Part shown: positions 1-37,067 of the stretch, piece after piece
Numbering within the stretch: position 1 is the first letter of the stretch
How the letters are laid out: each line of letters begins with the position of its first letter
NCBI GenBank assembly: GCA_947454395.1
Contig: CANGLG010000002.1
Span: 1-37,067, forward strand
DNA from: Flavobacteriales bacterium
GTDB taxonomy: Bacteria > Bacteroidota > Bacteroidia > Flavobacteriales_D > Crocinitomicaceae
Length of the DNA stretch: 37,067 bases
Direction: 5' to 3'
Position numbers and translations under genes: made by a program
The notes under the pieces: model-generated
What the model was told of the DNA's origin: nothing
The model's input: only the letters and a program-made list of their open reading frames with translations
The model's database searches: none

Positions 1-92
1 AACTCAGCTAAAGATGCAACTCCGATTTTTTGAAGCATAGCTGATTGTTCAGCGCTGTTTGGACCAATGTGTCTTGTAGAAAAAGCGTTCAT
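1..92 (-). CDS. gcvP: Glycine dehydrogenase (decarboxylating), N-terminal fragment
   Basis: This gene is cut by the window edge and is absent from the ORF track. Reading the minus strand from the ATG at 92-90 gives MNAFSTRHIGPNSAEQSAML, then QKIGVASLAE. The RHIGP...E...ML..IG signature is the conserved start of the P-protein of the glycine cleavage system, the PLP enzyme that decarboxylates glycine and passes the aminomethyl group to the lipoyl arm of GcvH. Only about 30 residues are visible, so the catalytic region cannot be checked. No in-frame ATG is seen just upstream, and a good Bacteroidota promoter lies 24 bp before the start, which supports it. Identification rests on recognising the N-terminal motif. 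Confidence 0.85.
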   Translation of the reverse strand, partial: MNAFSTRHIGPNSAEQSAMLQKIGVASLAE

Positions 93-116
93 GAAATGAA
101 AATTTGAATGTGGGCA

Positions 117-147
117 CAAATATACGATTCCAAAAGTGAAATCACAA
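117..147 (-). promoter_or_regulatory. Predicted gcvP promoter (TTG-N20-TATATTTG)
   Basis: On the minus strand a TTG (147-145) is followed after 20 bp by TATATTTG (124-117), matching the Bacteroidota primary sigma consensus TTG-N17-23-TAnnTTTG. The box ends 24 bp before the gcvP ATG, leaving a short leader of roughly 20 nt. Confidence 0.6.
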
Positions 148-195
148 TGGTAAAACAAGCGATGTTGAAAAGAGTTTAGCGCTGTTTAAAACAAA

Positions 196-1167
196 TTAAT
201 TGTGTACATTCAAGTATTCAGAAAGTCGCAGTTTTGAATTCGCTTTGACATCTGCCCAAAATAAGTTGATATCGCCTATGTGATAATCGTCCATAGTCCA
301 AGCCATGCTTCTATAAGGAAAATGAGGAGTGCTAATCCAGATAGCACCGTCAATTAAATGAGTTGAAAAGGATTGGGTGTACATTTTGTTATTCGAGAAT
401 AGAAATCCTTTGTGCTTTTTTCTTTCAGCAACTTTTTCAGTGCTCCACGTAACAGGATTTATTACTGCTTTTCCTTTGTACCACATATCGTATTTTTCGT
501 GGTTGATTTTTTTCTTGAAAGTATTCCAAGTAACAAATCCACCAACTTGACTTTCTTGCGTCATCAATGGAATCGAGGCAAATTCATTTTGTTTAAGACC
601 AATTCCGGGCAAATAAGCAGCAACCAATTGTTTTTGAAGCGGTTTATTATCAAAAAAATCTTTTAATAACATGGCGACGTGTGTGGAACCCTGGCTGTGT
701 CCAGCAAGAATAATTGGTTTACCGTTGTTAAAATGGTCGAGGTAATATTGAAATGCTGCTTTAACATCTTCATAAGCAAAAAGCAAGGCTTCACGACCCC
801 CATTCTCAAGCATGCGATAAGAGCGAATATGCGCTTGACGGTAGTATGGCGCGAATAATCTACCGGTTTCAACCCATGCAGAAGCTTGAAATCTGATTGC
901 ATTTTCCATTACTTTTTTGCATTGAGCAGAGTCGTTTATTGGAATGTTCCATCGTTCATCTTTTTTATCTAGAAAAACGGTAGGATAGACATAAAAAACA
1001 TCTGCTTTTGAGTAGTTGTTCGTGTCTTTTAAGTAAGGCAATAATACACCAGGTATTTTGTTGCAATGCGCAGCCCAGTTGTCAAGATTACTAAAATCAA
1101 TTTGCTGAGCAAAAATAGCTGTGTTTTGAAAGAAAACTACTAATAAAATGAGAGATAACTTGTTCAT
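196..1167 (-). CDS. Secreted DUF3089-family alpha/beta hydrolase
   Basis: A 323-residue protein of unknown substrate. Residues 1-20 form a typical signal peptide ending AIFAQQ, so it should be exported to the periplasm or beyond. The start of the mature part (LDNWAAHCNK) and the ADVFYVYPTVF segment near residue 56 resemble the DUF3089 family of lipase-like hydrolases. A nucleophile elbow GHSQGS lies at 156-161, with Ser158 as the probable catalytic serine, preceded by the hydrophobic strand PIILA. His/Asp partners cannot be assigned with certainty. The gene stands alone on the minus strand, with its 3' end facing the gcvP promoter region. A TAGTTTTG box lies 17 bp upstream of the ATG. The family call is from motif memory; the hydrolase fold is fairly secure, the substrate unknown. 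Confidence 0.75.
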   Translation of the reverse strand: MNKLSLILLVVFFQNTAIFAQQIDFSNLDNWAAHCNKIPGVLLPYLKDTNNYSKADVFYVYPTVFLDKKDERWNIPINDSAQCKKVMENAIRFQASAWVETGRLFAPYYRQAHIRSYRMLENGGREALLFAYEDVKAAFQYYLDHFNNGKPIILAGHSQGSTHVAMLLKDFFDNKPLQKQLVAAYLPGIGLKQNEFASIPLMTQESQVGGFVTWNTFKKKINHEKYDMWYKGKAVINPVTWSTEKVAERKKHKGFLFSNNKMYTQSFSTHLIDGAIWISTPHFPYRSMAWTMDDYHIGDINLFWADVKANSKLRLSEYLNVHN

Positions 1168-1184
1168 TTTTTTATTTCGGAGAA

Positions 1185-1192
1185 CAAAACTA
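1185..1192 (-). promoter_or_regulatory. -7 box (TAGTTTTG) of the DUF3089 gene
   Basis: The minus strand reads TAGTTTTG, a match to TAnnTTTG, ending 17 bp before the ATG at 1167. No TTG element at the usual spacing is evident, so only the -7 half is supported. Confidence 0.4.
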
Positions 1193-1296
1193 AGATAATT
1201 GAACCATTATTTTTTATATTTCTAATGGATAAAAGTTTCAAATTTTTTGATGCTTTAGTTTTCTAAAATGTAATTCTTTAAAAAGTTGATTTAAGA

Positions 1297-1304
1297 TATA
1301 TTTG
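1297..1304 (+). promoter_or_regulatory. -7 box (TATATTTG) of the 1322 gene
   Basis: TATATTTG matches TAnnTTTG exactly and lies 17 bp before the ATG at 1322. A -33 TTG at proper spacing is not obvious. Confidence 0.45.
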
Positions 1305-1321
1305 TATGAAATTAATTATAA

Positions 1322-1996
1322 ATGATTAAAAAAATACTTTTTGTTTCGTTTCTACTGTTCAGTTTAAATTTTTCTTTTGGTCAACTTACGAGTTATAAAT
1401 GGCATACATTCGCAAAATTTAGTGGAGGTAAAATTGATACTGCGACTTATTTAAACGGGGGTTTAAGCGCTGAATACATCATTTTTAAAAATGTGGGACT
1501 CAACTACAACTTGGAATTTCAGCATCGTAGTGACTTGTACAATCATTTGCATGGTTCAATTGGTTCCGTTGGAGGTCCAGTGATTTTTGTTATAGGAGCG
1601 GCTACGGCCTTGTCAAATGCAGTTTCACTTGATAATAACTCTGGCATCGGAACCTTGGGGATGTTATTAGGAGTTATGGTATTTGTAGTGCCTGATGGCG
1701 TTAGTTACCATTTTCCAATTGGCTACAAGGGAGATATTTCTCCTTATTTTAATTTTCTGGGATTTGATTGGGTTAGTAACAAAAGCATTGGCTACAGTCA
1801 GTTTAAATACGCTTGTTCTTTTGGGGTTAGAGTGACCTATTTATTAAATGACCGAATGACCGCCATTGGATTTATTGAAACCAGAAAATGTGCTCCTACC
1901 GGTTGGGGAATCGGAGGGGGAATCGGATTGGGCTATTTGTTCAAATATAAAAATGAAGACGAAAACACTGTAAAACCTTCAATCAACTTATTTTGA
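1322..1996 (+). CDS. Secreted or outer-membrane protein of unknown function
   Basis: A 224-residue protein I cannot assign to a named family. Residues 1-20 are a signal peptide (lysine pair, hydrophobic stretch, cut near FGQ). The mature part alternates short aromatic-ended stretches such as YIIFKNVGLNYNLEF and YSQFKYACSFGVRVTYLL, ending with a Gly-rich strand (WGIGGGIGLGYLF), as in small outer-membrane beta barrels of the Bacteroidota. A hydrophobic, glycine-rich central segment (about 79-125) is long enough for a membrane hairpin and is unusual for a simple barrel. It lies in front of the esterase gene at 2067 with a 70-bp gap and its own promoter box, so the two need not be co-transcribed. 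A barrel is an inference from pattern only. Confidence 0.6.
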   Translation: MIKKILFVSFLLFSLNFSFGQLTSYKWHTFAKFSGGKIDTATYLNGGLSAEYIIFKNVGLNYNLEFQHRSDLYNHLHGSIGSVGGPVIFVIGAATALSNAVSLDNNSGIGTLGMLLGVMVFVVPDGVSYHFPIGYKGDISPYFNFLGFDWVSNKSIGYSQFKYACSFGVRVTYLLNDRMTAIGFIETRKCAPTGWGIGGGIGLGYLFKYKNEDENTVKPSINLF

Positions 1997-2054
1997 TGTG
2001 CATAAAATATTTTAGCTGTTGAAAATATCCTAGGAATGGCATGAAATGACGGGT

Positions 2055-2062
2055 TACCTTTG
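2055..2062 (+). promoter_or_regulatory. -7 box (TACCTTTG) 4 bp before the esterase start
   Basis: TACCTTTG fits TAnnTTTG. It ends only 4 bp before the ATG at 2067, so transcription would be expected to begin at or very near the start codon. This decides against the ORF-track ATG at 2046, which lies upstream of the box. Confidence 0.45.
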
Positions 2063-2066
2063 TACG

Positions 2067-2762
2067 ATGAAAAAGTATTTATTTTCTTGTTTGGTTTTAT
2101 TCTCTTTTTTTCAAACATTTTCACAGTTGGAAGCCATTCGAAATCAGGCAGATTATCCTTTTTTATTACATTTGCCGGCTGATAGTATTCTAAAAAGTAA
2201 ACCTCCGATTTTAATTTTTTTACACGGTAGAAGTCTTTCAGGTAGCAACTTAGAATTGGTTAAGAAATATGGAGTGATTCACGAGATTGAAAAAGGCAGA
2301 AAAATTCCAGCGATTGTTATTGCTCCACAAGTTCCTGCAGGAAAGTCTTGGGAGCCTGAAAAAGTTTTGTCAGTTCTACAATTTGTACAACGTACGTTTG
2401 ACACAGACACGAACCGTGTTTATGTGGCAGGAATGAGTTTAGGCGGATATGGAACCTTGCGATTTGCTGGAGCTTATCCAGAAATTGTAACTGCGGCGGT
2501 AGCCCTTTGTGGTGGTGGAAATCCGAATGATGGGTGTGATTTAGCAACTGTTCCTTTGTGGATTCAACATGGAAACATGGATTCAGCCGTTCCAATTTCA
2601 GAATCAGATAAGATTGTGAATGCAATCAAAAACTGCAACGGTGGAGAGAACTTAAAGTACACAGTTGTTAAAGGTGCAAATCATGGGGATTTGGAAAAGG
2701 TATTTCGTTCTGACGAAATGTACAATTGGTTGTTTCAATACACCAAAGCAGACAAAGATTAA
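2067..2762 (+). CDS. Secreted serine esterase (PHB depolymerase/phospholipase-carboxylesterase type)
   Basis: A 231-residue alpha/beta hydrolase. I start it at 2067 rather than 2046 because this begins a clean signal peptide (MKKYLF...FSQ, residues 1-20) and because a -7 box sits between the two ATGs. The catalytic triad is visible: Ser124 in GMSLGG, Asp172 in HGNMDSAVP and His207 in GANHGD; the oxyanion region is LHGRS (52-56). This set is typical of the predicted peptidase/LpqC-like and phospholipase-carboxylesterase families, which cleave short esters in the envelope; the substrate cannot be read from the sequence. Its TAA overlaps the stop of the convergent DUF721 gene by 4 bp, leaving no room for a separate terminator. 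Confidence 0.8.
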   Translation: MKKYLFSCLVLFSFFQTFSQLEAIRNQADYPFLLHLPADSILKSKPPILIFLHGRSLSGSNLELVKKYGVIHEIEKGRKIPAIVIAPQVPAGKSWEPEKVLSVLQFVQRTFDTDTNRVYVAGMSLGGYGTLRFAGAYPEIVTAAVALCGGGNPNDGCDLATVPLWIQHGNMDSAVPISESDKIVNAIKNCNGGENLKYTVVKGANHGDLEKVFRSDEMYNWLFQYTKADKD

Positions 2763-3064
2763 GAAAACCAGATGTCATTTATGATTTCTTGTCCTGCATA
2801 TTCATTTACCCGTTGAATAACAATTTGTTTTCCGAGCAATAATTCTTCACGCATCACAGAAGAATCAATCGTTAAAAAAAGCTTTTTATTCTGAATACGA
2901 ATTTCTTTTGTACGATTAGCCACAGCAACTCCCATCAATTCCGACCAAGCAGCGATAACCTCCATCTCCTTCATTTTTCCGTCCCAAGCATAGGCCTTTA
3001 GAAATTTGTCGATGACTTCTTTCAACGGTTGCTCTTCTGCGGATCTTCGGTGGTCTTCTTTCAT
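2759..3064 (-). CDS. DUF721/DciA-like protein
   Basis: A 101-residue protein of the DUF721 family, whose members include DciA, the helicase-loading protein of bacteria that lack DnaC. Visible family features are the N-terminal helix (LKEVIDKFLKAYAWDGK), the WSELMG segment at 45-50 and the strand pair IRIQNKKLFLTID followed by a helix. It starts 8 bp after recF on the same strand, so the two form an operon, and a recF-DUF721 pairing fits a role in DNA replication or repair. Whether it loads DnaB here is inference from the family. Its stop codon overlaps that of the convergent esterase gene. Confidence 0.8.
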   Translation of the reverse strand: MKEDHRRSAEEQPLKEVIDKFLKAYAWDGKMKEMEVIAAWSELMGVAVANRTKEIRIQNKKLFLTIDSSVMREELLLGKQIVIQRVNEYAGQEIINDIWFS

Positions 3065-3072
3065 CCTCGAAT

Positions 3073-4182
3073 TTAAAGTTTTATTTCGGTTATTTGTGAT
3101 TCATCAACCTGGAATAATTTTCGTTCAATATTCAAGGATTCAAATAATTCAATCATGCGGCGGTTGTCGGTATCAGTTACAATGACTTGTCCGAAATAAT
3201 CAGCTGTTACAAGTCGAATTAGTTTTTCAACTCTTAGGTTATCTAGTTTGTCAAAAATGTCGTCCAAAAGCAAGACTGGCTTGGTATTTTTATGCATTTT
3301 TAAGTAGTCGTATTGTGCTAAACGCAAAGCGATTATAAAAGACTTTTGTTGGCCTTGAGAACCAAATTTTTTCACAGGGTGCCCTTTGATGGTAAAAATC
3401 AAGTCGTCTTTGTGCGTACCAACATTTGTATATTGTGTGAAAGCATCTTTTTTCTCCGATGCGGCAAGTAAATCTGTAAATGAACCTTCATTCAACTGGG
3501 AACGATATTCTAATCCGATGGATTCATTGTCATTTCCGATTTCGTAGTAGAATCTTTCAAAAACAGGAATAAACTCTTCCAAAAAAGTGGCCCTTTTTTT
3601 AAAAATCTTTTCCCCTAATGCGACCAATTGAATGTTCCAAACTTCGATGGATTCGCGATCAAAAAGACGATGTTCAAACATGTTTTTTAAAAGTGCATTT
3701 CGCTGATCCAATACTTTTTGATAACGTTGTAAATCTTCAAGATAGTTTTTATCCAACTGTACCAAAATCCCATCCATCCATTTTCTACGCATATCACTCC
3801 CTTCAGCGATCAAATCGCCGTCATAAGGAGAAATAAAAACAACCGGAAAACGGCCAATGTGGTCGGCGATTTTTTCGTAGGGTTTTTTGTTGTATTTAAT
3901 GACTTTTTTTGCTCCAACTTTGAAAGCACAATGCACTTCGGAGATTTTCTCATCTGAATTCCAATTTCCTTGAATGAAAAAAAAACTTTGGTCAAAATGC
4001 ACGTTTTGTCGGTCAATGTTGTTCAAATACGACTTACACATGCTAAGGTAATGAACCGCATCAAGTACATTTGTTTTTCCACAACCATTTTTCCCTACCA
4101 AGCCATTAATTCCGGGAGAAAGTTCCAAGTCTAAAAGTTGATAATTCTTGAAATTTTGAAGAAGAAGTCTGGATAGAAACAT
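3073..4182 (-). CDS. recF: DNA replication and repair protein RecF
   Basis: A 369-residue SMC-like ATPase, the usual RecF length. It binds gapped DNA and, with RecO and RecR, helps load RecA. The N-terminus LLLQNFKNY is the RecF hallmark. The Walker A motif GKNGCGKT is at 30-37, the ABC signature GSQGQQKS at 274-281 and Walker B VLLLDD at 303-308 followed by IFDKLD. All catalytic elements are present and in order. It lies between a TPR gene 35 bp upstream and the DUF721 gene 8 bp downstream. A TAACTTTG box lies 7 bp before the ATG, so it may have its own promoter in addition to any read-through. Confidence 0.96.
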   Translation of the reverse strand: MFLSRLLLQNFKNYQLLDLELSPGINGLVGKNGCGKTNVLDAVHYLSMCKSYLNNIDRQNVHFDQSFFFIQGNWNSDEKISEVHCAFKVGAKKVIKYNKKPYEKIADHIGRFPVVFISPYDGDLIAEGSDMRRKWMDGILVQLDKNYLEDLQRYQKVLDQRNALLKNMFEHRLFDRESIEVWNIQLVALGEKIFKKRATFLEEFIPVFERFYYEIGNDNESIGLEYRSQLNEGSFTDLLAASEKKDAFTQYTNVGTHKDDLIFTIKGHPVKKFGSQGQQKSFIIALRLAQYDYLKMHKNTKPVLLLDDIFDKLDNLRVEKLIRLVTADYFGQVIVTDTDNRRMIELFESLNIERKLFQVDESQITEIKL

Positions 4183-4189
4183 GCTTTTT

Positions 4190-4197
4190 CAAAGTTA
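4190..4197 (-). promoter_or_regulatory. -7 box (TAACTTTG) before recF
   Basis: The minus strand reads TAACTTTG, ending 7 bp before the recF ATG. The nearest TTG is 13 bp upstream of the box, shorter than usual, so the promoter is only moderately supported. Confidence 0.35.
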
Positions 4198-4217
4198 AGT
4201 ATAATCTCGACAATGAA

Positions 4218-5432
4218 TTAATCTGAGATCACATTCGCAATTTTTTTTCGAAAGAACAGGTAACGCATACCCAAAATCAATGATAATCCTGTCAAAATGT
4301 AGAAATTCCAATGGAAATTGGATTTCATGGGTTTGCGCTTCTTTGGTTTGATATTAAAAAGTTCTTTTCGAATCGTTTCATTCGTTTTCTCCATGGATTG
4401 GATTACTTGTTTAACGGAGTCAATCAGCTGTTTATTTTTTTTATCTTGAAAATGCTGAAAACGCCATTCGTAAACTTCCAATTCCTTTTTAACCAAGTTG
4501 TTTTCTTTTGCAATTTGAAAGCAAGAATCCATGTATTTCAATGAAAAATCGAGTTTGTCGGGATAATGGAATCGAGCTAGATTATTATACGCATCGAATG
4601 TATTAAATGGAAAAGCTTCTTTCTTCCTTCGTGTCAATACCTCTTTGAAAAGAAATAAAGCAACCTCATTTTTCCCTTGGTAAAAAGCATTTATCGCTTG
4701 ATTGTTTAAAGAACGACTAATATATGCAGCATTTTTTGATTTTTTGGCATAAAAGTATTGTTTATCAAATTGAGTTTGCGCTGTTTTAATTTGATTTTTA
4801 TTAAGGGCAATTTCCCCGAGTAAAGAGTAGGCATTGCTTACTGACTCATATTTTTTTAATGTCAGAGAAGCTATAATGTAATGGTTTAATAGAAATTTCG
4901 CTTCAGGAATTTTTCCTTTTTCGAAATACACTTTGGCTAGATTTACTTCGGCTAAAAAACGGTTGGTCGCAATCGGTGATTCTTCCCCATATTTCATTGA
5001 TTCTTTAAAAAAACTCTTTGCTGTTTCTAAATCTCCTTGTAGGAAGTAAGCAATTCCGATTTCGTTCATTGACTCACAAATCAATTCAAAGTCATTTTGA
5101 GCTACAAAATAATTTTTGGATGCATTTAACAAACGAATTCCTCTTTCAATTTTTCCCGTTCGGACATCATAACAACCAAGAATTCTTTGTGCAATTGCTT
5201 TTCCATAATTTGATTTTTTATCAGAAGAAATTTTGTACAGATCTGTTCCTAGAATTCGAAGTGAATCAATTGAGTTCGCAATGTAATATTCCCATAAAAT
5301 CAGAGCTTTGTTGCTTTTTGATTGGATATTATTTTCACAAAGATATTGCTTATATGTTCCTTTAGAAAAAACAAAATGCGAGGTACAAAAGACGATAATT
5401 AAACTAAAAAGTCTCAATTTCATCTTCTTCAT
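4218..5432 (-). CDS. Exported TPR-repeat protein with C-terminal membrane anchor
   Basis: The ORF track begins at 5483, but the signal peptide (KLRLFSLIIVFCTSHFVFSKG) is best placed from the Met at 5432 (residue 18 of the ORF) or the one at 5423, giving about 404 residues. The centre is built of helical pairs typical of tetratricopeptide repeats, for example GIAYFLQGDLETAKSFFKES and NNQAINAFYQGKNEVALFLF. Near the C-terminus lies one membrane helix (FYILTGLSLILGMRYLFF) followed by a short basic tail. Many Bacteroidota proteins with this layout continue into a histidine kinase or a LuxR/AraC DNA-binding domain; here the protein stops after the membrane helix. It precedes recF by 35 bp on the same strand. 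The function is unknown. Confidence 0.75.
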   Translation of the reverse strand: MKKMKLRLFSLIIVFCTSHFVFSKGTYKQYLCENNIQSKSNKALILWEYYIANSIDSLRILGTDLYKISSDKKSNYGKAIAQRILGCYDVRTGKIERGIRLLNASKNYFVAQNDFELICESMNEIGIAYFLQGDLETAKSFFKESMKYGEESPIATNRFLAEVNLAKVYFEKGKIPEAKFLLNHYIIASLTLKKYESVSNAYSLLGEIALNKNQIKTAQTQFDKQYFYAKKSKNAAYISRSLNNQAINAFYQGKNEVALFLFKEVLTRRKKEAFPFNTFDAYNNLARFHYPDKLDFSLKYMDSCFQIAKENNLVKKELEVYEWRFQHFQDKKNKQLIDSVKQVIQSMEKTNETIRKELFNIKPKKRKPMKSNFHWNFYILTGLSLILGMRYLFFRKKIANVISD

Positions 5433-5464
5433 TTGGAATTTCCAATTCGTTCGCATAATCTTCT

Positions 5465-5495
5465 TTGCAAGGATAGTCAACAATCGTTACTTTTG
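5465..5495 (+). promoter_or_regulatory. Predicted pruA promoter (TTG-N20-TACTTTTG)
   Basis: TTG (5465-5467), a 20-bp spacer and TACTTTTG (5488-5495) match the Bacteroidota consensus. The box ends 16 bp before the pruA ATG at 5512, confirming that start over the long 5' extension in the ORF track. Confidence 0.6.
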
Positions 5496-5511
5496 CAACA
5501 AAATAAAAATT

Positions 5512-7140
5512 ATGTCAAACGCATTTTTTAATGTCCCGGTTGCAAAGAATGAGCCGGTAAAAGCATACGCACCTGGTTCTGCTGAAAGAACTTCACTTTT
5601 AGCGAAATATCAAGAAATGTATAACCAAAATCCAATTGAAGTTCCAATGTACATCGGCGGAGAAGAGGTTCGTACTGAAACGAAAAAGCCACTGACTTCT
5701 CCACATGATCACCAAAAAGTACTAGGTCATTACAACGTAGGTGAGGCACAACATGTTGAAAATGCTATTAAGTCGGCTTTGGAAGCAAAAAAGAAATGGG
5801 CAGATTTACCTTGGGAAGATCGTGCGGCCATTTTTCTAAAAGCTGCGGATTTACTTGCCGGACCATTCAGAGATAAGATGAACGCTGCCACGATGTTGGC
5901 ACAATCAAAAAATGTATTTCAAGCAGAGATTGATGCAGCTTGTGAGTTGATTGATTTCTTCCGTTTCAATGTTCAGTACATGACTCAAATCTACAAAGAG
6001 CAACCTGAGTCTTTGCCTGGCATGTGGAATCGTTTGGAATATAGACCATTGGAGGGATTTGTGTTCGCGCTCACTCCGTTTAATTTTACTTCCATCGCAG
6101 CAAATTTATCTGCAGCTCCTGCTATGATGGGAAATGTGATAGTATGGAAACCGGCTGAAACACAAATTTATTCTGCCCAAGTGATCATGGAATTATTTAA
6201 AGCTGCCGGTCTTCCAGATGGGGTAATCAATATGGTGACTGTCAGTGGTCAAATTGCGGGTGAAGTTATTTTTAAACACAAAGATTTTGCTGGTCTTCAT
6301 TTCACTGGTTCAACTGGAGTATTTAGAAATTTATGGAGACAGATTGGTGATAATTTGGAGCGTTATAGAGGCTATCCACGTATAGTCGGAGAAACAGGTG
6401 GAAAAGATTTTATCATTGCACACAAATCGGCGGTTCCTGCTGAAGTTGCGACAGCTATGTCACGTGGAGCTTTTGAATTCCAAGGACAAAAATGTTCAGC
6501 TGCTTCAAGAGCATACATTCCAAGCAACATTTGGCCAGAGGTTGAAAGAATTTTTGTGGAGCAAGTCAATTCGTTCAAGATTGGTTCACCAGATGACACA
6601 AGTAATTTTGTGAACGCCGTAATTGATGGTCGTGCTTTTGATAAAATTTCAAGTTATATTGACTATGTCAAAACGCAGGCAGATGCAAAAATAATAACTG
6701 GTGGAAATTACGATAAATCAAAAGGTTATTTCATCGAACCAACAACTGTTGTAACAACCAATCCAAAATTCAGAACGATGTGTGAAGAGATTTTTGGTCC
6801 AGTTTTAACTGTATATGTATATGATGCCGATAAATTTGAGGAAACACTTGATTTATTGGACGAAACATCTGAATATGCTTTGACCGGTTCGATTTTGTCG
6901 CAAGACCGTTATGCGATTAACTTAGCTACAAAAAAATTAGAGCATGCTGCAGGAAATTTCTACATCAATGACAAACCGACAGGAGCGGTAGTTGGTCAGC
7001 AGCCATTTGGAGGAGCCAGAGGTTCAGGTACAAACGATAAAGCCGGAGCAATGATGAATTTATTGCGTTGGACATCTGCTCGCACGATTAAAGAAACATT
7101 TGTTCCACCAACAGATTACAGATATCCGTTTTTGGGGTAA
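5512..7140 (+). CDS. pruA: L-glutamate gamma-semialdehyde dehydrogenase
   Basis: A 542-residue aldehyde dehydrogenase that oxidises glutamate-5-semialdehyde (delta-1-pyrroline-5-carboxylate) to glutamate with NAD+, the second step of proline breakdown. The start at 5512 replaces the 610-residue ORF-track version, whose first 68 codons cover the promoter and the divergent TPR gene. The N-terminus (NAFFNVPVAKNEPVKAYAPGS) matches the stand-alone PruA type (P5CDH family 1). The catalytic Cys328 lies in GQKCSAASR, the general-base Glu294 in VGETGGKDF, and the cofactor loop FTGSTGVF is at 265-272. It is a single gene with its own promoter and terminator; no proline dehydrogenase gene is in the window. 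Its product, glutamate, feeds the 2-oxoglutarate pathway encoded downstream. Confidence 0.95.
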   Translation: MSNAFFNVPVAKNEPVKAYAPGSAERTSLLAKYQEMYNQNPIEVPMYIGGEEVRTETKKPLTSPHDHQKVLGHYNVGEAQHVENAIKSALEAKKKWADLPWEDRAAIFLKAADLLAGPFRDKMNAATMLAQSKNVFQAEIDAACELIDFFRFNVQYMTQIYKEQPESLPGMWNRLEYRPLEGFVFALTPFNFTSIAANLSAAPAMMGNVIVWKPAETQIYSAQVIMELFKAAGLPDGVINMVTVSGQIAGEVIFKHKDFAGLHFTGSTGVFRNLWRQIGDNLERYRGYPRIVGETGGKDFIIAHKSAVPAEVATAMSRGAFEFQGQKCSAASRAYIPSNIWPEVERIFVEQVNSFKIGSPDDTSNFVNAVIDGRAFDKISSYIDYVKTQADAKIITGGNYDKSKGYFIEPTTVVTTNPKFRTMCEEIFGPVLTVYVYDADKFEETLDLLDETSEYALTGSILSQDRYAINLATKKLEHAAGNFYINDKPTGAVVGQQPFGGARGSGTNDKAGAMMNLLRWTSARTIKETFVPPTDYRYPFLG

Positions 7141-7158
7141 TTGAAAATAAGCAACTTG

Positions 7159-7190
7159 AAAGGGGAATGTCGTTGATGTTCCCTTTTTTT
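7159..7190 (+). terminator. Rho-independent terminator after pruA
   Basis: The stem GGGAA/TTCCC, extended outward by G-T and A-T pairs, has an 11-nt loop and runs into seven T residues. It begins about 20 bp after the pruA stop. Confidence 0.8.
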
Positions 7191-7220
7191 GTTTCTAGAA
7201 ATCATTTGTCTAAATAATAC

Positions 7221-7246
7221 GCGTGTCAATCCATGGAATGACACGC
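7221..7246. repeat. 26-bp near-perfect palindrome
   Basis: GCGTGTCA and TGACACGC flank the core ATCCATGGAA. Twelve of the 13 base pairs match; only one A/A pair near the centre fails. It has no T-run on either side, so it is not a normal terminator. It could be a strong operator for a dimeric regulator, a cruciform or a processed hairpin. Confidence 0.8.
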
Positions 7247-7331
7247 TCACAAAAGTACATTACAAACAAGATGAATTTATTTCAGTAAGTTTTCTTAAGT
7301 GTATTCATATCAAGGAAAACAAAGTACTTAT

Positions 7332-7360
7332 ATAATCTCTTTTAAAATTAAAGAGATTAT
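7332..7360. repeat. 11-bp perfect inverted repeat
   Basis: ATAATCTCTTT and AAAGAGATTAT are separated by 7 nt. AT-rich, with no adjacent T-run on the plus strand. Its role is unknown. Confidence 0.65.
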
Positions 7361-7574
7361 TGAAAAATAGACAGAATTAATTTAATCCAATTTAATGGGT
7401 TTAAAAAACGATAATTATCTGCTTCACATAACAATCTAAGTAGTTCTTCGTAGGTTTTGTTGTGTGAGAAATTGTAAATTGTAAACGGTGTGCACAATTA
7501 TTAAAGATTTAAAGTTTAAAATGCCACACCTTTGATTTAAGAAACAACAAAACAAAAACTTTAAATAATACATC

Positions 7575-7928
7575 ATGAAAGCAAAACTATTTTTCACAGC
7601 ACTATTCGCAAGTTTATTATTAATCAGTAACAATAATTGTGAAGCACAAAAAAAATTGGACAATTCACCATTTTCAATAATTAAAATCGTAGAAAACAGC
7701 CAGAATAATTCCATTACAATTATTTGGAATGATGCTCGATTTGATGAAGTAGAAATTTATAACGAAAATGATCTATTTATGCCTTCCATGCCAATTTTTA
7801 AATCAAAAGAAATACACTTAAACGACCTTGCTGACGGAAATTACTATGTTAATTTTAAAAGTGAGAATCAAATTATTGAATCAAAAGAATTTAAAGTAGA
7901 ACAACACAATTACATGGCTAAGAACTAA
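7575..7928 (+). CDS. Small secreted protein of unknown function
   Basis: A 117-residue protein I do not recognise. Residues 1-25 form a signal peptide (MKAKLFFTALFASLLLIS, cut near CEAQ). The remainder, about 90 residues, reads as a single beta-sandwich domain: strands such as SITIIWN, VEIYNEN, EIHLNDLADGNYYVNFK and SKEFKVEQH resemble the fibronectin-III-like or sorting-domain-like folds common in Bacteroidota, where a '.L..G.Y.V...' turn is typical. It has no cysteine beyond the one at the signal cleavage region, so a lipoprotein is possible but the LxxC spacing is poor. It stands alone between hairpin-rich DNA and a terminator, suggesting an accessory gene. Confidence 0.6.
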   Translation: MKAKLFFTALFASLLLISNNNCEAQKKLDNSPFSIIKIVENSQNNSITIIWNDARFDEVEIYNENDLFMPSMPIFKSKEIHLNDLADGNYYVNFKSENQIIESKEFKVEQHNYMAKN

Positions 7929-7948
7929 AACAACTAAACTTAACAAAA

Positions 7949-7984
7949 ATGAAAACAATTTTCTCAATTGTCAGACCTTGGTAG
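7949..7984 (+). other. 11-codon micro-ORF or decayed gene start
   Basis: After the 7928 stop, an A-rich leader typical of gene starts here precedes ATG and codes MKTIFSIVRPW before TAG. The first residues look like the start of a signal peptide. It could be a remnant of a lost gene, a leader peptide or chance. Confidence 0.2.
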
Positions 7985-8023
7985 AAATCGACAATGCACT
8001 TTAATGTAACAAGACAAACTAGT

Positions 8024-8052
8024 AAAATCCACTTTAAAAGGTGGATTTTTTA
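8024..8052 (+). terminator. Rho-independent terminator
   Basis: AAAATCCAC pairs with GTGGATTTT over an 8-nt loop and is followed by further T residues. It closes the transcript of the small secreted protein gene. Confidence 0.8.
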
Positions 8053-8144
8053 ATTTCAGAACATGTCGTTTGTCGTTGTTTTTAATTACGAAAAATGAAA
8101 TGCAATTCATGGTTCAGATTTTAAAATACTTCAATTTCTTTTCA

Positions 8145-8152
8145 TAACTTTG
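8145..8152 (+). promoter_or_regulatory. -7 box (TAACTTTG) of sucA
   Basis: TAACTTTG matches TAnnTTTG and ends 25 bp before the sucA ATG. No clear TTG at the usual distance upstream. Confidence 0.45.
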
Positions 8153-8177
8153 CTCTCCTTAAAAGTGCACACAGCAA

Positions 8178-10904
8178 ATGGATAAAGTTTCTTATGTAGG
8201 AAATGCGGATGTGAATGCGATTGATCATCTCTACAAACAGTATCGTCAAGACCCCGAGAGTGTAGACATCGGTTGGAAAAAGTTTTTTGAAGGATTTGAG
8301 TTTGCTCAAACAAATTACGAAGAAGGTGGTGAAATCCCTGAAAATTTCCAAAAAGAATTTAAAGTCCTCAATCTTATAAATGGCTATCGTTCAAGAGGTC
8401 ATTTGTTTACAAAAACGAATCCTGTTCGTGAGCGACGAAAATATTCGCCAACCCTTGAAATTGAAAATTTCGGTTTATCTGAAACTGATTTAGATGAAAT
8501 TTTTCAAGCAGGTGAGGAAGTTGGAATTGGTGCTGCAACACTACGAAATATTATTAATCACTTGGAACTAACCTATTGTCAATCCATAGGGATTGAATAT
8601 GCATACATGCGAGATCCAGAGCGAATAGATTGGTTCAAGAATAAAATTGAAATTACGAATCGTCCTGAGTTTGATAAGGAACGAAAAGTAAAAATCTTCA
8701 AAAAATTAAATCAAGCCACTGGATTTGAGGCTTTCCTTGGTAAAAAATTCGTGGGGCAAAAACGATTTTCCATTGAAGGTGGTGAAGCACTTATTCCTGC
8801 GCTGGACACTTTAGTTGAAAAAGGTTCAGAACTTGGTGTTGCATATTTTGTTATGGGTATGGCTCATAGAGGTCGTCTGAATACATTAACAAATATTTTT
8901 CAAAAACGACCAAGAGATATTTTCTCTGAATTTGAAGGTAAGGAATTTGATTTCGAATCTACGTTTGATGGAGATGTGAAATACCATCAAGGATTTACCT
9001 CCCGTATTACCCTTTCCAATAAAAAAGAAATGGGTGTTACCCTTGCTCCTAACCCTTCTCACTTGGAAGCTGTAAACACAGTAGTGGAAGGTATTTCAAG
9101 AGCCAAAATTGACCACGTTTACCACGATGAGAAAAAGGTTTGTCCTGTTTTGATTCACGGAGATGCGGCTGTTGCAGGACAAGGAATTGTTTATGAAACG
9201 ATTCAGATGGCTCATTTGGACGGTTATCGCGCTGGTGGAACTATTCATATTGTAGTTAACAATCAAGTTGGGTTTACAACCAATTATTTGGATGGACGTT
9301 CATCAACGTATTGTACTGACGTTGCAAAAACAACTTTATGTCCCGTTTTCCATGTAAATGGAGATGATGTTGAGGCCGTAGTTCAAGCAATTGAAATTGC
9401 AATTGAATACCGTCAGCAATTTGGTCGTGATATTTTCATCGATTTATTGTGCTACAGAAAATATGGTCACAACGAGGGTGATGAACCTAAATTTACACAA
9501 CCTGCACTTTATAATATCATTGCGAAACATCCAAATCCGAAAGACATTTATTTGACTCAATTGACGAATGAAGGTGTTATTTCAAAAGAGGATGCAAAAA
9601 AAATTGAAGATGAATACTATCAGTTTTTGGAAGATGAATTTGATGCTTCACGTAAAAACGAAAAAGCACTTGTATACGATTTCTTAAGTTTAACATGGGA
9701 GGGATACCGACATGGGAATTCTAAGGATTTCGAGAAGTCTCCAGAAACTGGTGTTGACAAAAAGAAATTAAATGAGCTTGGTACCAAGCTAGCTTCTTTA
9801 CCTGAAGGAAAAAAATACTTTAGGAAAATTGCAAAAATCTTTGAAGACCGTTTGAATGCGGTTAAAGACAATAAATTGGATTGGGGTACAGCTGAAATGT
9901 TGGCCTATGCTACTTTATTAGCGGAAGGTCACCCTGTTCGTATTTCCGGACAAGACGTGGAAAGAGGAACTTTCTCACACCGCCATGCTGTTGTGAAAAC
10001 TGAAGATTCGGAGGAGGAAATTGAAACATTGAACTTACTTTCTAAAGATCAGGCGAAATTTACTGTTTACAATTCTTTATTATCTGAATATGGTGTTTTA
10101 GGATTCGAATACGGTTACTCACTAGCTACACCAAATGGTTTAACTATATGGGAAGCGCAATTCGGTGATTTCTTCAATGGTGCACAAATTATGATTGACC
10201 AATTCATTAGTGCCGGAGAAGACAAATGGGCAACGCAGAGTGGTTTGACGCTCTTGTTACCTCATGGTTACGAAGGTCAGGGAGCGGAACATTCAAGCGG
10301 GCGTATGGAACGATTCCTACAACAATGCGCCGATTTAAACATGCAAGTCGTTAACACTTCAACTCCAGCAAATCATTTCCATTTATTACGTCGTCAGTTG
10401 AAGCGTGAGTTTAGAAAGCCTTTGGTTGTTTTCTCTCCTAAAATGTTACTTCGTTATCCAGCTGCAACTTCTACTTTGGAAGAAATGGCAAAAGGTTCTT
10501 TTCAGGAAGTAATTGATGATGCTACCGCCAATGTAAAAACAGTAGATACCGTTGTACTTTGTTCTGGGAAGTTCTATTACGAGTTAAAAGAAAAAGCGGA
10601 ACAAATGGGTGTTGAAAATATCGCTTTTGTTCGAATTGAGCAATTGTATCCATTACCACAAAAACAAATCGAAGCAATCTTGGCTAAATATAAAGCAGAA
10701 AACGTTATTTGGGCACAAGAAGAACCTGCAAACATGGGTGCTTGGACCTACATTGCAATGAGTTTGAGAAAATTAGACTTAATCGGTATTTGTCGTCCAG
10801 CAAGCGCTGCATCAGCAGAAGGATCTAAGAAATTACACGAGAAACGATTGGCAAAATTGTTTAATGAGATTTTCTCGTATGCTAAAGTTAAAGTTATTAA
10901 ATAA
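8178..10904 (+). CDS. sucA: 2-oxoglutarate dehydrogenase E1 component
   Basis: A 908-residue thiamine-diphosphate enzyme that decarboxylates 2-oxoglutarate and transfers the succinyl group to the lipoyl arm of E2, in the TCA cycle. The N-terminus (VDIGWKKFFEGFEFA) is the family's E2-contact region. The MAHRGRLNTL motif and, near residue 329, GDAAVAGQGIVYETI followed by HIVVNNQVGFTT form the ThDP-binding centre. The C-terminal transketolase-like half contains FSHRHAVV and LPHGYEGQGAEHSS. The length matches the family norm of about 900-940 residues. The sucB gene starts 18 bp after the stop, so the two are one transcript, closed by a terminator after sucB. The E3 gene (lpd) is not in the window. 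Confidence 0.97.
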   Translation: MDKVSYVGNADVNAIDHLYKQYRQDPESVDIGWKKFFEGFEFAQTNYEEGGEIPENFQKEFKVLNLINGYRSRGHLFTKTNPVRERRKYSPTLEIENFGLSETDLDEIFQAGEEVGIGAATLRNIINHLELTYCQSIGIEYAYMRDPERIDWFKNKIEITNRPEFDKERKVKIFKKLNQATGFEAFLGKKFVGQKRFSIEGGEALIPALDTLVEKGSELGVAYFVMGMAHRGRLNTLTNIFQKRPRDIFSEFEGKEFDFESTFDGDVKYHQGFTSRITLSNKKEMGVTLAPNPSHLEAVNTVVEGISRAKIDHVYHDEKKVCPVLIHGDAAVAGQGIVYETIQMAHLDGYRAGGTIHIVVNNQVGFTTNYLDGRSSTYCTDVAKTTLCPVFHVNGDDVEAVVQAIEIAIEYRQQFGRDIFIDLLCYRKYGHNEGDEPKFTQPALYNIIAKHPNPKDIYLTQLTNEGVISKEDAKKIEDEYYQFLEDEFDASRKNEKALVYDFLSLTWEGYRHGNSKDFEKSPETGVDKKKLNELGTKLASLPEGKKYFRKIAKIFEDRLNAVKDNKLDWGTAEMLAYATLLAEGHPVRISGQDVERGTFSHRHAVVKTEDSEEEIETLNLLSKDQAKFTVYNSLLSEYGVLGFEYGYSLATPNGLTIWEAQFGDFFNGAQIMIDQFISAGEDKWATQSGLTLLLPHGYEGQGAEHSSGRMERFLQQCADLNMQVVNTSTPANHFHLLRRQLKREFRKPLVVFSPKMLLRYPAATSTLEEMAKGSFQEVIDDATANVKTVDTVVLCSGKFYYELKEKAEQMGVENIAFVRIEQLYPLPQKQIEAILAKYKAENVIWAQEEPANMGAWTYIAMSLRKLDLIGICRPASAASAEGSKKLHEKRLAKLFNEIFSYAKVKVIK

Positions 10905-10922
10905 TAGAAAGATACAATTGTC

Positions 10923-12179
10923 ATGGCAATATTAGAAATGAAAGTCCCTAGTCCGGGAGAATCGATATCAGAAGTTGAAATTGCACAATGGTTAGTTTCC
11001 GACGGTGACTACGTTGAAAAAGATCAAACAATCGCCGAAGTTGACTCGGATAAAGCAACATTGGAGCTTCCTGCAGAAGCAAGTGGAACTATCACGTTGA
11101 AAGCTGGAGAAGGAGATGTTGTAAAAGTGGGACAAGTCGTTTGTTTGATTGATACAGATGCCGCGAAACCGGAAGGAAGCGCTGCGCCTAAAGTTGAAGA
11201 AGTAAAACCTGTTGTCGCTTCAGCTGCTGAAGTTAAAGCGGTTGTTCCGAATCCGGATCCAATAAAAAAAGAGACTTCATATGCTTCTGGGACGCCATCT
11301 CCAGCTGCAAGTAAAATCATGCATGAAAACGGAATTTCTTCCAAGCAAGTTGCTGGCACAGGAAAAGATGGACGAATCACAAAACAAGATGTTGTAAATG
11401 CCATGTCAGCTGGATTCTCCTCTGAAGCAACTCAAGGTTGGGGAGGCACAAGAAATCAGAATCGCGAAAAAATGTCGATGTTGCGAAGAAAAATCGCAGA
11501 ACGTTTAGTTTCTGTTAAAAATGAAACAGCGATGTTAACTACGTTCAATGAGGTTGATATGAAACCAATCATGGACATTCGTGCCAAATACAAAGATAAA
11601 TTTGCTAAACACCACGAAGTGAATTTAGGATTTATGTCTTTTTTCACAAAAGCAGTTACTGAAGCATTAAAATTATTTCCTGCGGTTAACGCACAAATCG
11701 ACGGTAATGAAATGATTTTCCACGATTATGCGGATGTGGGAATTGCCGTTTCATCTCCAAAAGGATTAATGGTTCCTGTTGTTCGCAACGCAGAACAAAT
11801 GTCTTTGGCTGAAATTGAAAGAGAAATTAAACGATTGGCTGTAAAAGCCAGAGATGGCAAAATCACGCCAGACGATATGACTGGAGGAACATTCACGATT
11901 ACCAATGGAGGTGTTTTCGGTTCGATGTTGTCAACACCAATTATCAATCCACCGCAATCTGCGATTTTAGGTATGCACAATGTGGTTGAAAGACCGGTTG
12001 CAATCAACGGTAAAGTTGAAATTCGTCCAATCATGTATGTAGCTCTTTCTTATGACCACAGAATTATTGACGGAAAAGAATCTGTTGGTTTCTTAGTAAA
12101 AGTGAAAGAAATGCTGGAAAATCCAGAAAGAATGATTTTTGGAGCGAAAGATCCAATGGAGATTTTGTTGGGTTTATAG
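10923..12179 (+). CDS. sucB: Dihydrolipoyllysine succinyltransferase (2-oxoglutarate dehydrogenase E2)
   Basis: A 418-residue E2 core protein of the 2-oxoglutarate dehydrogenase complex, which passes the succinyl group to CoA. Domains in order: one lipoyl domain (1-80) with the lipoylated Lys44 in DSDKATLE; an Ala/Pro/Val-rich flexible linker (about 81-122); the E3/E1-binding domain (125-160, SPAASKIM...[11 protein letters not shown]); and the acyltransferase domain (about 185-418) with the catalytic His379 and Asp383 in SYDHRIIDG. All key residues are present. It lies 18 bp downstream of sucA and is followed by a strong terminator. Confidence 0.97.
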
Positions 12180-12200
12180 AAAAATTTGATAAATTGTTTA

Positions 12201-12229
12201 GGGAGGTGAATTTCATCTCCCTTTTTTTT
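12201..12229 (+). terminator. Rho-independent terminator after sucAB
   Basis: GGGAGGTGA pairs with TTCATCTCCC (one G-T pair) around a tight loop, followed by eight T residues, 22 bp after the sucB stop. Confidence 0.88.
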
Positions 12230-12284
12230 ATTTTTTAAAGTATTTTATCTGAATAAACAATAATATCGAAGCATTTGAGTTCGA

Positions 12285-12313
12285 TTGATTTTCACTTCTT
12301 TTTCGTATATTTG
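12285..12313 (+). promoter_or_regulatory. Predicted maeB operon promoter (TTG-N18-TATATTTG)
   Basis: TTG (12285-12287), an 18-bp spacer and TATATTTG (12306-12313) fit the Bacteroidota consensus well. The box ends 17 bp before the maeB ATG and probably drives maeB-ruvA-sprA and the acetyltransferase. Confidence 0.65.
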
Positions 12314-12330
12314 GCTCCCTTTACATACTG

Positions 12331-14595
12331 ATGGCGAAAATTAGAAAACAAGACGCACTAGATTATCATTCTTCTGGAAAACCTGGAAAAATCGAGGTTG
12401 TACCGACAAAACCATATTCTTCTCAAAGAGACTTATCTTTAGCTTATTCACCAGGTGTTGCTGAACCTTGTATAAAAATTGCAGAAAACGTTGAGGATGT
12501 CTACAAATATACAAGCAAAGGAAATTTGGTTGCTGTAATATCAAATGGCACTGCAGTTCTAGGTTTAGGTGATATCGGGCCTGAAGCGTCGAAACCTGTA
12601 ATGGAAGGTAAAGGACTGTTATTTAAAATCTTTGCGGATATTGATGTTTTTGACATTGAAGTTGATGCAAAAGACCCGGAACTTTTCATTCAAACAGTAA
12701 AAGCTATTGCACCTACTTTTGGAGGAATTAACTTAGAAGATATCAAAGCTCCTGAAGCTTTCGAAATTGAACGCAGGCTGAAAGAAGAATTGGATATTCC
12801 AATCATGCATGATGACCAACATGGTACAGCAATAATTTCATCTGCGGCTTTAATAAATGCGCTTGAACTAGCGGAAAAAAAAATCAATGATGTAAAAATT
12901 GTTGTATCCGGTGCTGGACCTTCAGCACTTGCTTGTGCTAAATTATATCATGCTATTGGCGCAAAATTGGAGAACATCTTCATGTTTGATTCAAAGGGAT
13001 TAATAAGAGCCGAAAGAACGGATCTAGACCCTATGAAGCAAATTTTTTCAGTACATAAAAGAGATATTTCTTTTGCCGATGCTTTTAATAATGCTGACGT
13101 GTTTTTAGGTTTGTCTCGAGCAGGACTTGTTTCAAAAGAAATGATTTCTGTTATGGCAAATGACCCAATTGTTTTTGCTCTGGCGAATCCTGAACCTGAA
13201 ATATCCTACAAAGAAGCGACATCTGTAAGAAAAGATATAATAATGGCAACCGGTCGTTCAGATCATCCGAATCAGGTGAACAATGTTCTTGGGTTTCCTT
13301 TTATATTCAGAGGAGCTTTGGATGTTCGAGCAACCGCTATTAATGAAGAAATGAAACTGGCTGCTGTTAAAGCAATCGCTTCGCTCGCAAAAGAAACCAT
13401 ACCTGAAGAAGTAATTGAAGCTTATGGAGAAAAAAATATTTCTTTTGGCCGAGAGCAAATTATTCCTAAACCACTTGACCCAAGACTCATATATTACGTT
13501 GCACCGGCAGTTGCCAAAGCAGCAATGGATTCAGGAGTTGCGAAAAGTCCAATAACGAACTGGGAAGACTACGAAACTCATTTAAAGAATCGTTTAGGAC
13601 TTGATAATAAATTAGTTCGAAACATGACTTCCAAAGCACAAAGCAATCCTAAAACAGTTGTTTTTGCTGAAGCTGATAATGTAAAAATTCTAAAAGCAGC
13701 ACAAGTTGCTTATGACGAAGGTGTTGCATTTCCTATTCTCCTTGGAAAAAAACAACGAATTATCGATTTAATTAATGAATATGCAATTGAGCTTCCTGAA
13801 GTTGTAATTGTTGACCCAAAATCAGAAGAAGAAGAAAAAAGAAGAATTGCCTACGGAAAAGCTTTTTTTGAGAAACGAAAACGAAAAGGTTTTACCGAAT
13901 TTGAAGCCATTCAAATCATGAGAGAAAGAAATTACTTTGGCGCTATGATGGTCGACCAAGGAGATGCAGATGCAATGATTACCGGTTTAACCAGAAGCTA
14001 TCGATCTTCAGTTCGTCCTGCTTTACAAACAGTAGGCCTTCAAAAAGACGTTAAAATCATTTCGGGAATGTATATCCTGAATACAAAACGAGGTCCTTTG
14101 TTTCTAGCAGACACTACAGTAAATTTAAATCCGACAGCTGAACAAATTGCAGAAATCACGTTTAATGTTTCCAAAATTATTCGAAAATTAAAAGTTACTC
14201 CCAGAATTGCCTTGCTTAGTTACTCCAATTTTGGATCGTCTCCAGGAGAGGATTCTGAAAAAATGGCAAAAGCTGTTAGAATTCTTCATGATAAACACCC
14301 ATCACTTGTTGTCGATGGTGAAGTTCAAGCAAATTTCGCATTGAATTCGGAATTAATGAATGAGAAATTTTCTTTTTCACAATTAGCCAATAAAGAGGTA
14401 AACACGTTGATTTTTCCAAATTTATCAGCTGGAAACATCTCATATAAGTTACTTCAACAAATGACTGACGGTGACGCGATTGGACCAATTTTAGTCGGCT
14501 TGAAAAAATCAATTCACGTGTTACAACTTGGATCATCAGTTCGCGAAATTGCCAACATGGTGAAAGTTGCAGTTATAGATGCTCAAAATAAATAA
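12331..14595 (+). CDS. maeB: NADP-dependent malic enzyme with phosphotransacetylase-like domain
   Basis: A 754-residue MaeB-type fusion, the usual length. The N-terminal half (about 1-420) is the malic enzyme, which oxidatively decarboxylates malate to pyruvate and gives NADPH. It shows [14 protein letters not shown], the [18 protein letters not shown] segment, the metal site in [19 protein letters not shown], and the Rossmann segment [12 protein letters not shown]. The C-terminal half (about 430-750) resembles phosphate acetyltransferase (TVVFAEADN, then [14 protein letters not shown] and SNFGSSPG) and in MaeB proteins serves acetyl-CoA regulation rather than catalysis. ruvA starts 2 bp after the stop. 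The maeB-ruvA-sprA order is, as I recall, shared by other flavobacteria. Confidence 0.95.
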
Positions 14596-14597
14596 AG

Positions 14598-15173
14598 ATG
14601 ATTGGTTTACTCAGTGGCAGATTGATTGAAAAAAGTCCAACTGAATTACTCATTGACTGTTCAGGTGTAGGCTATGAAGTAAAAATCTCTCTAAACTCTT
14701 TTTCTCAACTTTCTGATAGTGAGTCAATTCGGATTTACACTAAACTGATTGTTCGGGAAGACGCTCATTTATTATTTGGTTTTTGTACCAAAGAAGAACG
14801 TGAAATGTTTAATCACTTGATAAGCGTTTCAGGCATTGGTCCAAACACTGCTCTTATCATGCTTTCTTCGCTGAAAACTGAAGAAATTGCCAATGCTATC
14901 CAAACAGAAGATGTAAAAACCATTCAAGGGATAAAAGGAATCGGTGCTAAAACTGCTCAACGTGTCATTATCGACTTGAAAGGAAAAGTGTTAAAATTTA
15001 GTTCCACTTCAGAAAATATGTTCTCTCAAAACAATACAAATCGTTTTGATGCGTTAACAGCATTAGTTTCACTAGGCTTTGACAAAAAAGCCGCTGAAAA
15101 AGTATTAGACAAAATTGATACTGGAGAACAAACTGTTGAACTATTAATTAAAGAAGCTCTGAGAATACTATAG
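14598..15173 (+). CDS. ruvA: Holliday junction branch-migration protein RuvA
   Basis: A 191-residue RuvA, which binds four-way junctions as a tetramer and positions the RuvB motors. The N-terminal OB-fold (1-64) starts MIGLLSGRLIEKSPTELLID. Two helix-hairpin-helix motifs follow: SVSGIGPNTALIML (about 76-89) and IKGIGAKTAQRVIIDLK (about 114-130). A flexible linker leads to the C-terminal domain III (DALTALVSLGFDKKAAEKVLDK), which touches RuvB. It lies 2 bp after maeB and 1 bp before sprA, so it is translated from a shared mRNA with metabolic and secretion genes; ruvB is not here. Confidence 0.96.
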   Translation: MIGLLSGRLIEKSPTELLIDCSGVGYEVKISLNSFSQLSDSESIRIYTKLIVREDAHLLFGFCTKEEREMFNHLISVSGIGPNTALIMLSSLKTEEIANAIQTEDVKTIQGIKGIGAKTAQRVIIDLKGKVLKFSSTSENMFSQNNTNRFDALTALVSLGFDKKAAEKVLDKIDTGEQTVELLIKEALRIL

Positions 15174-15174
15174 A

Positions 15175-18100
15175 ATGGTTTTATTAAAAAAGACATATTC
15201 CTTAAAAAAGCAACAAATATTGTTGGTGCTATTTTTTTTAATTAGCACAAGGTTATTTGCTCAAAATACACCTGACCTCCCATTTCCTTTAATAAATCCA
15301 CTTAATCCAAGCCAAAACTTACCACAAAGTTTTGATTTAGGAGATCCAACAAGTTTAAAACAATCCATTGTTTACGACCCTATTTCTGGCACTTATATTT
15401 TCTCGCAAACGATGGGTAACGGTTTAAATTTCAGAAATCCATCAGCAATGACGTTGGATGAGTATCTGGAATACGAACGAAAAAAGTCCATGACGCAGGA
15501 CTGGCAAGAAATTATTGAGGAAGAAACTGCAGAAAACAGGAATTTTGAGTTGCCAATTAAAATAGGAAGTAAAATTTTTGAAAGTTTCTTCGGATCGGAT
15601 GAAATCAAAATTATTCCTGGTGGGAACTTAGAGCTTTTCCTAGGGATTAATCACTCACGAATCGATAACCCGATGCTACCAATGCGTCAAAGGAAAATCA
15701 CTCGTTTTGATTTTAATCAAAATATTAATTTAGACATTACCGGACAGATTGGAACTAAACTTAAAATCAATACGAAATATAACACTGGCGCCACCTTTGA
15801 TTTTGACAACATTTCCAAACTAGAACATACTGGAAATGAAGACCAAATTCTTCAAAAAATTGCATTAGGGAACGTTTCGTTGGATCTTCCGACTAGTTTA
15901 ATTCAAGGTTCTCAAACATTGTTCGGAGCAAAAACACAATTAAAATTTGGGCGATCAACTATCGACCTAATTGCTGCATCCTCCAAAGGAAAAAGAACTG
16001 AAATTAATGTTACAGGAAAAGCTCAAACACAAACGTTTGAAGTCACTGCCGACAATTACGAAGCAAATAAACACTACTTCCTAAATCTTTATCATCAACA
16101 ACATTATGATACAGCAATGTCTACTTTGCCGGTAGTTAATTCGACTGTTTTCATAACCCGTATCGAAGTATGGGTAACAAATCGCTCAAACGTAACAGAA
16201 AACACAAGGAATATTGTAGCATTTGCAGATTTAGGAGAATCAAAACCAGAAAACTGGCAAGGAAATCCAGGCGGAGCATCAGGAAGCGAAATACCTGACA
16301 ATCAATCCAATAACTTGTATGACTGGGCCTCAAACCAACCGTTAATAAGAGGTTTTTCCAATTCAGTTAGTACTTTAAGTGCACAAGTAACCTCTCCGGG
16401 TCCATTTCTTCAGGCAATTGAATATGAAAAAGTTGAAAATGCACGTCGCCTAACAGAAACCGATTTTTCATTTAATGCCTTGCTTGGTTATATCTCTTTG
16501 AATCAAGCACTGAATAACGATGAAGTTTTAGCTGTTTCCTATGAATATACTTACAGAGGCCAAACTTATCAAGTTGGCGAATTCTCAACAGATGGCTCAA
16601 ACGGCAAGGAAGCTTTGATTTTGAAACTTTTAAAACCAACAATAACAAATCCTAATAATAAGATTTGGGACTTGATGATGAAAAATGTTTATTCAATTGG
16701 TGCATATAATGTTGACCAATCTGGTTTCAAAATCAATATTTTATACAACAATCCCGATCAATCGATAAATATCCCCTATTTTCCTCTAGACGGAGTAAAA
16801 GACAAGCAATTAGTTACTTTGCTTGACATGGATAAAATCAATCAAAATAATCAACCTTTTTCAGATGGTGTATTTGATTTTTCGCCATTTAATCAAGTAA
16901 ATAATAAAATTGATAACGGAGGAACTATCAATAAAAAAAGCGGACGTATCTTCTTTTCAACGGTAGAACCATTTGGTAAAACATTGGCAAAGAAATTAGA
17001 TGCAGTAAACATTCCAACAACAACCGTAAATAGAGTCTCTTTTTATGAACTTTATGACTCAACAAAAACAGCCGCTCAACAGATTCCAAGTAAAAACCGA
17101 TTTACTTTAAAAGGTGAATATCAGTCATCCGTAAGCTCCGAAATTCCACTAAACACCCTGAATGTTCCTCAAGGTGCTGTTAGCGTTACTGCTGGAGGAA
17201 TGAAACTTGTGGAAGGAACAGATTATACAGTTGATTACAATTTAGGACGCGTAAAAATTATAAATACGGGAATACTTGAATCCAATACACCGATAAAAAT
17301 CTCAATTGAAAGTAACTCAGTATTTGGTTTTCAAGCACGATCCATGATGGGAGGACACTATCAATATCGTTTCAGTGACCGAATCAAAATTGGTGCAACT
17401 TGGGTTCGAATGATGGAAAGACCGGTAACCCAAAAAGTAGACTTTGGAAGCGAACCTTTTAAAAACAATGTTATTGGTGCTGATTTTGCTATTAGAACTG
17501 ATTTGCCTTTTCTAACGAAATTGGTAGACATGTTGCCCGTTATCTCCACAAATCAAATGTCTACACTTTCACTTACTGGTGAAGTAGCACATTTAATCCC
17601 TGGACAACCAAGAGCAATTAATAAATCTGGTACTTCCTATGTAGATGATTTTGAAGCAAGTCAAAGTGCAATTGACTTACGTTCAGTGAATGCATGGAAA
17701 TTGGCATCTGTTCCTCAAGGTCAACCTGATTTATTTCCTGAAACCACAAAAAAAGATTTATCTGTCGGATTTAAACGATCAAAGACAGCTTGGTATGTCA
17801 TTGATCCTTTATTCTACCAAAGTAATACACTCACTCCTCAACACATTAAACAGAATCCTCAAATGCTTTCTGATAGCCGAATGAGGCTTGTGAATCAAGT
17901 TGATATTTTTCCGAATTTACAACAGCAATATGGTTCTATTCCTAACATTCCAATCTTAGAATTAGCATACTATCCTAAAGAAAGAGGAATGTACAATTAT
18001 GACACTACAAATACAGTTGATTCTGCAGGGTATTTTATTAATCCTGAAAATCGATGGGGTGGTATTCAACGTGGATTAACTACAAACGATTTCGAATTAG

Positions 18101-21100
18101 CAAATGTTGAATTTATTCAATTCTGGGTGTTAGACCCTTTCAATCAAGATGCTGAAAACTCCGATCCGAACACGGCAATGACAGGTGGTGATTTATACTT
18201 CAATCTTGGAAATATTTCTGAGGATGTCTTACCAGATTCAAGAAAAAGTTTTGAAAACGGATTGCCAGCATCTGCTGCTGTTTTGGGTGATAATCTTGAT
18301 ACAACACTTTGGTCAAAAGTTTCTACGCAGCAAATTGTTATCAATGCTTTCGATATGGATCCACAATCACGACTCAATCAAGATGTCGGAATTGACGGAT
18401 GGAAAAGCGAAGAAGAGAAAACTGCATATAACAATTTTGTCGCTTGGGTTCAAAATAATACAACTCTTACTCCTCAGGCAAAAGCTAAATTAATAGCAGA
18501 TCCTTCAAATGATGATTATAAATATTATTTGGATGATAATTATGATACTCAGTCATTAGATATTTTAAAAAGATATAAAAAATATAACGGAATGGAGGGA
18601 AACTCCCCTACCACAGAAATGTCAGATACCGCAAATTCCTCCAGTTATCCTACTCAAGCTACAATACAACCCGATAATGAAGATATCAACCAAGACAATA
18701 ACCTATCTGAAAGCGAAAGCTATTTTCAATATCGTGTGAGCATGCGTCCGAATGATATGGTTCAAGTAGGACAAAATTATATTACAAACAAACAAGTTTA
18801 TACGAACGGAAATAAAACTGAAACATGGTATCAGTTTAAAGTTCCAATTAGAGATTTTGAGAAAAAAGTGAATGGGATTCAAGATTTCAGATCGATTCGT
18901 TTTATGCGAATGTTTTTGAAAAATTTTGATGAAGAAGTTGTTCTTCGATTCGCTAGATTAGAGTTAATTCGTGGTGAATGGAGGAGATATTACAAAGATC
19001 TTTCCCAACCTGGACTAAGTATCCAGACGGATCCAAATCTTACAACTTTTAACATTGCAGCCGTAAATGTTGAGGAAAATTCACAAAGATCTCCTATTAA
19101 TTATGTTGTTCCTCCAGGAATTACAAGGGAAATTGACCCTTCTCAAGTTTACCAGCGCCAAATGAATGAACAAGCTTTGGTTCTTGAAGTTTGCAATTTA
19201 CAAGATGGTGATGCTAGAGCCGCTTATAAAAACGTAACTTTTGATGTTCGTACTTATAAAAAACTAAAAATGTTTGTTCATGCTGAGGCTGCGCAACAAA
19301 ACCAACTTAAGGACAACGAACTTACGATGTTTATTCGTTTAGGGACTGACTATGTTGAAAATTACTACGAATATGAATTTCCCATGAAAATTACGAATTG
19401 GGGAGAAACAACACCTGAAGCAATTTGGCCAGAAGGAAATAACATGGAGATTGTTTTCGACGACTTACTCGACATTAAAAAAGAAAGAAATGCTAAAATT
19501 GAAAACGGTGCAGCAGGCGTTTCTTATGTGATTGAATACTCAAAGCAAGATCCGAATAATTCTGAACGAAAAATAAAGGTAAAAGGTAGCCCGAATTTAC
19601 AAGCCATGAAAACAATCATGGTAGGTGTTAGAAATCCTTTGAAAAGCGACCCAGATAATCCATGGAAACCAGATGATGGAGATGCGGAATGTGCAATTGT
19701 TTGGATCAATGAAATGCGTTTAACCGATTTCGTTAGTGAAGGTGGTTCGGCAGCAGTTGGTCAAATGCAATTACAAGTTGCAGATTTTGCAAATATCAAT
19801 GCCTCCGGTAATTATTCAGGTATAAACTGGGGAAGTGTTGAAAGTCGCGTTCAAGAACGTCAACGAAACGAGCGAATCGGAGTAGACTTGAATTCTACGG
19901 TTCAATTAGGCCAGTTTTTCGGGAAACAAGCGCGTGTATCTTTACCTTTTTTCTATGGTTACTCACTGGGAATTGTAAATCCAGAATACGACCCATTCAA
20001 TCCTGATGTTAAGTTGGCTGATTACGACCTTGCCACAAGAAAAGATAAGGCAAAAGCGGGACAAGAATTTAACGAAAGAAGATCCTTCAATTTTACAAAT
20101 ATTAGAAAAGAGGCTAAAGCTGGAGCAAAACCTCACTTCTGGAATGTTTCCAACTGGTCTGCTACTTATGCTTATGCTCAAAACATGAAGCGTGACTTTA
20201 ACATCAATTATGATCGTACAAAGACATGGACTGGTGCCTTAAATTACAACTTTACTTTCCCTGGAAAAGCGATTGAACCATTTAAAAAATGGAAACCTGT
20301 ACAAAAATCGAAATGGTTCCAAATTGTAAAAGACTTCAATTTGTATCTGATGCCCAAGAATATTTCATTTACCAATGATTATTCAAGGATTTATAATGAA
20401 CGACAAGTAAGAAACAACATTGTTCCTGACTATAAATTTGAACCTGTTTATTTAAAAAGATTTGACTGGAATAGAAATTACCAAATTGGTTACGATTTAA
20501 CGAAAAATATCAAAGCTACTTATACAGCTACGAACAAAGCCATATTTGCTGAAGGAAATCACGGTGTTGACCGAGTGACTAACCCAGAAGGTTACCGCGA
20601 ATTTATGGATACCATTCGAAACCAAATACAAACTTTTGGTAAAACAATGGACTACACCCACAATTACAACTTGAGTGTAACGATACCTTTTGACAAATTC
20701 CCTTTAACGGACTGGTTGAATGTAAATGCAAAATACAGCGGCACATACAATTGGCAGCGAGCTCCATTGGCCCAATCAGAATTTGGAAATACAATTCAGA
20801 ACAACAGATCGATTAACATGACTGCTCAGGCAAACATGATGACTGTTTACAATAAAATACCAATGTTCAAAAAAGTCATTGGAGACAATAAAGGTCCAAG
20901 AGCTACTGTTCCGACAAGAGGATTAGTTGGAGACGGAAGTAATAAATCACAGGGAAATAAAACGGAAGAAAAAACAACACTTGAAGAATTCAAGCCGAAA
21001 AAACCAATTGAAGAAATGACTCCAAAAGAGTTAAAACAATATGAACGAGAGAAAAAAAGATGGGAGCGCAAGCAGAAACGTGAACAGCGTAAAAAAGAAA

Positions 21101-22515
21101 AAGAAAAGGAAAAATTAAATCCTGCGGTTGGATTCTTTGCTCGACTATTAATGACTGTTAGAAATGTATCGGGGACCTACGCATTAAACGATGGGACTTT
21201 ATTGCCTGGTTACTCACAGGAATCAAGTATCCTTGGAATGAATGGTTCGGATTTCGGATTAACTAATTTCGTTTTCGGTAAACAAGGCTATGACATTCTC
21301 GGAAGAACAAATGGATATAACGTTGCAAATTTCTCTCGTGACAACAATTGGCTTGTTCAAAATGAAAACATGAATAAACAATTTACAACAACGCACTCTG
21401 CTAATCTTCAAATGAAAGCAACATTAGAACCTTTGAAAGATTTCAATGTGAACATGAATCTGAATAGAAATTACAGCAGAAATTCCGGTGAATTCTATCG
21501 TTGGAATCCCACAAGTAATTCATTTGAAAGTCAAAGTAAATTCGAAACAGCGACCCTAACCTACTCAACGGTAACCTTGGGAACAGCTTTTGCAAAACAA
21601 GGAAGAGAATATCAATCAGAAGTTTTCCAAAAAATGCTTGATAACAGAAGTGAAGTTTCTAAACTTATTGGTGCAGGAAACTCAAACTCTTCATTACTAC
21701 CGAATGGGTTTTATGACGGGTACTCAGGATCTCAACAAGAGGTTGTCATAGGAGCATTTCTATCGGCCTATACCAATTCATCCGTAAATCAAAGAAGTAT
21801 AAATCCTTTAAACAATATTCCACTACCAAACTGGACCGTAAATTACAGTGGATTAACAAAATTTGACTTCACAAAAAAATTCTTAAAAACGTTTACATTA
21901 AAACATTCCTATAGTTCTACAGTGACAGTTGGGGGCATGCAAACGAATTTAAATGCAACTTTTGATGTAAATGGCAACGCGAATGCACTCGACCTCAATC
22001 ACAATTACATCGCACCAATGCAGGTTCAAAATATTACAGTTTCAGAACGATTTGCCCCACTAATTGGTGTGAATGCAACGTGGACTTTATTTGGCAAAAC
22101 TTTAATGACGAACTTCGAATATAAAAAGGATAGAAATGCAACTTTGTCTTTAGCAAATAATCAAATTTCAGAGAATTTAGCAAAAGAAATTGTTGTAGGA
22201 ACCACATTTACTTATCCAAAATTAAAATTACCGATTAGATCTATTAAAGCAAGTGATTTAATTGTCAATATGAATTTAGGTTTCAAAGATAATCTAACAG
22301 TTATTCGTAAAGTTGTTGAAAACACTAATCAAGCAACAGCAGGGCAAAAAACAGTTAACATTAAAATTGATGCTAACTACAAGCTCACTGAATATCTTAC
22401 GGCTATTTTCAATTATGAACAAGGAATCATCAATCCAAAAGTTCAAACGGCAGTTCCAACAGGAAACCTGAAAATTAACTTTGCGATTCGTTTCGACTTG
22501 AATGGATTAAGATGA
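15175..22515 (+). CDS. sprA: SprA, outer-membrane translocon of type IX secretion / gliding motility
   Basis: A 2446-residue protein, close to the roughly 2400 residues of Flavobacterium SprA. SprA (Sov in Porphyromonas) is the giant 36-strand barrel through which type IX substrates cross the outer membrane. Residues about 1-30 form a signal peptide ending RLFAQ. The early segment FDLGDPTSLKQSIVYDPISGTYIF and the repeated pattern of long aromatic-rich beta strands to the final NFAIRFDLNGLR (which ends like an outer-membrane barrel) fit the family. A highly charged Lys/Glu/Arg helix (about 1942-1982, KRWERKQKREQRKKEKEKEK) interrupts the barrel and probably forms a periplasmic or inserted coil. 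The gene follows ruvA by 1 bp and overlaps the acetyltransferase start by 4 bp. The window contains a likely substrate, the YHYH protein. Confidence 0.95.
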   Translation: MVLLKKTYSLKKQQILLVLFFLISTRLFAQNTPDLPFPLINPLNPSQNLPQSFDLGDPTSLKQSIVYDPISGTYIFSQTMGNGLNFRNPSAMTLDEYLEYERKKSMTQDWQEIIEEETAENRNFELPIKIGSKIFESFFGSDEIKIIPGGNLELFLGINHSRIDNPMLPMRQRKITRFDFNQNINLDITGQIGTKLKINTKYNTGATFDFDNISKLEHTGNEDQILQKIALGNVSLDLPTSLIQGSQTLFGAKTQLKFGRSTIDLIAASSKGKRTEINVTGKAQTQTFEVTADNYEANKHYFLNLYHQQHYDTAMSTLPVVNSTVFITRIEVWVTNRSNVTENTRNIVAFADLGESKPENWQGNPGGASGSEIPDNQSNNLYDWASNQPLIRGFSNSVSTLSAQVTSPGPFLQAIEYEKVENARRLTETDFSFNALLGYISLNQALNNDEVLAVSYEYTYRGQTYQVGEFSTDGSNGKEALILKLLKPTITNPNNKIWDLMMKNVYSIGAYNVDQSGFKINILYNNPDQSINIPYFPLDGVKDKQLVTLLDMDKINQNNQPFSDGVFDFSPFNQVNNKIDNGGTINKKSGRIFFSTVEPFGKTLAKKLDAVNIPTTTVNRVSFYELYDSTKTAAQQIPSKNRFTLKGEYQSSVSSEIPLNTLNVPQGAVSVTAGGMKLVEGTDYTVDYNLGRVKIINTGILESNTPIKISIESNSVFGFQARSMMGGHYQYRFSDRIKIGATWVRMMERPVTQKVDFGSEPFKNNVIGADFAIRTDLPFLTKLVDMLPVISTNQMSTLSLTGEVAHLIPGQPRAINKSGTSYVDDFEASQSAIDLRSVNAWKLASVPQGQPDLFPETTKKDLSVGFKRSKTAWYVIDPLFYQSNTLTPQHIKQNPQMLSDSRMRLVNQVDIFPNLQQQYGSIPNIPILELAYYPKERGMYNYDTTNTVDSAGYFINPENRWGGIQRGLTTNDFELANVEFIQFWVLDPFNQDAENSDPNTAMTGGDLYFNLGNISEDVLPDSRKSFENGLPASAAVLGDNLDTTLWSKVSTQQIVINAFDMDPQSRLNQDVGIDGWKSEEEKTAYNNFVAWVQNNTTLTPQAKAKLIADPSNDDYKYYLDDNYDTQSLDILKRYKKYNGMEGNSPTTEMSDTANSSSYPTQATIQPDNEDINQDNNLSESESYFQYRVSMRPNDMVQVGQNYITNKQVYTNGNKTETWYQFKVPIRDFEKKVNGIQDFRSIRFMRMFLKNFDEEVVLRFARLELIRGEWRRYYKDLSQPGLSIQTDPNLTTFNIAAVNVEENSQRSPINYVVPPGITREIDPSQVYQRQMNEQALVLEVCNLQDGDARAAYKNVTFDVRTYKKLKMFVHAEAAQQNQLKDNELTMFIRLGTDYVENYYEYEFPMKITNWGETTPEAIWPEGNNMEIVFDDLLDIKKERNAKIENGAAGVSYVIEYSKQDPNNSERKIKVKGSPNLQAMKTIMVGVRNPLKSDPDNPWKPDDGDAECAIVWINEMRLTDFVSEGGSAAVGQMQLQVADFANINASGNYSGINWGSVESRVQERQRNERIGVDLNSTVQLGQFFGKQARVSLPFFYGYSLGIVNPEYDPFNPDVKLADYDLATRKDKAKAGQEFNERRSFNFTNIRKEAKAGAKPHFWNVSNWSATYAYAQNMKRDFNINYDRTKTWTGALNYNFTFPGKAIEPFKKWKPVQKSKWFQIVKDFNLYLMPKNISFTNDYSRIYNERQVRNNIVPDYKFEPVYLKRFDWNRNYQIGYDLTKNIKATYTATNKAIFAEGNHGVDRVTNPEGYREFMDTIRNQIQTFGKTMDYTHNYNLSVTIPFDKFPLTDWLNVNAKYSGTYNWQRAPLAQSEFGNTIQNNRSINMTAQANMMTVYNKIPMFKKVIGDNKGPRATVPTRGLVGDGSNKSQGNKTEEKTTLEEFKPKKPIEEMTPKELKQYEREKKRWERKQKREQRKKEKEKEKLNPAVGFFARLLMTVRNVSGTYALNDGTLLPGYSQESSILGMNGSDFGLTNFVFGKQGYDILGRTNGYNVANFSRDNNWLVQNENMNKQFTTTHSANLQMKATLEPLKDFNVNMNLNRNYSRNSGEFYRWNPTSNSFESQSKFETATLTYSTVTLGTAFAKQGREYQSEVFQKMLDNRSEVSKLIGAGNSNSSLLPNGFYDGYSGSQQEVVIGAFLSAYTNSSVNQRSINPLNNIPLPNWTVNYSGLTKFDFTKKFLKTFTLKHSYSSTVTVGGMQTNLNATFDVNGNANALDLNHNYIAPMQVQNITVSERFAPLIGVNATWTLFGKTLMTNFEYKKDRNATLSLANNQISENLAKEIVVGTTFTYPKLKLPIRSIKASDLIVNMNLGFKDNLTVIRKVVENTNQATAGQKTVNIKIDANYKLTEYLTAIFNYEQGIINPKVQTAVPTGNLKINFAIRFDLNGLR

Positions 22516-22955
22516 TTTCAATAAGACAAGCAGTTCCTGGTGATGAAAAAGCAATTTTTTATTTAATTAAAGAATTGGCACTTTTTGAAAAAGCTCCGGA
22601 ACAAGTAACAAATACAGCATCCCAACTTGCAAAGGATTTATTTGAAGATTGCATTTGCGAAGCGATCGTTTCAGAATTGAATAATGAAATTGTCGGTTTT
22701 GCACTCTATTACACGTCTTATTCTACATGGAAAGGAAGATGCCTTTATCTAGAGGACTTTTATGTCAAAGAAGAGCATCGGAATAAAGGAATTGGCAGCC
22801 TACTTTTTGACAAAGTTGTTCAGATCGCCAAGGAAAAAGGGGTTAAAAGAATGGATTGGCAAGTTTTGGAGTGGAATAAAACTGCTATTGATTTTTATAC
22901 CGCAAGAAAGGCAATTCTAGATCCTGAATGGATAAATGGCAGGTATTTTTTCTAA
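22512..22955 (+). CDS. GNAT acetyltransferase, spermidine/thialysine acetyltransferase-like
   Basis: A 147-residue GNAT protein that should move an acetyl group from acetyl-CoA to an amine. The start IRQAVPGDEKAIFYLIKELALFEKAPEQV, the CLYLEDFYVKEEHRNKGIGS core (acetyl-CoA loop at 89-95) and the EWNKTAIDFY segment resemble the SAT1/SAT2 group, which acts on spermidine, thialysine or related amines. The substrate is inference. Its ATG overlaps the sprA stop (ATGA), so it is translationally coupled to the SprA gene. In some flavobacteria I recall gcvH in this position; here it is replaced. The ECF sigma gene begins 35 bp later. Confidence 0.85.
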   Translation: MISIRQAVPGDEKAIFYLIKELALFEKAPEQVTNTASQLAKDLFEDCICEAIVSELNNEIVGFALYYTSYSTWKGRCLYLEDFYVKEEHRNKGIGSLLFDKVVQIAKEKGVKRMDWQVLEWNKTAIDFYTARKAILDPEWINGRYFF

Positions 22956-22990
22956 ACAAGTTTTCGCTTAAATAGGCAACTAACTACAAG

Positions 22991-23560
22991 TTGAAAACAG
23001 AAATAAATATTGAAGCGCTAAAGTCTCAAGATTCAAAAGAGTTTGAACTTTTTGTAACTCAATATGAAAAATCCATTTTCAATATGGCTATTTATTTACT
23101 TCAAAATAAACAAGAGGCAGAAGATGCAACACAGGAGATTTTTATGTCAATTTACCAGTCAATTGTATTTTTCAAAGGAGATTCTTTACTTTCAACTTGG
23201 GTCTATCGAATAACGATAAACAAATGCCGTGAAATTATCCGTCACAAAGGCAGAAAAAAACGATTTGGTATACATAAAGAAATGAATGATACAACTACTT
23301 TTCAATTGCCTTCTGAGAATAAAAATCCTGAAGAAATTTTAGCTTCAAACGAGAGAATTCAAACACTAATGTCTGCAATAAATGCTTTACCTGAAACTCA
23401 GAAAATAGCATATACTCTTCATAATATGGAAGACTTTAGTTATAAAGAAATTGCGGAAATGATGCAGCTTTCATTATCAGCCATCGAATCATTGATATTC
23501 AGAGCAAAGCAAAATTTGAAAAAAACCCTTTTAAGTTATTATCAAAATAATGAGCAATAA
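22991..23560 (+). CDS. ECF-type RNA polymerase sigma factor
   Basis: A 189-residue sigma-70 family factor of the extracytoplasmic-function class. Region 2 (about 18-87) includes FELFVTQYEKSIFNMAIYLL, the DATQEIF core-binding helix and STWVYRITINKCREIIR. Region 4 (about 127-183) includes LPETQKIAYTLHNMEDFSYKEIAEMM and the recognition helix SLSAIESLIFRAKQNLKK. The start codon is TTG; no in-frame ATG fits the N-terminus better. It is followed within 8 bp by a small membrane protein in the normal anti-sigma position, then by envelope metal genes. Members of this group usually control their own operon, so the likely regulon is the five genes downstream. No convincing ECF promoter was found in the 35 bp before it. 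Confidence 0.92.
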   Translation: MKTEINIEALKSQDSKEFELFVTQYEKSIFNMAIYLLQNKQEAEDATQEIFMSIYQSIVFFKGDSLLSTWVYRITINKCREIIRHKGRKKRFGIHKEMNDTTTFQLPSENKNPEEILASNERIQTLMSAINALPETQKIAYTLHNMEDFSYKEIAEMMQLSLSAIESLIFRAKQNLKKTLLSYYQNNEQ

Positions 23561-23568
23561 GCAAGAAA

Positions 23569-23856
23569 ATGAAATATTCATCATCTGAAAATAATATGCA
23601 AGAGAATCCATTTTTTGAAGAACTTTTAAATTTGAAATTTCAAGAGCGGTTTGAAGTTTCTGAAGACATGCACCTGCGTTTTTTACCAAACAACCATTTG
23701 AAAAAAAATAAATTCAATAGCATCTTGATTGCTGCAGCAGGAATTCTCTTGCTGATTTGCATTAATTTATTATCAATTCATCATTACAAAAAACAACTTG
23801 TTAAGGAAGAATTAAAAGAAACCTACAGCTATAATTGGAATAACTTAAATTTATAA
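23569..23856 (+). CDS. Small membrane protein, probable anti-sigma factor
   Basis: A 95-residue protein with no recognised domain. Residues 1-47 are polar and should be cytoplasmic; a single membrane helix (about 49-70, SILIAAAGILLLICINLL) is followed by a short outside tail. Position directly after an ECF sigma gene, topology with a cytoplasmic N-terminus, and size argue for a minimal anti-sigma factor that holds the sigma at the membrane. No zinc-binding HxxxCxxC motif is present, so it is not of the ZAS type. An alternative start is the Met at residue 10. The gene after it starts 2 bp later. Function is inferred from context only. Confidence 0.6.
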   Translation: MKYSSSENNMQENPFFEELLNLKFQERFEVSEDMHLRFLPNNHLKKNKFNSILIAAAGILLLICINLLSIHHYKKQLVKEELKETYSYNWNNLNL

Positions 23857-23858
23857 CG

Positions 23859-24290
23859 ATGAAAGGAAAAATCTCGAAGTACATAATTGTTTTATTAATT
23901 ACATTGAATTTGGTTAGTCTGTTTTTTTTATTGAAACCTCATAGACCAAATCCTCCAAAACTTACAGATGTAATTGTATTTGATGAACCAGTTAAATCAA
24001 AAATTAATGAAATGGAAAAGATTCATTTTTATCAAATGAAATTCTACATGAAAAAAATACAAGCCATTCGGAGTAAAATCTATTCGAAACATTTAGAAAA
24101 TTTAGACAAAATAGATTACGAATCTTATTTTAATGATATTGCAGAATACACTAAAAAAATTGAGAAATTGCGTTTTCAGTATTTTTTAGAAATAAGAAAT
24201 CTATGCAATGAGAAACAAAAAGACGAATTGGATTTATTTATTCAACATATGATTGAACACGAATCTATGCGAAGAACAAAAGGGAAATGA
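23859..24290 (+). CDS. CpxP/Spy-like periplasmic metal-stress sensor protein
   Basis: A 143-residue protein anchored by one N-terminal membrane helix (about 7-26) after a short basic start. The rest (about 45-140) is predicted to be long amphipathic helices with regularly spaced His, Met, Glu and Lys, such as MEKIHFYQMKFYMKKIQAIRSK and FIQHMIEHESMRR. This resembles the Bacteroidota 'periplasmic heavy metal sensor' group related to CpxP, Spy and CnrX, whose members bind metals or misfolded protein and pass the signal to an anti-sigma factor. The exact LTxxQ motif is not present. It lies 2 bp after the putative anti-sigma gene, and its stop overlaps the start of the MbnP-like gene (ATGA). A CnrYXH-like sensor/anti-sigma/sigma trio is a fair model. 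Confidence 0.6.
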   Translation: MKGKISKYIIVLLITLNLVSLFFLLKPHRPNPPKLTDVIVFDEPVKSKINEMEKIHFYQMKFYMKKIQAIRSKIYSKHLENLDKIDYESYFNDIAEYTKKIEKLRFQYFLEIRNLCNEKQKDELDLFIQHMIEHESMRRTKGK

Positions 24291-24937
24291 AATTTTTATT
24301 GATACCTATTTTTATTTTTTTTAACTTCAATCTGTTTGCTCAGTTACATTTTCAATTTTGTTGGGGAACGGAACCCATTGTAAATTCAAAAAAATATGTC
24401 TTGAATGAAAAAGACTCTATAAGCTTTTCCGAATTGAAATTATACCTCTCCAACTTCATCATAAAATCGAAAGACGTAGCTTTAGAAATCAATGAAATTG
24501 ACCTCATCGAAAATGACAATGAAGAATCTAAAATAATTCTTGATTCAATTCAAGTAACAAATTTCAACACACTAATTTTTACCTTTGGACTTGACAGCAG
24601 CACAAACACATCTGGAATATTAACAGAGGATTTAGATCCAGTTAACGGAATGTATTGGGCTTGGAACAGTGGTTATATTCATTTAAGAATGATTGGGAAT
24701 TCCAGTATAATTAACACAAGTAAAGAGCTATTCCAGTACCACTTAGGCGGATATCGCAATCCTAATCAAACGAACTTTCCAGTTTCTGTTTCAATTAAAG
24801 GAAATATTCTAAAATTTGATTTGAAACCAATTTTCACAAATCATATACAACTTGACAAAAAAAATAATTTAATGATTCCAGGAAAGGAGGCTCATGAGAT
24901 ATCAAAATTTGCGGCTTCCTTATTTAGTACAGAATGA
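24287..24937 (+). CDS. MbnP-like copper-binding periplasmic protein
   Basis: A 216-residue protein with a signal peptide (1-18, ending NLFAQ). It matches the MbnP ('metallo-mystery pair') family: an LHFQFCWG first strand, SELKLYLSNF at about 48-57, the LDPVNGMYWAWNSGYIHLRM signature (117-135), YHLGGY at 151-156 and a late beta segment. In studied MbnP proteins a conserved tryptophan is oxidised to kynurenine by the partner MbnH, which completes a copper site; Trp124 or Trp126 is the candidate here, and His21, His132 and His152 are possible ligands. The next gene, overlapping by 4 bp, encodes the MbnH-like partner, which strengthens the call. Copper as the ligand is inference from the family. 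Confidence 0.85.
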   Translation: MKFLLIPIFIFFNFNLFAQLHFQFCWGTEPIVNSKKYVLNEKDSISFSELKLYLSNFIIKSKDVALEINEIDLIENDNEESKIILDSIQVTNFNTLIFTFGLDSSTNTSGILTEDLDPVNGMYWAWNSGYIHLRMIGNSSIINTSKELFQYHLGGYRNPNQTNFPVSVSIKGNILKFDLKPIFTNHIQLDKKNNLMIPGKEAHEISKFAASLFSTE

Positions 24938-25971
24938 AAAATAAAATTTTACTTTCAGCGTGTCTTCTATTCTTAGGGCTTTTTAGCTTTATAAAAGTGG
25001 AAGTTTTACCGTTTTACATTCCTGAAGGTTGGCCTAAACCAATTTATAATTTCAGTGAAAATAAGCTTTCATCTGAAAAATTCAAACTTGGACGAACGCT
25101 TTTTTATGACGCTGATCTTTCTCGCGATAGCACAATATCATGTGCAAGTTGTCATCTTCAATTTTCAGGATTCACGCATATCGACCATGCTTTGAGCCAT
25201 GGAATCGATGGACAGATAGGCACAAGAAATTCTCCTGTTCTCATTAATTTGGCTTGGAATAAATTTTTCCATTGGGATGGAGGAGCTGGAAATCTAAATC
25301 AGCAAGCAATAAATCCGCTTACACATCCAAAAGAAATGGATAACAATCTGAAAGAAATTCTCCGAAGATTGAATCAATCGAACTTTTACAAAAATAAATT
25401 TTTCGCAGCCTTTGGTGATTCAGTTATTACTACTGATAGATTATTAAAATCATTGGCAAGTTTTACAGTTAGTCTTGTTTCTGCAAACTCTAAATATGAT
25501 CTTTACAAACGAGGAGAAATTGAATTCAATGAACAAGAAAAAAATGGCTATCAGCTTTTTAAAAATTACTGTTCATCATGTCACTCGGAACCTTTGTTTA
25601 AAATAGATGCTTTCAAAAACAATGGTCTTCCGATCGATTCTGATTTGAATGATTTAGGAAGAAAAACTATTACTGAAAAAGAAAATGACAATCTCCAATT
25701 CAAAGTTCCAACTTTAAGAAACATTGAATTCAGTTTTCCATACATGCATGACGGGCGATTTAAAAAATTGAAAGAAGTTATTAATCATTACAGTGAGCTT
25801 CATAAATCTGACATAGAATATAGCAAGGAATTAAAAAAAATTAAAAAACCAATGAGTGAAAGTCAGCAAAAAGACCTAATTTCATTTCTTAAAACACTAA
25901 GCGACAAAGATTTTCTGTACAATCCTGTTTTTATGTATCCAAAAAATGAAAGGATTGAACAAGAAGAATGA
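24934..25971 (+). CDS. Di-heme cytochrome c peroxidase-like protein of the MbnH type
   Basis: A 345-residue periplasmic di-heme protein. The first 22 residues are a signal/anchor segment. Two c-type heme sites are visible: CASCH at 70-74 and CSSCH at 213-217; MHDGRF at 271-276 carries a probable axial methionine or histidine. The overall layout (KLGRTLFYDADLSRDSTISC at about 51-70, GTRNSPVLINLAWN, and RGEIEF between the hemes) is that of the bacterial CcpA/MauG superfamily. Its start overlaps the end of the MbnP-like gene, the classic MbnP-MbnH arrangement, so it most likely oxidises tryptophan in that partner rather than detoxifying peroxide. A plain cytochrome c peroxidase is the alternative. 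The YHYH gene follows 27 bp later. Confidence 0.88.
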   Translation: MKNKILLSACLLFLGLFSFIKVEVLPFYIPEGWPKPIYNFSENKLSSEKFKLGRTLFYDADLSRDSTISCASCHLQFSGFTHIDHALSHGIDGQIGTRNSPVLINLAWNKFFHWDGGAGNLNQQAINPLTHPKEMDNNLKEILRRLNQSNFYKNKFFAAFGDSVITTDRLLKSLASFTVSLVSANSKYDLYKRGEIEFNEQEKNGYQLFKNYCSSCHSEPLFKIDAFKNNGLPIDSDLNDLGRKTITEKENDNLQFKVPTLRNIEFSFPYMHDGRFKKLKEVINHYSELHKSDIEYSKELKKIKKPMSESQQKDLISFLKTLSDKDFLYNPVFMYPKNERIEQEE

Positions 25972-25998
25972 AAATTTAGTCTCTAATAAAAAAAATCA

Positions 25999-27363
25999 AT
26001 GCTTATGAAAAGAATTTTATTGTCATTCACGTTGTTATCTGCAACATGTAATGCTTTTTCTCAATTAAACCCGGGAATTACATCTTGGTTGCAAAATAAC
26101 ACGGCAACTGGTAGTTATTACGTCTCTGGAAATTCAACTGCGATTCCAAATAATATTTTAGTCAATTGTCAATCCGTTCAATACTCAACGAACTGGGTTT
26201 ACGTAACAACAACTGGTGTTCCGGCGTATGTTACCGGTCCATTTTTAGATGGGAATCCTTCGCAAACTCAAAATCAGAATGCAATTTTCAAAATTCCTTT
26301 GAACCCAACTCAAAATACAGGAACCCTTACCTCAACTACAGGAGGAAATATTGGAATCTTCATAAATGGAGTTGCTCTTTTTGACTACCGAGATGGTGTT
26401 GCATGGAATACAAGCACTAATTCTCTTTGTGGAGGGTTACCTGGAATGTCTCCATGTCCTGGAGGGCCTGGTACATCACAGTCTTGGAATAGAGATGCAG
26501 TTCGTGCTGAAAAAGCTGGTTTTGACTGTGCGAAAGGACATCCTGCAAATGGAAACTACCACCACCATCAAAACCCAAGTGCTTACAAACTTGATTTAAG
26601 TGTAATTTCAACAGTTTGTAATCTATATGATGCAGATGGTCTTTATGCGATTGACTCAACAATACATTCACCATTAATTGGATTTTCTTATGACGGGTTC
26701 CCAATTTACGGAGCATATGGATATAAAAATGCCGATGGGACTGGAGGAATTACAAGAATAAAATCGGGTTATCAGTATAGAAATATTACAGATAGAACTG
26801 TTTGGGCAGATGGAACGGATGTATCAGATGGACCTTCCGATTTCACAACTTACCCATTGGGATATTTCAGAGAAGACTATGAATTTGTTTCTCATGCGGG
26901 ACAAGAAGATTACTTGGATGCTCACAATGGTCGATTCTGTGTGACACCTGAATATCCAAATGGTATCTATTGTTATTTTGCAACAGTGGATGAAAATTGG
27001 AACTCGGCTTATCCATATGCTGTTGGACCCTATTTTTATGGTGTAAAAACAGCAGCAAAAGTTACTAGTATTACTGAGACAGTAACAACCTATACATCTC
27101 CTACTTCAGGATTGGGCGAAATAGATGATTTGAATTTATCAGTATTTCCTAATCCAGCAAATGAGCTTTTAATCCTTCAAGTGAATGGCCTTAATAAAAA
27201 AGACATTGAAGTAGAGTTGTTTGACATTACAGGGAAATTAGTAGGGAAACAAAGAATTCTGCAAGGAAGTACATTAACTTATTTTGATGTTTCAACGCTG
27301 TACTCAGGCATTTACTTTTTGAAAGCTGAAAATAAAACATTTGAAGTAAAGATTGGTAAATAA
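25999..27363 (+). CDS. YHYH-domain protein with type IX secretion sorting domain
   Basis: A 454-residue secreted protein. The signal peptide fits best from the Met at residue 3 (MKRILLSFTLLSATCNAFSQ). The central region (about 80-350) is a YHYH domain: FINGVALFDYRDG, then NGNYHHHQNP at 184-192, where the eponymous motif appears as YHHH, and the strongly conserved GFSYDGFPIYGAYGY (228-242). The C-terminal 75 residues (LSVFPNPANELLILQV ... YSGIYFLKAEN ... VKIGK) form a type A sorting domain for the type IX system, so the protein should pass through SprA and be released or fixed at the surface. YHYH function is not established; the His-rich motif and its place after MbnP/MbnH suggest metal binding. 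It closes the operon. Confidence 0.88.
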   Translation: MLMKRILLSFTLLSATCNAFSQLNPGITSWLQNNTATGSYYVSGNSTAIPNNILVNCQSVQYSTNWVYVTTTGVPAYVTGPFLDGNPSQTQNQNAIFKIPLNPTQNTGTLTSTTGGNIGIFINGVALFDYRDGVAWNTSTNSLCGGLPGMSPCPGGPGTSQSWNRDAVRAEKAGFDCAKGHPANGNYHHHQNPSAYKLDLSVISTVCNLYDADGLYAIDSTIHSPLIGFSYDGFPIYGAYGYKNADGTGGITRIKSGYQYRNITDRTVWADGTDVSDGPSDFTTYPLGYFREDYEFVSHAGQEDYLDAHNGRFCVTPEYPNGIYCYFATVDENWNSAYPYAVGPYFYGVKTAAKVTSITETVTTYTSPTSGLGEIDDLNLSVFPNPANELLILQVNGLNKKDIEVELFDITGKLVGKQRILQGSTLTYFDVSTLYSGIYFLKAENKTFEVKIGK

Positions 27364-27411
27364 GAACTAATTCAAATTCTGGTTAACTATAATGTTCAGA
27401 TAAATCTAACT

Positions 27412-27487
27412 AATATTCGTTGAAACTTTCTCAATATTCATTGAAAAAAAATGAATCAAATTAATAATCTATATTCGTTAAAGAAAT
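27412..27487 (+). repeat. Three operator-like direct repeats (ATATTCRTTGAAA-like)
   Basis: AATATTCGTTGAAACTTTC (27412) and AATATTCATTGAAAAAAAA (27433) are 21 bp apart, two helical turns. A third, weaker copy, ATATTCGTTAAAG, starts at 27471 and coincides with the proposed -7 box. Confidence 0.5.
27470..27477 (+). promoter_or_regulatory. Possible -7 box (TATATTCG) of the RNA gene
   Basis: TATATTCG differs from TAnnTTTG by one base. A TTG lies at 27441-27443, 26 bp upstream, slightly long for a -33 element. It would start transcription near 27485. Confidence 0.35.
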
Positions 27488-27712
27488 AAGGAGATAATAG
27501 GACACTTCTTATGTTATTAAGTTGATTTGCTGCTTGGAGAGGCAGTTTCATTTTCTAGTTTGATAAGAGTTTTATAGTTTTTAATCAACGCCCTCAAAAA
27601 GGATAATACATAAGAAGTTCCTGTTTCCTATACTCTACTTCCGAAAGAACCACTCAGACTTTAAAGTCTACTATTACGATAAAGGGCTATTACGGCCCTT
27701 TATTTATTTTCT
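27485..27712 (+). ncRNA. Candidate structured small RNA (rod-like; possible 6S-Flavo)
   Basis: The main stem pairs ACTTCTTATGTTATTA (near 27504-27519) with TAATACATAAGAAGT (27604-27618), with one extra base on the left strand. It is extended outward by AGGA/TCCT or ATAGG/CCTAT, GAG/CTC and AAG/CTT, and inward by GTTGATT/AATCAAC after a one-sided bulge (GCCCTCAAAAAGGA). Inside lies a hairpin CTGCTT-GGAG-AGGCAG (27530-27545) and a U-rich unpaired region. The result is a rod with a central bubble, the general shape of 6S RNA, which sequesters RNA polymerase. The Rfam 6S-Flavo family is the natural comparison; I could not test it. A terminator follows. It may instead be a 3' untranslated region of the YHYH operon. 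Exact ends are estimates. Confidence 0.45.
27681..27710 (+). terminator. Terminator of the candidate RNA
   Basis: AAAGGGC and GCCCTTT flank a 7-nt loop and are followed by TATTTATTTT on the plus strand. On the minus strand no T-run follows, so it serves plus-strand transcripts. It overlaps the stop codon of the cyclase gene. Confidence 0.7.
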
Positions 27713-28446
27713 ATCTTATACAAAACTGGTCTACTCGGACTTGCATCATTTTCAAAAGGAGCTACTTGTAATTCTAAAATATAGTTCCCATCTTCAATTT
27801 GTGAGTCTACGAATATTAACTCCGTAATTGTTCTATTGAAATTAGGATTTCTTGGAACTTCCCAAAAAGCATGATGAAATGCAAGTGCACCTCCGTCAGA
27901 TTCCCTATCAACCGAGGGCAAGTCGATTAATAAATGATCAACTTTTAATTCATTTAACAATTCAATCACCGAAAGATCAATATAGGCAGGATTCGAATTA
28001 GAAAAATCTTTTGCTGTTTTATCTGAATTATTAGGAAGAGTTCGAATAATAATTGCCTCCGAAAATTCAGAATCAATCTTCCCTTTAAAATGAGATGGGA
28101 AAATAACAGAATCGCCATTGCCAATTAAATCCGGTTCAACAGTAATTAATGTTGCTTTAAAAAAATATTTTTTTAAGTGTTGATTTACTGAAAAAACTTC
28201 TTTGGTGATGTGACCGCAACATTCCGTGTGCGTACCATGTCCATGTGGATTAAAGAAAATATTTCTAAAGTTCACAGTTCCTCCTTCTGCAACACTACCT
28301 AAAAAGCCATTGGCCCGAACGGGCTCAAATTTTGGGGGATCTACATACCACGCGCGGAGATTTTCTTCCCCAGAGCGTAACCCAATAGAAATATCCAAAG
28401 GATTATTTGTCTCTATATAATTGTTGTTATCGATAAAAAAGCGCAT
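27700..28446 (-). CDS. Cyclase/arylformamidase-family metal-dependent hydrolase
   Basis: A 248-residue cytoplasmic protein with no signal peptide. It carries the metal-binding hallmark of the cyclase family (Pfam Cyclase, which includes kynurenine formamidase KynB): HGHGTHTECCGHI at 68-80, where the usual HxGTHxDxPxH has Glu for Asp and Cys-Gly for the proline region. A later segment VDHLLIDLPSVDRESDGG and HHAFW fit the second half of the active site. Bacteroidota often annotate such genes simply as 'cyclase family protein'. It is a single gene facing the RNA gene, and divergent from glyS, with a -7 box 4 bp before the start. The substrate is unknown; formylkynurenine is one possibility, but the altered motif argues for caution. 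Confidence 0.8.
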   Translation of the reverse strand: MRFFIDNNNYIETNNPLDISIGLRSGEENLRAWYVDPPKFEPVRANGFLGSVAEGGTVNFRNIFFNPHGHGTHTECCGHITKEVFSVNQHLKKYFFKATLITVEPDLIGNGDSVIFPSHFKGKIDSEFSEAIIIRTLPNNSDKTAKDFSNSNPAYIDLSVIELLNELKVDHLLIDLPSVDRESDGGALAFHHAFWEVPRNPNFNRTITELIFVDSQIEDGNYILELQVAPFENDASPSRPVLYKIENK

Positions 28447-28450
28447 AAGT

Positions 28451-28458
28451 CAAAATTA
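28451..28458 (-). promoter_or_regulatory. -7 box (TAATTTTG) 4 bp before the cyclase start
   Basis: The minus strand reads TAATTTTG-ACTT-ATG. The match to TAnnTTTG is exact, and the 4-bp gap implies transcription starting at or near the start codon. Confidence 0.42.
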
Positions 28459-28532
28459 AGGAAAGATTCCCTATTCATAGTTTATTGTTGAAATTGTTTT
28501 TTTTCAAGGATATTTACAGCTGATTTAGCAAT

Positions 28533-28540
28533 TATATTTG
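28533..28540 (+). promoter_or_regulatory. -7 box (TATATTTG) 4 bp before the glyS start
   Basis: TATATTTG-CATT-ATG. An exact TAnnTTTG match placed so that the mRNA would have almost no leader. A -33 TTG at standard spacing is not evident. Confidence 0.45.
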
Positions 28541-28544
28541 CATT

Positions 28545-30095
28545 ATGGAACAAAATCAAGACAAATTAAAAGACATTATTTCTCATTCTAAAGAGTACGG
28601 TTTCATATTTCCTTCCTCTGAAATTTATGATGGACTTGCCGCTACTTATGATTACGGACAACTTGGTTCCGAATTGAAAAACAACATTAAAACCTATTGG
28701 TGGAAAGCAATGGTTCAAATTCATGAGAATATTGTTGGGATTGATGCTGCGATATTTATGCACCCTACTACTTGGAAAGCCTCCGGACATGTGGATGCTT
28801 TCAATGATCCATTAATTGATAATAAAGACTCTAAAAAACGTTACCGAGCTGATGTTTTACTCGAAGAACACATTGAGAAAATCAGGCAAAAAATCGAAAA
28901 AGAGGTTGAAAAAGGACGTAATCGTTTTGGAGATTCATTTGATGATGCTCAGTTTAGAGCAACAAATCCAAACGTGGTTCGAAATACGGATAAAATTTCT
29001 AGTATTGAAGAGCGCATGAAAAATGCCCTTGAAGCAAATGATTTGGAAGGAGTTAGAAATCTAATCATTGATTTGGAAATCGTTTGTCCTATATCTGGTT
29101 CAAAAAACTGGACGGAAGTTCGTCAATTCAATTTGATGTTTTCTACCGAACTTGGTTCGGTTGCTGGCGACGCTTCTACCATTTACCTTCGACCTGAGAC
29201 TGCACAAGGAATATTCGTGAATTTTTTGAATGTACAAAAATCAGGTAGAATGAAAATTCCGTTTGGGATTGCACAAATTGGCAAAGCGTTCAGAAATGAA
29301 ATTGTTGCTCGGCAATTTATTTTTAGAATGCGTGAATTTGAACAAATGGAAATGCAGTTCTTTGTTCGTCCCGGTGAGGAAATGAAATGGTACGAATACT
29401 GGAAAGAAGCACGAGCTAAATGGCATAAAAATTTAGGTCTTGGAGACCAACTTTACCGTTTTCATGATCATATCAAACTAGCACATTACGCAAATGCTGC
29501 TTGTGATATTGAATACAATTTCCCGATGGGATTCAAAGAGCTTGAAGGAATTCATTCAAGAACTGATTTTGACCTTAAACAACATGAACAATTTTCAGGG
29601 AAAAAACTTCAATTTTTTGATCCGGAATTAAACCAAAGCTATGTGCCTTATGTCGTTGAAACCTCTGTTGGACTGGATCGCATGTTTTTAGCCGTTTTGA
29701 GTGCTGCATTCCAAAACGAAAAACTGGAAGATGGCTCAGAAAGAATTGTTTTGAAAATTCCTGCAGCATTGGCACCTTACAAAGCGGCTATTCTTCCATT
29801 GATTAAAAAAGATGGACTTCCAGAAAAAGCGCGTGAAATTCAAAAGTTGCTACAACTCGATTACAATATTCAGTACGACGAAAAAGATGCAATAGGAAGA
29901 AGGTATCGCAGACAAGACGCCATTGGAACGCCATTAAGCATTACAGTTGACCATCAAACTTTGGAAGATAACACAGTAACCATTAGAGATCGTGACACTA
30001 TGTTGCAAGAGCGCGTTTCTGTAAATGAACTTGAAACTAAAATCGCTAATAAAGCAAGCTGGAAATCTATTTTAAACGATTTGATAAAAAACTAA
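28545..30095 (+). CDS. glyS: Glycyl-tRNA synthetase, homodimeric type
   Basis: A 516-residue class II synthetase that charges tRNA-Gly. This is the single-chain alpha2 type (as in Thermus and eukaryotes), not the E. coli alpha/beta type. The start (KEYGFIFPSSEIYDGLAATYDYGQLG) is diagnostic. Motif 2 is near 246-275 (GKAFRNEIVARQFIFRMREFEQMEMQFF), and motif 3 is VGLDRMFLAVL. The C-terminal anticodon-binding domain begins around residue 405 (PAALAPYKAAILPLI). Length is normal for the Bacteroidota form. Its promoter box is 4 bp upstream of the ATG. The next gene begins 4 bp after the stop, so co-transcription is likely. Confidence 0.97.
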   Translation: MEQNQDKLKDIISHSKEYGFIFPSSEIYDGLAATYDYGQLGSELKNNIKTYWWKAMVQIHENIVGIDAAIFMHPTTWKASGHVDAFNDPLIDNKDSKKRYRADVLLEEHIEKIRQKIEKEVEKGRNRFGDSFDDAQFRATNPNVVRNTDKISSIEERMKNALEANDLEGVRNLIIDLEIVCPISGSKNWTEVRQFNLMFSTELGSVAGDASTIYLRPETAQGIFVNFLNVQKSGRMKIPFGIAQIGKAFRNEIVARQFIFRMREFEQMEMQFFVRPGEEMKWYEYWKEARAKWHKNLGLGDQLYRFHDHIKLAHYANAACDIEYNFPMGFKELEGIHSRTDFDLKQHEQFSGKKLQFFDPELNQSYVPYVVETSVGLDRMFLAVLSAAFQNEKLEDGSERIVLKIPAALAPYKAAILPLIKKDGLPEKAREIQKLLQLDYNIQYDEKDAIGRRYRRQDAIGTPLSITVDHQTLEDNTVTIRDRDTMLQERVSVNELETKIANKASWKSILNDLIKN

Positions 30096-30099
30096 ATAT

Positions 30100-30996
30100 T
30101 TGCAGCGCTTTATTTTTTTCTTAATCCTTTTCTTAATTGCTCAGACGTTTGTAGCCCATAGTCAGATGATTAATAATTTGGAGGGAAATGCGTTTTCAGA
30201 TCAGCCTTTTTTCGACCGAGATTTCATCAAAACAAATAACATCAAATCCTTAGAGGGTCTATACTCTAAAAAGAAAGACGGAGATATAGTTCGTTCAACA
30301 AATGATTTTTTCAAATATGAATTTGACAGTTTAGGGAATTTATCACAAACGATTCAGGTAAGATCGAATGCAGGTAAAAAAGACACCTCTTTCAATTATT
30401 ACATTTACAACGATAATAACCAACTAATTACTCACAAAAAAACTGAAAGTGGTGGACTAACCGCTCTGCATTATATATTCGACAGCCTTTCTCGAATTAC
30501 CGGAATAGAACAAAGCAGAGAATTACTCGACTTAAAGGGCAATGTTCTACAATCTATATCTATCAATAAAGAAAGTATCCGATATTTTAAAACTGATAAG
30601 GGAATAAAAAAAGTTACATATAATAACTATGGTTTACCCTACATGGATGAATTTACTGTTTGGAATGAAGATGGTTATAAACTCGAAGCAATTCAAAAAT
30701 TACGGATGGCTTCAGCCGAATACAAAAAGAAATTCATTTACAATGAAAAGGGATTATTGGCTGCTATTCAAACCTTTTATAATTATTCGGAAAATCCAGT
30801 TCAGGAAATAACTTTTAAATACGACCATTTTGGAAATATAATTGAAAAAAAACACTTTAAAGAGGGCATTTTTATTGGTGAACTTCAAATAATTTATGAC
30901 AACAAAACGCAATTACTTGGTTCAACAATAGAGAAAATGGAAGGGAGCAATATGATGTATATTCTTAGATTTAATACCATCAAATTTTATAATTAA
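30100..30996 (+). CDS. Secreted protein with YD/RHS-like repeats
   Basis: A 298-residue protein of unknown function starting with TTG, 4 bp after glyS. The start is supported by a good signal peptide (residues 1-22, ending VAHSQ) that begins directly at the TTG. The mature part consists of repeated strand-turn-strand units with Tyr/Phe and Gly-Asn turns, such as FFKYEFDSLGNLSQTI, HYIFDSLSRITGIEQ, FIYNEKGLLAAIQTF and FKYDHFGNIIEKKHF, which resemble YD repeats of the RHS type but without a toxin or core domain. Such short proteins are common and uncharacterised in Bacteroidota. The coupling to glyS is probably incidental. It ends 155 bp before the giant repeat-protein gene. Confidence 0.65.
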   Translation: MQRFIFFLILFLIAQTFVAHSQMINNLEGNAFSDQPFFDRDFIKTNNIKSLEGLYSKKKDGDIVRSTNDFFKYEFDSLGNLSQTIQVRSNAGKKDTSFNYYIYNDNNQLITHKKTESGGLTALHYIFDSLSRITGIEQSRELLDLKGNVLQSISINKESIRYFKTDKGIKKVTYNNYGLPYMDEFTVWNEDGYKLEAIQKLRMASAEYKKKFIYNEKGLLAAIQTFYNYSENPVQEITFKYDHFGNIIEKKHFKEGIFIGELQIIYDNKTQLLGSTIEKMEGSNMMYILRFNTIKFYN

Positions 30997-31129
30997 TTTC
31001 CGATAACAAAACTTTAACATTTCTCTGTAATCAACCTACAAATGCTCGGAACGGAGTTTTTTTAATTAAAAATCAGAAATTTACAACAACCTCACTTTTT
31101 TTTCAGAATTTTGGCATGATTATCGGAAA
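30997..31129. repeat. Spaced 10-bp inverted repeat (TTTCCGATAA...TTATCGGAAA)
   Basis: TTTCCGATAA (30997-31006) directly follows the stop of the preceding gene, and its exact inverse TTATCGGAAA (31120-31129) lies 22 bp before the next start, enclosing 113 bp. Between them is a T-run after a weak CTC/GAG stem that may be a poor terminator. The arms could pair in the RNA or mark a looping operator. Confidence 0.55.
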
Positions 31130-31151
31130 CCCGAACTAAAAATAAAACATT

Positions 31152-34100
31152 ATGAAAAATTTCTACTTGGCCACATTAATCTTCATTTCGTTTTTTGCGA
31201 ACAGTCAAAAAGTTGATTATGACCACTCTTCAAAATGGTTTTTAGGATTTAACGTTGGTGGCACTTGGCAAACTACGGATGTAAAAAATCAGACTTCCGC
31301 AGGTTGGGGTTTAATATTAGGAAAATCCTTCAATTACGACTACGGTAAAGTTCTAAGCTTTGACCTTCGTGGTAGATATCTTCGCGGATATTGGTATGGA
31401 CAAGATTTAGATACTACCTCTTTGGCAAACTACGCTGGTACCAATGGAGCGTTAACTTCATACAAAGACCAATATGGATTTACAATAAATAATTTTCAAG
31501 CGGATGTGCATCGTTTGGCTCTAGAATTAGCAGTTCACTTGAACTCCATTACAGAAAAAACAGGATTCGATCCTTATGTTTTTGGTGGAGTCGGTGTCAC
31601 ATGGAAACAAACATATGGTGATTTATTCTTGAACGATTCAACTTCGTTATACAATTACTCTTCACTTATCGCAAATGGTCCAATTAACGCTTCTCAACTT
31701 GATGTTACGTTGGATAATATTTATGACTCTCCATTGGATGGTAGTAAAAAAACGTATAGTGCCTTTTTCATGCCGAGCCTTGGATTTGGATTAGGGTATC
31801 ACATTGGGAAAAGAACAACACTAGGGATAGAACACAAAACAACATTCACATTGAGAGATGATTTCGACGGTTATGTTTCCTCAACTCCAAGAGCAAAAAA
31901 TGACATTTACCATTACACATCTGCTTATTTGAAATTCAGATTTAAAGTCAGAGGTGATGGGTCTTCTAGCTCATCAAGTAATGGAATCGGGTCGAACAGC
32001 AATGGAAATATTTCAAATTTCACAACGAATTGTCCAGCTCCTGTTGTTTCTATAAATAATCAAAACAATCTGACTGTAAACAATACCTCTTTTAAAATTG
32101 AAGGGAAAATAACTGAAGTAACTTCAAATAATTCAATAACTATTTTACATAACAACAACCTGCCAGTAACTTTTACATTTAACTCAATTTCAAAAAGTTT
32201 TGAAGCTAACGTTACATTAAAACCTGGAATAAATACGTTTACAGTTAAAGCGGAAAACACTTGTGGTAAGGATTCAAAAACGCTAACTGTTAATTATGTT
32301 CTTTGCGATTTACCTACCGGGAATTTCACGAATCCAAGCAACAACCAAATATTAGTTCAAAATCCAAATTTTGTTATAAACGCTTTATTAAAAGGCATTC
32401 AGAATCCTGCAAATATTACTTTGTATCAAAATGGAACAATAATTAATACTCCAGGTTTTAATACAAATACTGGAATCTTGCAGTCAAATGTTGTATTGCA
32501 ACCGGGATTGAATACTTTCAAAATTGATTTTTCAAATAACTGTGGAACCGGAAGTATTTCAACAACTGTAAACTACAACAATTGTGTTGCTCCATCTATT
32601 CAATTCGTTACTCCAACAGCAGCAGGAACAACAGTTAATTCTTCAAATTTCAAAGTAACGGCACGAATTTCAAATTTGAACGATGGAAAACTGACTGTTT
32701 TGGTGAACGGCATAAATTGGACAAATTTCACAGTCAACAACGGTCAAGTAGAAATACCATTGACATTGAATGCAGGCAATAACACTATTTCACTTAACGT
32801 TACAAATGCCTGTGGAACAGATACCGAATCTACTTCCATAATTTATCTAACTTGTGACGCACCAATTGTATCAATCTCATCCCCAATTGCAAACTCTGTT
32901 GTTACAAATCCTGTTGTTTCATTAAAAGGGAAAGTTGAAAACGTAGCTGGAAAACAATTCATTAAAGTTCTATTGAATAATATCAACGTACCCGTTTTCA
33001 ACTACAATGCAACCACTAAACTAGTTGAGACCACGCTGACTTTAGTTCCTGGAAACAATACAATTACTATTTCTTCTACTAACAATTGTGGTTCAGATAT
33101 TGAAACTTTGAATATTGAATATGACGCTTGTAAAACACCCGTTGTAAGCATACAAAATTCAAATACTACGGTAACAAACAGCTCATTTATCTTGAATTCA
33201 ACTATTCAAAACATGCCTTCCTCTCAAGGAATTACACTTACTCAAAATGGATTACCCGTTAACTTCTCATATGTAAATGGAAATTTATCAAGCTCCGTTT
33301 CATTAAACCCTGGAGTAAATACATTTATTTTAACAGCAACAAGGCTATGTGGCACATCCTCTAAAACATTGGTTATAAATTACAATAATTGTGTTCCACC
33401 TGTAATAAGTTTATTAAATCCAGTTGCAGCTGGCATTACTGTTAACAATTCATTATACAACTTTAAGGCAACGGTGTCAAACATTACCTCAAATCAAGGC
33501 ATCACCTTTAAATTTAACGGAGTGAATGCACCATTTACTTTTACAAATGGACTTGTTCAAGCAAACTTGACATTGATAAATGGAAATAACAGTTTTCTTA
33601 TTGAAGCAAGCAACGCGTGTGGAACAGATAATGAATCCTCATCTGTAAATTTAGTAAACTGTACACCACCGCAAATTTCAGTTGTTAATCCTACTAATAA
33701 CGTTACAGTTACAAATTCAGGATTCAATTATCAAGCAACAATTTTAGGCGTGGCTAATGCAAGCGCGATTACATTTAAACAAAATGGACAAGCTAAAGCG
33801 TTCTCATTTATTAATGGGCAATTAAATTCTACTCTTTCACTTATTCCAGGTGCAAACAGCATCACATTAACAGTTATTAATGATTGTGGAAATGACATTG
33901 AAACGAGCGTAATCACTTACGACAATTGTGTTCCACCGGTAATCACAATTTCAAATCCAACACAATATACACTAACTACTACTAACAGTCAATTTCAAAT
34001 TCAGGCTCAAATAACAAATTCAACAGCTCAAGGAATTACATTAACTCAAAATGGAACAAATGCAGTTTATTCATTCCTAAACGGGACTTTAAATTCAACA

Positions 34101-36428
34101 TTGACACTTGTTCCCGGTAACAATACGATTGCAATTTCCTCATTAAATAGTTGTGGAAATGACGTGGAATTTATCAACGTTACATATAATAATTGTACTG
34201 CGCCACTTGTTAGTATTATTTCACCTGCAATTTCCGGCACAACTGTAAATACAGCCTCTTATAACTTCAAAGCATCAGTTCAAAATGTAACAAGCTTGCA
34301 GGGAATTATTCTAACAATGAATGGCACCATAATTCAAGGAGCAACCTTAAATAATGGAGTGATTTCTGCGAATGTAACATTAATACCTGGACTTAATTCA
34401 TTTTCAATTTCAGCAACAAATTTATGTGGTAATGATTCTAAAACAAGTACCATTAACTTTAATAATTGTACTGCTCCTGTTCTTAACTTAACGTCTCCCA
34501 CAAATACTGGTTTAACTGTTATAAATAGTGCATTTAATTTGACGGCATCGATTCAAAACATTTCTAGTATACAAGAAGTTTCAATTACTTTTAATGGTGC
34601 TCCAGTAACTAATGTAAACTTATCAAATGGTCAGATTGCAGCCTCAGTTAATCTTGTTCCTGGTGTAAATAATTTTTATTTGACAGCGACCAATAGTTGT
34701 GGAAATGATACAAAAAGCTTTACAATCATCTACGATAATTGTAAGGCACCATCAATTCAAATAAACACTCCAGCTACGAATGATCTTTCAGTAGTAAATT
34801 CGAATTACACATTTAACGCAAGTGTTCAAAACATGACAACTGCTCAAGGCATAGTTATGACTCTTAATGGAAATACAGTTTCTGGAATAAATTATTCAAA
34901 TGGTCAAATTTCAGCAAATGTGATTTTAACACCTGGATTAAATACTTTTGTAATTACAGCAACTAATGGGTGTGGGTCTGATACAAAAACGAAAACAATT
35001 ACTTTTAATAATTGTACGGTACCAGTTGTTTCAATTATCAATCCGACTTCGGGAAATAATAATGTGATTAATTCAAACTTTATTTTCTCAGGAACTGTTC
35101 AAAACATGAATTCGAGCGCCGGAATTGTTTTAACGTTAAATGGCAATCCTATTTCAAATGTAAGTTTCAGCAATGGTCAGGTTACCGCAAATGTTACATT
35201 GATTCCAGGTATAAACACGTTTTCACTAACCGCCTCTAATGCTTGTGGAAACGACAATGCCGTATCAACAATTACTTTTGATAATTGTGTGGCTCCTATT
35301 GTCAATTTCACAACAAACCCAATATCCGGAACTGTAACTTCCGCAACTACACTCTTACTTTCTGCAGAAATAATAAATTACAGCCCATCTACAGTATTAA
35401 CTGTTAAAGCAAATGGCAATATTGTCAACTCCTATAATAACAACAATGGAATTATTTCTAAAAATGTGAATTTACCAATTGGTACAATTAGTATTGAAAT
35501 TACAGCAAGTAATAACTGTGGTACTGACACAAAAACTTATACAATTACTAGATGTGACAGAGCTACTATTACTTTACAAAATCCTATATCAGAAGCATAT
35601 ACAACAACTAATTCTTCAGAAGTAATCATTTTCAATGTTACAAATGTAAGTTCATCGGAAATTTCAATTACTCAAAATGAAAATGCTTTGTCAGGATTTA
35701 CATTAACCGGAACAACTTACCAAGGTCAAGTAACTTTAATTAGCGGATTGAACACTTTTGATTTAAGTATAAATACGAATTGTAGTCAAGTTACAAAAAC
35801 TATAACCATTGAATATGTAGCACCATCAAGCCCAATTAATAATTCAGATGGTGGAACTAATAATAACGGTAACGGAACAGGTGGTTCAACAGACGGACAT
35901 GATAATAACGGGCATGGTAACAATACCGATGGAGTAGATTCCTCAAATCCAGGACAAGGCGGTGGTGGTCCAAATGGACAAACTGACACAAACGGAGGAG
36001 TGGACGATGAAAATGGTACTCAAAACTCTGGATCAAGCGGTTCGCAAAATTCAAATAATAACACTCCTACAAATGGAAATGGACCAAATTCAAATGGGAA
36101 TAACCCTCAAAATGGAAACGGTAATGGAAACAAAAATGCTAACTCCGGAAATGGTAATCAAAACCCAACAAAACCCGCCACGAATGTTATCAAACCAAAT
36201 CAGAATTCAAAACCTGAAAACACCAATAATGGTGGAAATAAACCTACTGTAAATAAACAGGTTACAACAAATCCAACACCTACAAATATTTCCAAACCTG
36301 AAAATTCGAATGGAGATGCGATGAAAGAAAATAATCAGAAAACTGAGCCTTCAAAACAAGGAACAGATATAAAAACCGAACCTCAAAAACCGGTAAATAA
36401 ACCTAAAGGAATTGGAGGAGGCAGATAA
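31152..36428 (+). CDS. Giant surface protein: barrel, 14 Ig-like repeats, Asn/Gly tail
   Basis: A 1758-residue protein of unknown function. Residues 1-18 are a signal peptide. Residues about 20-275 look like an eight-stranded outer-membrane barrel: WFLGFNVGGTWQT, DLRGRYLRGYW, YVFGGVGVTWKQ, FGLGYHIGKRTTLGIEHK and a final AYLKFRFKV. After a Ser/Asn linker, residues about 294-1555 hold 14 tandem units of about 90 residues, each starting C-x-x-P-x-[VI] and ending with an N-x-CG-[ND]-D-like strand. Two cysteines per unit suggest disulfides. The last 200 residues are an Asn/Gly/Ser-rich, then Lys/Pro-rich, disordered tail ending GIGGGR, with no type IX sorting or OmpA domain. The layout suggests a barrel-anchored adhesin or cell-envelope rod. 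It is a single gene with its own terminator. Confidence 0.8.
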   Translation: MKNFYLATLIFISFFANSQKVDYDHSSKWFLGFNVGGTWQTTDVKNQTSAGWGLILGKSFNYDYGKVLSFDLRGRYLRGYWYGQDLDTTSLANYAGTNGALTSYKDQYGFTINNFQADVHRLALELAVHLNSITEKTGFDPYVFGGVGVTWKQTYGDLFLNDSTSLYNYSSLIANGPINASQLDVTLDNIYDSPLDGSKKTYSAFFMPSLGFGLGYHIGKRTTLGIEHKTTFTLRDDFDGYVSSTPRAKNDIYHYTSAYLKFRFKVRGDGSSSSSSNGIGSNSNGNISNFTTNCPAPVVSINNQNNLTVNNTSFKIEGKITEVTSNNSITILHNNNLPVTFTFNSISKSFEANVTLKPGINTFTVKAENTCGKDSKTLTVNYVLCDLPTGNFTNPSNNQILVQNPNFVINALLKGIQNPANITLYQNGTIINTPGFNTNTGILQSNVVLQPGLNTFKIDFSNNCGTGSISTTVNYNNCVAPSIQFVTPTAAGTTVNSSNFKVTARISNLNDGKLTVLVNGINWTNFTVNNGQVEIPLTLNAGNNTISLNVTNACGTDTESTSIIYLTCDAPIVSISSPIANSVVTNPVVSLKGKVENVAGKQFIKVLLNNINVPVFNYNATTKLVETTLTLVPGNNTITISSTNNCGSDIETLNIEYDACKTPVVSIQNSNTTVTNSSFILNSTIQNMPSSQGITLTQNGLPVNFSYVNGNLSSSVSLNPGVNTFILTATRLCGTSSKTLVINYNNCVPPVISLLNPVAAGITVNNSLYNFKATVSNITSNQGITFKFNGVNAPFTFTNGLVQANLTLINGNNSFLIEASNACGTDNESSSVNLVNCTPPQISVVNPTNNVTVTNSGFNYQATILGVANASAITFKQNGQAKAFSFINGQLNSTLSLIPGANSITLTVINDCGNDIETSVITYDNCVPPVITISNPTQYTLTTTNSQFQIQAQITNSTAQGITLTQNGTNAVYSFLNGTLNSTLTLVPGNNTIAISSLNSCGNDVEFINVTYNNCTAPLVSIISPAISGTTVNTASYNFKASVQNVTSLQGIILTMNGTIIQGATLNNGVISANVTLIPGLNSFSISATNLCGNDSKTSTINFNNCTAPVLNLTSPTNTGLTVINSAFNLTASIQNISSIQEVSITFNGAPVTNVNLSNGQIAASVNLVPGVNNFYLTATNSCGNDTKSFTIIYDNCKAPSIQINTPATNDLSVVNSNYTFNASVQNMTTAQGIVMTLNGNTVSGINYSNGQISANVILTPGLNTFVITATNGCGSDTKTKTITFNNCTVPVVSIINPTSGNNNVINSNFIFSGTVQNMNSSAGIVLTLNGNPISNVSFSNGQVTANVTLIPGINTFSLTASNACGNDNAVSTITFDNCVAPIVNFTTNPISGTVTSATTLLLSAEIINYSPSTVLTVKANGNIVNSYNNNNGIISKNVNLPIGTISIEITASNNCGTDTKTYTITRCDRATITLQNPISEAYTTTNSSEVIIFNVTNVSSSEISITQNENALSGFTLTGTTYQGQVTLISGLNTFDLSINTNCSQVTKTITIEYVAPSSPINNSDGGTNNNGNGTGGSTDGHDNNGHGNNTDGVDSSNPGQGGGGPNGQTDTNGGVDDENGTQNSGSSGSQNSNNNTPTNGNGPNSNGNNPQNGNGNGNKNANSGNGNQNPTKPATNVIKPNQNSKPENTNNGGNKPTVNKQVTTNPTPTNISKPENSNGDAMKENNQKTEPSKQGTDIKTEPQKPVNKPKGIGGGR
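32031..35818 (+). repeat. Fourteen tandem ~270-bp repeats coding Ig-like units
   Basis: Counted by the recurrent Cys that opens each unit (CPAP, CDLP, CVAP, CDAP, CKTP, CVPP, CTPP, CVPP, CTAP, CTAP, CKAP, CTVP, CVAP, CDRA). The average period is about 270 bp. Units are diverged at DNA level, so the expansion is not recent; some neighbours (units 9-12) look more alike. Confidence 0.8.
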
Positions 36429-36440
36429 GCCTCCTTTTTT
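36417..36440 (+). terminator. Terminator overlapping the stop of the giant repeat gene
   Basis: GGAGGC and GCCTCC flank the 6-nt loop AGATAA, followed by six T residues. The TAA stop codon lies in the loop, so the left arm encodes the last residues (GGGR). Confidence 0.85.
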
Positions 36441-36475
36441 CATTGAAATAACTATTTTTTTTAGACAATTCTTCA

Positions 36476-36483
36476 TATCTTCG
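36476..36483 (+). promoter_or_regulatory. Possible -7 box (TATCTTCG) of the foldase gene
   Basis: TATCTTCG is one base off TAnnTTTG and lies 19 bp before the ATG at 36503. Weak on its own. Confidence 0.3.
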
Positions 36484-36502
36484 CACACTTAAAAAATTAG
36501 AT

Positions 36503-37067
36503 ATGGCGATTATTGGAAAAATACGTAATAACTCAATGATTATTATTATCGCATTTGTATTAGTTGGTTTTGCAATGCTTTATCAATCTTTTCAAACTGC
36601 AAATCCAAACTTCAGTCTTTTTGGAGGGAATGTTGAATACGGAATAGGAACCGTTTACGGTGAAAAAGTAGACGGAACTAAATACTCAGTTATCAGTTCT
36701 CGGATGCAGGAACAGGACAGAATGCAAGCACAGCAACAACAAAAAGAGTATTCTGAACGTGACATTGAAAGATCAAATGATAACTCATGGAGTATTATTG
36801 TAGATTCAATATTATTAAGTAAAGAATATGATGCCTTAGGAATTGATGTTACAGATCGTGAGTTTAATGCTTATTTAATGGCTACTGATGGATTTAATGT
36901 GCTTCAAGATTTGGCTCAATTTTTTACTGATTCTTTGACTGGTACAATTACAGATCAATCAACTATTAAAGGAAGACAAAAACTTCAAGCAACATTAAAT
37001 CAGTTAAAATCTAACAAAGATCCGCAAGCTGTTCAACAGTGGAATAATACAAAACAATACTACACAA
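36503..37067 (+). CDS. PpiD/SurA-like periplasmic peptidyl-prolyl isomerase, N-terminal part
   Basis: A gene cut by the window end and missing from the ORF track; 188 codons are visible. It starts MAIIGKIRNNSMIIIIAFVL, a short basic cytoplasmic start and one membrane helix (about 12-28), the standard start of Bacteroidota PpiD-type foldases. After it come an FGGNVEYGIGTVYGEKVDG strand pair and a long helical region (about 60-188; IIVDSILLSKEYDALGIDVTDREFNAYL) typical of the SurA-N-type chaperone domain. The parvulin isomerase domains should lie beyond the window. It would help fold outer-membrane proteins such as SprA and the barrel protein just upstream. The start is the first Met, 19 bp after a weak promoter box. 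Confidence 0.8.
   Translation, partial: MAIIGKIRNNSMIIIIAFVLVGFAMLYQSFQTANPNFSLFGGNVEYGIGTVYGEKVDGTKYSVISSRMQEQDRMQAQQQQKEYSERDIERSNDNSWSIIVDSILLSKEYDALGIDVTDREFNAYLMATDGFNVLQDLAQFFTDSLTGTITDQSTIKGRQKLQATLNQLKSNKDPQAVQQWNNTKQYYT

Follow-up and report, generated by a model that had tools for sequence, protein, structure and literature searches.

A predicted PorG-superfamily barrel followed by a rod of 14 Ig-like units in Crocinitomicaceae, and the direction in which the rod may face

How the outer membrane is attached to the cell wall, and how proteins are displayed without the T9SS, are both poorly known in Bacteroidota. The window, a stretch of 37,067 nucleotides from a Flavobacteriales bacterium of the family Crocinitomicaceae, carries at 31152-36428 (+) a complete ORF of 1758 aa, the coordinates and length of which are exact according to an ORF check, and the product has a barrel, an Ig rod and a disordered tail in that order. 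The question raised by this architecture is whether the rod points to the periplasm or to the outside. If inward, a PorG/OmpA-type barrel would be newly joined to an Ig rod that is directed to the wall and varies freely in length; if surface-exposed, the protein would reveal a previously undescribed export route.

The preliminary description of this DNA had proposed an N-terminal barrel, 14 cysteine-paired units and a tail of about 200 residues, first Asn/Gly-rich and then Lys/Pro-rich, and the features now delimited (Table 1) bear it out: homology and eight segments of alternating hydrophobicity agree with the barrel, the 28 Cys give exactly 14 pairs, and the tail counts 201 aa. The absence of a sorting or OmpA domain, also claimed there, was confirmed, as Pfam and NCBIfam model searches found no T9SS CTD, OmpA, SPOR, LysM or SLH domain in the window protein, and a scan of 55 relatives over their final 449 aa found none of these either; PF00691, the OmpA C-terminal peptidoglycan-binding domain, was absent from the window protein at E<=10 and likewise from the 55 relatives. 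The comparison of relatives that it had proposed recovered the same architecture with 2 to 24 units.

Table 1. Features of the rod gene, its product and its immediate neighbours (positions are those of the window; residues are those of the rod protein)
Feature	Position	Strand	Residues	Basis or remark
Secreted 298-aa protein, weak RHS/YD-repeat match	30100..30996	+		Upstream of the rod gene
Signal peptide	31152..31205	+	1-18	Predicted +1 residue is Gln19
Predicted PorG-superfamily outer-membrane barrel	31233..31946	+	28-265	Amphipathic pattern and profile homology
Eight predicted barrel strands			28-38, 51-60, 68-77, 114-130, 139-154, 204-217, 223-235, 252-265	Alternating hydrophobicity
Linker, Ser/Asn-rich, unconserved	31947..32030	+	266-293	Alignment information content
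Rod, 14 Ig-like units	32031..35822	+	294-1557	HMM, Cys spacing, alignment, AF2, Foldseek
Disordered tail	35823..36425	+	1558-1758 (201 aa)	Composition
SurA/PpiD-like peptidyl-prolyl isomerase gene, start	36503..37067	+		Cut at the contig end; 3' of the rod gene

The Q-rule for proteins exported by Bacteroidetes (PMC10653852) places a Gln directly after the signal peptide, and Gln19, which follows the predicted cleavage site and is unchanged in 41/41 relatives, fits this rule. The barrel region matched no Pfam model, and an AF2 model of residues 1-390, built on an alignment of only three sequences, had pLDDT <50 over residues 1-293; the barrel is supported by homology and by the in/out hydrophobic alternation, which runs through eight segments in 61 sequences. 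At the end of the last strand stands the aromatic sequence YLKFRF, which is similar to an internal OMP beta-signal.

The NCBIfam model T9SS_PorG (NF052316) gave the window protein a weak score of 26.1-30.5 bits against a cut-off of 130, and the window protein was ruled out as the PorG of this genome since a separate true PorG is encoded on contig C28 (138 bits). Comparison of profiles by hhalign, using a barrel profile from 30 relatives, aligned the whole barrel with PorG (probability 96.8, E 2e-10) and placed the SPOR/OmpA-type barrels of sister families as the closest found (probability 99.3, E 4e-20), these E-values being those of one-to-one comparisons. By this profile homology the window barrel is assigned to the PorG superfamily. 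Behind the barrel, the sister-family relatives carry TSP3 repeats and a SPOR domain (PF05036) in L146 and an OmpA domain (PF00691) in L150. Proteins of ~700 aa that consist of a PorG-like barrel, TSP3 repeats and SPOR domain(s), and that lie near Pfam DUF6089, were observed at L146-L149 and L151, all from sister families. SPOR-type and rod-type proteins occur together in several genera and their distributions are not complementary, which ruled out the rod protein as a replacement for the SPOR-type protein.

Unit starts in the window rod are spaced 87-93 residues apart, and the cysteine pairs run from 294/371 to 1468/1544, with no Cys beyond residue 1544. Each unit has one Cys at its start and the other in an NxCG turn, and the aligned units share invariant C, P, N, L, G and CG positions. 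Two tandem units modelled by AF2 with window-only rows reached a mean pLDDT of 92.7, and the best PDB folds returned by Foldseek for this model were those of Z1Z2, a tandem of Ig domains from titin (E 7e-10, TM ~0.65), with Ig-like domains of mycobacterial LdtMt2 among the lower-ranked matches; units of some relatives also pass the cut-off for Pfam Big_7 and Glucodextran_B. The rod units are predicted with high confidence to have the Ig fold. By Ig geometry the two Cys, one before strand A and the other in the last turn, would lie at the same end of the unit, so that a disulfide within the unit is plausible; in several relatives the unit Cys are few or absent.

A rod-unit search of 40 genomes gave, among the matches listed, hits only within the rod ORF or its contig fragments, including all 14 unit matches of the window genome inside the one gene, and no match in the 4 genomes without the barrel gene. 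Among the matches listed, the unit was seen only in the barrel-bearing protein. Rod and tail change faster than the barrel, and unit number can differ as widely as 14 versus 2 in close relatives with 76% barrel identity. Compared with L043 the window protein reaches 57% each in rod and tail and 63% in the barrel, and compared with L037 the values are 46% for the rod, 33% for the tail and 74% for the barrel; the nearest relative is thus L043 for rod and tail and L037 for the barrel, suggesting exchange of rod and tail between lineages.

The window tail is N/G-rich (with NNGHGNNTDGVDSSNPGQG), then K/P-rich, and ends in GIGGGR. Tails differ completely between genera, their composition being N/G plus K/P, K/P, TolA-like A/K/E or T/G, and some hold collagen-like or Cys-rich modules. 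The K/P and A/K/E tracts recall TonB, TolA and segments that span the wall, a likeness taken as a lead only. The final 60 residues are net basic in 54/58 sequences, Gly and Lys/Arg both occur within the last six residues in 45/58, and the combined p-value of 5e-36 for this C-terminal motif ignores relatedness and is not usable as a probability. Nearly all tails are thus basic at the end, most often with a Gly-Lys/Arg tip, which suggests that they bind the wall electrostatically and supports contact with peptidoglycan or another acidic polymer. Lpp-like cross-linking through a C-terminal Lys is unlikely, as the last residue among the 58 tails is R in 18, K in 16 and N in 9.

An AsmA-like protein of the window genome (L156:1090-3756, G000 contig 25) ends in GKGGGK; its orthologues are without this end, and a GGGK/R end as a genome-wide motif was dismissed as coincidence. 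The peptide NNGHGNNxDGxDxSNPGxGxGGPNG is conserved inside the low-complexity tails of different genera (window ~35860-35990, L043, L047, L066 and L068) and is a possible metal-binding element. In place of the tail, L058, L070 and L071 carry small Cys-paired modules in tandem (ICxxG...IKESQWxxYxxxGAxxGxC), for which no Pfam name was noted.

Judged by analogy with the barrel homologues, the rod is most likely periplasmic and directed toward the cell wall. SPOR and OmpA domains bind peptidoglycan. PorG of F. johnsoniae has eight predicted strands, and the cysteines of its C-terminal tail are disulfide-bonded to periplasmic GldK (PMC12635249). Homology to PorG with its periplasmic tail and to the SPOR/OmpA-bearing barrels argues that the chain after the barrel would be periplasmic as well, and a periplasmic rod may also be favoured by the linker, which is unconserved (mean information 1.49 bits, no position reaching 90% identity) and in this appears unlike one that crosses a barrel lumen.

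An inward-facing envelope tether or spacer is the best reading of the protein, with about even confidence. The PorG-type barrel would sit in the outer membrane with OmpA-like topology, both of its ends opening on the periplasmic side. Past it the chain would continue in the periplasm as a series of Ig domains pinned by disulfides, and the flexible basic tail would touch peptidoglycan or a target located there or further in. Rod and charged tail would take the place of the OmpA or SPOR module with which the related barrels bind the wall, and we hypothesize wall contact and a function as outer-membrane-to-wall tether or spacer. The tether is weakened by the finding of no known peptidoglycan-binding domain among the 55 relatives scanned, by a SPOR-type distribution that is not complementary and by the variation in unit number from 2 to 24. 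One Ig domain is ~4 nm long, so 14 extended units would measure ~60 nm, which is longer than the usual periplasm and counts against an inward rod.

As an inward tether or spacer, the protein can be set beside several known systems, and no published description of the protein itself was found in the literature searched. With PorG (NF052316) it shares a homologous full-length barrel and a chain that goes on past the last strand, whereas the tail of PorG is short and bears Cys, the window protein having instead the 14-unit rod and a Cys-free tail, and the 26-30 bits of the window protein stay below the PorG cut-off. The barrel-TSP3-SPOR and barrel-OmpA proteins have the same part order and the closest barrels, but end in wall-binding domains rather than in an Ig rod and basic tail. 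OmpA/OprF likewise begin with a small barrel followed by a linker and a C-terminal part predicted to be periplasmic, and the rod proteins differ from them by the long Ig rod and by the lack of an OmpA_C domain in any relative scanned. SlpA/OmpM are outer-membrane-to-wall connectors (PMC9388160, PMC10628300), and the periplasmic span of Deinococcus SlpA is about 29 nm (PMC9388160). If the rod is periplasmic, the likeness would lie in a barrel plus a long periplasmic stalk as tether; SlpA/OmpM differ in their trimeric coiled coil and SLH domain with the stalk N-terminal to the barrel, while the Ig rod of the window protein is C-terminal and no SLH is present.

The opposite orientation, in which the barrel would anchor an Ig rod that reaches the outside via an autotransporter-like hairpin or another route and serves as a non-T9SS adhesin or spacer, is possible rather than probable. 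It is kept alive by the length of the extended rod relative to a normal periplasm, by a unit number that varies freely even between close relatives, by fast rod and tail evolution and rod/barrel discordance, as often found in surface proteins, by the collagen-like or Cys-rich modules of some tails, and by a T9SS type B surface pair that often adjoins the gene. The PorG-type barrel speaks against it, since the tail of the characterised relative PorG is periplasmic (PMC12635249), and about eight strands would, by analogy with OmpA, leave the lumen without room for a passing chain; neither a CTD in the window protein or 55 relatives nor a conserved linker was found, and among the matches listed no other protein of these genomes carries the unit. 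The stronger form, a small PorG-type barrel that exports its own Ig rod without a type IX signal, through or beside the eight-stranded barrel, as a family-wide core surface rod, is doubtful.

The intimin barrel has 12 strands. Inverse autotransporters (intimin/invasin, type Ve) resemble the window protein in having an N-terminal barrel followed by Ig-like domains, but no inverse-autotransporter Pfam model matched the window protein at E<=10, only about 8 strands are predicted, the linker is unconserved and of low complexity, and there is no lectin cap; from these features the window barrel is judged not to be of the inverse-autotransporter kind. The linker of intimin is, by comparison, a defined segment through the barrel pore (PMC13078405). 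The inverse-autotransporter-like route considered in the preliminary description has accordingly lost ground to the PorG-superfamily assignment, and the homology to a periplasmic family that it had named as contrary evidence was found for the barrel, covering the barrel only.

The family Crocinitomicaceae comprises freshwater and marine bacteria and includes the culturable Fluviicola. A barrel homologue was found in 199/240 of its genomes, and in 138/151 good ones, the rod gene almost always being present once per genome; barrel homologues also occur in the sister families f2, f7, f9 and f12. Such near-universal occurrence in single copy speaks for a housekeeping role in the envelope. The orthologue assigned to Fluviicola taffensis (G061:C1:1044549-1045349) has 1615 aa. 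Plasmid searches returned an unrelated Ig protein only, and no relatives were found on viral contigs.

Directly 3' of the rod gene, a SurA/PpiD-like gene is located at 28/41 loci, and the gene for the RHS/YD-like 298-aa protein adjoins the rod gene at 11/41. A T9SS type B CTD gene is divergent from the rod gene at about 25/41 loci, in 24 of them with a PorP/SprF gene, and in the window's clade glyS and the YD-like gene are found in place of this pair. PorP-like proteins keep type B substrates on the cell surface (PMC9143113). A role as T9SS/gliding accessory, in which the barrel would couple to the moving GldK/GldN track like PorG and SprF, rod and tail would reach the track or wall, and the protein would serve the PorP/SprF and type B substrate encoded divergently from it, draws on the PorG superfamily, on that neighbour pair and on the disulfide linkage of PorG and SprF to GldK (PMC12635249), but is improbable given a window tail without Cys, a PorG encoded separately by the same genome, the different neighbours in the window's clade and the scarcity of unit Cys in several relatives.

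At L056:13111-15386 and ~24 other loci the divergent pair consists of a type B CTD protein of ~430 aa and a PorP/SprF barrel. The PorP beside the rod gene has a Cys-bearing C-terminal tail (CPLFE) in most genera, that of the window's genus being without it, and this Cys recalls, by analogy, the SprF cysteines that bond GldK. Elsewhere in the window, 15175-22515 encodes an exported protein of 2446 aa whose sequence suggests SprA, the translocon of the T9SS.
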